This document shows positions 1 through 64,000 of a stretch of DNA of 64,000 nucleotides, in pieces. The position numbers were made by a program, and so were the translations under genes. Where the stretch lies: NCBI GenBank assembly GCA_963556145.1, contig OY744464.1, positions 8,017,703 through 8,081,702 of the forward strand, written 5' to 3'. Position 1 is the first letter of the stretch. Each line of letters opens with the position of its first letter. Under the pieces are notes generated by a model. The model was not told where the DNA came from. It ran no database searches and saw only the letters and a program-made list of their open reading frames with translations. Source of the stretch: Hygrocybe punicea (Eukaryota; Basidiomycota; Agaricomycetes; Agaricales; Hygrophoraceae).

Positions 1-694
1 TCGGTGCGTTCCAAGCCGCTCCTAAAAACATGGACAGCACTGCTCGCATTGAACTTTGAGTCCTGTTGCAATTCGCAACTGCCGTCATGCCTCTCATCAG
101 CAACACCATGCTGAGTGTGTGTCTGGCAACGTTTGAGTGGGAGAACTGGTGGTCAGTTCTAGATCTCATTTCACGCTTCACATGAATGCTGACTGGCTGT
201 TTCATTGTCTGCACAGGGGCTGGAAGGTAATTCGGACATTGGGCATCACTCAGCTGCTCCAGCTTCAACAGAATGAGGCCCCCAAGCTGCAGTTCAGGCC
301 TGACACACTGCAGCTCACTGCAGGTCTTGTCTGGCTTCTCAATGGGTTGAACAACAGACCGGCAGATGAACAGCACAATCGCGACCTCATGTGTGTGATC
401 CTGCTGATGACAGCAGACTGACACTCCAGTAGACTTATGATACGACCATCGAACAGAGTAAGGGAGGGAGAAGAGTTGCCTTACTGTCCATATGGGGCCA
501 TATTCTTGTGCACCATGTCCCTTCCCCCTGTCTCCGACATGCCAAGGCTGATGAGGGGTCGGACCCTCAATTCTGTCAGCTTCCGGATGTTCTTCAAAAG
601 CAAATATCACGACTACTACAAAAAGAACATCACCACTGGAATAGCAAGCAGGGATGCCATTCCGAACCACATTCCAACCTAAAATGGCCTGACT

Positions 695-1126
695 TTGCCA
701 GCCATGGTTGATGCCAAGCCAGAATGGCCAGAGTTCTCCGCCTTGGATTTCCACATCAATCCACCAGGTGTAGACTTGGGAGCAGACCTGGACCCCGACG
801 ATGTGATGCCAGAAGAGGAAGCGGCCCTGGCAGTGGAGGTTGTGGCGGTCTTGTGGCAGCAATTTTTGACAGACCTGCTGCAGAAGTATGGGAATCTTAG
901 GTTGGGCACAGGATCCAGCCAGCAGTCACATTGTCAGCTCACCGCCACACAACGCGCAAGGGTTACTGATGCCACCTACCAAGACGTCAACCTTGCACTC
1001 ATCTTTTACCAAGTGCAGTGGAAGCTGGTCATGAGGGACGAATTGAGTGTGCTCTTTGCCCTGTATTTCCCGAAGAAGGGAGTCCTCAAGCCCACCAATT
1101 GCCAGCACTTCTGCGGCATGCACTAA
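695..1126 (+). CDS. Possible hypothetical protein fragment
   Basis: An open frame of 143 residues starts at an ATG and is acidic near its start (residues about 25-45 rich in Asp/Glu). It then shows a plausible helical stretch (LWQQFLTDLLQKYGNLRL). I do not recognise the family. Flanking frames at 137-421 and 1488-1847 are also open but show no convincing splice links. The region is probably a decayed gene of a repeat-rich domain. Coding status rests only on amino-acid composition and length. Confidence 0.25.
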   Translation: MPAMVDAKPEWPEFSALDFHINPPGVDLGADLDPDDVMPEEEAALAVEVVAVLWQQFLTDLLQKYGNLRLGTGSSQQSHCQLTATQRARVTDATYQDVNLALIFYQVQWKLVMRDELSVLFALYFPKKGVLKPTNCQHFCGMH

Positions 1127-1799
1127 TATTCGGAGTACATGGATGCCATTGAACAATTAGACAGTGAAAACATTGGAGAGGGGATCTCCGGACCTCAGGG
1201 GAAGAGCTCAGAGGGAGCCGCAGCTGGGAGGGGAAAGCTGAGGAAAACCCAAGGATGGATGACTAAGCTACTACAGGAAAGGGAATCTACTAGCTAAGGG
1301 TCTCCGGGGTCCTAGGGGCTAGCAGCACCTGCTGCAACGTCATCACGGTCCGATGCACCCTCCGCAGTGCCTTTGACCTGTTAGAATGGATTCCGGCCGC
1401 ACTGGGTGACCGAGTCTGGGATTATCAACCAGACAGGAAGTCAACGACCTTCCCTCTGAGTTATCGGGCCAGGCGCCGAAGCTAGCAATGAGGAGGAAGC
1501 GTGCACGATGGGAACCGGAACAGGATGAAGAGGAGGAGTCCACCAAGGATGAGCATGAACTGATTCCAGTCATTTTTGGGCTCAAACTGACAAGGTTGGA
1601 GGTCATCACCTTGCACAGGGAGGAGGAGGAGAGTGGGAACAGTGACAGGATGGTTTTATGTTGTTCACTAAGTATATGCCATTGTAGTTTTTTGATTACT
1701 GTTCCACTAATTCTCGTGACCATGGCCAAACTCATGTGCAATGATAACATGGGTGATATTGCCCCCATCAAAGCAAAGTCAGAGCTCAAGTGCACAGGA
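1127..1799. other. No supported gene
   Basis: Short open frames occur on both strands, but none has a recognisable motif or a consistent intron pattern. No repeat structure stands out before the array that begins near 1800. Confidence 0.3.
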
Positions 1800-3480
1800 C
1801 CAGTGCACTCCATGGTGCTCCTAACAATCACTCCACCATGCATCTAAGGAAAGGCGGAGGTCAAGCAGAATAAAATTGGGACCACATTGAAACCTCCCCT
1901 GAAATGCTTAGGTCGTCAGTTCGGTTAGTTCACATCATCAATTTATACTTAATCTTAATAGTTGTATATGTGTTGGTGGGAAGAGTACATATCTGCTTGA
2001 TACATCCCTAATGGTTCAAAGAGGGTTGACCCCACATTACTATAGAGAGACATAACTGAATGCAACAGCAACTGTGGCTAGATTGCTGGAAAAGAAGGTT
2101 TTAAAGGAGAACTTGTATCAGAATGTGAGTCATTGTTTTAAGAATTTTGTGTACAACTCGTGCTTCTGACTGGATATGTTGTAGCCCAGTTCATATTATT
2201 CTTATAGGATTGATAATTGCTTCTGGTTTATTATTACACTCCAAGGAATTAGCAGAGGTGGAAAGGCAATCACCCTTGAAGGTAGAAGAGGCGTGGAACA
2301 TGGATCAGCTGACTTCATTGTGCACATTTGGCCTTTAATGGCACTCCAGGAGAGCATACCTCCACTTAAGCACTGTCAGCAGTTGGCCAGTCAAGCAGAA
2401 AGGGAGCACCCGACAACGTGGTGCTCCCTCTAGTAACTCTGCCATACATCCAATGAATGTCAGAGGTCAAGCGGACAGGGAGCCTCCATGGCACTCCTTA
2501 TAATAATAACCTCACCACTCCACTTAAGGACTGTCAGTAGTCAAGCAGAAAGGGAGCGCCATGATGTGTGGTGCTCCCTATAGTATAGTAACTCCACCAC
2601 AGATCTAATGAATGTCAGAGGTCAAGTGGATATGGAGCACCCCACTACATGGCGCTCCATATATTAACTTTGCCACACAACTAATGAATGTCGGAGGTCA
2701 AGCGGATCAAGAGTGGCCTACAATATGGTGCTCCCTAAACCTAACTTCACCACTCATCTAAGAAATGTCGGAGACCAAGTGGTTAGGGCGCAGCCCATTC
2801 CCTGGCACTCCATATAGCAACTCCGCCACTCATCTAAGCAAAGTCAGAAGTCATAGCCCAACTAACTGGCACTACTCAGGTACTCTATATAGAGTCAAGC
2901 AGGGAGCAGCCCACTCTATGGCACTCATAAATGCATTTCACGCTCATCTGAGGAATGTCGGAGGTCAAGCAAACATGGGAACACCCATACCATGGCACTC
3001 CTAATATTCACTCTGCGACTCTAATAAGCAAAGTTAGAGTCAAGCAAACAGGGAGCAGCCCACACCATGGCACTCCATATATTAACTAACACTGCCAGTC
3101 AGCTAAGGAAAGTCAGAGAGGTCCAGTGGACAGGCTGCAGCCCACTTCATGGCGCTTCCTGTATTCACACCACCACTCATCTAAGCAAAGTTAGATTCAA
3201 ACAAACAGGGAGCAGCCCACTCCCTGGCACTCCATACGAACACTTCAAAATCTATGGAATGTTGGAGGTCAAGCAAACAGGGAGCAGCCCACACCATGGT
3301 GCTCCAAATATTCATTCCACCCACTCATTTAAGGAAATCAGATCAAGCAATATTATAGGGAGCAGCCCACACCATCCCCAACGACAAAGATGGTTAGTGC
3401 ACAATGGCCCTTCACCTGCAGAAGTCAAGCGGAGAGGACCAGCTCTCTCTATGGTGCTCCCAGAGTAGGACACATTGCTT
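1800..3480. repeat. Degenerate tandem array with CCATGGCACTCC core
   Basis: A diverged unit recurs many times. It contains GTCAGAGGTCAAGC, then ACAGGGAGCAGCCCAC, then CCATGGCACTCC, then ACTCATCTAAG. Clear copies lie near 1800-1875, 2440-2500, 2690-2760, 2770-2850, 2940-3010, 3030-3090, 3110-3180, 3190-3240, 3255-3310 and 3340-3460, with spacing of roughly 60-115 bp. About 1900-2340 is weakly or not covered. Small open frames inside read the repeat and are not credible genes. Confidence 0.75.
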
Positions 3481-3886
3481 TGGTTTCTTGTCAGAGGTCC
3501 AACTCTGGTGCTCAAGGAGGGAGTGCCATACATTTGCTTGGTCCCTTCAGTGCTTTAAAGCTCTCAGAGCATACTTACTGGAGTGCCATAAATAAAATCT
3601 GGTTGGTTCAAATCTAGCACGTAAACTGGCTAACTCCTGCAAAATAAAACACACCATAACTCTGTGGCATGCCACGAGATAAATACAAGTATACATCCAG
3701 AGTGCCATGAGCACCAGTCAGAGTTGTGGAATCCATTCAGAAAAGTCAATTGAAATCAACTAACCAAGTAAATGCCAAGTACTTTCCAGCAGTCAGCCAA
3801 GTTTTAAGTGTCAAAGTCCAGGTCACATGTTACATCCGGATTCCATCTAGGGTTAGGGTTCCCCAGGAAAGCCACCCTAGATGCTC

Positions 3887-4558
3887 TTAACAACCTAACA
3901 CTTTGAGCTCCTCCCATAGCCCCTCCGCCTTCTTCGTGAGTGAGCCCTGCATCTCCAAGATTGCCTCCACTCAATGCTGCCCAGACACCATCATCCACTT
4001 CAGGTTCTCCAACCCTTGCACCATGAGCCTCAGCTTCAGCAGCATGCACCCCACCGTCAGGTCCTTCGTCAGCGACGTCCGGTCAATATTCGTCGTGTCG
4101 TCCACAACTAGTGGCAGCAACACATCAACCTTGTACCATTGGACGCCCTCATGTTCCATGGACTTCACAATGTCTTTGACCCCAGCATCAATGAGCGGTC
4201 GCAGGTTCCACATCCTGTACTTGAACTTACTGGCATATTTCTCTATTTCAATTTTTGTGTATCCCAATGTGGCAGCCAGGATAGCCGCCGTGTACCATTC
4301 ATGTTCTGCTGCACTGTAGACCACATTGTCAATGTCCATCTGGCCCTATCCATTGATAATTAATGTATGTAACAGCTCACTCTTGTCATACCGTTGGCGT
4401 ACCTGCGTGTTTCCACCTGACGGCGGTGCTTGCGCACTCGTCTGACAGTCTGGAGATGATCGCATCTCCTTGTCACCACTTAAGCCGGTTGAGGAGGTCG
4501 TTTGTGAGTGCGATATTGCCTGAGTTGACATTATGTATTCAAACAATTTAAGTTCCAC
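3887..4558 (-). pseudogene. Pseudogene copy A of an unknown fungal protein
   Basis: On the minus strand one frame can be followed from an ATG at 4558 to a TAA at 3887, broken by a TAG at 4346-4348 and a TGA at 3971-3973. The middle segment (4339-3971, 122 residues) aligns by eye with the segment at 5979-5611: both have an AILGAT/AILAAT-like stretch, a VQW motif, DVLLP, a SLTKD(M/L)T block and end in QH before a stop. The frame after the TGA (starting VEAILE) still resembles the other copy after its stop (VRAVVE). The first part is Ser/Thr/Gln rich. Family unknown; no domain recognised. Confidence 0.55.
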
Positions 4559-4982
4559 GAGTCAAGCACGCTCAACCCGCAGAAAGTCTAGCTGAGATCC
4601 AACTGACCACGGGTTGAGCATGCTCGACCCGTGGACACAATATGTAATTAATAGATCCCACTAACCAGGGATCTGCGGGTCGAGTGTGCTTGACCCATGG
4701 ACAGTCTAGTTGAGATCCTAGTAGCCATGGGTCGAGCATGTATTAATTATATGTCAGAATATTGGTTGTTGGAATATTGGATGTATGGTACAAGGTAATA
4801 TTTGGTAAGTCCATCTATTGAATGTGTTCAATGCACCATATGCAGATGCCTGCAATCCATGTACAGTCAATTTGGGGAATGCAATAAGTTGATTCAAGGG
4901 ATAAAAACCTGTCATCGAGCGCACGGATGTCCATCTCCACCAGATGTGAGATGCCCCGTGGGTCAAGCTTACTTGACCCGTG
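4559..4982. repeat. Dispersed self-complementary GAGCATGCTC repeats
   Basis: Five near-palindromes share a core of the form GGGTYRAGC-N-GCTYGACCC. They lie at about 4559-4580, 4607-4634 (the most perfect, with CCACGGG/CCCGTGG arms), 4675-4700, a half-site at 4725-4740, and 4953-4982. Related, more decayed words continue at 6172-6640 and near 6748-6770. Their spacing is irregular, so this is a dispersed family rather than a simple tandem array. Confidence 0.65.
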
Positions 4983-5124
4983 CATATGTTTCTATCCATC
5001 CACAACACATTGTTCACAGTGCCAAAAACATACTTAGAATACATGATCATTTCCACTTCTCACAAGCCCAATGCTAGTCTTAGCCTAACTGTTCTACAAA
5101 ACACTATATATAATGTCCCCCAAA

Positions 5125-6123
5125 TCACAACAGTGTCATCATCGCCCTCAAGCTATCAGCTCCTTGCAACAATGCCCTGACCTTGCTATCCAACTTCGCT
5201 GCATCTGCCCAGATCGATGGCTGTTTTGTCTCATCGACCACCATCATGTGCCGCACCAACAAGACTAGTTTTTCCTCCTGGGTCTCCTCATAGTGGTACA
5301 AGATGATGTTGCGTGACAGATAAAACACCACATCGACCCCATCCACGAGTAAGATCGCTGGTAGCAATAAATCCCACCACTGAATCAATATATCGCCTTC
5401 ATAGTTTAGCCAAAATGACCCCCCATCAATGACTTGCATGCCCCAGAACTCCACCGACCTCACCTCACCCCCGACAATTGCGACCTCCATATGAAGCTCC
5501 CGGGCTTTGTCAAACCCTTCCCGCATCCTCTCGTTCACCCGCTTTAGCGCCTTATGGAGCATTTGCGCCCATTTCCCCTTCAGCACATGGAACTCCACAA
5601 CTGCCCGCACTTAATGTTGCCTGGATGCCATCTCCCAATCATGCAATTGTTCAATCCTGGCTGGCGTGAATGTCAGCGACGGCATTTTCACTCCCAATGT
5701 CATGTCCTTTGTTAACGATGCCACATCGATATAAGCCATGCACACCACAAACGGCAACAGCACGTCACCACAAAACCACTGGACGCCTTCGAGCTCCATC
5801 AACTGGACAAGTTCCTTCACTTTTTTCTCATCAAGCTGCCAAGTGTTCCACGTTCCGAAGTGGAATTTCTCATGGACTTGCAAGATGTCGATCTTCACGA
5901 AGCCCATTGTCGCCCCCAGGATGGCTTGCATGTATGTTGCCCATTGCGCCATCGTATAACTGACTTCTCCCAGCTGCATTGGTCACAGTCATTGTTCTGT
6001 CACTTCTACAACCTGCCATTCACTCATCAGTGCCGTTTGCTCCCCGTCGATCGTGTCGTCATCCATAGGTGATCCAGGGAGGGGGGTGTTTTCTCTGCTG
6101 GCCATCGCATTCGCGTTCATCAT
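5125..6123 (-). pseudogene. Pseudogene copy B, paralog of the 4.2-kb copy
   Basis: One minus-strand frame runs from ATG at 6123 to a stop at 5125, broken by two close stops near 5985-5995 and a TAA at 5611-5613. Without the stops it would be about 330 residues. Residues after 5979 match copy A (see 3887-4558). The part below 5611 begins VRAVVEF, contains an amphipathic helix with many Lys/Arg/Glu, then a WDLLLPAILLVDGVDVVFYL stretch. The two early stops could lie in a very short intron (GT...AG, 39 nt), but the TAA cannot be explained that way. No known family recognised. Confidence 0.55.
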
Positions 6124-6171
6124 TGACTGAGTAGTAAGGTTTGTGGCTTACATTCTGATTGACCAGTTCAC

Positions 6172-6640
6172 ATGTTGGAGCTCAACCCGGAGGTGTGTGC
6201 CGGACACGTGTATGCCTCGTGTCTCAGCTGTTTTCATCCCAAACCTGTCAGCGTGTATGGCTCCTGTGGACCGGGTGCATACGATGCGCAGATTGAGTGT
6301 GCTCGGAGCACGGACCTTGTATACTTGTTGTGTGGATCGAGCATGTTCAATGTGCGGACCTTGTATGCTTGATGTGCAGATCGAGTGTGTTCAATTCATA
6401 GACCATGTGTGCTCAATGTGCAGATCAACTCTCATTGATGCGTGGATCGAGTGTGTTCAATTCACGGACCGTTTGTGAGCATTGCGCGGATCAAGTATGC
6501 TCAATGTGCAGACTGTGTATGCTTGTGGCATGGATGGAGTGTGCTCAATTCGTGGACCAACATTGCACAGACCAAGTGTACTCATTTTGCCAAGCGAATG
6601 TGCTCGATGCGCGGTTTGCTGCATCCATGTTTACATAGTG
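6172..6640. repeat. Decayed tandem repeat, GATCGAGTGTGTTCAAT type
   Basis: The motif (C/T)GGATCGAGTGTGYTCAAT followed by a CGGACC word recurs about ten times with varying spacing (for example near 6295, 6335, 6375, 6410, 6450, 6490, 6535 and 6600). It produces Cys-rich open frames in several phases (6143-6478, 6172-6372, 6405-6638, 6442-6654), all of which read the repeat. The words resemble half-sites of the palindrome family at 4559-4982. Confidence 0.6.
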
Positions 6641-6888
6641 TACTCGTCATATAGCTGTCTCAGTAATACATTGGCAGAATTCGATTTGATACCTTACATG
6701 ATGGGTCCTTGCATTCCTTACTATCACGTCTCATGTGATCACGTGCACTGAGCATGCTCGGTCCACAGTGCTCACATTTCAATGGACTCACAAGGACATC
6801 ACCAATGTCATGCCTAATACAAGCATCCTCAACCCACGCACCATATTCTGCATGATGTCGATCCATCGCAGGCATGTGAATACAAACT

Positions 6889-7062
6889 GATTGGGGGTAG
6901 AAATCTACATTGGTGGCTAGTCCACCACTAGCCTAGCCCAACTTATTTAGAAAACAGTATATATAATTCAAACTGTTTGGGGTTAGAAATCTACATCAAT
7001 GGCTAGTCCACAGTGTCCGCCACTAGCCTACCCCAACTTATTTAGAAAACAGTATATATAAT
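6889..7062 (+). repeat. Two-copy tandem duplication
   Basis: Two copies of about 80-90 bp (6889-6967 and 6972-7062) both begin with a GGGGTAGAAATCTACAT-like word and both end in CAACTTATTTAGAAAACAG followed by TATATATAAT. The second copy has an extra short insertion near its middle. Confidence 0.75.
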
Positions 7063-7228
7063 AATATTTAATATATCACGTACTCTTGCACTAGACCTAG
7101 GATCTTCTCATAGTGTGGCTGCACCATTCAAGCCGGCCCACACATTAACAAGATGAGGCCCTTGATGCCTTTGGTTTCAATCAGAGCACTGCAAAGAGCA
7201 CTGCCCATATATTTATAGATGTGCTGAT

Positions 7229-8342
7229 TCATGCATTCATTATGCTTAAACCAGTAGTTATGAAGAAAGAACTTACCACATAAACTGCATCCGACACCTC
7301 ATCACCTGATTTTGTCTTGCCAAAAATGAGTTCCCCAGACAGATAGTCACTATGACCATCTACGAAGAGCAAGAAATCGCCCATGGTCTTTGTAACGTGG
7401 TTTGTAAGGGGTTTGACTGACTTTTGGAGTCTAGGATGCTGAGACCCTCCCAGCTCGAGTTGCAATGACACTTGGCACATCTGGGAAAGAAGTCTTCTTT
7501 GGATAGGATTAGTGTTGCCTAAAACTGGTCGACCAGGAAAAGCTGATCCTGGTCCTGAACTTTGGATGCACAACCAGGGGTTTCCTATGCTCTTATTTTG
7601 TAGCCCTGGTCCACAGCTACAAAATAAGAGCCTAGGAAACCCCTGGTTGTGCATCAAAAGTTCAGGACCGGGATCAGCTTTTCCTGGTCGACCGGTTTTA
7701 GGCAACACTAGATAGGATCCAAAAAGATTTGGTGAAATTGCTTATACCCTGCAGATTGAGCATGTATTCTTCGATAAAATGTTGTCGGAGCATGCCTGCA
7801 CCGTAATTTGTGGTTGGCTCATCATGAGTAAGGAATTGCAAGGCGATGGGGGACAAAAACCATTCTTGGAACATCATAGCAATGGAATGGTTTAATATTA
7901 CATACTGGGCAAGTTGTCAAAAACTGTGCAGAGTAAAGCAGTCACAGTAACGACATACTGGAATCGGGTCGCCTCCTCTAATGAAGCAAGTCACACATTT
8001 GAAGTTTTTTGCTGTCATAGACAATGTGTTTTGTACTCCACCCTTGTCAATGCAAATGAGTTTACCACAACTCAGACATTGATAAAAATTGTCTGCTGCA
8101 TCTCCGCAAGCAGAGCAAGTCTAAACAAATATATAGGTGATTATTGTGTAAACATGTATATGATATTCAACAAAATGCAACATACCCTTGTGACCGAAAG
8201 CTTGGTTGGGATGCCTGCTTTTTGTTTTCCTGAGTTCATCACAGATGACAAGTCATTAAATGATCAACTTACTATTGTCTGCCTGAAGGCTGGGTTTCAC
8301 ATCTACAGCCATGTAGTCTCCCGCTTCTACATCATTTGCCAT
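7229..8342 (-). pseudogene. Cys-rich zinc-finger gene, disrupted by a MITE
   Basis: Three exons join in phase: 8342-8273 (MANDVEAGDY...), 8229-8186, and from 8120, with introns 8272-8230 (GTAAGT...CAG) and 8185-8121 (GTATGT...TAG). The third exon encodes CSACGD, then YQCLSCGKLIC, then FKCVTCF, a run of CxxC pairs typical of a PHD/RING-like finger. A further CPVCNIKPFHC stretch follows near 7900 but runs into two adjacent TGA stops. A downstream exon (about 7745-7260) reads coherently into FLLFVDGHSDYLSGELIFG, but a 201-bp hAT-like MITE (7510-7710) sits inside it. The start may be further upstream. Exact family unknown. Confidence 0.55.
7510..7710. mobile_element. hAT-like foldback MITE, 201 bp
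   Basis: The element starts TAGTGTTGCC and ends GGCAACACTA. Nearly its whole length is self-complementary: each arm carries ACTGGTCGACCAG, AGCTGATCC/GGATCAGCT and AACCAGGGGTTTCCTA words. The flanks are an exact 8-bp duplication GATAGGAT (7502-7509 and 7711-7718), as hAT transposases leave. It has no coding capacity, so it is non-autonomous. It is inserted in an exon of the zinc-finger gene. The same family recurs at 42165-42310. Confidence 0.93.
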
Positions 8343-8520
8343 GTTGTCTTGATGCAGATCAGGCGGATCCAATGATGGGTTAATTACATGGGGTGCTCAC
8401 CAGCATCCTCTACAGCCAAATCTTTCACACACCCTGCCCTGCCACTACTGACATTTTTTTGCAGGTTGGGTTGAATAAAACCCATGGCTTGTATCATTGT
8501 GGCTCGTGGGGGTACCATAA

Positions 8521-8596
8521 TTGTTGAATATGTTAAGTGAAGGTGGTTGAATATGTTGAGTGAAGGCGGTTGAATATGTTGAGTGAAGGCAGTTGA
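8521..8596 (+). repeat. Three-copy 23-bp tandem repeat
   Basis: TTGAATATGTTGAGTGAAGG occurs three times at 23-bp spacing with single-base changes, followed by a partial fourth copy (TTGAGATG). Confidence 0.8.
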
Positions 8597-9265
8597 GATG
8601 TTCAGAGTTTCAAATAATTTCTTTCCAATTCAATATCCAAATCACCATCGCCCGTTCAATGGTCCCCTGTAGACCTCACTCAACACTGGCCCATGTCTCA
8701 TCTGCCATGCAAATTAGCAGAACACAATTTGTCTTGGACAGACATCGACCAAGTCCTCAACAATGTTGGCAGCTATTTGGTGGTAGAGACATGGGTAGAT
8801 TCCACTGGTGAACAAGTTCAAGAACACTCCATGCCGGCACATTATCACAATTCATTTTGCATTATAACGGCCAAAATCCGATGGCTGCAAGTCAATTGCG
8901 TGGAATTGGAAGCAATTGTCACCAAGAAGCCGAAGAAAAGTGGTCTTCACCACGTACTAGATGGCCTTCGACGGAATCTTTTGTTTACAATGACAATCCG
9001 ACATTTATTTTATGCAGAAATTGCAGTCCCAGGCGATAATTCCCCAACTTTCCGCTCACCATAATTAGATTCATGGTTGCATGTGGAGTATAACGCAATC
9101 ACTCACAACCCTCCACAATACCACAAACTACAACACATGAAGTACGTGGACAAACATCCCATGGATATCGATTTAAGTGGTAAGCATTCTTGTTTCAAAT
9201 ATTGTGGTGTCTCACCCTCATCGTTCTCCAGAATGGCTTCAATGGGCGGATGACAATGGTGCGGA

Positions 9266-9680
9266 GTGGATAGCACAGGTCGACGATGGCATCACATACC
9301 CTACGGAGGATGGCAATTGGGGACTCGTGGGGACATTAATGATGTACTGTTAGAGTCATGGGAGGACTATGTCACGGACATCATACCCAATGTCAAAGGT
9401 GGTGGGATGACTGCTGAGGTCGTAAATGCTGTTTGGAGCCAGCAGGTATGTTCCTAGTTGTTTCTGATGTTTTTAACGAAAAATGACACCAGATGCACAG
9501 CGTGAACATAGCCAACCACCATCTGACAACAAGCAAGCTGATTCAAACTGTGACAGCAAGGATGATGATGCAGATGAGTACCAGGATTCAGATGAACCTG
9601 GGCGGAGTGAAGATGGCAATGAGACAGCTGACGATGATGAAGATTGGCACAGAGTAGGACATTCAATCCCATCCTCAATG
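9266..9680 (+). CDS. Possible two-exon gene fragment, acidic
   Basis: An open stretch to about 9445 ends VNAVWSQQ at a GTATGT donor. After a CAG near 9500 the frame becomes strongly acidic (SDNKQADSNCDSKDDDADEY and following), a composition typical of fungal linkers and not expected by chance. Upstream frames at 8693-9064 may belong to the same locus but are not joined convincingly. The continuation of the acidic frame to 10184 turns hydrophobic and Pro/Thr-rich and is probably not coding. No family recognised. Confidence 0.2.
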
Positions 9681-9689
9681 TTGACATTT

Positions 9690-11617
9690 GTTACATTTCC
9701 AACTCCGCTTCCAACCCCGATGCCCATTCTGATACCCACCATGACGATTCTGCACTGCACACCTTCCTTTTTCATTTCTTTTTGTCCTTTGTCTTCCTTT
9801 CAACGTCATTGTTTCTTCATTTGGACATCCTTGTATTTTCTTATTCTTGTTCTCTTTTTGTCCCTTCTTCTAGAACCATCCAGACCAACCATGGACATAT
9901 CCCACATGACCTTGTTGTACCCGAATAGTCTCCTTGCCGACGGACATCATTGCTATTGTCTTTTCCCTTGCCCTGACATATTGTTGACTTCATCCCACAA
10001 CAAACCGATCACAATGGCTGTATTCCCGACACAGCTCATTACCGTAATTGTTATTGGCAGCATTGCCATCACCTTCCTGATTGGTTTCTACCTTGTTATG
10101 ATCTATCTTTGGCATCGGCACCGAAACCCTTCCGCCATTGATACTTCTGACTTCCACCTCAACAATATATCGACACGTAATTGACAATTGCCATTCCTGG
10201 ATATTTGGTTTCCATATTCATACCCTGTGCCCACCATTATCCTCCCTGACGATCCGACGACATTCCTCATCTGCACGCATGCCCTGAACAATCCCCAATC
10301 ACGAGACATTTCACTGTTCTCTCTAATCCGACCATCGCCGGAGCATACTCTTTTGGACTTCGACCACAGACCATATGACTTCCCAAACAGTGAACCAACC
10401 CCTATCGTATATTGTTCGCACGACACCGCTTCAATGCAGTACCCGACGACTTGTTCCCACAGCTTGTCACTCATGCCATGACTCGAAACCTGGACCCACA
10501 TTCATTTATCCTTTTCCATCTATAATCTTGATACCTCCCACACTCGTTTACAATGATACCCTTTCTTGGACGAATACCGACATCAGGTGGACCGCATTGT
10601 TCCACACACAGGACAAGACACCACCCCTCGATACGTCATTGACACAGACATCGTCATCCGGTACAGCTTATGCTGTTCACATGTCTGACCTCGACTAGCC
10701 CACTGTCCTAGTTGGTTTTTTCCTCTATACATTCCTTCATTTTCTTTCATACCAACCTTGCCGCTATATCCACGCTACCTCAAGACACTCTCATCACCAA
10801 CCCCACACTGGACGATACCCATTTTCGACCCGACCATGCAATGCACTTGCCAAACTGTGCACTTGCCCGTTACAGCAAGTGTAGACCCCGAATTGGCAAT
10901 TCTGCATGTCACATGATCCAATGACAAATCATCTGAGTCATCTGGACACCTCCTATCCTCAACGACACCCGGGCCTCTAGTTGGATCGCGAGAACATCGA
11001 CATGAGGACGCCTCATGTATGCCTCATGGTGAACACATGGTAGAGTTGGACATGTTGTGGCTTCATGGTTGTATTCCTATTTACCTCCCCTCAAGACCAG
11101 CCACTATATGTACTGTTCTTGTTGTTGGTTCGGACTTTTTCTTCTTTTTCTTTCCTTACGTTTAGTCTGGTTCTTGGGGCAGACTCATCTTGTTTTGGGT
11201 AATCCCCACGGCTCGCAATGACACTAGACCTTGACCCCCCCCTCTAAGCAGTGTTGTCTTAGCTGTAAGCAACAGTGAAAGCTGCTCTCCTCTCCTCTGA
11301 AATCCAATCCCTTGTTAAGTTGATTGTTGCCGGAGCCCGCTGCAGAAGCGATCCGTAACAACATTCCTGTTGATATGCACGATCGGCAGCCTGCCAAATG
11401 TTGAAAGGTGACAGGCAACAAGTGAACCACCGTGAAGCTGGCAAGTTCAAGCAAGGCAAACACTGTCAGGGGGACCTCTGTCTTGCAAGGCAAAGCCAAG
11501 GATTCCACAAAGGCATGACGTGTTCACAAAGGAAGGATAACTGTTACCAAAGAAACCTGTTAAGTCTGGGAAAAAACAGGTGGCAAAGTGTAAGTCACAG
11601 TTGTCTATGGCAGGGCA
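9690..11617. other. Pyrimidine-rich stretch without a supported gene
   Basis: About 9690-10900 is rich in C and T on the plus strand with many ACCC/CCAA words, which opens frames in several phases. None shows a motif or credible splice sites. 10900-11617 holds nothing I can identify except a duplicated ATGAAAACAATC word close to the element at 11618. Confidence 0.4.
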
Positions 11618-13554
11618 TGTATACAATCATGAAAACAATCATGAAAACAATACAGGCCTAAATTATTTTATTTTCTATTTTCTGTATGAATACCACTTTT
11701 AAATAATTATTTTCTGCAATATTTTCACAAGTAAGACAATGGAAAAAAACTCATCCGTCTCCTCAGTGAGTTACTATTTATACCCGGAAGTTCGGAAATT
11801 TCCGAGTCATGTGAGCTTGGAGTATGGACATCCGCGATTGCTGACTGGCAACCCCGCCATATGAAGGGTTTTCTAGCCCTTCATATGACTTATTTTCTAG
11901 AGAGTACACCATGTGGGGACGAAGACCCATGACTACAAAAGCTCGGGCAAGAATCGGAAGAAAGCTTGAGGAGAGAACTCCGAATTATTTGTGTCGAGTT
12001 GTAAGAGTAAGCGTTGGCTAGTGAGTTCATCTTCCAGTTCCAATGATTCACGGGCAGTTTCGCAGATTTCGATGTAACACGTACAGCTTTTGTGATTTAG
12101 TGATCCAACCTGTATAATTCACATTTTGCCACCACACGATTGAACCGAAACAAATTCATAAGAGATCCAAGGACAGCGTTTATGCAATCGCAGTGCATCT
12201 CTGCCAAACGGCATCTCATTCTTCGACTCTCTATCAGCGTTTATGCAGTCGCAGTCCATGTCTGCCAAATGGGATCTCATCGATTCTCTGAAGTCAACCG
12301 TACTGGTACCTGCATGATTACAATCCTCGAATAATGGACAAATCATTCTTCCATTGCCTGGGGTGTTACCATCTTTTTCGCAGCCGCGTCAGGATTAAAT
12401 ACGCAAGTCCTGTCCGATTGGGAAACTTACCCGCAAACCTCAGTGCTTCTCGAGTGCAGTTGCTAGATATTCTTAACCCGGAGTGGCAAGAAACATACGG
12501 CATACATAAGACAACCCATTCGGACAGAGTTAACCTCATCCCCACAACCCTCCTCTACCTTCTTGTTCGCCAATTCGCCCACCAATCACGTAGAAGGCTC
12601 CGAGATCGAGCAGTTTTGACGCCGGCTCAAGCCCCCGTCTTCCAACCACTTTTCCAATCGCATCATCTCACCGAACTGCCCCCTCTTCACAAGACCAAAC
12701 TCATACTGACCGATCCTGGAAACGTGCATTGGGCTGTCAAAACCCTGGCCAGTAAGATGCGTCATGCGTCTCTTGCGCGTGTTTGCGTCCCGTCTGGTTC
12801 CGTGGGTCGAGTGTAAGACTGATTCGTCAGAGACCTAACTAGAGGACGCGGATTTATCTGAAAGAGATTCGGATGCTTGAAGGTTGTCAGCACATCGTGC
12901 ATATTCTAGGAGATCAGTTGAGATGGAAAACGTGGAACCAATACAAAGCTGCAATAGGACTTACGCGCCAGGTGTTCATCTAATTCGTCCCTCCCCTCTT
13001 CCGAAGCGCAGGTGTTCGCCAACACGGTCTCTCGGAACATCATGCATGCCCATCGCAGCCGCACGTGAGTGTTAATTCCGACAGTTGTTGCAAAGCTGAA
13101 ACTCTGGAACAGAACGTTAGTAGCTCATAGTGACTCCAAATGTACTCGACTACTGACCGTACTATCTCAAGCGACCCGTCATTCACATCTCGATCATCCG
13201 TGTTATTCTGTGCGACCTCCAACCGATACCGGGGCCCAACCCACTCAAAACGTCCGTTCTATGGGAAAGTACGGTCAATTGCGTTCGATTCCAGGTGCCG
13301 AAGTGCACAAGCCGTCTCATAAGTCCAAACCCGGGCGACGTTTTCGATGGTGTATCTACCACCGCTTGGGAGAATAAGTCCGTAGATATTGTACACAATA
13401 CGCGTGACCATGCATGGATGCTTCTGCGAGAGAATCAGCCGCCGAATGCAGTTCTTGGTTCATGAGTCAAACATACAGGGTAACAGAAGGGAATAAGACT
13501 CACTCGGGTCATCCACAATGCCATGCTTCAATGGTATATTCACTGCATTATGCA
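11618..13554 (-). mobile_element. 1.9-kb LTR-like element, copy A
   Basis: This 1937-bp segment is the reverse complement, at high identity, of 39459-41337. On the minus strand it starts TGCATAATGCAG and ends TTGTATACA, so it has TG...CA termini. A TATA-like GGGTATAAATAGT lies about 170 bp from that end (near 11785 here). These are LTR traits, suggesting a solo LTR, though a non-autonomous element is equally possible. It contains a diverged tandem duplication of about 60 bp near 12175-12290. No target duplication is clear at this copy. Small open frames inside are not conserved as proteins. Confidence 0.65.
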
Positions 13555-14094
13555 TGGCTATGCTTGTGACCACGTGCGTGTAAGAAAGTTGCACCTTTGT
13601 CGTCGTCAATAAGCCTTCCTTAATCAAGCCTCCATGTCAAATTCGATGCCAGGTGAACAGATGTATATCGGTGACCGCTCCCTCTTATATGAGAGATGCC
13701 AGCTCTGCTGATATCCCTTGTGTGCTCTTCAAAACCTCTTTTACTGCGCAGGATCTCAGTGCAACAATCTACTAGGAACTCCCTCACGTCAAAACAACTT
13801 GCAATTCCTGGTACTAACCACAGAGCGGAAGGCTTCCTATATGTCAGGCCAAATCCAAGCTACCTTTCTCCGTCTGTCAAGAAGGCAATTCGTAAGGCCC
13901 ACAGGAATCGCTGTGTGATCTGCCTTGACCTCTCCAGCAACACTGCCAGCCAATGTGCTCCTATTATCGATTCAGCCTCTGCTGGAGCATTAGCTGGCCT
14001 AAATAACTGGCCGTGGTAGGTATTCTCAAACTAGTACTCGTTATTGTACATGTTACAGACATAGTCACGACGGTGAAGCATGACAGCGGAAGAG
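13555..14094. other. No supported gene
   Basis: Short open frames only (for example 13696-14019). No motif, no matched splice sites and no repeat seen. Confidence 0.35.
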
Positions 14095-14749
14095 CTATCC
14101 TCGAATCGATCTTGGCGGCATTGGCGGCATTGGCGGGGTGGCTGTTACAGTCGGCTTGTCTGGCTTTCCCCTAGGCTTGAACCCACTATACATCCGCGAG
14201 TTGTCAGGAACGTGATTATTTGTTGAGATGGTGAAACACTCTGACCCATATTCTTCGAAGAGAGATCTAAATATCTAGGGTCAGGACTAGATACAGTGAA
14301 TGTGAGCAAGACGCACGCTGCAGTCTCCTTGAATTGTTGTTGTTGAGGAACGTCACTTAATTTCGCAAAGGCATTTGGACATCAAGGAGAGAGACTGGAA
14401 CGGGTAGACACTTACGGTGAACCAGCGGATGGAGGTAACGCTTGACTAGCTTGACTGGGTGGTGTGTAAATCAAATTAGCGATCGCCCGTAGTGGAATGA
14501 TGGTAACTTGAAATCTACCTGATCGAGCTGGATGGCGTAGGTGAGTCGACAGCAACAGTCTGGTTGGCGCCAGGATCGCTGCGATCTAGCGATGGATCTT
14601 TGAGACGTTGAGTGCTACATCCGGACCGAGATCCGCAATTATGTGAGGCAGTGTTTAAAACCTTGGAACGCGACCAGAAAACATACGCACCTCACGTCTG
14701 CAGTGGCTTCTGGGGCTGGCATGCGCGGGACGAGGTCAGAATGGGACAT
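14095..14749 (-). CDS. Small hypothetical protein, 4 exons, 121 residues
   Basis: Exons 14749-14691, 14614-14519, 14454-14416 and 14266-14095 join in one phase through three introns with GTGCGT, GTAGAT and GTAAGT donors and TAG/CAG/TAG acceptors. The third intron is long (149 nt) but holds a CTGAC branch-like site. The product starts MSHSDLVPRMPAPEAT, is Ser/Pro rich in the middle, has a short FEEYGSECFTIS segment and ends in a Pro/Met-rich tail (TPPMPPMPPRSIRG). Four exons keeping frame by chance is unlikely. It is divergent from the eS6 gene. No domain recognised; function unknown. Confidence 0.5.
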
Positions 14750-15341
14750 GGTGGAGAAGTAGTGACAATCGATAAGTTTCAAACGGTTCTCCCATTTATA
14801 TCTGCGGACCCAGCGCCTTGCACTGCGACAGGCGCCTAGAGCAATATGCCATATGGACATTTGCACGTGGAAGCATTACTTCGGTGATGTTGCTGACTTT
14901 GGGAGTATTCTTCGTGCTGTAGTCTGTAGTCTGTAGTCTGTAGAACATTCGTTTCGTGAGTTAACAGCGCTACACAGCTGCCTACTACGAGGGTGATTAA
15001 CACAACCGTAGATTCATGGCTGCGCACCGGCAGCTGCCAAGTAGGGTTGGTTGGCACTACTGCAGAGCCTCAGTATTCCCACCATTGGACACTGAGTCGG
15101 CCTCTTCCCAATTCCGAGTGCAGCCATGGAACGAACGACTGGAATACTAAGGTTTATTTATTTATTAATAATAAGTCACAGTGGCGTTCTGGCTCATATA
15201 CAGTTTCAAACTTTATTTCTGACCGCAACCAAAGGATACTCGCCGTGGCCGATAGCTTGTGACCCACCCCGCGTTCTTCAAGGTATTGCCTACGTGCACA
15301 GTTGGGGGGTATCCGCTCTCATTCGCTTTCCACTCTCCAGC
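14750..15341. other. Intergenic region upstream of eS6
   Basis: Divergent promoter region between the small minus-strand gene and the ribosomal protein gene. It holds a short CTGTAGT triplication near 14922-14941. No motif could be assigned with confidence. Confidence 0.4.
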
Positions 15342-16341
15342 ATGAAGTTGAATATCGCTAGTTAGCCATCCGAGGATCATTTTAACTTTTGAACGTTTGA
15401 AACCATCATAGACCCAGCTACAGGGGCACAAAAACTCATCGACTACGATGATGAGAAGAAATAGTATGGACCCGTTTCCTTCTTATAGTCTTTTCTGACT
15501 TTTATTGATCTACCCAGCCGAATCTTTTATGATAAGAAGATTGCGCAGGAAGTTCCCGCCGACCCTTTGGGCGACGAATGGAAAGGCTATGTCCGCATTA
15601 CTGGCGGCAACGACAAGCAAGGCTTCCCGATGAAACAAGGCGTCCTCCTCCCTCACCGTGTGAGACTTCTTCTCTCGGACGGGCACTCATGTTTTCGCCC
15701 ACGCCGCACTGGTGAGCGTCGGCGCAAATCCGTTCGTGGTTGTATTATTGGCTCCGATATCGCCGTGCTCTCGCTGGTCATCATCAAAAAGGGTGACAAT
15801 GAGATTCCTGGCTTGACCGACAACGTCCTGCCGAAGAGGCTTGGCCCCAAGAGGGCCACGAAGATTAGAAAGTTCTTCAATTTGGCGAAAGAAGACGATG
15901 TGAGAAAGTATGTTGTCAGGCGAGAGGTGAAGAGTGCGAAGAAAGAGAACGCCAAACCGTACACGAAAGCGTGAGGCTTTTGCCCCCTCCAACTCTCGTC
16001 CCGAATGCTTAGCCGTGTTGTAATAGGTTATAGCCCCAAAATCCAGCGGCTCGTCACTCCGGTACGGCTCCAACGCCGCCGCCACCTGCGCTCTCTTAAG
16101 CGCCGCAAATTGGAACGCCAAAAGGAGCAGAAGGGAGAATTCGAGTATGTTCGGCCTCTTTTAGCTTACTTTCTATATTCCTTACCGCCGCTCCGATTTA
16201 GTGCTCTCTTGGCGAAGCGAGTTGCAGAGAAGAAGGCCAAGGTTGCCGCTATTAAGGCCTCACATAAGTAAGGTTCAGCATTCACTCTTTCATTATTGAG
16301 TTTACTGACGAGGGTTCCAATACAGGCCTACGTCGGCATGA
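15342..16341 (+). CDS. RPS6: 40S ribosomal protein S6 (eS6)
   Basis: A structural protein of the small ribosomal subunit. Exons 15342-15360, 15412-15463, 15518-15970, 16034-16144, 16202-16267 and 16326-16341 give 238 residues, the usual eS6 length. Hallmarks in order are [77 protein letters not shown] and [12 protein letters not shown]. Introns of 50-63 nt are GT-AG (GTTAGC, GTATGG, GTGAGG, GTATGT and GTAAGG donors). The last intron is optional: without it translation stops at a TAA at 16269-16271 after SHK; with it the protein ends PTSA. The C-terminal Ser cluster phosphorylated in animals is essentially absent. No damage seen, so likely functional. Confidence 0.97.
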
Positions 16342-16866
16342 AGAGTTCTTGCGCACCCTCCCTAATTTCACGGTTTCGAAGTTTACACTAAGGGTCCGCG
16401 GGTATTTCGTGAGACCATCAAGTTGTATTGCGAATGGTTACGGACTAGGGGTCAACGCGTGGCCGCGTCTTCCAGGGACCTTGCTTGTTGAACCAGAGAT
16501 GTTCAGGCCTCACCTAACACCTTGTCTGAAATCTGACTGACTGTATTGAACCACTCTCAAGATCCGTCTTGACCAGTATTGTCGCTCTGCATCCCCATTT
16601 TTTTATTGATTCCAATATCAGCTGTTTTTTCAAACACACATGCGCAGCGCATCGTCTCTCGTATCGTACATTGAGTCTGTGCGATCCTACATTGAGTCCC
16701 CCAACCTACTTCTTCATGTTCTTCTTCCCCCCCTTACGCTCCTTGTCCCTGTCCCCTGCCCCCACGGGCACCTGTGGCCCCACCACGTCCCCTGCCTGGC
16801 CAGAAGAGTCCTTGCCATCCATAACACCTGCAACACGTCAGCAACCAGTCAGCGTGCCATATCCAC
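16342..16866. other. No supported gene
   Basis: 3' flank of eS6 and spacer before the converging minus-strand pseudogene. Contains a C/T-rich stretch near 16690-16790. Confidence 0.4.
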
Positions 16867-18010
16867 TCATGAACCTAATCCTCTAGCAATGCCTGGCGAC
16901 GGCTTTGGCCTGTATGGGCCCTCCTCCAAATTCTTCTGCTTATAAACTGACACCGGCTTCAGAGCCCCGGCCCTCAACACCACCACCTGCTCGAACACCC
17001 CAGTAAACGAATTTACAGCAGCTTCCCCCAACCCGATGTGGAAATGCTCCAACCGGAAGTGTACCTCCACCAAAGCCTCACGCATGTCAGTATTCGCCTC
17101 CAACGGTCCCACGTAACTGTTGTCTTCCCGATACAGCCTCATCGGACACACCTCATACTCATATTTGGCCCTCTCGAAGGCTTCACCAAACTCCTCTGGC
17201 ACCGGCCACCCTTGCGTCAGCGCATCCACCTCCTCTACACAAGCCACTGCCATTAACATACCTCCCAGGTAACTTTTCGACTCACTCACCGCGTTCCCCT
17301 TCCTCCAAGCCCCCTCCACCTGTCCCCTCTTCCCCCCCCACCGTAAACTGAACCCTCCTCAATATCGGATGCACCTGCGTATGGATTCACACATATTCAG
17401 TCCAGGACATCGCCAGAAAACATACCCGTCTCTCGAAAACCAGCGACCCGAACCTCAGATTCGTGGAAATCCCTTCCTCAATTACCAGGTTCCGCACGTT
17501 CCCCGTCCTCGCAATGGACGCCTGCAGTTTTTTGATGTTGAGCAACGCCTTGTCATATTCTCCTGCAAATGCCGAGTCGTCTGGCCGGCCCAATGTGAAT
17601 TGGTACTTGGCCTTCTCTAGGGGCCCATAACGTCCGCTGTGACCACCGACTGCTCCACAATTCAGCCTGTTATCAAGCACTTTCCCCACGACAATAGCCA
17701 CTAAATCATTGCCCGCCGGCTTCGCGACAAGCACATGCCCCGTTCTTTCCTGCTTCCAACCCGCACTCGCAATGAAGTCGGCCGACGGCAGATAGGTTTG
17801 CAACACTGATAGCGTCCTTACGTGTTCCGCTGCATCGAAGACAGACATGATCCCACGCCAAATAGACAATGCACCCCCTTTCCCCTTATATCCCTGCCAA
17901 ACCGGAAAGGTGTACTCCCGATCAACAACGGCATTTATCCACCAGCGGTGAACACCCGGTAGAGGGGTGATGAGTTTTACCTCAGAAGGCATTGCCGTAT
18001 TGTAGGGCAC
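16867..18010 (-). pseudogene. Decayed gene of unknown function
   Basis: Two long minus-strand frames (18010-17387, 207 residues from MPYNTAMPSE; 17319-16867, about 150 residues) look like halves of one protein of about 380 residues. Between them the first frame meets a TGA at 17387-17389 after SWTEYV, yet reads on sensibly (IHTQVHPILRRVQFTVGG). It then needs a frame change within a run of eight G. An alternative is one intron of about 70 nt (GTGTGA...ACAG) joining SWTEY to VEGAWRKGNA, but it lacks a clear branch site. No domain recognised. Confidence 0.5.
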
Positions 18011-18342
18011 GGTGAGGGGAGGGCGGATCCGAGACAGCGAAGATTGAGAGGGTGTGTCTTAGAAAGAGAGACCTTCGGTTTCGGATGGTGGAGGCCATAA
18101 GGAAGGATATATGTAGCGAGAGCAAGAGGGGCAGGGCGGTCAAAAACATGGACCGAAGAGGTGGGTGAAGCCTGTATTGGTGCGGAGTGGAAATTAACTC
18201 ATTTGTTGTCGTTTGGCCAGTCATCGTGCATGGTCGAACAAGGCGATATTGGTGGGAGGTTTTGTTGTATTTTCTGAAAGGGGGTTCGGGTGGGTGGTCG
18301 TTGTCAGATGTCGAACGTTCAAGTTGGCTTACATGTCGGCAG

Positions 18343-18662
18343 TAGGGAAATGCAGGGATAAGGGTAAATCCTGATCCGCAGGTATCCGTACTCTTAAGAG
18401 TACAAGTACGGATACAGATTCTCGTATCCGTGGGCTTCAAAATGAGCCGGAGATCATCCAAAATGGTCAAGAATTGACTGAGATAGAGACTAAACATTGA
18501 TTGGACTCTATCTCAGTCAATTCTTGACCATTTCAGGTGATCTCCAGCTCATTTTGATCGGGAATCCGTGGGTAAAATCCGTGGATATTGCATCCGTATC
18601 TGTGGGGAGTACAAGTACGGATACAGACAAATGTATCCTGGGATTACCCCTGCATTTCCCTA
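18343..18662. mobile_element. hAT-like MITE, 320 bp
   Basis: The termini are exact 15-bp inverted repeats, TAGGGAAATGCAGGG and CCCTGCATTTCCCTA. The flanks are 8-bp copies GTCGGCAG (18335-18342) and GTCGGCGG (18663-18670), one mismatch, fitting a hAT target duplication. Inside, a long central inverted repeat spans about 18440-18555 (arms contain TGGTCAAGAATTGACTGAG and its complement), and the word AGTACAAGTACGGATACAG occurs near both ends. No coding capacity. A different family from the 7.5-kb MITE. Confidence 0.93.
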
Positions 18663-18670
18663 GTCGGCGG

Positions 18671-19311
18671 CTGGGAATGAACTTGTAGTGGAGTCGCAAG
18701 GAAGGGGGACAAGGCACGTTCATATTCTTCTTCAGCGGCTGCAGGTGTTGAGGAGAGGCATCAGTCTATAGGAGGTTCATTGAAGGTATGTATAGAGTTA
18801 GTGGTTCTCAGTCGTTTGCGTTGAGAAATGCGATAGGCAGAACAGTGGCTATTATTGAGGAGAACAGGACAGGGAGGGATAGGGAGGGGGTGCCGGCAGG
18901 GGGAACTGGGGCCAACTGGTTGTGAGCTTTTTCTCGTTCGGGATGGACACATGCAATAATTGGGGGGCGGAATACATGTGTAGTTGACAACGTGGCTACC
19001 AAACGAGGTTTCTCAGATTACATGATCAATTGTTGTCTTCCGTGCATGACGTGCCAGTATCATCGAGGCTGAAATAGACACTTAAGGGAGTTTAAAAAAG
19101 AACATGGTGTTTTCCAGTGAGTTGGAAATCACCTTCGTAGTAAATGCAATGGATGTGAAGAAACTGTTTAAGATAGACAGTGCGCAGGTTAGTCAATGGT
19201 GGCGAAGGGTGAGTTTTACCCACCTCGTTTTCACTAGTTTGGGTTACGGAGTGCGAGTTGTTTGGGGCCAGCGAAGTGCACGGCGCCCATTGGACTTCGT
19301 GAACGTGGACA
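18671..19311. other. No supported gene
   Basis: Spacer between the MITE and the Helitron coding remains. Its right part may include the Helitron 5' end, but I could not place a TC terminus. Confidence 0.35.
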
Positions 19312-19558
19312 ATGTCGTCCTGGATGAAATGCATGAAGTGGAAGTGGCGCGTGAAGTTGATGCGCGATGGCATGACGATCTGTGGTGCATGGCAGTGTTT
19401 GTGCACTTATAAGTGGGGAAGTGTGGCTGGATGGGATGACGAGGTGAGAGGCACGGCGAAAGGGGGCCACATGTCTAAAACAAAGGTGTTTGGCGTGCCA
19501 TTCGAAACAGGTGTTCAGGTTGGATGTGGAAGGATCAAGGACATGATAACCCGAATGG

Positions 19559-21500
19559 AATATAAATGTGCGGTGGTCTTTGGGTGGGCCACAGAAATGG
19601 ATGGTCACTGTGCGGCAAGCCTGAAGAGACAGCTGAGCAGACTCACTGTCAAGGAGCTGTTGGCTCTTTGTCCCGAGCGTCTCAGCTTTGCACGTCGGGA
19701 GATGAGGAGTCGTGATTTATTAATTGCGAGGATCGCGTCGGAAGACGAGGAAACGCAGGAAGTTTTTCGACAAGGAGCAATGCGAAAACGGGCTGTCGTT
19801 GCTCTCGATGAACTGTTATTGGATTTGGCTGCAGATGAACCAATGAATGCGGCTGTTCTGGACGCAGGACGTTTACCTCAACAGCCCTACGCAAGACGTG
19901 ATCAATGAGATGATTGTCGATTTCATAGAGGAGACAGGTAACACCGCGTTGTGCAGAGCAGTGTGCATTGTGTGCGCAAGGGAAGGGTGTAAATCCAATA
20001 CTGAGGGGATGAAGATAAGCGATATGCCTTACGTTGACCTCCGCAGCCCCCACCAAGCACACCCGGCTCATGTGCTCCACAATGGAATGCTGCTCCATAC
20101 TGCGGCGATCACGGGAAGTCCGCCGGAAGGGGCGGTTTGCGGTGAATGTATCGGGAAGCTGCACAAAGGGGTGAAACCACATCTTTCTTTGGCGAATAAC
20201 ATGTGGATCGGAGACGTCCCCCATGAGCTGGCGATTTTGACCCTCCCCGAGAAAGTGCTGGTCGCGAGGTACTACCCAGCGGCGTATATTGTCAAGTTGT
20301 TCCCAAAAGTGAAGGGGGCATGTAATTGGAACGACAACGGCCTCAACAGTGCGGTGCATGGGAATGTGTCCACTTACCGGTTGAACACACAGGACATTGC
20401 AGACATGGTTGACTCGGACACGCTACTGCCTCCAGGCCGAATTCTGGCATCTGTCATTGGCGTGACAATGATTGGTCCACGCAATCTCCCAGACAGTTGC
20501 ATGCATGGACTCTTCAGGGTTCGTCGGGATCGAGTGCGGAGCGCGATCGAGTGGTTATGCCAACACAACCCCTTGTATGCAGCGGTCAGGATCTCGGAGG
20601 AGAATCTGGCGGGGTTGCCTGAGGATGACATGCCATCAGAGATCAGACTCACAGCGAAACACAGCACAGACATTGCGGCTCTGGAGCACGAGAGGGATGG
20701 TTATGTGCCGGACGAGGACGAGCAAGAAGGGGAGGGTGGAGGTGAGTTTCTTGCACTTACATTTTGAGTGAAGCTGAGGGGGGGTTTTCAACAGGAGACA
20801 ACTCTGCAATGGAGATGGAGGATGTCGACGACACGGCAATCCATGCCGTGGACGTGATAGATATCATGGAAGTAGACGGAGACGAAGGGTTTGGTGCAGG
20901 TGAGTAATGTTGGTGGGTTAGGGAGCCGTATTGATGATATCAACCGCAGAGCCTGCGGTCGTCGCTTTGCAAGCGCATGGTGTCATAGACGTGGACGCGT
21001 GCGGGCTCCCGGACAAAGACGTAGTGACCAACGCGTTTTTCAACAGTGGAAGTTCCCAAGGGCAGGCTCAGTATGCCATCCGAAGGGGAGGGGCCTTCAT
21101 AAACGAATATGCGCGTGTGGACGACAACGACAAATGGATGGGAGGCAGTGCTGAGGAACCTAATCATCTCTTGGGCGTGTTTCGCATCCTTTTTCCATAT
21201 GGGGAGGGCGGGTTCGAGGTTGACCGGCCTGCGTCGGTGTCTTACAGTGAACACGTGCGATGGGCGTTGAGATATGGCGATCGGCATTTTCACCTAGACT
21301 TGCACTTCATGTTTCAGGTCTTTGGCGTTTTGCAAAAAAGGGCAGTCTGTCGCTTCGCCACAATACATATTAAAAAGAGCGCCTTTGTGAAGAACCAGAA
21401 TGCCATCAAGGAGATCACACCAAGCGATCTTTTGAAGGCGAGCACGGAGGAGGCTCGAGGAGTTCAATTCTCAAACCCGGCGGTGAGGGCGCTCAGGTGA
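19559..21500 (+). pseudogene. Helitron transposase, DUF6570 N-terminal part
   Basis: The frame begins around 19559 (CAASLKRQLSRLTVKELLAL) and shifts near 19850. It then runs through a Cys-rich section (CRAVCIVCAREGC; VCGECIGKLHKG) into SLANNMWIGDVPHELAILTL, a DUF6570 signature. Two genuine introns remain, 20742-20794 and 20900-20949 (GTGAGT...CAG). The frame continues (GLPDKDVV, RILFPYGEGGFE) to a TGA at 21498-21500, directly followed by more in-frame Helitron sequence. CGA to TGA is the simplest explanation. Confidence 0.8.
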
Positions 21501-21503
21501 CAC

Positions 21504-22776
21504 TTGACGGCTGTGTGGGCGAAAGTGATGGGAACAGATGAGTCGCGCAGGAATGTCAGGGCAAAGATATGGGGTGCGGTGGCTGTCTTCAACCCTCCTT
21601 CACTTTGGATCACCATCAACCCCTCGGATACACATGACCCCATAGCACAAGTGCTCGCGGGGCACGAGATTGACCTGGACAACTTCGTGAAGATGGCGGG
21701 GCCAGACGCACAAACAAGAGCATGCACAATTGCGGCGGACCCTTTTGCGGCGGCGCAGTTTTTTCACCATGTTATCCGCACCATCTTAACGACTCTTTTT
21801 GGGGTGGACGCAGACCCTTCTAGCAGCGGCAAAATTAAAAGGCGAGAAGGTATATTTGGGTGGGTGTCAGCTTATGCGGGCACTGTTGAGGCGCAGGGGA
21901 GGGGCACGCTGCATTTACACATGGTATTGTGGCTCGCAGGGGCACCTACAGCGGCCACCATGAAGGAGAGGCTCCAGTCTGAAGGCTTTCGCAACAAGCT
22001 CTCTCAATACATAGGTCAGGTGGTGAAGGCTGACGTCCCGAGCATACCCACAGGACGTGGCGCAAAGGAGAAAGGGGTGTCTTATTCTAGGCCCTGTGAC
22101 CCTCGACGCCCACATTACGAGGATGAGCGTCAGAAGACGGAGGCAGTCTTGGCAAGGGCGGTGCAGGTGCACACTTGTGGGATCATTATGTGCCTGCAAA
22201 TGAGGGACAACAGGCTCAAATGCAAGCGTCGTGCCCCATTTCCTGTCGCAAGTCAGGATTGGGTAAATGAAGATGGCTGGTCCCAAGCGGATCTTCCCTT
22301 ACTTTAACAACTGGAACCCGACATTGTTGCAGACGGTGCGATCCAATCATGACATCAAAATCATCACTCATGGGGCGGAGACGAAGGATATCTTGTGGTA
22401 CATCACCAACTACGCTACGAAAAAACAAACCGTGTCTTCCAATACATCTGCCTTACTGGCGACACGCCTGGCCTTTCACAACGCACAAGAGGCAGCGGCA
22501 TCCAACCTGAGGAAGCAAAACCAAAGACTCATTCAAAGATGCGCCAACACTTTGAGCCGCGAACAAGAATTTAGTGCTCCGGAAGTGACAAGCTACTTGA
22601 TGGGTTGGGGAGACCGCTACCTTTCACACACCTACGCGTCCATTTATACAGAGCCTCTTGCGCGATTGGTGAGGGAGCATTTCCCTGAAACAAGGTTTTT
22701 AAGGTATGGAATGAGAGGCCACTTCACGCAACAGCAGCTGACATACTCACAGCACGCCGACTTCAGTGCCGGATGA
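21504..22776 (+). pseudogene. Helitron Rep (HUH) part
   Basis: This continues in frame from the previous segment. PSLWITINPSDTHDP is the typical Helitron_like_N entry. GRGTLHLHMVLWL gives the HUH metal-binding motif (His-Leu-His). After a frameshift near 22285, ILWYITNYATKKQ supplies the paired tyrosines (Y-x3-Y) of the rolling-circle nuclease. The residues needed for strand cleavage are thus still visible, but the frameshift separates the HUH motif from the tyrosines. The open frame ends at 22776. Confidence 0.85.
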
Positions 22777-22832
22777 AACAAGTGTGGGCCCACAAGTTCA
22801 CGAGTCGCCAGGGTCGGGCACTTTAGAGGTAT

Positions 22833-25428
22833 GTGGACGCCTGTCTCGAGAGGCAAAGGTCTGACACATTGCGGCAGGACCCTGTGGTGCGACTGTTAGA
22901 AATGAGGGACCAATTGAAAGATTATATGGACCGAGGCGAGCGTCTGGAGGGGTGGAACTTCCTCGATTTTATAACAGAAACCTACGAAGGAAAGATGCAA
23001 GAGCGAAAGGCGCCAAATCAGCCACGGAACAGGGGGAGGCCGTGCCATGACCGTTTTGCATATTTACCAAGCAGCGACAGGGGGGACCGATGCCGCGTGC
23101 TCCGCAGTGCTGGTCATGAAACACTGCCGGAGTTCACGGGACCCTGGCTTCCTCGCAATGACAAGGCCGAAGTTTATCAACTGTATTGTGCGCACATGTT
23201 GTTGTTGTTGGTTCCGTGGCAAGCGCCACGCGATGTTGTTCTGGAGGGACAAGGCCTTCCTGACGCTTTCCAAACTTTCAGAGAGGGTGCATGCCCAAGG
23301 TTCCGACGTTTTCTCTGCAACGTACAGTATTACCACGACAGCGCAGATTCAGCAGGTGCAAAACGAACAAAGGCTGTCCTGCCCCCCCACCAAGCCAGGA
23401 TTCTTCACGATGTTAATCTGGATGGGGCGGTCCCCAACATCGGTTCCGGTCTCCCCATGATTTAATGGACGGAGGAAGATGTCGAACATGCGAGGCAGGG
23501 CTGTTGGCCTGCAAGAGAAATCAATTTTGGTAAGGGTGCGATCGACATCGCTATGAAGGTCGGGATCTTTCAAGAGGATGCGGCCATGGGATTGATGACG
23601 GAAAGACGGCTCCGCATGGCCATGCAGCAAGACATGGCTCAATTCGAGGCTTGGAGCAAGATCATTCAGTCTTCCGCCGCTCCGTGGAAGAGTACAGAGA
23701 GCCCATTTCACCACGACCTGTTGGATTTGTCACACCTAACTATAGGGTCTTCACCGACACAATTGGAGGTGGTGGTGCTTTCACCAATTCAGGAGGATAA
23801 CCCCTCCCGGTTATGCGGCCTGAATGAGGATCAGGGTCGCGCGCATCACATTGTCCACCAGCATTTGAAGGATCATCTCGCAGGTCGCAATCCGAAACAA
23901 CTCCTCATGATGTTGTTGGGGCAGGGCAGCACTGGCAAGTCCACTGTCATTAATGCAATCACTCACACATTCGCAGAGCTCAACGCGTCTCATTTGTTAG
24001 CCAAGACCGCCACATCAGGGGTGGCGGCGAGCCTCATTGGAGGGGTCACTTTGCATTTGTGGGCAGGAATCCCCATAAGGACGCCACGTGCGGAGGGATG
24101 GGTTGAGCGCCCAAGCAAAGACATGGAACAGAGAAGAAACAACAATATAGTGCCCGCCCAATACGTGTTTATTGACGAGTGCTCCATGTTGACGAAAACG
24201 GTGTTGGCCTCACTGTCCAAAATCACAAGCACTGTGCGGGGACAATCCGCTGGAACCCAGTCAACGCTCCCTTTTGGGGGACTCAACATCATACTGGTAG
24301 GGGACTTCCACCAATTTCCTCCAGTGGGGAACATCACAGGTTCCTTATATTCAAAAGGTGGAAACCACGCATCTGACGTGCTTGGACGTTCTCTCTACCT
24401 TCAATTCAACACTGTCGTCAACCTCAGCGAGCAGAACCGAATCATGGATAAGAAGTGGAGCGAGGTATTGGAGCGCTCTTGCAATGGAGACTGCACCAGC
24501 GAGGACATTAAAGTGATACGGGATCTTGTTTTGACAACACCAGATTGCGACATTCCCAACTTCCAACTCCCACCGTGGGAGGATGCTATTCTTGTTACCT
24601 CACGTCATGGGGTCCGCATCGCCTGGAACAGGCATGCCCTCAGGAAGCATAGTCAGCGAACGGGCAACCCGGTCTGGCTCTGCCCCTCCGAGGACTTGGC
24701 GACGAGTCAAAGTCAGTGTGGACTGTCTTTATCCATTCATCCCTAATGAACTTATTTTTAAAGAGCAACCTCTCACTTTACGACAACATGTTGTAGTTGC
24801 AGGCATGAAAGACACATTGATAGGGAAACTACCGGAAATGGTTGAGCTGGCAGTCGGTATGAAGGCCATGGTGCTTTTAAACATCGCCACGGAGGCCGAC
24901 CTGGCCAACGGGACGAGGGGCGAGGTCATTGACATCATATTGGACCCCTGGGAGCCACCAGGCACTCTCACAGCGCTTCACGGCGCGAGCATTTTGTGAT
25001 ACCCACCTGCCCTGGTCCTTTTCAAGCCGGACATGGTCACGAACTTGTGACTGGATGGCATTCCCCCTGGTCTCATCCCCATTTCGCCATCCACTTCAAC
25101 TTTTACAATCCACGACGAAAAACAAAGCCCAACAAAGATCATCCACAGACAATTCACCCTCACAGCCGCATATGCCTTCACCGATTATAAATCACAAGGC
25201 CAAACAATATTGAATGTTGTCGTTGACCTCGCGAAGCCCCCCAGCGGATCCTTGAGCCCCTTCAGCGCTTATGTAGCCCTCTCTCAAAGCAAGGGAAGGG
25301 ACAACATCCGTTTGCTCAGAGACTTTCAGGATGAATTGTTCACCAAACACCCATCCGAGGACCTCCGAGATGAAGACGCAAGACTCAAGTCCTTAAATGA
25401 AATGACACAAAATCACCTCACCGTGTAG
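22833..25428 (+). pseudogene. Helitron PIF1-type helicase part
   Basis: A frame from 22833 meets a TAA at 23463-23465 and continues in the same phase to 24746. Helicase motifs in order are LNEDQGRA (Q motif), GQGSTGKST (Walker A), YVFIDECSML (Walker B, DEC), ILVGDFHQFPP (motif III) and NLSEQNRIM. After a frameshift near 24700 the C-terminal half follows in other phases: LPEMVELAVGMKAMV, then TAAYAFTDYKSQGQTI (motif V) and YVALSQSKGRDNIRLLR (motif VI). At least one stop and two frameshifts make it non-functional. Confidence 0.88.
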
Positions 25429-25430
25429 CT

Positions 25431-26361
25431 TCATTTAGTACAAGCTTTTGCCTCCTGTTGTTTCCTCCAACCAGTTTTGCGAAATGAATGCTTATGCACA
25501 CCATGTAACGTGAAATAAAAACATGACCGACTTACACCAGAGTCCCCACTTTAGTACATATCAAGAAACCAACAGGGCGCAAGCCAAGAAAGGCCATCAT
25601 CACTGCGTCTCATATTTACTACAGAACCTGCCCGAAACACAACAAATTCCCCATGCCAATGAACACCCTTCACGCCCCTATACACGGAGCTGAAAACATC
25701 CACGTTGGGGCCAAAGTTGGCCTTGTCGTCGGTGTAAAACAACTTAAAGGTGCAGGGCGACAGAGGTGTGTGATTTAAAAAAAGGAGATGGTCAGGAACC
25801 CTCTACCTCGAGAGACATAGTCTCACGGCCAACACCGTCCTCGTATCAAACACTTTACATAATTATTTACATCTATTTGTCTTTGGCAGAGAATTATGGG
25901 GGGGGATATGACCTTGCAAGCAAGGTGACATGGCAATCACATATTTAATTAGGGGAAATATCGCACAGAGTGTTTGATTTGTGAAAATAGTCCAGTGTTG
26001 GCCTTAACACTTGATATTTTTACCGAAACCGGACACAGGTAACTTCGAAGAACCACGTCAGAAAACCAACGCGCACCGCTTTCGATTCTGCCCCCAGTTG
26101 CCGCCAGTGACTCTAGATGGTCAAACCGCTTCATCGTGTAGCAAATAGAAAGCATCTGATCATAACATGGGCATTTGAGTGACCGGCAGTAACTTTCTTT
26201 TGGAGATAGGGGAGGTATAGGGTGGTTGGGTGGACTCGGTGCTCTAGTGAAGCCCACAACGCTGGAGCTTCAAAACAATTGTCCCCTGTCTCACACCTTC
26301 CACCTTGTCCAATACATCCATACAATTGTCGCGCCCTTTAGCCATCAAAACCAACTGCTCA
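25431..26361. other. Helitron 3' flank, no supported gene
   Basis: Contains a minus-strand open frame at 25742-25551 (63 residues, starting at a non-ATG codon) that reads like a protein end but has no recognised motif. The rest is AT-rich and unremarkable. Confidence 0.35.
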
Positions 26362-26769
26362 ATGTCATCTCCGAAAACCTCTGATAGCTCAGCTGTCACC
26401 GTAACCCTCGACGAACTTGCACATGCTATTGATAGCATGGGGCTAACACAATCTGTTTCTGCACACGCATTATATCATTTGATCCTCCAGGTTCAGGCCC
26501 AACCCTCCACACGAACGAAGTTATCCCAACGAAAGACAGTCCTTAAACGTAAGTCAAATTTCCTATGCCTATACGCCAATATTTAATAATGCGTCTTTGC
26601 TACAGTGTCTACGGAGCCCTCTGCACCGAAGGAGTTTGTCATGATTAAACCAAACCCAGAATCTGTTACTCCTGCTCGCATTGAACAGCGCCGTAAGATG
26701 GTGGAACTAGCTAAGGCGGCTTTTCCTAACGGCGTCCCATCATCATACACCACTCAATCTCGAGTCTAG
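26362..26769 (+). CDS. Small hypothetical protein, 2 exons, 116 residues
   Basis: Exon 26362-26548 starts at ATG (MSSPKTSDSS), encodes a helical stretch (VTLDELAHAIDSMGLTQ, then ALYHLILQVQ) and ends at a GTAAGT donor. The intron 26549-26605 ends TACAG. Exon 26606-26769 continues in phase (STEPSAPKEFVMIKPNP ... EQRRKMVELAKAAF) to TAG. A clean intron and protein-like composition support a real gene. No domain recognised; upstream exons are possible. Confidence 0.5.
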
Positions 26770-27094
26770 AGAATGTTCGTATTGTGGGGGATCTTTGCCA
26801 CGGTGATGTCACAGGAGACTGATGAGTAAGTGGCAAGGTCATCCCAAATGGCTGTGATGTTGTTATGATATATATTGCATGGAATCTGATAGGCAATATA
26901 CAACAAATTTGCGGCGTTCTGCGAGTGTTGGCCCAGCCAGGATAAATGTTATCCTTTAATATCGAAGCACATGAATAGGTTCCAAAGCCAGGAAGTCGAG
27001 AACACGACGAGGATACACATGAAAGCGTTGCATATCACAACTAGGTATACCAACAGCAGCAAAGTGTGAACGTTCAGTTCGGATTATTCTCGGC
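26770..27094. other. No supported gene
   Basis: AT-rich spacer before the oxygenase relic. Its right part may contain more of that relic, too decayed to read. Confidence 0.3.
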
Positions 27095-27785
27095 GGCGGG
27101 TTGGGAGTCCAGGAGCTTAAGGACGAATGGCATTTATGGGACTCAGGAGCCCACATCTCCCACGTTCGGGGTGTATTGTTAAATGCAGAAGTCAAAAGCC
27201 CTGGTGCACTCAGGTGGTCAACGCAGGTGACATGCGCGAATTCCTCTGCGGTGCGGTGGCTACTACAAAGCGGTGATCCATCGCGTTGTCCAACCTCCTA
27301 GTGATCAGGGCTACACACGCTTGGGCTTCTTCTACTTCGTGATTCCAGACGACGAGAAGCAACTCGTTCCGTTTGAAAACACAAGCCAAGACTCCCAAAT
27401 GGGTCCGACTTCATTATTTGGTGGGAGTCAAGTCAGTGTATCTCAAATCAAATATTCATACAAGAATCTATCCAAACTACCACCACCCCGAAGTCTGTTG
27501 AGGGTGGCACTTTGGCAGATGACGTCAATCGCTATGGAACCCTTGAGTAAGTTCTGCGCCCTTCTCATGAAAAGATTTCACGAAACATACTTCCTGCTAG
27601 ACTCTTGCAATACTATAACCCGGTTCAAGAGACTCTTACGCCACTCTAAATGTGAGTTTGGCATTAGCCGTGCCATTATTGTTGCACCTGATTGTAAATC
27701 ACATATCCTATCTATTTCAGAGTTTGTTCTACCTCGCTGGTTGGGCATCCACCGGGGAAAAATAGTCTTGACTAAAGACAGTTGA
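27095..27785 (+). pseudogene. 2OG-Fe(II) oxygenase (IPNS-like) relic
   Basis: The piece LGVQELKDE matches the conserved GVQ-L segment that follows the first iron ligands in isopenicillin-N-synthase-like oxygenases. Further on, VNAGDMREFL, then GGYYKAVIHRVVQPP with the distal iron-binding His, and RLGFFYFVIPDDEKQLVPF with the 2-oxoglutarate-binding Arg are clear. An intron probably lies between 27150 and 27215. A frame change falls at the GGTGC duplication near 27255, just before GGYYKA. The 5' half with the HxD ligands is not recognisable, and the 3' end drifts into unrelated sequence. A truncated, frameshifted relic. Confidence 0.65.
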
Positions 27786-28604
27786 CCTGAATGTCGAACT
27801 TGAGAATTCAAAATTGTCCGACATGAGTATGGAAACCATCGAACTAAAGTGTGCCGGCTAGGATCCATACGCCTGAGGTATGGCTTTTAAGATGGCCACT
27901 GCCGTCCTACTCGGACTCTGACTCTGAGTGCGATGACCAATCCCTACGTCCTGGCACAAAGTCTTCCACCTGGCTCTAAGCACGTTTTCACTACCACAGT
28001 ACATGCAACTCTATTGATAGTTACTAGGACAAAGTGACAAGGCAGTAGATTATAAATTGAAACTCCACGAACCCAAATAAATGATAGGACCAATAAGCTT
28101 ACCGATTGACGACTAGGAATTACTGTAAAGAAAAGGGGTTTATATTCGGTTGGACGACGATGTCATGATGCCTAAGAACCACCCTACTTGAGCAAATAAT
28201 TTGGAAAAAAAAAGATTGACTAAGAAGACATACATGGTCCCCGCACGATGAGCTAAAGAATGTTGATACATGTAAGCGCGGGTTGGCCATTGAATCCAGA
28301 ACATAAACCCACGTAATATATCTGAGTGGGCCGGAACTTCGCATCAGTTCAGTCCCATAGCTCAATCAAGGCAACGAACTCACGAACAGCCAATCTGCAG
28401 AGTGACAAAATCGGTGAGCTCCTCCTTAGGTGAGGCCCTTGTGAGGACAAAGCTCACCTCAAGCTTGACCATGACGCTGCACTGTGGATGCGACCCAAAA
28501 AAGAGTGCGTGAAATAAGAGTAGAGCAAGAAACCAGAGTACGCACACTTGGGCATCTCTTCCATTTTATATTACTAAACCTTATGGGCCGGAAGACGCCA
28601 GAGC
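27786..28604. other. No supported gene
   Basis: No motif, splice-consistent frame or repeat identified on either strand. The left end of the minus-strand gene that follows may extend into it. Confidence 0.35.
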
Positions 28605-29316
28605 CTATGCTAACGGCGCGTTGCTTAGTCTCCCTCGAAGACGCCAGGCTCTCTGTTTTCTGGGATTGCATGCGCTGTTTCTTTTGAAGCACTGTAATGC
28701 GTAACAAGGATCAGTCAACTCATGCTCCGAGTCGTTAAACTGCCATATAAATGCACACGTACTTTCAAGAGCTGAGCGTGTACAATTGGCATCAGCCCAA
28801 CTGTGTTGATGAAGATCGAGACAAATTTCACCTTCAATAGCTCTCGCAGCTTCCTTCACCGCCATTGCAGCATCACTCTCCGCCTTTTCTGCCCTCATTT
28901 CTGCTTTCCGGGCGGCTTCCGACCTTGGATCATGGGCATCTTCGAAATCAGCGACAAATTGCGCAAGCGCATCTGCCCCTGGAGGTTGAAATGCTCCACT
29001 GATGGAAACCAAAGCATACAATAAGCAGGAGGCAGGTCTTAATGGAAGCTAAACACACGTATTACTTATGCAGTTACCCATTAATGTTGTGAGGCAAAGT
29101 CTGCAGAGTTTTAGAGATAGTGAAATGGTGAGGAGAGCATGCAGAAATAAGTAGCGTGAATTTGTGATTAATATGAATATGGCGTACCTGATGAACATCA
29201 TTTTTGACATTGACGTTGATGGTGTTGGTGTTCCTGGTTTGTGCATCCGAGTCGCCCAAGATCCGATTCGCAGTGAGAAGATAAAAATAAATCGTCAGCA
29301 TTCTTGAAATTACCAT
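28605..29316 (-). CDS. Hypothetical protein with Ala/Glu-rich helix
   Basis: Minus-strand exons ending at 29188 (DSDAQTRNTNTINVNVKNDV), 29100-29078 (TLPHNIN) and from 28998 join in phase through introns 29187-29101 (GTACGC...CAG) and 29077-28999 (GTAACT...CAG). The third exon reads PPGADALAQFVADFEDAHD, then an Ala/Glu/Lys helix, then a His/Trp/Cys-containing segment to a stop at 28605. The 3' end is uncertain because another phase (28707-28459) also looks coding. The start is uncertain too: 29316 is the first ATG of the frame. No family recognised. Confidence 0.4.
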
Positions 29317-29891
29317 TTATTTACAGCGACGTCTGCTCGAAATTGGGAAAAGAACATGGGTATGAGTATGGTCATCGACACACATGGTCTCTACGGTGCC
29401 TTATTGCGTACCTCCAACAAAAAACCTGAACATGAAGTAGTTGAGTAAAAAGGACTAGTCAAGTAACCTGTTGATATGTACCTATGGCGCAGGGACGCCT
29501 CCGCCACCTCACGGAGAGAAACGGCGAACATTTGCATGTTTTTTCCGTAAACGGCTCACAATCTGGTAACTTGCCCTGCGAATGGGCCAAGGCTATGCTT
29601 CCAGAACTTCGGCAGCAGAGTGCAGCAGGCGTTGCTGGCAGCAGGAGCATATGCATCACACTGACATCACAGTCGTTAGCGCATGATGCATGACGCATGA
29701 CGCGTTAATCAATGACTATAGGTTGTTGTGCAAAGTTCAATTGATCAAGCTTTCAAAAATTTCAAGTCCGAGATCCAATTCGCTGATCTTTTCGGATCGA
29801 TGCGCGAACGAAGTGGTACTACCGTGACGGAGCTCTGACCCGCCTTTATTGTAAGGATAAGTATCGATAAGTCCTTGCTTCCCAGCTTATC
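29317..29891. other. Intergenic, no supported gene
   Basis: Divergent spacer between the minus-strand hypothetical gene and the alanyl-tRNA synthetase fragment. A GCATGATGCATGACGCATGACGCG triplication lies near 29681-29704. Confidence 0.35.
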
Positions 29892-31595
<1,704 letters not shown>

Positions 31596-31912
31596 CATTC
31601 TTACTGTTCCCTGAAACTATCTGATCTGGCACAGTCTCCGGTTGGTAAAAAGCTTTGAGGACTTGACATATTATACTGTGAATAGTGTCGGCTGATTAAA
31701 CAAATGATTATCTCTCATCATATACGGTGAACGGTGGTTTACACTCGTGAGGTCGTGGGAAACGGCAACTCTTGCTCCACATCCCAATTCCGTGTCAAAG
31801 TCCATCATACCGACTTTTGGTACTTGCAGAAATCCCAGGTACAGCAGGCCGAGAATCTGGGCGCCAAAAGAGTCCATTTACTTGTTTTCCATTAGTTACG
31901 ATCACCCTCGAT

Positions 31913-32846
31913 ATGCAATTCGACAGCAATCTTGATAACAAATTCGACCAGACCAATCTGAACACAGTTAGGAGAAACAAGGACCGCGCCACGTACGACA
32001 AGCATTCAGTAGCTGACATCTTCCGGCAGGCAAAGATATGTCATGTATCCTTCATCCATGATTTTCTACCGCAATGTGTTCCGATGATCGGTGCTCTTGA
32101 AGAGACTGCGGAAGGCGACCTGTTCATTTACTTCCATGGTGATTTATTTATGTAAATAACCAAATACTTCCTCGCTCATCAGTGTTGGAGGTTATCCAAG
32201 GACTCGCTTCATCCAAGCCTTACTGGAGAGAGGAACGCCGATGACTGCGACTGCCACGATAATGGATGGCTATGTCCTAGCCCTGAGCGTATTTCACAAC
32301 TCGATGAATTATCGTAGTGCGGTCTTGCACGGCGTCTCACTACCGTTTGAGGACGACGACGACGACGACGCTAAGATGCGTGCGCTGAAGTTGATCGTCG
32401 ACTCTGCTACGCCTGGGCGTTGGGAGAACTCCAGGTGAATTTTCCAAAGATTGTGCAGTCGTGTGTCAATGGTGTAAACAAATTTCATCGCTCCAGACAA
32501 CCAAACGATGCCGAACTAAAGGGAACCGGTATAATTAGGATGCAAGTCGAGAGCGGGAGGTAACACCAGCCAATGCGATGTCCTTTGTTCCGCTCCTAAT
32601 TAGTATTTCGGAAGCGCCAAAACCCGCAGCGGCCCCCCCAAAGATGACCGCAAGGTAATGAGATTTTTTATATCTGGCGCACTGTTATGAAAACACGTCC
32701 ATCCATCCAAACAGGATATCGAGGATACCGAGCTGGTTTCTGCAACATGGACCGGTGTGGTGCCGGTTATTTCCGTGGCGGGGGAGCCGGAACCTTCGAC
32801 ATATGCTCCGCCGCTCGTCCCCGAACATGTCAAAACATTGAAATGA
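31913..32846 (+). CDS. PNPOx-like flavin-binding split-barrel protein
   Basis: Five exons (31913-32138, 32191-32434, 32497-32559, 32615-32654, 32715-32846) give a complete 234-residue protein ending in TGA. Introns of 52-62 nt are all GT-AG. The order matches the pyridoxamine 5'-phosphate-oxidase-like 2 family: RRNKDRATYDKHSVADIF, KICHVSFIHDFLPQCVPMIG, IYFHGYPRTRF, TATIMDGYVLALSVFHNSMN followed by YRSAV, PGRWE, ELKGTGIIRMQVESGSAKTR and a TWTGVVPV end. Members bind FMN or heme; the substrate cannot be predicted. An Asp run (residues about 137-142) is unusual but in frame. Two acceptors need a downstream AG rather than the first one (introns 1 and 3). Probably functional. Confidence 0.88.
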
Positions 32847-33639
32847 CCTTTTAGAAACACGAGCAGGCTTTCCGTTTGTCAGTACTAAATTACCATCACC
32901 TGTGACCTCGAATACTCACCTACCATCCGAAGACTCTTTTTAACTCCTCAACACCCTGATCTCGAATTCAACTTCGTGTTTTCTGATGTAAATTTCGGAC
33001 AAACTAATTCCCAACTCTCTGAAACTATTTGTTTACCCTATTCCACTCCCTACCATTTGTTGTAGACCTCTTCGAGCCACTGTTCAGCATACATCTTAAA
33101 CTAGGGCTCCTTAGAATTGTTTCTACCGATAATCCATCGAGAGCTCGGTGCTGAACGCAGCCTGCGGTGCTGTGTCAGGCAGTAAGCTCTCGGTAAAAAA
33201 GACATCTAGCTACAGTCACGCTCATGTAACAAAAAGGGCTTTTAGTCGAGTGTTCGTCTATTGATGCAGTTAGCAGTGCAAGTGCCTTGACTTTGACTTT
33301 ATGTGGACTGTTACATGTTACATGACAACTGCCTGACGGCTGGAACCAACACCAGTCATCTCAATCTTTTTGATACATGACGCGACTCGACTTCGACTTG
33401 AATTTGCTTTTTTACCGAGCCGCGGTAAGTTTCTTAAAAATATATCGAAATAACTGGCAAACCCTTCCATTGGACCGAAACGTCAGCACGCTGCAGATTT
33501 TATCGTTTCGACGTTAATCATGTCATGTCCGAATCTATGGCTACATCTGACAAGATACAAAATAATCTTAATAGATAGCAGAAATACGTGTGGATCCAAA
33601 TCAACAACTACTAACGAAGATAGTCCCCCAACCAAACTC
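32847..33639. other. Convergent intergenic region
   Basis: AT-rich spacer between two genes that converge (PNPOx-like on plus, Myb-like on minus). No gene, repeat or RNA recognised. Confidence 0.45.
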
Positions 33640-36600
33640 TCACCTCCCTAACGCAGGACCGTCCACACCGCGCCCAAGCCCCGAAAAAGCTAACTCACTA
33701 CTGAGTGGAGCCAACCCCAACTTTAGATTCGGCAGAGGATCCGTCTGTTGGTCCCCACCCGCATTTCCTGATGTGCCGGAGAGACTCCCAGTCTGAAATG
33801 AGGAAAGATCTAGTTTGCTATCAAATACGCCTGCATCCCAATCAACAAGGCACAATATCAAGACACAATCGAGATTTCGTGTCCCAAAGATCCACATACC
33901 AAGCTTCCGCAACCACCGCTGTCGAACCTGGTGGTAACCCCGACTTGGCAGGGCTTTCTGCACCAAATCCCACTTCTGACCATACTTGGCGACAGCCTAG
34001 ACCAAAGAAAATCAATCCTTTCGCCACAGAAACCAGCCAGAAACCCACTTGAGCAAGCAATTCATCCTCTTCCTTGCTCCACTTCACATATGGACTTCGT
34101 GGCCGCTTCCCGGGTGTAACGATCTGCATCTCTTGCTTGCCCACCCTCACTACGCCTCGACTCGCACTACTTGCCTCACTAATGATAACAGCCCCTTCAT
34201 TCAACTCAAGCGGCTGCATCAGTACTTTAGAACCCGGGTCACCAGCATCCAGGGACAACACACTATCTAATCCCAACTCAGTCTCCGCCTCGATCTCGGT
34301 GTCCGTCTGCCTTTTCGGCAGGAGTTGCTCCTTTTTCGAGTCCAAATCCCCACTGCTCTCGCAGCAAGCCTCGTGTAGCGGTATTGATACCGCCCGCCGG
34401 GGATCCAAGTCAGAATTGTCGTTTGGGAGTGGATTTGCTTGCCTGTCCTCACTGCGTGACCGCTCCAGCGATGAGGAACCAGACTGTCGCGTCGACAAAT
34501 CCGTAACATGGCCATGTGTAGGAGGCTGGACGTCCGGATGTATAAGTGGTAGAGAGGACGGCTGTAAGGACGGCTGTACCTCTGGTGATAAAGCCGCCCG
34601 AATGCTTCCCTGTTCCTCGTCCATGTCCTCCCTCACAGCCCTGTTGTGTATGCCCACATTTAAATCCGCAGCCGGAGCCCTATGACACGCCTCCATATTT
34701 TCATGCCGCTCACCTCTCCTCGGTGCTAGTGTCAAGTTTGAAGCCACCTCCCAGCTGTCGCTAAATCGTTCCACATCTTCCCGCAGAGGTGGATTTACAA
34801 GCCTGGACTTATTTTTCGGCATCGCAGAGACATGTGCCTCGCGCTCACCTATACTTCCCCGTTTTTCTGTGGAAAAATCGAAAAGTCGTTACGACATCGT
34901 AGGAGAAACTCTCCCTCACCATCTACCGTTGTTTTGTCCCCCCCCTCGCCCTCCCTGCGCTTGTCTTTCTCGTTCCAAAATTTGTCTCTCCCGCGACCTT
35001 GTCTTGACTGTACATTCCTTGCAGATGAGGTATTTTCGGCTTCAACACTTTTCAGCCGCCGATCTCCCTTCTTTTCCTTACCCTTTCTACCTTGCTCCTT
35101 CGAACTGAATACTGCAGCCTGGTCCGCAAGCACATCCAGAGCACTCTTTACTCTGCTAATGCCAATACCATTGGTCACATCATCCTCCGCTCCACCATTC
35201 GCTCCCGAATGGGGCCCTGCATCCAGAGTCACCTGCGTTCGCCTCACCAGCCCCGCACTTGCATTCGTGCCCCCTCCAGCGAGCTTCCGCCTCTTTGGGG
35301 GCACCGGGCTCTCAGGAATATCAATGGCGCTCGCCCGTCTTGTCTTCCCACTCCCATCCCTAGTAGAGGCATCCCCATTCGGCAGCGCCCCATCATCCAT
35401 CATAGAGCGTGCAGCGCTGAGTAGCGAGTCGAGCGGGGTCGGGGGATTCGTGCCCTTGCTTCTCCCACTATCCTCAACGGTTTTTTTCCGCGGGGTGATG
35501 GTTGGCACAGCTGAGTACCCAGGTAGCGGGACGAGATACTGCGGGCGGACGGGGCTGCCTGAGAACGAGGGCGAAATACCCAGAGGGCTGTTAAGGAATA
35601 CAAATGCAGGATTCGGGTCATGAGGAGTGTGCACCTGGCCCTGAGTGTGTGGGTGTGAATGAGGGAGTGTGAGTAGGTAGTGAGAGTTCGGAGGTGGACG
35701 TTTCGGCGTTTTGGGTGATGCAGCGGAAGACCCGTCCTCCAGTATTCGCTCGTATTCACGTTCCTTCCCCTTGGCGCTCCTGAGTCTGGTCATCTTCGCT
35801 ACACGCTCACGCCCGATTTTGCGGGCGGCTAATAATAGGTGCTCTGCACGAGCGTCTGACATCAATGAGTTCGAGGGCCCTCTGGTGTCCTTGGGACGCT
35901 TCATGGGACTACGGTAGTGGGATATGTCGGCTTTTGACTGATTGTGGAAATTCAAAGGGTTGCTGGTGCTTGTGGAGGTAGTAGCGGCAAGGGTATCTGC
36001 GAACTCGTCAACCTCATCTTCGGTTACCTCTTGCCCAGCGATTGCTGATGGCGGCGGCTCTTTTTCCTTATTTTTGCGCATGCGACCATGTTTTTGCTTG
36101 GCGTGTGTGGGAGTGGCAGTGACGTTTGAGTCGTAAGGGATTGGAAGGTAGTGGCTGTACGTAGGTGAGATGGTGAAGGGTTGGATGAGGAGGGGGCGGA
36201 GCTTAGCCAGCTCGGATTCGAGAGATGTGAGGCGCAGTTGAGTGTCTGCGAGCTACGGTGGGGTATCAGTTAATAAGAAAGTTATGAAGATGAAGTCGGT
36301 GGTTTGGCTGTGGTGTGAAATATTGGCAAACAGAATGGATTCAAGATCTTCTGAAATTGGCTTGCAACAAGCAAAGCAGAGGCCGACCCAAATGTAGCAG
36401 AGGGGTGATAAAGCGATGAGACGAACCTTCTCGCGGAGCGCCTTGTTATCCGATTCGAAAGAGAAACACTGGCGTTCCTGTGACTTTTACAATGTCGGAG
36501 AGGGCGATACACTCGTGTGCAATGACTCACCCCATCCGTCGCAACAGGGTTGCGGGATTTGTTGCGCTGTGCGATGAGAGCTTCTGCCGACCTTGCCCAT

Positions 36601-37050
36601 CCATCGGACTCGGACTGCCAGCGACTGCGCTGCTCTTCCGCTTGCCGGATCAAAAAGTCTCGCTGAACAGTTAATGAAGAAATGAGGTCGGCTTGAAGTA
36701 TTAGTTGCGAGGAATCTGGCGGGGTGTCGTTCGTGAGGCGAAGGACCTAGAATTTTTGGGGCTTTCTTGAAAATGATCTGAGGGAATGCAAAAATAAAAG
36801 TCGAACGGACCATGTCAACTAGTTCTTTTTCCCGAGAACTTGCGTTTAATGTGTCTTGGGACAACGAACCCATGTCTGTAAGTCGTTTAAGGAAGTATGC
36901 CCGCTCGGCGTCTGATACAGGCTGAGAGTAAGTGGATGGGCCGGGACTGGCCATAGCGGCTGCGGCGGGATCGGCTGGGGATGGAGATGGAGACATGGAG
37001 TGAATTATGTCACCGAGGGCGAGAGATGGCAGAGGTGGGTCGTTGGCCAT
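33640..37050 (-). CDS. Coiled-coil and Myb/SANT-domain nuclear protein
   Basis: One minus-strand gene from ATG at 37050. Exon 1 (MANDPPLPSLALGDIIHSMS, then ERAYFLKRLTDMG), a coiled-coil exon ending at 36531, exon 36477-36427 (RQCFSFESDNKALREK), and a large exon from 36252 to about 34858 that is Ser/Pro/Lys rich with SDARAEHLLLAARKIGRER and RRKLAGGG-like basic patches. Another disordered exon (about 34810-34017) leads to YVKWSKEEDELLAQ, and after an intron AVAKYGQKWDLVQKALPS continues with QVRQRWLRKLG. Together these form one complete Myb repeat with its spaced tryptophans. A last exon ends at 33640. About 900 residues. Likely a DNA-binding nuclear factor. Exon ends near 36800 and 34850-34820 are uncertain. 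Confidence 0.75.
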
Positions 37051-37638
37051 GGTCGGACGGCGATATGGATGGTGACTTTTGGAGAGTCACGCCAAACAAC
37101 CAACTACAGCACGCGCGGTTTAGCACGTGATCTGCACAGCCACTTTCTTTTCTCCCGACTTGCTTATAGATAGCACAAGAAGAATAAGCTAGTGCTATAG
37201 GGCACGAAGATCCAGGGTTAGGACCTGTGGACACCATGGGTGCAATTTTGTTGTTTGCCAGTAATGAAAACAATAAGTAATACTGCTTTTGGATACTACA
37301 ATTGAGATAACAAAAATCGTTGCAAATGTGACTATCCGTCTCCCATGTATTTTCTTGCTGTTTCGCGAGCGCGGTTCAGAGGGTATCACACGAGTTGCTA
37401 CTCACTGACTGCAATGCTTGAATTCCTGCTGGACTGTAATTTTTTGTCATTACAAATTATTCACGGTTGGATGAGGAAGTTCTGAACACTCGTGTGATCA
37501 AGTGAAGCCAGCCTACGATCAAGATAGATTGGTATATGATTATGACAGAAGTAAAACTGTGCCAAGAGATTCAATGTATCGATAGCAAAGGATTGAGTGA
37601 TTTTCTCTTCCTGATTCACATAGCAAAGGTCCTACGAC
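37051..37638. other. Intergenic, upstream of the Myb-like gene
   Basis: Spacer of nearly 600 bp holding the promoter of the minus-strand Myb-like gene and the 3' flank of the minus-strand membrane-protein gene. No element could be assigned. Confidence 0.4.
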
Positions 37639-39236
37639 TCAAATCGGAGAGTAAGCCGGAGGGGCGTAGTCCTCAGATTGCCTCCGCTGATACGAGCTAA
37701 ATTTCTTCCCACCGCCATCCATAAATGAGCCAGAAGTAGGTTGTGGAAGGTTCGGGTGGTCATCGACCAGGTAACTCAATGAGGAAGCTGGGCCGGTATT
37801 CTGTGGATGAGTTGAAGGGAGAGCTGGCTCGATCAATGCGTTGCCGATGCTGGTGTACGGATCGAAATCGCGATTGAATGCCGCGGAAGACGGTGGAACC
37901 ATTCCTGATGGCGCCAAGGGAGCTTCGTGCTGCTGGTGGGCGGGAGGGTAGCCATATGAAACGGACATAGGCGCAAATCCTTCAGGTGAGGAATTCATGG
38001 TCATACCCGATGCGGGAAAGGGAGGTTCCATCTGCTGGTGAACGGGCTGGAGGGGAGATGAAACCGATGGGTTTACGAGACCACCAGGAGAGAATGCCAT
38101 CTCCGACTGCGTCAAAGCGGATTCTGCTTGGTCATGAGTGGGCTGATAACCATATGACGCTTGCGGGCTCGCTGGTGTGACAGGTGAGGAAGCCATATCC
38201 GATCGCGCGAAAGGAGTCTCTGGATACTGGTGAGTGGAGTAGCCATATGAATCTGGAGTTCCCGGGTGCCCACCAATTGATGAAGCATATGGGGAGACCG
38301 GGGTGTGTGGGAATGAGGAATTGCTGTGTGCGTACGAGGAAGGGAAGAGTGTAGAAGGGACAGCCGGGTCCAGGAACGGAGAAATTGAACTGTGGGCTGA
38401 TCCAGATCCAGCTACGCGCGGAGGAGCATAGATGTCTGCTGATGGCGAGATTCTCTGCCGGCGACGGCAGAAGAAGAATGATGTGACGGCGACAACGGCA
38501 AGAATGAAAAGACCACCGACAATGCCCGCAATGACAGCAGTTGGGGTGCGGGTGCGGGGTGAACCGCGCTGAGGTGTGGATGTTGCAGGAGACGTAGGTG
38601 ATGATACGCTGGTGTGATGGCTGGGCAGTGATTTGGAGCTGGAAGGAGCCGACGAAGGGATATCGGACGAGTCAAGGACGGTATAACTGAGTTAAAAATA
38701 ATTTAGTACTACGAAACGGCGAAGAAATGTACCAATCGCACATGAGTGTATCCATGACTATATAAGGGCCACCAGGTGCCATTGACGCGCGGAATGTATG
38801 TTGAATATTAGCCAATCCGGTCTGTCCCCATAATACGGCTGACTGCACAGTTTCACCAGTACCAGAGGGGGCACTGTGAGCGTGGTCAGTCAAATCGAGG
38901 ATAGAGGGTGTTCCGGAATCTATGGTAACTAGCGTGTTTACTGCGTAAGGCCACCTGGATGCCATGTAATAGATAGCAACGCCTAGGAATAATAATAATG
39001 AGATCACGGTGATAGCAGGAGGTACATCAATGCAAACCGGTGAACGTGAAAGTCGCTGTGGCCGTCGGATCCTGGCTATATGCATGGGAACCCCCAGCGG
39101 CTAGAGAAGAAGAAACACGAGACCATGACCCAGTGTAAGTAATCAAGCTGTCTGGGTCGTCCACGGTGATATTGTGTGCCGCAAGCACAGCGTTAAAAGT
39201 GAAAATAAAGATTGCCAGACAAATGAGGGATCTCAT
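37639..39236 (-). CDS. Single-pass membrane protein with signal peptide
   Basis: Exons 39236-39038, 38982-38733 and 38686-37639 join in phase (introns 55 and 46 nt) to give 498 residues. A signal peptide (MRSLICLAIFIFTFNAVLAA) precedes an extracellular beta-rich domain (DDPDSLITYTGSWSRV, ATFTFTGVAIYY) of a kind common in Agaricomycete surface proteins. A Ser/Thr/Pro linker follows, then one membrane helix (TAVIAGIVGGLFILAVVAV) ended by CRRRQR. The long cytoplasmic tail is disordered, with repeated SYGY(Q/P)P and HQQ(M/H)E words, and ends PPAYSPI. Likely a cell-surface sensor or anchor at the plasma membrane. Function unknown. Confidence 0.8.
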
Positions 39237-39458
39237 TGGGGGCGAGACTGAGTTAATGCGAGGTCACAAAAGAGTGGAGGCCGACTGCCTCAGTAGCAAG
39301 CGTTGGCGCGTCAGTACGCAGTATTGAGCGTTGGAGCTAAAGCCTGTGGTTTTCACCTGTCGCCTGGAAAAGGTCGTCAAGCCAAGTTTGCAGTTGTTTG
39401 TGCATGTGGCAACCCGATCTATACCAACTGCCGTAAGCATATGGGAAGGGCCCGTGTA

Positions 39459-41337
39459 TGCATAATGCAGTGAATGTACCATTGAAGCATGGCATTGCGG
39501 ATGACCCGAGTGCGTCTTATGCCCTTCTGTTACCCTGTATGTTTGACTCATGTATTAACCAGGTCGTTTCCAAATCACCAACCCTCGAACTCTAATTCGG
39601 CGGCTGATTCTCTCGCAGAAGCATCCATGCATGGTCACGCGTATTGTGTACAATATCTACGGACTTATTCTCCCAAGCGGTGGTAGATACACCATCGAAA
39701 ACGTCGCCCGGGTTTGGACTTATGAGACGGCTTGTGCACTTCGGCACCTGGAATCGAAGACGCAATTGACCGTACTTTGCCATAGAACGGACGTCTTGAG
39801 TGGGTTGGGCCCCGGTATCGGTTGGAGGTCGCACAGAATAACACGGATGATCTAGATGTGAATGACGGGTCGCTTGAGATAGTACGGTCAGTAGTCGAGT
39901 ACATTTGGAGTCACTATGAGCTACTAATGTTCAGTTCCAGAGTTTCGGCTTTGCAACAACTGTCGGAATTAACACTCACGTGCGGCCGCGATGGGCATGC
40001 ATGATGTTCCGAGTGACCGTGTTGGCGAACACCTGGGCTGCGGAAGAGGGGAGCGACGAATTAGATGAACACCTGGCGCGTAAGTCCTATTGCAGCTTTG
40101 TATTGGTTCCACGTTTTCCATCTCAACTGATCTCCTAGAATATGCACGATGTGCTGACAACCTTCAAGCATCCGAGTCTCTTTCAGATAAATCTGCGTCC
40201 TCTAGTTAGGTCTCTGACGAATCAGTCTTATACTCGACCCACGGAACCAGACGGGACGCAAACACGTGCAAGAGACGCATGACACTTCTTACTGGCCAGG
40301 GTTTTGACAGCTCAATGCACGTTTCCAGGATCGGTCAGTATGAGTTTGGTCTTGTGAAGAGGGGGCAGTTCGGTGGGATGAAGCGATTGGAAAAGTGGTT
40401 GGAAGACAGGGGCTAGAGCCGGTGTCAAAATGGCTCGATCTCTGTCCGAATGGGTTGTCTTATGTATGCCGTATGTTTTTTCACTCCGGGTTAAGAATAT
40501 CTAGCAACTCCACTCGAGAGGCACTGAGGTTTGCGGGTAAGTTTTCCAATTGGACAGGACTTGGGTATTTAATCCCGACGCGGCTGCGAAAAAGATGGTA
40601 ACACCCCAAGCAATGGAAGAATGATTTGTCCATTATTTGAGGATTGTAATCAGGCAGGTACCAGTACGGTTGACTTCAGAATAAGGACTGACCGAGAATC
40701 GATGAGATCCCATTTGGCAGACATGGACTGCCACTGCATAAATGCTGACCGAGAATCGAAGAATGAGATGCCGTTTGGCAGAGATGCACTGCGATTGCAT
40801 AAACGCTGTCCTTGGATCTCTTATGAATTTGTTTCGGTTCAATCATGTGGTGGCAAAATGTGAATTATACAGGTTGGATCACTAAATCACAAAAGCTGTA
40901 CGTGTTACATCGAAATCTGCGAAACTGCCCGTGAATCATTGGAACTGGAAGATGAACTCACTAGCCAACGCTTACTCTTACAACTCGACACAAATAATTC
41001 GGAGTTCTCTCCTCAAGCTTTCTTCCGATTCTTGCCCGAGCTTTTGTAGTCACGGGTCTTCGTCCCAGCATGGCTGTACTCTCTGGAAAATAAGTCATAT
41101 GGCGGGGTTGCTGTCAGCAATCGCGGATGTCCATACTCCAAGCTCACATGACTCGGAAATTTCCGAACCTCCGGGTATAAATAGTAACTCACTGAGGAGA
41201 TGGATGAGTTTTTTTGCATTTGTGCCGTTGTCTTACTTGTGAAAATATTGCCGAAAATAATTATCTAAAAGTGGTATTCATACAGAAAATAGAAAACAAA
41301 ATATTTTAGGCTTGTATTGTTTTCATTATTGTATACA
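39459..41337 (+). mobile_element. 1.9-kb LTR-like element, copy B
   Basis: 1879 bp, inverted relative to copy A at 11618-13554. It starts TGCATAATGCAG and ends TTGTATACA (TG...CA), and is flanked by the 4-bp word TGTA on both sides (39455-39458, 41338-41341), a possible target duplication. A GGGTATAAATAGT TATA-like box lies near 41175, about 165 bp before the end, where an LTR promoter would sit. It differs from copy A by a roughly 30-bp larger segment near 39555-39595 and by an added tandem segment near 40680-40760. No internal retrotransposon genes are next to it, so it is a solo LTR or a non-autonomous element. Confidence 0.65.
41170..41185 (+). promoter_or_regulatory. TATA-like box in LTR-like copy B
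   Basis: The word GGGTATAAATAGT matches a canonical TATA box. It is conserved in both inverted copies, which supports a promoter role within the element. Confidence 0.5.
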
Positions 41338-41547
41338 TGTATTCAGAAAAGAGAAAATGATGCAAATATTGAGGATTTCTAAACTGATATCTATGTAAGG
41401 GCAGAATTTCAGACTATTTGGTCCTTGAATCATCAGGGCCTGGCTTGTGCCTGAATTATCTTGAGACCAAATATCTTGAAGATCTGCCTGGCAAGAAGAT
41501 CCACAGATATCAAGCAGAAATCCTAAATATTTGTGTTATAATACTGA

Positions 41548-42029
41548 TCTTCTATGTATATATATACAAATCTGGGACATGAAATTGTTGCAGATTTAAG
41601 TTGGCAATCCATTGGGAACACTACTGAGGTGCTCTGTACCAATTTTCTAAGAAATCGGCGAACCGGTTATGGAGAAAGAGTCCATGCAAGTTGGGGGGGT
41701 AATCTGTATTAATGTGGGAAATTAGTCTGAGTTTGGCTTCTAATTATCATGTGATGATGCCATCAATTATGATTCATAATCAAGTTGTTTGGTCATGTTT
41801 CCAGCTCTGATATGGGTTATGAGACTCCTTCTGGCCTCAAACTATAACTGTATTGTGGTCATTCTGCACTTTATGTGCCTCCTAAGTCTATTTTATTGCC
41901 ATCCATATTTTCTCTGTTCTGTCCACAATTGCACCACTATCTATTGATACATGGACTTGTGGCCTTGGAGTCTTCAACATTGTCTGAATCCACTCTACTG
42001 GTCACAAATCCAACTGTCCATGATTGTCT
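41548..42029 (+). repeat. 0.45-kb direct repeat, left copy
   Basis: Starts TCTTCTATGTATATATATAC and continues through GGACATGAAATTGTTGCAG, CTACTGAGGTGCTCTGTACC, GGTTATGGAGAAAGAGTCC and a TCATGATTGTCTGT-like end. The same sequence, about 90% identical by eye, recurs in the same orientation at 45391-45842, with indels near the right end. Termini are not obviously TG/CA. Confidence 0.8.
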
Positions 42030-42164
42030 GTTTCCCTTCATTCTCCTCTGAGAAATGATTATTGCTCTAGAAGACAGGTGAAAAGATGACACACCATTCA
42101 GGCTTCCAGCTCAGGCTCTAGTAAATGGCACCTCCTAGTACAGCTTATTGGATACAGCCAGGAA

Positions 42165-42310
42165 TAGTGTTGCCTCAACTCAGCTGGTCAGAAAAAGCTG
42201 ATCCCAGTCCTGCCTATAGCTTCAAATTATAGACATACAAGAAACCTAGTTGTGCACCAATGCAGGACCGGGATCAGCTTTTTCTGACCAGCTGAGTTGA
42301 GGCAACACTA
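42165..42310. mobile_element. hAT-like foldback MITE, 146 bp
   Basis: Termini TAGTGTTGCC and GGCAACACTA are identical to those of the MITE at 7510-7710. The subterminal AGCTGATCC/GGATCAGCT words are shared too, while the GGTCGACCAG segment is replaced here by CAGCTGGTCAG. The flanks are an exact 8-bp duplication GCCAGGAA (42157-42164, 42311-42318). A shorter member of the same family. Confidence 0.93.
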
Positions 42311-42318
42311 GCCAGGAA

Positions 42319-44764
42319 TAGGTAGGCAGCAGTCGGGTGAAGGTGGTGGCGGCAGTGCTCTCAGGTCTCGCTGTCTCATGTTCTAATGGCTCTATGCATA
42401 TCGAATAGGCCTTAGGTGGTCAAAAATGCCATGTGGATGGCACAGGGCTGATTTGAGGAGATCGCTTAAGTGGTGAAAATGAAGATTATCAAATTTGGTG
42501 GATGACTGAGAACTGTCTTAGGCTCTAACCTCTCCCCTAGCGTAGAATAGGATGTACTTCATCAATAACACATGGGGCTGGTTTGAAAAGAGTGTGGTGG
42601 TGGTGAAAATGAACAAGACAGCACTTGGGGCCTGAATGAGAAGAGCTAACAACAGGGCCCTCTTATCCTTCTGTCTAGTGTCCCAACTCCTTCCCTGTTT
42701 GTAGAATATACAGTGTACTCAATAGCACATGGTGCTGATTAAAAACAACATCGTAGTGGTAAAAATGGACAAGGCAGCATTTGAGGGCTGAATGGGATGA
42801 CATGATGGATTATAGAATAGGACTTAGGCAGTCGAAAACACCATTTCAGAGAGATGGCAAAGCAATTACAGCAGGGCTGGAGAGCCCTGCTGCTACCTGT
42901 TTCCTGCTTTAATTCATGTCAATTTTTCATTTTGGAGGTCCTAAGCACCATGCAAAAAGGCACTGCTGAAAATGGTGGGGGGCAGTTGGATGCAGTGTTA
43001 GATGAAGTGAAAATGGGAGTGCTCTCTTGCCCTGCCATGTTGCGATTTTTTGGTGTTGATTTTGCATCCTGGGTGTCAAAAGTGCCATGAACAAGGCATG
43101 GCACTTCTGCGAATGGCTAGAGGTGTTAGGAGGTGGTTGGCAACCAGCAAGCTTGGCAGGGTTCACCCACCCTGATGCTTCATGTTTTTTTTTCACCTAA
43201 CACTAGGCATGGTTAGCAACATGGTGGCAGTTTGCAGGAATCATAGATGTGGCCCTCTCTTTTCATTGGATAACCCTCTCTCCCTAGTTGAACAGATGGG
43301 ATGGTTAATTAATTGAGTGGTGCACTGGCCACAGTGAAACAGCAACAGTGGAGGTTGGCACTGGATGTTCTGACAATGGAGATCATTGGGCATAACTCGT
43401 CTCACCTGCCTTGAGGTCATGGGATGTAGACAATGGCTGGTGGTGGGTTATTGTGGGAAGAGTGTGGAATTGGAGTGGAATTGCGTGGTTGAAAGGGACA
43501 GCAGATCGACAACAAAACCTTGCCTACTGCCTCACATTTGACCCCCATCTTACAGGGCCAAAACATCCTACTGTAAGCCTCCTTTGTGTCCCATACATAA
43601 GATCTTTGTGGAGTCATGACATTCAGTGTTGCAGTGTAAACAAAACTAAGCGACTGACCACTGACAATGCACATTGGTAGTATTTCCTTCCTCAGACTCT
43701 TAGTTGATGCAAAACCATTGTTGGTGTTTTTGCCCAGTGGCTTGTGATAAGGCAAAAGGTGGGGCAGGGAGTGCTTGTCAAATGATGGGGCAAGTGGCTG
43801 AGTTTATGTATGTACGAGTTTAGGAACTAAGTTGCCTAAGAATTGGCAAGCATCCAGTGGGTCTGGATATTTAGTAGAAATTGTAGAATTATTTAGGAAA
43901 ACACATACCATTATACTGAACAATGCCTGTATGTTTTGAAGTTTCCTGGTGGCCGCATTGAACCACCATTGTGAGAAATAACCAAATTTTGCTACATTGT
44001 CTTGGAAAAAGTAGATATGTGGAACTAATGACTGGGTGGTAAAACACCGCTGGTTGGAGACATAAAGAAGTGTCTGTAACCTATATATAAAATCTCAGAA
44101 TTTTTGGCAGCAGCATGAGGGTGTGACACTCTAAATAATTAAATAGTTCAATAATAGGGTGGAAACATAAAATGTAGTGGTTAAGCTTGCTAATGAAATA
44201 AATTAAGCACTTACACATACATAATATGTAGCATAATGGCTAACCTTTCCTCTCTTAACATTAAACGCGAGGTGTGATGACGGTGCACGAGAGGCCAGTC
44301 AATGAGGAAAAGAAATAATATTATTTAGAATCTGAAGTACTACCTCACCCCTGACAACCAGCCCGACGTTCCATCATAGCCAACTATTGTAAGTGCTGTG
44401 ATGCCATTCTGATACCTCCACCGCCTTACAACCACTGACTACCAAATTATATCCGATGATAGCTTATTGGAAATCGCGCTGCCTTTTCACAAAGGCAGAA
44501 TGACCACGAACGTAATAGAATTCACGTCTGTTCAGCAGTTGATTAGCAGCAATGAGTCAGCGCTAGTAGCTCCGTTTGTTCAATTTTCTTACGTCCTTCA
44601 AGCAGCTCCAGATGGATTATTTAAAATTCATATTAATCGGGCTCTCCGTTTCCCATGAGCCTACTGTCATTTTGCCCAGTCCAGAACCGAACATCCGCAT
44701 GTCCGATAAATTGATTGAGGGTTGATGCTTCCAACACTATTCTCCCCCTCCCCCACAACACAGC
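42319..44764. other. Repeat-like region without a supported gene
   Basis: Diverged words recur about every 120-180 bp between 42400 and 42830 (CACATGG-GCTG, GTGGTGAAAATG-ACAAG-CAGCA, GGGGCCTGAATG). Open frames at 42854-43090, 43411-43680 and 44467-44658 show no motif and no matching splice sites. 43800-44330 is AT-rich and unremarkable. Confidence 0.4.
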
Positions 44765-45055
44765 ATGGATCTCACACCGAATACTAGCAACACTTATGTG
44801 AATGGAGTTGTTACCCCCAATGCAACTACCATTGCGATTGAGCTGGAGAAAATGGAAGCCAGTCTGGAGGCGGCAGATGCATATATGATGGAACTGGAGA
44901 ATGTAGCAAAACGGGAGCAGTGCGCACAGGGGACACTACTCAAAGTTGTCAAGGAAACTGGTAAGATTTTGAAGAAGTGTAGGAGCCGACATTTCGGCAT
45001 CATCCCAATACCGCAGCACATTGCCATTCTTTTTCAGAATTGTATGTTCGGCTGA
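44765..45055 (+). CDS. Possible coiled-coil protein fragment
   Basis: From an ATG, the first 66 residues form a plausible coiled coil (IAIELEKMEASLEAADAYM, MELENVAKREQ) ending at a GTAAGA donor after VKETG. Reading on gives 96 residues, but the tail looks non-coding. It resembles in style the first exon of the Ulp1-like gene at 47412 (another short acidic coiled coil), so it may be a truncated relative. No following exon found before the duplicated segment at 45087. Confidence 0.3.
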   Translation: MDLTPNTSNTYVNGVVTPNATTIAIELEKMEASLEAADAYMMELENVAKREQCAQGTLLKVVKETGKILKKCRSRHFGIIPIPQHIAILFQNCMFG

Positions 45056-45086
45056 TCAGAGCACTCCTTCTCATTACTATATATCT

Positions 45087-45387
45087 ACCACGATTCCGAT
45101 TCCATGCAACACAGGAATGGCCACCCTGGTTACCCTGGCAGAGAACCATGATTTATAAGGAACCTGGAGGCGTGGGAACGTCGGGGTGATGGTGGCTGGG
45201 GGTTTTCAGGGTCCACGGTCGATTCTCGCCAGCCAAGCAAACATGCACGCGCAGCGGTTCACCCAGTCACGGCACAGTCACCCTGCGGTCACCCTGGCCA
45301 TTTCTGAGACGGGAACTACCACGATTCCGATTCCATGCAACACAGGAATGGCCACCCTGGTTACCCTGGCAGAGAACCACGATTATA
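45087..45387 (+). repeat. 70-bp segment duplicated in direct orientation
   Basis: Positions 45087-45158 and 45317-45387 are almost identical: TACCACGATTCCGATTCCAT, then AACACAGGAATGGCCACCCT, then GGTTACCCTGGCAGAGAACC. The second copy abuts the right copy of the 0.45-kb repeat that begins at 45391. Confidence 0.85.
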
Positions 45388-45390
45388 CCG

Positions 45391-45842
45391 GTCTTCTATG
45401 TATATATATACAATTCTGGGACATGAAATTGTTGCAGATTTAAGTTGGCAATCCCTTGGGCACACTACTGAGGTGCTCTGTACCAATTTTCTAAGAAATC
45501 GGCGGACCGGTTATGGAGAAAGAGTCCATGCAAGTTGGGGGGGGAATCTGTGTTAATGTGGGAAATTAGTCCGAGTTTGGCTTCTAATTATCATGTGATG
45601 ATGGCATCAATTATGATTCATAATCAAGTTGTTTGGTCATGTTTACTTGTCTGATATGGGTTATGAGACTCCTTCTGGCCTCAATTCTCATAACTGTACT
45701 GTGGTCATTCTGCACTTTATGTGCCTCTATAGACTCTTTTATTGATACATGTATTCAACTCTGGTCACCATCTAAAGTGTACTTGTGGCCATGGAGTCTT
45801 CAACAGTGCCTAATTCCACTCCACTGGTCATGATTGTCTGTA
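45391..45842 (+). repeat. 0.45-kb direct repeat, right copy
   Basis: Right copy of the sequence at 41548-42029, same orientation, 3.84 kb apart. Differences are scattered substitutions and a few deletions near the right end. Confidence 0.8.
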
Positions 45843-45916
45843 TGAGATATTTGTAAATCTAAATTTCATCACAATGGTGTTGATCATGAATGAATTACAA
45901 GTGTACTGGCAATAGT

Positions 45917-47167
45917 TCACATCTGGTTAAGACATGTAGGACATTCATAACAGTCCCACTGTGTCTGGATCATCTCATCCACAAACTCTGCACCCAGCAA
46001 CTGTCTCCAATCATTTGGAGCCACCTCTTTATCAGCCCAGTCACGAGCCTTCTCGATCTTTCGTCCAGTACCAGCCACATGCCAGTCCTTCTGCTGATCC
46101 CGACCTTGGCCATTTGAACCCCTGAAAATTGGCACGCTCTGTGTCAACTTATCCAAATCATTCAGCTCCCGAAGTGTCACTTCAATGGGCCCTGTGAGGC
46201 ATCCCTCATGAAGCCATTCTTCACAGTAAACGCAAAAACGTTGGAGATCCTTGCTTGGACTGTAGACTCTCTTGCAACAGCCTTTCTGAATCCTCTGAGC
46301 AGCAAGTCCTTCAGTTAATAACAGCTTTCACTGCCATGTTTAGCCACTCACCATCACCTCAAGATTCTTGTTTAGGAAGTTGACCTCAAACCGCCAAAAC
46401 CATGCACCAACACCAACTTCCCGACTGTTGGATCGCCTGTCATCAAAGTAAGGAATTTTCATGGGGGCTGGCAAGGATAATCCATGTGTTCAATGTGAAG
46501 AAATACAACCATCAAGGTAAGCTCACATTCAATACTTAGAGCAGGAATGATTTGATCATGATTGCTCTTGATGAGCTCAGTAGAGCTCATCTGCTCAAAT
46601 GGACTGAAGAGAATGGATGATTCAATCCAAGACTATGATGGCAGATGAATAAATCTTACAGCAAGGCAAGCAGCTTCCTTTTCAGCCTTTTACTTAACTT
46701 CACATCCTGAATGTGCTGTTGGGTGTAAAACCAGGACACCTTTGCCCACAGCTCAGGGGGTTCACCATCATCACCCTCAGGTGAGGCTCTGAGATCCTCA
46801 ATGGTCCCATACCAATAGCAATCTGGATGAAGATGTCCATCCGGCCGTCGAGGAGGAAGAGTAGCATACTCTGTCTCTGGTGGGATGATTGCCACACTTG
46901 GGGAAAGGATGAGCTCAGATCAATGTATAACCATTGCGCATGACGTTCTTACGTGTCTTTTCGAACAAAGTTCACTGTCTCATCACCTTCATCTACAACT
47001 AAGGTTGAAACATTGTCATGTAAGGTTTTCCAAATAAATGTGAATCTCAACTTGCCACGATATGAGGCCCAAGTTTTCATCTTAGCATACTGAGCATGTG
47101 TTGGAGGCTTTCCAGCAGGAGCCAGACGTCTTTGGTGGAAAACCGCAAGGTTGCTTTGGGAGGCCAT
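45917..47167 (-). CDS. BAH-domain and PHD-finger chromatin protein
   Basis: Exons 47167-46953, 46896-46660, 46603-46527, 46467-46352 and 46294-45917 join in one phase, with introns of 56-59 nt, to 340 residues. The BAH domain covers residues about 75-215: YWYGTIEDLRA, WAKVSWFYTQQHIQDV, then MSSTELIKSNHDQIIPALSI, IPYFDDRRSNSREV and WFWRFEVNF. A PHD-like finger follows (GCCKRVYSP ... RFCVYCEEWLHEGC). The C-terminus has DWRQLLGAEFVDEMIQ and a final CYECPTC, which closes the finger region. BAH-PHD proteins bind modified histones. No damage is seen, although it lies among repeats. It is divergent from the Ulp1-like fragment 245 bp away. Confidence 0.8.
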
Positions 47168-47411
47168 TGATAATTATATCCCGGATAGATGGGTCTTTTA
47201 TAGGGGATTTTCACCAATATCAAATTCAGGCACCAGTCTGATCAAATATGAAATTGAATGGACAGGTGATGATGGTGCCTAGCCTCATGCCCTAATCTCA
47301 TGCCTAGCCTCATGCCCTAATCTGGTGCCTGAGCCTCATGGCCCAGCCAATATATAGCCTTCCAATTGACAATTGACACAACAAATTAAAACCACAGACA
47401 GCTCGAGTACC

Positions 47412-48334
47412 ATGTTAACAGATCTCACCGAACTTCAAAATAGTCTTGCAACCCTTGAACAGTTGCTGGATGAAGAATCCCAGCCCGAAACAAATGAGTT
47501 GGAGGCCGACTTGGCAAGTTTACAAATGAACATGGCAAGCTTACAGTCGACCTTTGTAGGGGTTACATTTCCGGTGGAGTGTTGTTTCAGAATTGTCCGG
47601 TGATTGCTCTCGCTCATTTTCTCATTATCATAGACATGTGAAGATGAAGGTCAAGCACGATGGTTTGACAGTCCTGTTGGTAGCTTGATCTTGTTTCAGA
47701 TTTTCCATGCTCAAACTGAAACCTTCAGCCATCAACACCAGAAGATGTATCTGTTGCATCTGGGTGCAACTCCCCTAGTCAACGCCCTGCAGTTCCATCG
47801 CAGTCAACACCACCTGTCCCCATTTATGTTTCATCTGACGAGGCTTCACAGTCAATCCCTGAGAGTGAAGATGGGACTGGGTCCAACAGTTCATATGAAC
47901 CTGCACCAGCTGTACCAGCTGCAGAAGGGAATGACCCACCTGATCAGGAGGTTGTAGGTCCATCAGTTCTTGGTCAGTCATCCACTCTGAAAACCTCAAT
48001 CATCTTATCACAATGTGTTCATTATTCAGCATTGGAGTTGCTACATCCCCTTAAATGGGGTGGAGCTCTGCTTCAGTTGTCGACACTCAAAGATCGCACA
48101 TGGCTAGATGGGTTACTGCTGGACTTCTGGTTGTCTCACCTTTGGCTTGAGCTCGGATGCCCGGTGGGACGATACATTTCATTCAACTGGTGGATGCTGG
48201 AAACCATAACGGATGTTGAAATTCGGCAATTCCGTGAAACCTACCACTTGCCACTGGAAGAACCTAATAATCTACTCCTCGGATCCCGCCCCGGGATCCA
48301 GGACCAGGACCAGGACCAGGACCAGGATTACTAA
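47412..48334 (+). CDS. Ulp1-like (C48) peptidase fragment, 3'-truncated
   Basis: Exons 47412-47555, 47634-47675 and 47729-48334 join in phase to 263 residues. Residues 1-48 form a short coiled coil (LQNSLATLEQLLDEE). About 60-140 is an acidic Ser/Pro linker. The end reads TWLDGLLLDFWLSHLWLEL, then VGRYISFNWWMLETI, resembling the start of Ulp1/C48 SUMO-protease domains (W-L-D-x-x-I/L-x-x-W). The catalytic His/Asp/Cys part is absent: the frame runs into GGACCA repeats at about 48298 and stops after QDQDY. The second donor (GTTGGT) is weak. Family assignment is tentative; probably a truncated gene. Confidence 0.4.
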
Positions 48335-48690
48335 GCAATTTTGGACAAGGAATTGCTTTTTTGGGAACCTACCCTGGATAAGGACAAGGATTTTGGACAA
48401 GGAATTGCCTGTTTGGGAACCTTTGGACCAGGACCAGGACCAGGACCAGGACAATGACAAGGATTTGGACCAGGACCAGGACCAGGACAAGGATTTGGAC
48501 CAGGATTTGGACCAGGACCAGGACAAGGACAAGGATTTGGACCAGGACCAGGACCAGGACAAGGACAAGGACAAGGATTTGGACCAGGACCAGGACCAGG
48601 ACAAGGACAAGGACAAGGATTTGGACCAGGACCAGGACCAGGACAAGGACAAGGACAAGGATTTGGACCAGGACCAGGACCAGGAGGGGG
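48298..48690. repeat. GGACCA/GGACAA hexamer minisatellite
   Basis: Hexamers GGACCA, GGACAA and GGATTT alternate. From about 48530 they form a 42-bp higher-order unit (GGATTT, three GGACCA, three GGACAA) repeated three times exactly. A first short block lies at 48298-48326 and a short unique stretch (48327-48423) interrupts. Since the period is a multiple of three and stops are rare, most frames on both strands stay open, giving spurious Asp-Gln, Thr-Arg, Ser-Trp, Pro-Gly and Val-Leu repeat proteins. Confidence 0.95.
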
Positions 48691-49910
48691 AACTTGGGCA
48701 AGTTTTTGAATGATGTGGGGGGATCTTTGGGGGTCATTGTGGGCAAGTCTTGAGGACATGTGGGGGATCTTTGGGGGGGTTTTTGGGCAAGCATTTGAGT
48801 CATGTGAGGGGATCTTTTGGGGGCATTGGGGGCAAGTATTTGGGACATATGGGGGGTTGTTGGGCAAGTATTTGAGTCATGTGGGGGGATCTTTGGGGGG
48901 CATTGGGGGCAAGTATTTGGGACATATGGGGGGTTGTTGGGCAAGTATTTGAGTCATGTGGGGGGATCTTTGGGGGGCATTTTGGGCAAGCATCTTAGAC
49001 AAGGAGGGGGATCTTTGGGGGACATTGTGGGCAAGTATTTGGGACATGTGAGGGGATCTTTGGGGGGCATTTGAGTCATGTGGGGGGATCTTTGGAGGGC
49101 ATTTTGGGCAAGAATTTGAGACATGTTGGGGATCTTTGGGGGACATTTTGAGGAAGCATTTGAGTCATGTGGGGGGTCTGTGGGGGGTCTGTGGGGGGCA
49201 TTGTGGGCAAGCATTTGGAACATCAAGGGGGATCTTTGGGGGACATTTGAGTCATGTGGGGGGATCTTCCAGAGGCATTTTAGGCAAGCATTTGAGATAT
49301 GTTGGGGGATCTTTGGGGGGCATTTTGGGCAAGCTTGTCAGTCATGTGGGGGGATCTTTGGGAGGCATTTGAGTGATGTGGGGGGATCTTTCAGGGGCAT
49401 TTTAGGCCAGCATTTGGGACATGTGGGGGGATCTTTGGGGAGCATTGTGGGCAAGCATTTAGGACATCAAGGGGGATCTTTGGAGGACATTTGAGTCATG
49501 TGGGGGGGATCTTTCAGGGGTATTTTGGGCAAGTATTTGCATCATGTGGAGGGATCTTTCAGGGGCATTTTGGACAAGCATTTGGAACATGTTGGGGGAT
49601 CTTTGGGGGGCATTTTGGGCAAGTATCTAAGTCATGTGGGGGGCATTGTGGGCAAGTATCTAAGTCTTGTGGGGGGCATTGTGGGTAACTTTTTAGGACA
49701 TGTGGGGGGATCTTTCAGGGGCATTTTGGGCAAGCATTTGGGACATATAGGGGGATCTTTCAGGGGCATTTTGGGCAAGCATTTGAGATATGTTGGGGGA
49801 TCTTTGGAGGACATTTTGGGCAAGCCTTTGTGATATGAAGGGTGATCATTGGGGGGCATTTTAGTCATGTGGAGGTTCCTGGGCAAGTCCTTTAGAGAAA
49901 CTTTCCAGAT
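48691..49910 (+). repeat. Guanine-rich minisatellite
   Basis: About 18 variant copies of a 45-75-bp unit: CATTTGAGTCATG, TGGGGGGATCTTTGGGGGGC, ATTTTGGGCAAG. Copy length varies through loss of the middle words. Runs of five to eight G occur in almost every unit. Open frames reading it (Gly/His/Phe rich on plus, Pro/Lys/His rich on minus) are not credible genes. Confidence 0.93.
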
Positions 49911-50333
49911 CAAGAGGAGATTCCTCCTCATACATTCTGAATAACAATTCTAAAAAAAAAAAAAAAAAAAATCCAAAAAAAAATCAGCACACAGGTTTAA
50001 TACTACTTTACTACCAAGGAACTTAATCAATGTCAATAGCTCCTGCATTTGAACTTGGTCAATTCACATTGCTGTACTTTATAAAATTCTTGTGTTTAAT
50101 GTCAGATAAATAGCACATGTTTATCCTTAAAACTATATAGCAGATGAACATATAATTCATAACAATACCAAACATCTTTTAAATGTACACAAAGCAATTA
50201 TAATTTATATTTCAATGTAGTTTGAACACTTGACAATACAGTTATTATATTATTACAACACTGATACAAGTAAAGCAATATAAAGGTTGTCAAATTCACA
50301 ACTCAAATAATATATGACTGGTGACAGTTATTA
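49911..50333. other. AT-rich spacer with A-tract
   Basis: A run of about 20 A followed by a second run near 49951-49981, then AT-rich sequence. No gene. The A-tract could be a retroposition tail, but no element is recognisable upstream. Confidence 0.4.
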
Positions 50334-50640
50334 TGATATTACCAACTCAAATCACATTACTCAAGTCACATGTCACAGTCACACAGTTGGTGAAATCACC
50401 AAGTGTCATGTGACATGTCACTGTCACACACTTGGTAAAATCACCAAGTCAAGTCACATGACTAGTTGGTGATTTCACCAGGTCAAGTCACATGACTAGT
50501 TGGTGATTTCACCAAGTCAAGTCACATGACTAGTTGGTGATTTCACCAAGTCAAGTCACATGACTAGTTGGTTAAATCACCAAGTCAAGTCACATGTCCA
50601 TGTCACATGATTGGCTAAATCAGGTAACATGACTTGATCT
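50334..50640 (+). repeat. Short repeats with GGTGATTTCACC and GTCACATGAC
   Basis: The block CACCAAGTCAAGTCACATGA, CTAGTTGGTGATTT repeats three to four times with a period of about 34 bp (50440-50585). Variants with GGTGAAATCACC and CATGTGACATGTCAC lie on both sides. The words are themselves palindromic or nearly so. The same words occur at 54780-54890 beyond the recombinase-like gene and inside each 763-bp satellite unit. Confidence 0.9.
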
Positions 50641-50691
50641 CTCTTAATCCCTTACCACCATCATCTCACACTCTAACTTTGCTTTATTATC

Positions 50692-53600
50692 ATGCCTTCC
50701 TGTACCAATTGTAATTTGGAGTTTCCTACTATGGGACAAAGAGATTATCACCATAGACATTGCAAGGGAGAAGTCCAAATAACTTATATTAATGGGGTTT
50801 TCACATTGCAGGCAGGAGTTGATGGGAGATTTATATGTCAATGTAGTCATCCTAAATGTCCCAAGCCTTTTACAACCATTAGAGGTCTTCAAAAGCATGT
50901 TAAAAAGGTTCAGCTGCCATGGATGCCTAGAGTTGGGGTGGACAATCCAGTCAATGATCAGGCTGAAGTCCAGGCTGAAGTTCAACCTGAAGTTCATACT
51001 GATGAGCCCATTATCCAGGTTGATTTTATCATCTTCAGATTCAATATTAATCTTAAACCTGACATTTTTTAGAGTCAGCCACAATCACCTGATATCACCA
51101 ATGTAGATGAGGATTTTATTGATGATGCAGCTGCAAATCCAGCCATCATTTCAGACTCATCACAAGTTAATAATCAAATCATTCCCAACCAACACCACAA
51201 AGATGATATCAGCACTTCAGAGGTGGGTTATTTCATATGTCTTCCAAATACTACATTTGATGTTGAAGTCAAAAGATTGCAACACATCCCTATCTGGATA
51301 CAATAGGGTTCTCTGTCAATACAGTCCTCCATTCACTACTTTGTGACTGGTGTGGTTATGCTGTTTTGCCCAAACATGTAGAAAGTCATTTGGCAGGTGA
51401 AAATCATAAACCAGGCAAACTCAAGATCATCAGCAAGACACTTGGAGAAGTGGTGGAGGAGATGGAGGTGCTTGAATGTTTTCCCAATCCTCCCAGGACA
51501 CTTCCCATGGATCCTGCACCACATGCTTTTCAAGGCTTGGAGATTGCAGAGGGTTTTTACTGTTTGTTTTGCTCTCATGCATCCACCTCCAAGGAATATA
51601 TGAGGAAGCATCATAGCAAGCATCATCACACAGAACCAAAGCCACTCACATGGGCTACATGCTCTGTTCAACAAATCAATCCACGTGATCACGTGGCATG
51701 TCGATGGTTTCGAGTTCAACGGCAAGATGCTCAGCCCATCCATGTCACCCCCACCATCATTACCGATCTTCGAAAAGAGATGCTCAAAGAATCAGAACAG
51801 TCAGGGCAAAGAGGAGTTAGAGATCCACGCACTGTTAGCCCTTGGCTCTTGAGCACCAAGTGGCATGAGCATATCGAAGGATTCGAGACGACCGAACTTC
51901 GGAACTTGATATCGTTTCCAGGCAAAGAAGAACTGCAAGGTCTTCCAAAGCTGGTGGAGTTATATTTTCAGGATGCCACAGACCTATTACCATCAACATC
52001 TGAGCTCACACTGCAGAAGCTCAACACCTCTGACCCTGCCAAAACGTAAGTACTGTTCCCAACCAAGTATAGATCAATACTGATAACAGACATGTAATTC
52101 AGTGGGATTAGCAACACTCCCTTGCACAAGCATCAACTCGACGCTACATTAGGTCAATACTGCAATCCAGTCATCCGTTTATTGGCAATGCTCCTACGTC
52201 CAAAGGCCCAGTACCAGATCCCACTTACCGTTGAATTGGAAGAAGCATTGTTGTTTCTAAAGGAGGCTCTAGAGGAAGACAGGGATGAGCCCATGGTTGC
52301 AAGTAGGCTTCATGCCGTGTTCAAGGCATTGTGGATGCAGAGCTGGCTGCCTAAGGCCGATAACCCAATCCCTTGCCCAACCGTTCGAGCTTTAGCTCTC
52401 TTGACATTGCAACAGGACCGCAGCTTCACAGCTCCAATAGGAGTAACTTGCTTCATATCTAAACTGGAGCGAGCAGTCCGTCTTTTTTGTTTGACCGAGA
52501 TACATGAACTCTCCATGACACCAGAGGATGAAGAGGATTCCTGTAACACCATGCAGTACTGGTTCATTGAAAAAAACAACACTCCATTCAATTCTCTTCG
52601 CTCTCTCCAGCACCGCGCTTCCAGCATTGCTTTCTGCACCAGAAGCATGCCTCGGATTTACTGGACAGACCGCATCACCTGGAGGTCCATGTTATATCGA
52701 GGTACAGCTGTGGATTTGGACCAGGTGGGGGAGATGTTCAGACACTTGGAAGATGCCATAGTTGATGTGTGGGAGAAGAAAGTTCTTCTGGGCCTGGCAC
52801 TGAGAGTCAACACCAAGGGGATCAGGGAGGATCTTGCAAACACAGATGTTGGCTATTCGTTCATCACAGATCCTCGTAATGAGACCTTCAAGGACCGGGA
52901 CCAGCTACTAACCGCTATCATATGTAATCCTGCAATATGTGGGCAGTTCCTGAAGGTTGATCGGGTCAGTGGTAAAATCGTGTGGAACAAAACAGCATTA
53001 CGCACATGGCTCAGCAACTATGCCAGACTGCACGAACTCCTCCTCCTCCGATGCGAGACACTTTGCGGAGCCCCAGAGCGGGGGACTGAAATGACAGCCA
53101 TGCAAAAAGAGAACACTGACACACGGACTGACAAGAATCTCGCCATTCTTGACAAACATCTGGCTCTTCTCCGTCTATATAACAAATCCAGTGCACAGAT
53201 GGGCCATGACAAGCTCATACCACATGCAGTCGATGCCTTTGCATCCGACATCATCATTCAAGATCTCGCACTCGCTCGTCCATTCGCAGAGATTGCAGTG
53301 CACATCTGCATGCCTGAGAGGTTGGATATCAAGAAGCTGTACCAGGTGCATCTCTTTGTCAATGATGGCAAACTTTTCAACACGAGCAACATGTCAAACG
53401 TGATGAAGGAGTTCACGGAGCCCATCATTGGTGTGGGTCTGACCGTCAGCGACTGGAGACACATCAGCATCACCTGGAAGCGTAAACTGTGCAGCGCCGC
53501 CATGGAACTGTATGAAGAAGGTGGTTTGGAAGATACCGTAGATGTCCTCCAAGCAGGTCACAACCGGCACACAGAGGAACGGATTTATGGCATCAGTCGA

Positions 53601-54644
53601 GATGCACTGGCAGGTGCAGCAGAGGATGTTCTTCCTCTCTTTATGCAGGCCAGCACCAAGTGGCAGATAGTGCACAAAGTCGTTCCAGGTGAGCTTTCAA
53701 TGTATATGTCACGGTTCAATCTTAATAATCCAAACACAACAGGAGGCCTAATGTTGCCATACACCGAGGCACGCATGGAAGCATTCGACAATCTCGTTGC
53801 CAGAGGTGTCATAAAGGTGGAGCGATCAAGAAATAGCATGCCCAACACCACAGTTGACCTCGATGCCATTGCGGACCGAGTGGTGGATCGACTCATGCCT
53901 TGCCTCACAGATCTGATCAGAGATGTCGTTACCTCTGCCCTAAGCAATACTCCTACCACCACCGAGGTCCCTAATGTTGACATGGACATGATGACCATTG
54001 AACCTGACTTCAATGATGTCCCTGAGGTTGTCATGGCCCAGCCACCAAGAATGCAGCCAGCCACCGGTCCAGCCAGGCCAATATCAACAATGGCAATGGC
54101 AAAGGTGGCCACCACCCATCCCTTCCAGGACGAGTTTGAGGGAGCCAAGAGACGAAAGGTGGCAGCATTGGCGGCGAAGAGTGGACTGGCTGATCGGCTC
54201 TTGAAGGGCTTGAAATCATTTCAAGGGTTATGCTCATTCTGCAGGGTCTTTGGAGGTTCAAGTCACCCCTGGCATAACATGCTCAACTGTCCCACAATGC
54301 TTGGAATCATGTCCAAGGATCAGTACATCAACTACCAAAGCTGCATTCAGTATGACACCAAGATTCACAGGACAATGACATGCTTCTTCTGCCATGTGCC
54401 TCAGCTCAACTATCGACTCCATGCCAATTTCACTGGCTCCGGTGAAGACTGCGAGTGGCAAGAATGCGTGGCACCAGTAGCATTGGCCATTTTCATGAGC
54501 ACCGAGCTGCGAGAAGCAGCCAAAGCGCATTTCGGATGTCAGTGGGACAACAAAAAAGAGTTTGCAAAGTGGTTGAATTCAAAGCCGACACAAGGGCATA
54601 CCAGTAGAACCATAGAGCTGTTTTTGTGGTGCTGTGAACATTAA
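50692..54644 (+). CDS. Zinc-finger, tyrosine-recombinase-like protein
   Basis: Exons 50692-51018, 51073-51222, 51276-52045 and 52103-54644 join in phase to 1262 residues with no stop. N-terminal fingers: CTNCNLEF...H...C, CQCSHPKCPKPF...H; an OrsD (DUF3505)-like LLCDWCGYAVLPKHVESHL; FYCLFCSHAS...HH. The centre reads as a tyrosine recombinase: ARPFAE (R808), NDGKLF (K839), SDWRHISITW (R868), then AGHNRHTEERIYGI with H902 and Y911 nine residues apart, the normal spacing to the nucleophile. The usual box II His is a Ser. The C-terminus has LCSFCRVFGGSSHPWHNMLN and TCFFCHVPQ...C fingers. A role in DNA cutting and joining is inferred. Related repeats flank it; it lies about 9 kb from the telomere. 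Confidence 0.75.
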
Positions 54645-54805
54645 CACCACACTTGAAAGTTTACATTAGACCACACCATGTACATATAAATAGAAATAAA
54701 CCACAGCCATGTGGGCAAATTAATTCAGACTTGGCTGTCATCATGATTGCAATCATAAGGTCCAAAAACCCCAGAAAGAAGTCATGTGTCATGTGACATG
54801 TCACT

Positions 54806-57800
54806 GTCACACAGTTGGTGAAATGACCAAGTCAAGTCACATGATGAGTTGGTGAGATCACCAAGTCAAGTGACAAGTCACGGTCACGATCGATCACGAT
54901 TTGTGAATTGAGCTACACAGAGTAGAAGAGACGCATGCTATGATCCTGCCAAGATTCAAAGTCAGCAACAAACGATAACGAGGGTGATACCGGTCACAGA
55001 GTCGGTGAAATGACCGAGTCAGGTCACGTGGCCATGTCACGAATGGTATAAATTGGAACGATGAGTCATGATCACTCTTGGTCTTGAACCACCATGATCT
55101 CACAGCTACACCGGTGAGATTGGAACGTTGCGGTCGATATAGCCCACAGAGTGATTTTTTGATTTTTTTAACCGTTCCATTCATCCACACTGGCCATGTC
55201 ATTCACCATGATGGTCAATACGATCTAGATGACAGACTACTCGGATCCTATGACCATTTCCATCGCGTTTCTTTCCCATGATATATTCGCGTTCGCATTG
55301 CCTCGCAGTCGTTCCCAGCCCAGCAGAGAACACTCGTTAGCACCTTTAGGCATCTCGCCTCGTTGTCTCGCAGGGGAACGTCAATTTACTGCCAGTAGCA
55401 CACAGCAAGAAATACTGGTTAGCATCGGATGAAACACCGCACCGCAGAAGCAAGATAACCATGATATACTGCACCCAACTCATCCTCCGAACAAGCAGCA
55501 GACTGGCATAACAAAACAAACGACCAGTTGGTAAAATCACCGACTCGAGTGACATGTCACGTATCACGGTCACACAGTTGGTGAAATGACCAAGTCAAGT
55601 CACATGATGAGTTGGTGAGATCACCAAGTCAAGTGACATGTCACGGTCACGATCGATCACGATTTGTGAATTGAGCTACACAGAGTAGAAGAGACGCATG
55701 CTATGATCCTGCCAAGATTCAAAGTCAGCAACAAACGATAACGAGGGTGATACCGGTCACAGAGTCGGTGAAATGACCGAGTCAGGTCACGTGGCCATGT
55801 CACGAATGGTATAAATTGGAACGATGAGTCATGATCACTCTTGGTCTTGAACCACCATGATCTCACAGCTACACCGGTGAGATTGGAACGTTGCGGTCGA
55901 TATAGCCCACAGAGTGATTTTTTGATTTTTTTAACCGTTCCATTCATCCACACTGGCCATGTCATTCACCATGATGGTCAATACGATCTAGATGACAGAC
56001 TACTCGGATCCTATGACCATTTCCATCGCGTTTCTTTCCCATGATATATTCGCGTTCGCATTGCCTCGCAGTCGTTCCCAGCCCAGCAGAGAACACTCGT
56101 TAGCACCTTTAGGCATCTCGCCTCGTTGTCTCGCAGGGGAACGTCAATTTACTGCCAGTAGCACACAGCAAGAAATACTGGTTAGCATCGGATGAAACAC
56201 CGCACCGCAGAAGCAAGATAACCATGATATACTGCACCCAACTCATCCTCCGAACAAGCAGCAGACTGGCATAACAAAACAAACGACCAGTTGGTAAAAT
56301 CACCGACTCGAGTGACATGTCACGTATCACGGTCACACAGTTGGTGAAATGACCAAGTCAAGTCACATGATGAGTTGGTGAGATCACCAAGTCAAGTGAC
56401 ATGTCACGGTCACGATCGATCACGATTTGTGAATTGAGCTACACAGAGTAGAAGAGACGCATGCTATGATCCTGCCAAGATTCAAAGTCAGCAACAAACG
56501 ATAACGAGGGTGATACCGGTCACAGAGTCGGTGAAATGACCGAGTCAGGTCACGTGGCCATGTCACGAATGGTATAAATTGGAACGATGAGTCATGATCA
56601 CTCTTGGTCTTGAACCACCATGATCTCACAGCTACACCGGTGAGATTGGAACGTTGCGGTCGATATAGCCCACAGAGTGATTTTTTGATTTTTTTAACCG
56701 TTCCATTCATCCACACTGGCCATGTCATTCACCATGATGGTCAATACGATCTAGATGACAGACTACTCGGATCCTATGACCATTTCCATCGCGTTTCTTT
56801 CCCATGATATATTCGCGTTCGCATTGCCTCGCAGTCGTTCCCAGCCCAGCAGAGAACACTCGTTAGCACCTTTAGGCATCTCGCCTCGTTGTCTCGCAGG
56901 GGAACGTCAATTTACTGCCAGTAGCACACAGCAAGAAATACTGGTTAGCATCGGATGAAACACCGCACCGCAGAAGCAAGATAACCATGATATACTGCAC
57001 CCAACTCATCCTCCGAACAAGCAGCAGACTGGCATAACAAAACAAACGACCAGTTGGTAAAATCACCGACTCGAGTGACATGTCACGTATCACGGTCACA
57101 CAGTTGGTGAAATGACCAAGTCAAGTCACATGATGAGTTGGTGAGATCACCAAGTCAAGTGACATGTCACGGTCACGATCGATCACGATTTGTGAATTGA
57201 GCTACACAGAGTAGAAGAGACGCATGCTATGATCCTGCCAAGATTCAAAGTCAGCAACAAACGATAACGAGGGTGATACCGGTCACAGAGTCGGTGAAAT
57301 GACCGAGTCAGGTCACGTGGCCATGTCACGAATGGTATAAATTGGAACGATGAGTCATGATCACTCTTGGTCTTGAACCACCATGATCTCACAGCTACAC
57401 CGGTGAGATTGGAACGTTGCGGTCGATATAGCCCACAGAGTGATTTTTTGATTTTTTTAACCGTTCCATTCATCCACACTGGCCATGTCATTCACCATGA
57501 TGGTCAATACGATCTAGATGACAGACTACTCGGATCCTATGACCATTTCCATCGCGTTTCTTTCCCATGATATATTCGCGTTCGCATTGCCTCGCAGTCG
57601 TTCCCAGCCCAGCAGAGAACACTCGTTAGCACCTTTAGGCATCTCGCCTCGTTGTCTCGCAGGGGAACGTCAATTTACTGCCAGTAGCACACAGCAAGAA
57701 ATACTGGTTAGCATCGGATGAAACACCGCACCGCAGAAGCAAGATAACCATGATATACTGCACCCAACTCATCCTCCGAACAAGCAGCAGACTGGCATAA

Positions 57801-59119
57801 CAAAACAAACGACCAGTTGGTAAAATCACCGACTCGAGTGACATGTCACGTATCACGGTCACACAGTTGGTGAAATGACCAAGTCAAGTCACATGATGAG
57901 TTGGTGAGATCACCAAGTCAAGTGACATGTCACGGTCACGATCGATCACGATTTGTGAATTGAGCTACACAGAGTAGAAGAGACGCATGCTATGATCCTG
58001 CCAAGATTCAAAGTCAGCAACAAACGATAACGAGGGTGATACCGGTCACAGAGTCGGTGAAATGACCGAGTCAGGTCACGTGGCCATGTCACGAATGGTA
58101 TAAATTGGAACGATGAGTCATGATCACTCTTGGTCTTGAACCACCATGATCTCACAGCTACACCGGTGAGATTGGAACGTTGCGGTCGATATAGCCCACA
58201 GAGTGATTTTTTGATTTTTTTAACCGTTCCATTCATCCACACTGGCCATGTCATTCACCATGATGGTCAATACGATCTAGATGACAGACTACTCGGATCC
58301 TATGACCATTTCCATCGCGTTTCTTTCCCATGATATATTCGCGTTCGCATTGCCTCGCAGTCGTTCCCAGCCCAGCAGAGAACACTCGTTAGCACCTTTA
58401 GGCATCTCGCCTCGTTGTCTCGCAGGGGAACGTCAATTTACTGCCAGTAGCACACAGCAAGAAATACTGGTTAGCATCGGATGAAACACCGCACCGCAGA
58501 AGCAAGATAACCATGATATACTGCACCCAACTCATCCTCCGAACAAGCAGCAGACTGGCATAACAAAACAAACGACCAGTTGGTAAAATCACCGACTCGA
58601 GTGACATGTCACGTATCACGGTCACACAGTTGGTGAAATGACCAAGTCAAGTCACATGATGAGTTGGTGAGATCACCAAGTCAAGTGACATGTCACGGTC
58701 ACGATCGATCACGATTTGTGAATTGAGCTACACAGAGTAGAAGAGACGCATGCTATGATCCTGCCAAGATTCAAAGTCAGCAACAAACGATAACGAGGGT
58801 GATACCGGTCACAGAGTCGGTGAAATGACCGAGTCAGGTCACGTGGCCATGTCACGAATGGTATAAATTGGAACGATGAGTCATGATCACTCTTGGTCTT
58901 GAACCACCATGATCTCACAGCTACACCGGTGAGATTGGAACGTTGCGGTCGATATAGCCCACAGAGTGATTTTTTGATTTTTTTAACCGTTCCATTCATC
59001 CACACTGGCCATGTCATTCACCATGATGGTCAATACGATCTAGATGACAGACTACTCGGATCCTATGACCATTTCCATCGCGTTTCTTTCCCATGATATA
59101 TTCGCGTTCGCATTGCCTC
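54806..59119 (+). repeat. 763-bp subtelomeric satellite, 5.65 copies
   Basis: Unit starts recur at exact 763-bp steps (54806, 55569, 56332, 57095, 57858, 58621). Units after the first look identical; the first has a few changes (for example GTGACAAGTCAC for GTGACATGTCAC). The last is cut at unit position about 499. Each unit has GGTGAAATGACC, GTTGGTGAGATCACC, GTCACGTGGCCATGTCAC and a TATA-like TATAAATTGG. Each also contains a minus-strand 102-codon frame and smaller plus-strand frames, which recur only because the unit does. It begins right after the recombinase-like gene and stops at an interstitial telomere repeat. Confidence 0.97.
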
Positions 59120-59130
59120 TTAGGGTTAGG
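59120..59130 (+). repeat. Interstitial telomere-type sequence
   Basis: TTAGGGTTAGG sits exactly where the 763-bp satellite is cut off and the AT-rich block starts. The strand and polarity are the same as those of the terminal repeat at 63863. It is only two units long, so chance cannot be excluded, but its position at a sharp junction is suggestive. Confidence 0.7.
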
Positions 59131-59376
59131 TTTATAAGGGAGGAAAAGAAGGATTCAATAGTTATCTTTCCCAAGGGTAGATCACAGTTGAGGCTGAGGA
59201 TATATATAAAATCCACAAGACTTGTAATAAGGCAGACAGGAATAAGGGAGAGATTTATAAGGGAGGAAAAGAAGGATTCAATAGTTATCTTTCCCAAGGG
59301 TAGATCACAGTTGAGGCTGAGGATATATATAAAATCCACAAGACTTGTAATAAGGCAGACAGGAATAAGGGAGAGG
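59131..59376 (+). repeat. Two-copy 123-bp tandem duplication
   Basis: 59131-59253 and 59254-59376 are identical or nearly so (TTTATAAGGGAGGAAAAGAA start, AATAAGGGAGAG end). The period is 41 codons, so an open frame through it (to 59529) repeats a 41-residue basic segment with IREEKKDSIVIFPKGRSQ. Coding status is doubtful: the frame has no start of its own after the satellite. Confidence 0.9.
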
Positions 59377-59529
59377 GGAGTAGAAGCCTTTGAAACACAA
59401 AATAAACTGCAGATAAAGAAGATCAAGTCACTCACCCCAAGAGGGGAAGATTTGGTGGCAATCCAAATTTCTGCAGTGGTGCTTCTTCAGTTCCCAGTGT
59501 CTGAGTGGGTGGATGAGTTAAGAGAGTAA

Positions 59530-62027
59530 AGTCTGTTCCAACAGGGCTCTTCTGAGCTGGCTTATATATGATTCTGGGGCTGGCTTTGAATATAAATGGA
59601 TAATCAAGTTATTTTATTTATTAAAGCTTATCAGCCAATCAGAATATTGATGTAATAATTAGAACTCCTTTAAAATATTCAGATATTGCTCTAGCCAATG
59701 GCAGAACACACTCACTAGGCAACAGGCACATAAGGGTTTGATGTAACCATGGGAGTACAAGGTATCAGTGTCCTGATTGGGTACAAGGTAACAATGACCT
59801 ATTTTTGTACCAGGTAGCACTGTCCTAGTTGAGTCCTTAGTAACAGGTAAATGACAGTTTGATGGAATCTATTTTTAAATACAGGGTGTTGCCCTAAAGT
59901 AGAGTGAAAGGGTCCTGTGCTGAGATTTAATTCTTATCAGTCAGGAGTATGCTGATTTCTCATCACTGGAAGTCTTCTAAATAGAAGGATAGGATTCTTT
60001 GTCAGTAGACAAGGTTTTAGTTTCAAATAAATCCCTAAATGGTGGTTGTTTGAATTAGATGATATAATTAGAATTACTAGAAGAGGTAGTTTATAATACA
60101 TTCATCTATATATGGTTGAGTGGGATTTAAAAGAAGTGAGATTGGTTGACTTGGTAAGTGTGTAGGAATCAATTCATTTGTGAAAGAGTCTTTCAAGTAA
60201 ATTGTGCAAGACATCTTGTTCAGCATTCAGTATTGAACCTATTGTTCAACATCCATAAGGACTGTTTTTCATAAAAATCCTTACTGGAATTGGATCCAGT
60301 TAAGGTGAAGAATAAGTGGTTGTACTTTTCTAATTTTCTGATAGAAATAAACTATCTCAGTAATTGTATCCTTTGAAATGAACCAAATTCTGTACTTTGA
60401 ATTAAATGAGCCTTAGAGATGGTACAACTGTTAGCCTTTTAATCAAGGCATAAGATGACATTTAAAATCAATCTTATTCAGTGTATTATTCCAAGTAAGG
60501 GTTTCACTCATCCAAAGTCAAATTATCAAGATTTTAGTAGTAGTATTCCAGTCAGTGTTTTCAAAAAAGTTACACAGATTCTATCTTTATTAGTAAACAG
60601 GAGAAATTTGAAACAGAGCTGCATACAATGTTTACTTTTAAATGAATACAAGTCATGGATTGAGTATCTTGTTGTGAAAGGTGTGTGGGTGTTTTGAATG
60701 TTGTGAATATTATAAAGGGTGAGTTCCAAGCTAGAATGTAATACATCCAGTATACAGTTTCTAGACTTTTGTAATCTGTTTAAATCCAGTTTGTAAAACA
60801 GAAGTGCTCAGGTTTCCTTGGTACCAAAGTATTCTCAGAAAGATATAGGAGAAATCTTCTATACTTATAATGGTGTCTTTGCTAGAGATCCAAGTATTTC
60901 AATGAATGATTTCTTTTGATTCATCATCAGCCTACTGATGAATTCTGATCTAGCCAGTAGTTTACTTGGCAGGATTCACCTTGGCAATCTGTCCTGGTAG
61001 TCAGACTCAATGGAGCTTTCAATACAGGCACTCTTTTAAAAGATAATACCAGAGGATGAATCCAGGGATAGTCAGTAACTATAAGGAAGTTATTTTAGAA
61101 CCTTTATCTTTCAAACAGAACAAATTAATATTGTTGTAGAGTATCTGTTCTCTTCATCATATCTATTAGATATAATTTTGTAATGGTTACAAAGTCTTCA
61201 GTATCTTTATCTGCCTTCTTTGGTTTTGTGTTTCAAAAGCTTCTTTTTGTTGTTAATAAAGCATTTATATTTGTGATCACAGTATTTTCATAATGAGTTG
61301 AGTGGTTATATTAGAGGTTAGAAGTTAGGAGTTAGGAGTTAGTTGGTTTTATGGTTTTAGTTTAGGAGGTATATGTATTCTCCTTTGTTAGTGAGTATGT
61401 GTTTATTTTGGAGGGGAGTTAGTTAGGATTAGTAACAATTTGTATAAACTTTTCATTAGAAGAATAGTATATAATGAGTCTAGATGTTATCAGCAGCTTG
61501 TGAAAGGTGTAACCTTATGAGTATTTGACACAAAAGAAAAAGCAAGGCCATGCCACTGCTAGAATTAATAGAGATTGTCTCTTCAAGCACCATTCAAGGC
61601 TCACTAGCTGGCCAAAAGATTTTTATAGTGAATAACACTCCTTTTGCTTCATTCTATAAGAATCAAATACAGTGCTACTAGATTTCAGTATAGATTGTAT
61701 TCTTCTGATTATATAGTTTAAATAAATTCTTTTTAATGGTATTGTTTCCAATGGTTTTTTAATTGTAATCAAATTTAATAGTTTTGTCAAGTATAACACT
61801 TTTTATATGACAAGAGAATATTTTTTGTGCTTTTATTAGATATATCATAGTTCTTAATTAGAACTCCTTGTTTCCCAAAATATAATATATATAGAGCTTT
61901 ATTTGTTTCTGAGGTATTTGTTGTATTTTTAAGCATGGTATTTTTTATATTCCCAATATGGCATTCCTTTGTTCCAGATATATCCATCCTTTGTATCCAG
62001 ATATATCCATCCTTTGTACTCAAATTC
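59530..62027. other. AT-rich spacer, no supported gene
   Basis: About 2.5 kb of AT-rich sequence with only short frames (for example 60455-60697 plus and 62023-61787 minus). Degenerate telomere-like words (TTAGGAGTTAGGAGTTAG) occur near 61318-61345, and a GATATATCCATCCTTTGTA word is duplicated at about 61977-62016. No RNA gene recognised. Confidence 0.45.
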
Positions 62028-62035
62028 TATATAAG
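62028..62035 (+). promoter_or_regulatory. TATA box of the orphan gene at 62098
   Basis: TATATAAG lies 63-70 bp upstream of the ATG at 62098, a typical core-promoter distance in fungi. Confidence 0.5.
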
Positions 62036-62097
62036 CAGGGCCATATTCATCATTTTAAAACCATTCCCCACCTCACTCCAGTCCTTGTTCTTTAACT

Positions 62098-62759
62098 ATG
62101 GCTGCTTGGCCTCTTCCTAACTTTGATATAAAGCCTATTAATCCTCATATCATCTTATCCTCCACTTATATTCACACATCCTCTTCAGAGTTATCTGATA
62201 TTCTCAATGCTTTTGCTTCTGATTATGCTTTTGCTATTGTGAAGAAATTTTCTTTGCTTTATTTGCTAGATCTTCTGAACAGGTATTTTGTTATTTTAAA
62301 CTCTTTTCCCTTTTGCTTATTCTAAAATGTTTTGATTTTAGAATGTTTACAGAAAAGCTAGCATGGGAGCATATAACTGCTCATAGAGATATTGCAGCTC
62401 TTGCTTTTCTACAGGATTTGGATAATCCTGGAAGTACTGAGATTAACTCTCTGCTTATAAGCTATGACTTAGCTTTAGAAGAGGCCAGACATGGTTACAG
62501 TATCTGTTATACCATCCTTCAAGATAGGTTTTATCCCTTGAAGCTTCAGAAAGACTGGTCCATCATCATGAAGAAAGCTCAATGGGGGGCTTTTGGTAGA
62601 ACTTTGATTTGGGATTTGGATGGTGGAGGTTCTGGTTTGAAGTATAGTGGTTTAACAGGTGTGGGTGATTTACAGGAGATGGGAGAGGGATGGGAGGCTT
62701 TGAAAGGCTTGGAAGTCAAGGAAAATAGATATGCTATGAGAGTTAGAGAGGTTCTTTAG
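62098..62759 (+). CDS. Orphan protein of the telomere-proximal block, 200 aa
   Basis: Exon 62098-62282 starts MAAWPLPNFDIKPINPHIIL. The intron 62283-62341 (GTATTT...TTTTAG, 59 nt) joins in phase to exon 62342-62759, which ends at TAG. The second exon is mostly helical (WEHITAHRDIAALAFLQDLD, then SYDLALEEARHGYSICYTI) and ends in a Gly-rich then charged tail (DLDGGGSGLKYSGLTGVG, KENRYAMRVREVL). A TATA box upstream, clean splice sites and an undamaged frame support a working gene despite the AT-rich surroundings. It converges on the exonuclease gene. No family recognised. Confidence 0.6.
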
Positions 62760-62935
62760 ATATCATTACACAGTCATTATTGATTTTTTTGGAAGACATT
62801 TTGTTGAGATTTCTTTTTTTGACAGAAGTGAATTATTAGATTGGATTTATGATTGCAGTATCAAGTAATGAGTTCAAGCATGAGATAAATTTGGAGGAGG
62901 ATAGTAATTGTGAGTTGTATTGTTCAACTATATTT
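62760..62935. other. Convergent 3' spacer
   Basis: 176 bp between the ends of the orphan gene and the exonuclease gene. No hairpin or repeat seen. Confidence 0.4.
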
Positions 62936-63856
62936 TTATACATACATGTTGAAGATTTGATTTTTTAGAGTAGGTTGATAAGAGTTTAGGTATTCATTTA
63001 AATTCTTGGGTAGATCAAGCTTTTCTGTGAAGGCTGCTAAGAGTCTTATACATGCATTTGCATCAGCATTTGCTTGATGTAACACTTTTGAATCAATGGG
63101 ATAACATAAAAGATCTTTTAAAGCAGTTGATAAATCATGTTTCTGAATTTTGTAGTGAGCTTGATATAAATCAATTGTTTTAATAGGTGGGAGGATTTTA
63201 CCATGTGTTTTTAAGGAGTTTCTTAGAATTGGAATGTCAAATTTATTAATATTAAAGCCAACAATGATTTTCTTTTTAAACATGTTAATAATATGATCAG
63301 CAATCATATTCAAAGTGTAAGGAGAGTTATCTATGTGTTCTTGAGTTATTTTATTGATTTCATAGGCTTTGCTTTTATAATCAATTTGATAATTGTTATT
63401 GGGTTTCAAATATATGAGAGTTTCTTCATGAGATTTTGCAAAAATGGGGTTTGGTTTTAAACAGAGATTACTTAAACAAATTGATAAAATATTTGAGTGT
63501 AGAGAGAGACCATCTGTTTCTATATCAAAGAATATTAGATCATTTTGTAAATCATAGAGTTGTTTAGAAATAAAGTCATGTATTGAAATTTGGAGAATGT
63601 TTCTAGGGTGCTTTGATATGTGTTTTGTTGAAAGATTCAAATGAAAATATGATGGTTTTTCTTTTAGTAGACTCATATTTAGAGTTAGTTGAATTGCTTG
63701 AGAATTTATGTCTTTAAGATGTTGTTTCATCTCATTTTTGAAATTTTCAATTAAAATTTGACAGTTGTGAGAAAAATGAGTTGAGTCTATGATTTGTGGT
63801 TGGTATTTATGTTTGGTTTTTCTTTCATTATGAAATATATGAGTATCTTGAATCAT
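62936..63856 (-). CDS. DEDDh 3'-5' exonuclease, telomere-adjacent
   Basis: An intact intronless frame of 306 residues starts at ATG 63856 and reads away from the chromosome end. The DnaQ/DEDDh set is complete: LIFFDIETDGL (D111, E113), IIVGFNINKFDIPIL (D207) and HQANADA (H260, D265), with YEINKIT before Exo II and TIDLYQ after it. Such enzymes remove nucleotides from DNA or RNA 3' ends. Residues 1-100 are Lys/His/Asn-rich without a known domain. The ATG is only about seven bases from the terminal repeats, and an in-frame TAA lies just upstream, so the 5' UTR and promoter would have to be telomeric sequence. Codon use is strongly AT-biased. Organellar or plasmid ancestry is possible. Confidence 0.85.
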   Translation of the reverse strand: MIQDTHIFHNERKTKHKYQPQIIDSTHFSHNCQILIENFKNEMKQHLKDINSQAIQLTLNMSLLKEKPSYFHLNLSTKHISKHPRNILQISIHDFISKQLYDLQNDLIFFDIETDGLSLHSNILSICLSNLCLKPNPIFAKSHEETLIYLKPNNNYQIDYKSKAYEINKITQEHIDNSPYTLNMIADHIINMFKKKIIVGFNINKFDIPILRNSLKTHGKILPPIKTIDLYQAHYKIQKHDLSTALKDLLCYPIDSKVLHQANADANACIRLLAAFTEKLDLPKNLNEYLNSYQPTLKNQIFNMYV

Positions 63857-63862
63857 TTTGAT

Positions 63863-64000
63863 TTAGTTAGGGTTAGGTTAGTTAGGTTAGGTTAGTTAGG
63901 TTAGGTTAGGTTAGTTAGGTTAGTTAGGTTAGTTAGTTAGGTTAGTTAGGTTAGTTAGGTTAGTTAGGTTAGTTAGGTTAGTTAGGTTAGGTTAGGTTAG
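63863..64000 (+). repeat. Terminal telomere-type repeat, TTAGG/TTAG
   Basis: About 138 bp, uninterrupted to the window end, made of TTAGG and TTAG units in mixed order, most often as TTAGTTAGG, with a single TTAGGG near the inner edge (63867-63872). Orientation is G-rich strand 5'->3' towards the right, correct for a right chromosome end. It differs from the regular TTAGGG of most basidiomycetes. Confidence 0.9.

Follow-up and report, generated by a model that had tools for sequence, protein, structure and literature searches.

A 5'-truncated, telomere-capped Penelope-like retroelement very probably forms an AT-rich chromosome tip in Hygrocybe punicea

Layout of the chromosome tip

The window, that is, the whole stretch of 64,000 nucleotides that was analysed, ends in a telomere array preceded by a short block of distinct composition. 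Upstream of the block is a 763-bp satellite array (55576..59119, no strand assigned), delimited by its 763-bp sub-repeat spacing and possibly reaching further left. It is broken off at 59119 and is followed at once by an interstitial telomere unit, TTAGGGTTAGG (59120..59130, plus strand), found by sequence search and similar to units at the 3' ends of related copies. The same TTAGGGTTAGG occurs a second time, in identical orientation, at 63867 within the terminal array of mixed TTAG, TTAGG and TTAGGG units (63863..64000, plus strand). These are the only two matches in 64 kb, compared with none in 100 shuffles, and outside the terminal array the window has one telomere-type run of at least 11 nt against a shuffle mean of 0.05. 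The GC content is 32.6% in 59131-63862 and 48.0% in 1-59119. The original prediction had described the satellite break followed by TTAGGGTTAGG, the telomere-like borders in one orientation and the AT-rich composition of the block, and the direct reading and searches bear out each of these.

The block opens with an exact 123-bp duplication (59131-59375, period 123) and can thus be divided into a stub and a main copy. The stub (59131..59253, 123 bp, sense strand minus) is a head-to-tail, 100% tandem repeat, and represents either the 3' terminus of an earlier element copy or a local duplication; an analogous 3' stub is seen at C40:36 kb. The main copy, assigned below to the Penelope-like elements, spans 59254..63862 on the minus strand. 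Its 3' end lies at 59254 and its 5' part is absent past 63862, where the terminal array caps the truncated 5' end.

The terminal array is 138 bp long. This resembles the arrays at three other contig ends (145, 151 and 147 bp) and fits a true chromosome end. Out of 20 contig ends one is masked, and telomere arrays were found on three of the 19 others, in addition to that of the window; the array type is matched at the left end of C2, the right end of C7 and the left end of C34. At the C2 left end the same 763-bp satellite carries telomere repeats directly, with no block. This supports the proposal that the original end lay near 59120 and that the block is telomere-attached. The unit at 59120-59130 may be a remnant of the old chromosome end and/or a copy of the reverse-complement telomere repeat at the element's 3' terminus.

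Genes of the block and their relatives in the genome

An open reading frame of 306 aa, counted from an internal Met, encodes a DEDDh 3'-5' exonuclease (62936..63856, minus strand). The protein matches Pfam RNase_T (E 1.6e-12), with a DNA_pol_B_exo1 match below cut-off, and D110, E112, D206, H259 and D264 are invariant across 26 aligned exonuclease sequences, which confirms the DEDDh class originally proposed. The nearest relative, 87% identical, has 38 extra N-terminal residues, and the terminal array of the window begins two codons ahead of the internal Met. The window exonuclease is N-terminally truncated at the telomere and hence not intact.

A spliced gene of 200 aa is predicted from open reading frames antisense to the exonuclease (62098..62759, plus strand, exons 62098-62282 and 62342-62759). 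Its predicted 59-nt spliceosomal intron (62283..62341, plus strand), read from the sequence, is of the GT...AG type and keeps the frame. The block had been credited with two apparently intact genes; this may hold for the spliced gene, and fails for the exonuclease, whose 38 N-terminal residues are gone. The only relative found for the second gene, P0147, aligns to 138 aa of exon 2 at 88% identity. Because the metagenome contig of P0147 has the same listed size (7835 bases) as that of the 87%-identical exonuclease relative, P0008, which is circumstantial, the second gene seems to be part of the element. Exon 2 has no match in this assembly except itself. Sequence searches of solved structures gave no match for either protein searched.

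The best match of the exonuclease elsewhere in the assembly is 46% identical, and such relatives lie at four other places, on C2, C34, C7 and C41, 25-56 kb from contig ends. At all four, a reverse transcriptase (RT) is situated between the exonuclease and the contig end, and the coding strand faces inward there as it does in the window. The suggestion of a possibly new type of element, made because no RT was present, does not survive this finding, and a new RT-less type was rejected on account of these RT neighbours. The exonuclease belongs to the element. The chromosome end cuts the window element at the exonuclease N-terminus, and the RT would lie past this cut, which explains why the window lacks one.

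The C2 RT can be read for 464 residues to its stop, and the C34 frame stops at the same place. For the C2 RT, Pfam gave no more than a sub-threshold match to RVT_1 (E 1.2e-4) and a chance one (E 0.1); no GIY-YIG endonuclease was found in it. GIY-YIG is present in 2 of 42 RT relatives scanned, both distant (31% identical), and the near relatives are without it. Based on fold comparison, in which the query was a metagenome relative of the RT rather than the protein of this genome, the closest solved folds are telomerases, which rank above R2 and LINE-1; families absent from the fold searches were given no weight. The RT is thus telomerase-like, as in the Penelope branch, and together with the lack of GIY-YIG in near relatives this places it in the endonuclease-deficient Penelope-like elements (PLEs). 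Penelope elements and telomerase RTs are described as having a common ancestor (PMC3846280). For the window copy, which holds no RT, membership rests on the exonuclease relatives at 46% identity. We conclude that the block is very probably an endonuclease-deficient Penelope-like retroelement, a kind already known, in a copy that lacks its 5' part and is capped by telomere repeats. The largest copy, that of C34, was read over ~8.1 kb, up to another repeat; it contains the RT and is also GC-poor (37.4%). Pfam scans of five open reading frames, from outside the element's 5' part, gave no GDSL or Rep accessory ORFs.

Junctions, orientation and a hammerhead-like motif

Related copies can carry reverse-complement telomere repeats at the 3' end. 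Of 19 distinct 3' junctions, 11 have at least four telomere nucleotides ahead of a TTAGA-type pentamer, where random flanks from window positions 1-59119 give a chance rate of 0.7% each; the remaining 8 have fewer than four. If three further copies are included that extend into the end region without having TTAGA, the figure becomes 11 of 22 (binomial 2.4e-18). Copies with a common flank were counted once, and the 19 junctions omit C36:385 kb, C39:5244 kb, C40:5730 kb (L086), the internal join of the C40 tandem, and L092 and L093, which are fragments beginning further inside the element.

Copies of the window's 3' end exist at 98-99% identity. The nearest copies of the window family, at C36:385 kb and C39:5244 kb, share a 3' end at the base matching 59254 and lack a telomere unit there. 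The former is adjoined by another repeat and may have moved together with it. The C6:826 kb copy likewise begins at a 3' end matching 59254; its end is TTAGTTAGGTTAG, and the next element starts there. In both copies examined for this feature, those of the window and C6:826 kb, telomere repeats are found on the truncated 5' end.

The 5' end points toward the nearest contig end in 15 of 24 3'-end rows, hand-picked from 3'-end matches with duplicates included and with C36:385 kb, C39:5244 kb and partial matches left out. Divided by distance, the orientation is 5'-outward in 6 of 8 rows within 100 kb, 9 of 11 within 150 kb and 9 of 13 within 300 kb. Many related 3'-end copies lie far from contig ends. 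The original prediction was to be refuted by a widespread internal sequence unrelated to telomeres; the copies far inside contigs, several of which retain telomere-like units at the join, agree with that description in part. The mixed orientation, these internal copies, the 8 junctions short of telomere nucleotides and the missing unit at C36:385 kb and C39:5244 kb all count against the reading as a telomere-attached element.

A hammerhead-like motif, GGGAA-CUGAAGA-(stem II)-GAAA-(stem III)-UC^UUCCC, is predicted from a descriptor match at 59444..59495 (minus strand), ~190 nt from the 3' end of the main copy and thus not directly upstream of the 3' repeats. The descriptor was of our own design and was composed post hoc after viewing the sequence. 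It has a single match in the window and none in 30 shuffles, and also matches L064, L071 and L072 but not L073, L075 or L003. No Rfam hammerhead matched in the window's 3' region or the seven loci given, so the motif rests on our descriptor and on covariation between two lineages, between which stem III shows three compensatory pairs. Among five sequences, changes on both sides affect 3 of 14 motif pairs, a count reached by 226 of 500 shuffles; none of the 500 attained the observed values for cells paired and for covariation, and slid versions gave at most one such pair. The fold energy of the motif RNA is no better than that of shuffles (z 0.67), a comparison to which L064 and L075, cut at the wrong positions, contribute nothing. 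The three-way structure is 0.2 kcal/mol less stable than the minimum-energy fold for the window version, and 3.3 kcal/mol less stable for the other family. The base of stem II has an A-A pair, which is unusual in hammerheads.

Origin of the tip and comparison with known systems

It is rather unlikely that the block arrived by subtelomeric exchange, that is, by break-induced replication or recombination with a subtelomere holding an old copy, with a later break giving the truncation and the telomere. Subtelomeres do exchange here, given the near-identical stretches at C2, C34, C7 and C41 (exonuclease frames 99.8-100% identical in DNA, RT pieces 97-100%, apart from one at C41 with 83%), and the 98-99% identical copies of the window's 3' end are consistent with such an origin. 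However, no near-identical donor of the window's distal half was found in the assembly, which may lack ends, the exonuclease and exon 2 having only the matches given above. The telomere unit moreover lies exactly between the satellite and the element's 3' end, as at other junctions.

A wrong join of the AT-rich block to the satellite during assembly is highly improbable. The satellite is repetitive and the join is known from the assembly alone, but a telomere unit also adjoins the element's 3' end at other loci, where the flanks differ, the terminal array has a length like those of other ends, and the 763-bp satellite is also subterminal at the C2 left end.

Capture of an extrachromosomal linear plasmid or virus-like DNA at a broken end would account for the AT-richness and for an exonuclease gene. 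Linear plasmids encode their own protein-primed DNA polymerase and no RT. The longest open reading frame in the block is the 306-aa exonuclease, and a truncated block could have lost a polymerase. Capture is nonetheless extremely unlikely, as the exonuclease relatives adjoin an RT, related 3'-end copies occur in many places, a spliceosomal intron is predicted, the RT-bearing C34 copy is likewise GC-poor, and one scan of IMG/VR with the C2 exonuclease gave no relative. MoTeRs are LINE-type elements with a different RT and a restriction-enzyme-like endonuclease. That the block is a remnant of such a telomere-targeting non-LTR retrotransposon is scarcely credible, although the telomere-like borders have one orientation and MoTeR of Magnaporthe/Pyricularia is listed as a fungal, telomere-associated retrotransposon (PMC10088271). 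The RT here folds closest to telomerase.

For the endonuclease-deficient PLE that we favour, reverse transcription would be primed on an exposed chromosome end. The satellite end would have had little telomere left, the 11 nt at the join being the host's or the element's. Judging from the junctions, the element RNA, with a 3' end of UCUAA and CCUAA-type repeats, would anneal to the G-rich 3' overhang, whose 3' end the telomerase-like RT would then extend; extension of the chromosome 3' end by the RT would make the coding strand face inward, the orientation that is observed. The 123-bp stub may be what a first attempt left, with the copy of at least 4.6 kb added head to tail by a second one. 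The structure is directly visible, and the order of events is presumed, with local duplication as the alternative. The 5' part of the copy, with the RT and the exonuclease N-terminus, would have remained uncopied or been lost later, and telomere repeats would have been added to the open end; here too the structure is observed and the timing presumed. The exonuclease likely trims 3' ends of the target overhang, the cDNA or the template RNA.

Endonuclease-deficient PLEs include Athena of bdelloid rotifers and Coprina, a fungal PLE group. The elements described here resemble them in the telomerase-like RT, with no GIY-YIG found, in apparent attachment at chromosome ends and in telomere repeats on the truncated 5' end, and differ in the exonuclease ORF after the RT. 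Endonuclease-deficient PLEs are described with these same three features of RT, attachment and 5' repeats (PMC3846280), and Coprina is listed as a PLE superfamily (PMC6515669). Together with rotifer Terminons (PMC6431247), these PLEs are nearer to the block than MoTeRs or captured linear plasmids, the precedents first named. PLEs at chromosome ends of Agaricus bisporus are likewise telomere-linked in a basidiomycete, and their description in the relevant part of PMC7473861 makes no mention of an accessory exonuclease.

Terminons are giant Athena-bearing retroelements of bdelloid rotifers, up to 40 kb long, whose accessory ORFs include GDSL and Rep. They are described as carrying an exonuclease among these ORFs, as being truncated at the 5' end by telomere repeats, as forming arrays of copies arranged head to tail, and as ending 3' in reverse-complement telomere repeats close to a hammerhead motif (PMC6431247). 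The exonuclease, the 5' truncation, the head-to-tail arrangement and the 3'-end repeats recur in the elements here. Terminons may differ in size, the largest copy read here being ~8 kb, a minimum without the 5' end, and they differ in having the hammerhead directly at the 3' repeats. The rotifer exonuclease is described as DEDDy, RNase D-like (PMC5408684), whereas alignment shows the one here to be DEDDh, of the RNase_T type.

We tentatively suggest a fungal counterpart of Terminons, a reading that is plausible but somewhat less than even in its chances. A telomere-attaching PLE lineage would have taken, independently of rotifers, a DEDDh exonuclease as a fixed second enzyme beside its telomerase-like RT, with a self-cleaving hammerhead-like RNA, and the exonuclease would trim the 3' end of the overhang or cDNA for pairing with the CUAA-type template 3' end. 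Within the reach of the searches two features are new, namely the conserved pairing of a PLE RT with an exonuclease that is DEDDh rather than DEDDy in a fungus, and the hammerhead-like motif; literature searches on DEDDh exonucleases in PLEs and on fungal or telomeric PLEs gave no report among the matches listed, which is not proof of novelty. Should the DEDDh enzyme and the DEDDy enzyme of rotifers have been acquired independently, trimming of ends would likely be a general requirement of telomere retrotransposition. An element that seemingly caps a chromosome end with no endonuclease, an RT and a conserved 3' exonuclease offers a simple system for what an RT needs in end priming. A truncated telomeric PLE appears as a short AT-rich tip bearing an exonuclease without an RT, and is easily taken for a new class.

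The end of the chromosome

The assembly comprises 92.2 Mb in 42 contigs, and the window forms the right end of one that is 8,081,702 bases long. From left to right, the 763-bp satellite runs to 59119 and is followed by 11 nt of telomere sequence, 4.7 kb at 32.6% GC (the block, 59131-63862) and 138 bp of terminal repeats, a mix of TTAG, TTAGG and TTAGGG. The sense strand of the block is the minus strand, so a telomere unit stands at its 3' join and telomere sequence at its 5' end. The predicted cut in the satellite and the telomere sequence at both borders were borne out: the telomere 11-mer is confined to these two borders in the window and is absent from 100 shuffles. Twenty other contig ends were taken, of which one was masked; an array of the window kind was found at 3 of the 19 readable ends (C2 left, C7 right and C34 left). 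On the first of these, the 763-bp satellite also occurs and the telomere array sits directly on it. This is the appearance expected of the window end without the block, and answers the search for such ends proposed in the original prediction.

At six contig ends where no telomere array is seen (L044, L050, L051, L058, L059 and L060), the sequence is made up of an 80-bp satellite that contains an inner TTAGTTAG. The left end of C40 (L057) and the right end of C33 (L062) apparently have a common sequence in the same orientation, judged by eye only, and each carries 3'-end copies in an unexpected orientation. These two may be a split or shared repeat rather than chromosome ends.

The exonuclease and its neighbors

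The DEDDh exonuclease of the window (62936-63856, minus strand) resembles DnaQ, RNase T and TREX1-like enzymes, and its structure model is fair (pLDDT 79). All five DEDDh residues are invariant in 26 of 26 exonuclease sequences, and 23 of the 25 database relatives share 40-95% identity with the C2 protein. A metagenome relative, P0008, is 87% identical to the window protein and extends 38 residues further at the N-terminus, upstream of the first Met in the window; of these 38, the window frame retains only Ile-Lys before it runs into telomere. The description of this gene as intact thus holds for the catalytic domain, which is complete, and not for the N-terminus, which is cut at the telomere so that the frame starts at an internal Met.

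Within the assembly the window exonuclease has four relatives (46% identity), one each at C2 left, C41 left, C34 right and C7 right. They lie 25-56 kb inward of a contig end, and their coding strand is directed toward the contig interior, like that of the window gene. In the C2 copy, a reverse transcriptase (RT) is the reading frame just upstream of the exonuclease, on the contig-end side; in the C34 copy, an RT frame of 927 codons is followed directly by an exonuclease frame of 343 codons. Searching the assembly with the C2 RT recovered the same four places only, with the C41 RT in three pieces. In the database, exonuclease and RT relatives have four listed source-contig sizes in common, against 0.12 expected. 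Together with the four loci, this suggests that exonuclease and RT are a stable pair. The block itself contains no RT. Given the position of the RT upstream of the exonuclease in the relatives, the window copy therefore stops where the RT would begin; it is a remnant of an element, and the proposal of a possibly new type, made on the lack of an RT, fell with the RT adjoining the exonuclease at four other loci. A 144-bp coding-like minisatellite (L036:3000-7630) lies directly upstream of the truncated C2 RT and continues into it in frame.

The second gene (predicted spliced, 200 aa, 62098-62759, plus strand) had no Pfam match above cut-off, and its exon 2 found no other place in the genome. In the protein collection a single relative reaches E 0.01 or better; it is 88% identical and comes from a contig of the same listed size (7835) as the source of P0008, for which reason the gene is probably part of the element lineage and not a host fragment.

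Junctions, tandem structure and a hammerhead-like motif

Copies found with two 3'-end queries provided the 3' junctions, and 19 remained after duplicated flanks were merged and copies without a TTAGA-type end excluded. At least 4 telomere nt precede the pentamer at 11 of the 19, where 0.74% is expected per junction; adding three copies without the pentamer gives 11 of 22. Because their flanks differ, the junctions look like independent attachments. The copies do not all face the same way: 15 of 24 rows are directed toward the nearest contig end, and 9 of 11 within 150 kb (duplicated copies counted). Copies in the interior may mark earlier chromosome ends or repaired breaks, or may have been carried along by other repeats; the fragment at C36:385 kb has another repeat at its flank.

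The C34 element and the C36:385 kb fragment each have, directly against their 5' side, a repeat that is 99.4% identical over 1506 bp between the two places (L094:8255-9760 and L002:1-1506). This repeat has inverted repeats inside, and pieces of it recur, including in the window near 6900. The C6:826 kb copy is interrupted by an insertion of 0.73 kb whose ends are short and inverted (TATAGTGATGGTA; L003:2258-2990, C6:827104-827836).

The block looks like two pieces placed head to tail: its first 123 bp (59131-59253) are repeated exactly by the next 123 bp. A 3' stub, of 267 bp, stands ahead of the main copy at C40:36 kb too, in a related family, and the break in this tandem (L067/L076, C40:36247-37020) is at most 2 nt from the predicted cleavage site of a hammerhead-like motif. 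In the window the motif (GGGAA-CUGAAGA-...-GAAA-...-UC-UUCCC, 59444-59495) is on the sense strand of the element, some 190 nt short of the main copy's 3' end. A descriptor composed after the motif had been seen has a single match in the window and none in 30 shuffles. Three stem III pairs are altered on both sides between two families. Three observations speak against a hammerhead: stem II has an A-A pair at its base, the stability is not unusual and no Rfam match was found. On balance, we lean slightly toward reading the motif as a hammerhead.

Proposed attachment and known elements

Endonuclease-deficient Penelope-like elements (PLEs) attached to telomeres, to which the window remnant would belong, are already known, and PLEs are linked to telomeres in a mushroom (PMC7473861). 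Rotifer PLE-bearing retroelements have an exonuclease of DEDDy type (PMC5408684), whereas that of the window element is DEDDh. Among the matches listed, from literature covered in part, there was no report of a DEDDh exonuclease in a PLE or of any exonuclease in a fungal PLE. The window element would have primed on the chromosome-end overhang, with the stub added before the main copy, and the exonuclease might trim the 3' end of the overhang or of the cDNA. The rotifer DEDDy enzyme has been suggested to process the 3' ends of RNA or of single-stranded DNA (PMC6431247).

At 48425-49862 of the window, in a G-rich stretch, there are minisatellites built of GGACCA and TGGGGGGATC-type units, and GC skew is 0.38 at 48001-50000. 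Candidate C2H2-like and helicase-associated features are seen in subtelomeric ORFs at L036:1-2751 (C2:46500-49250) and at 51267-54644 of the window, which we take to be reminiscent of telomere-linked RecQ genes.
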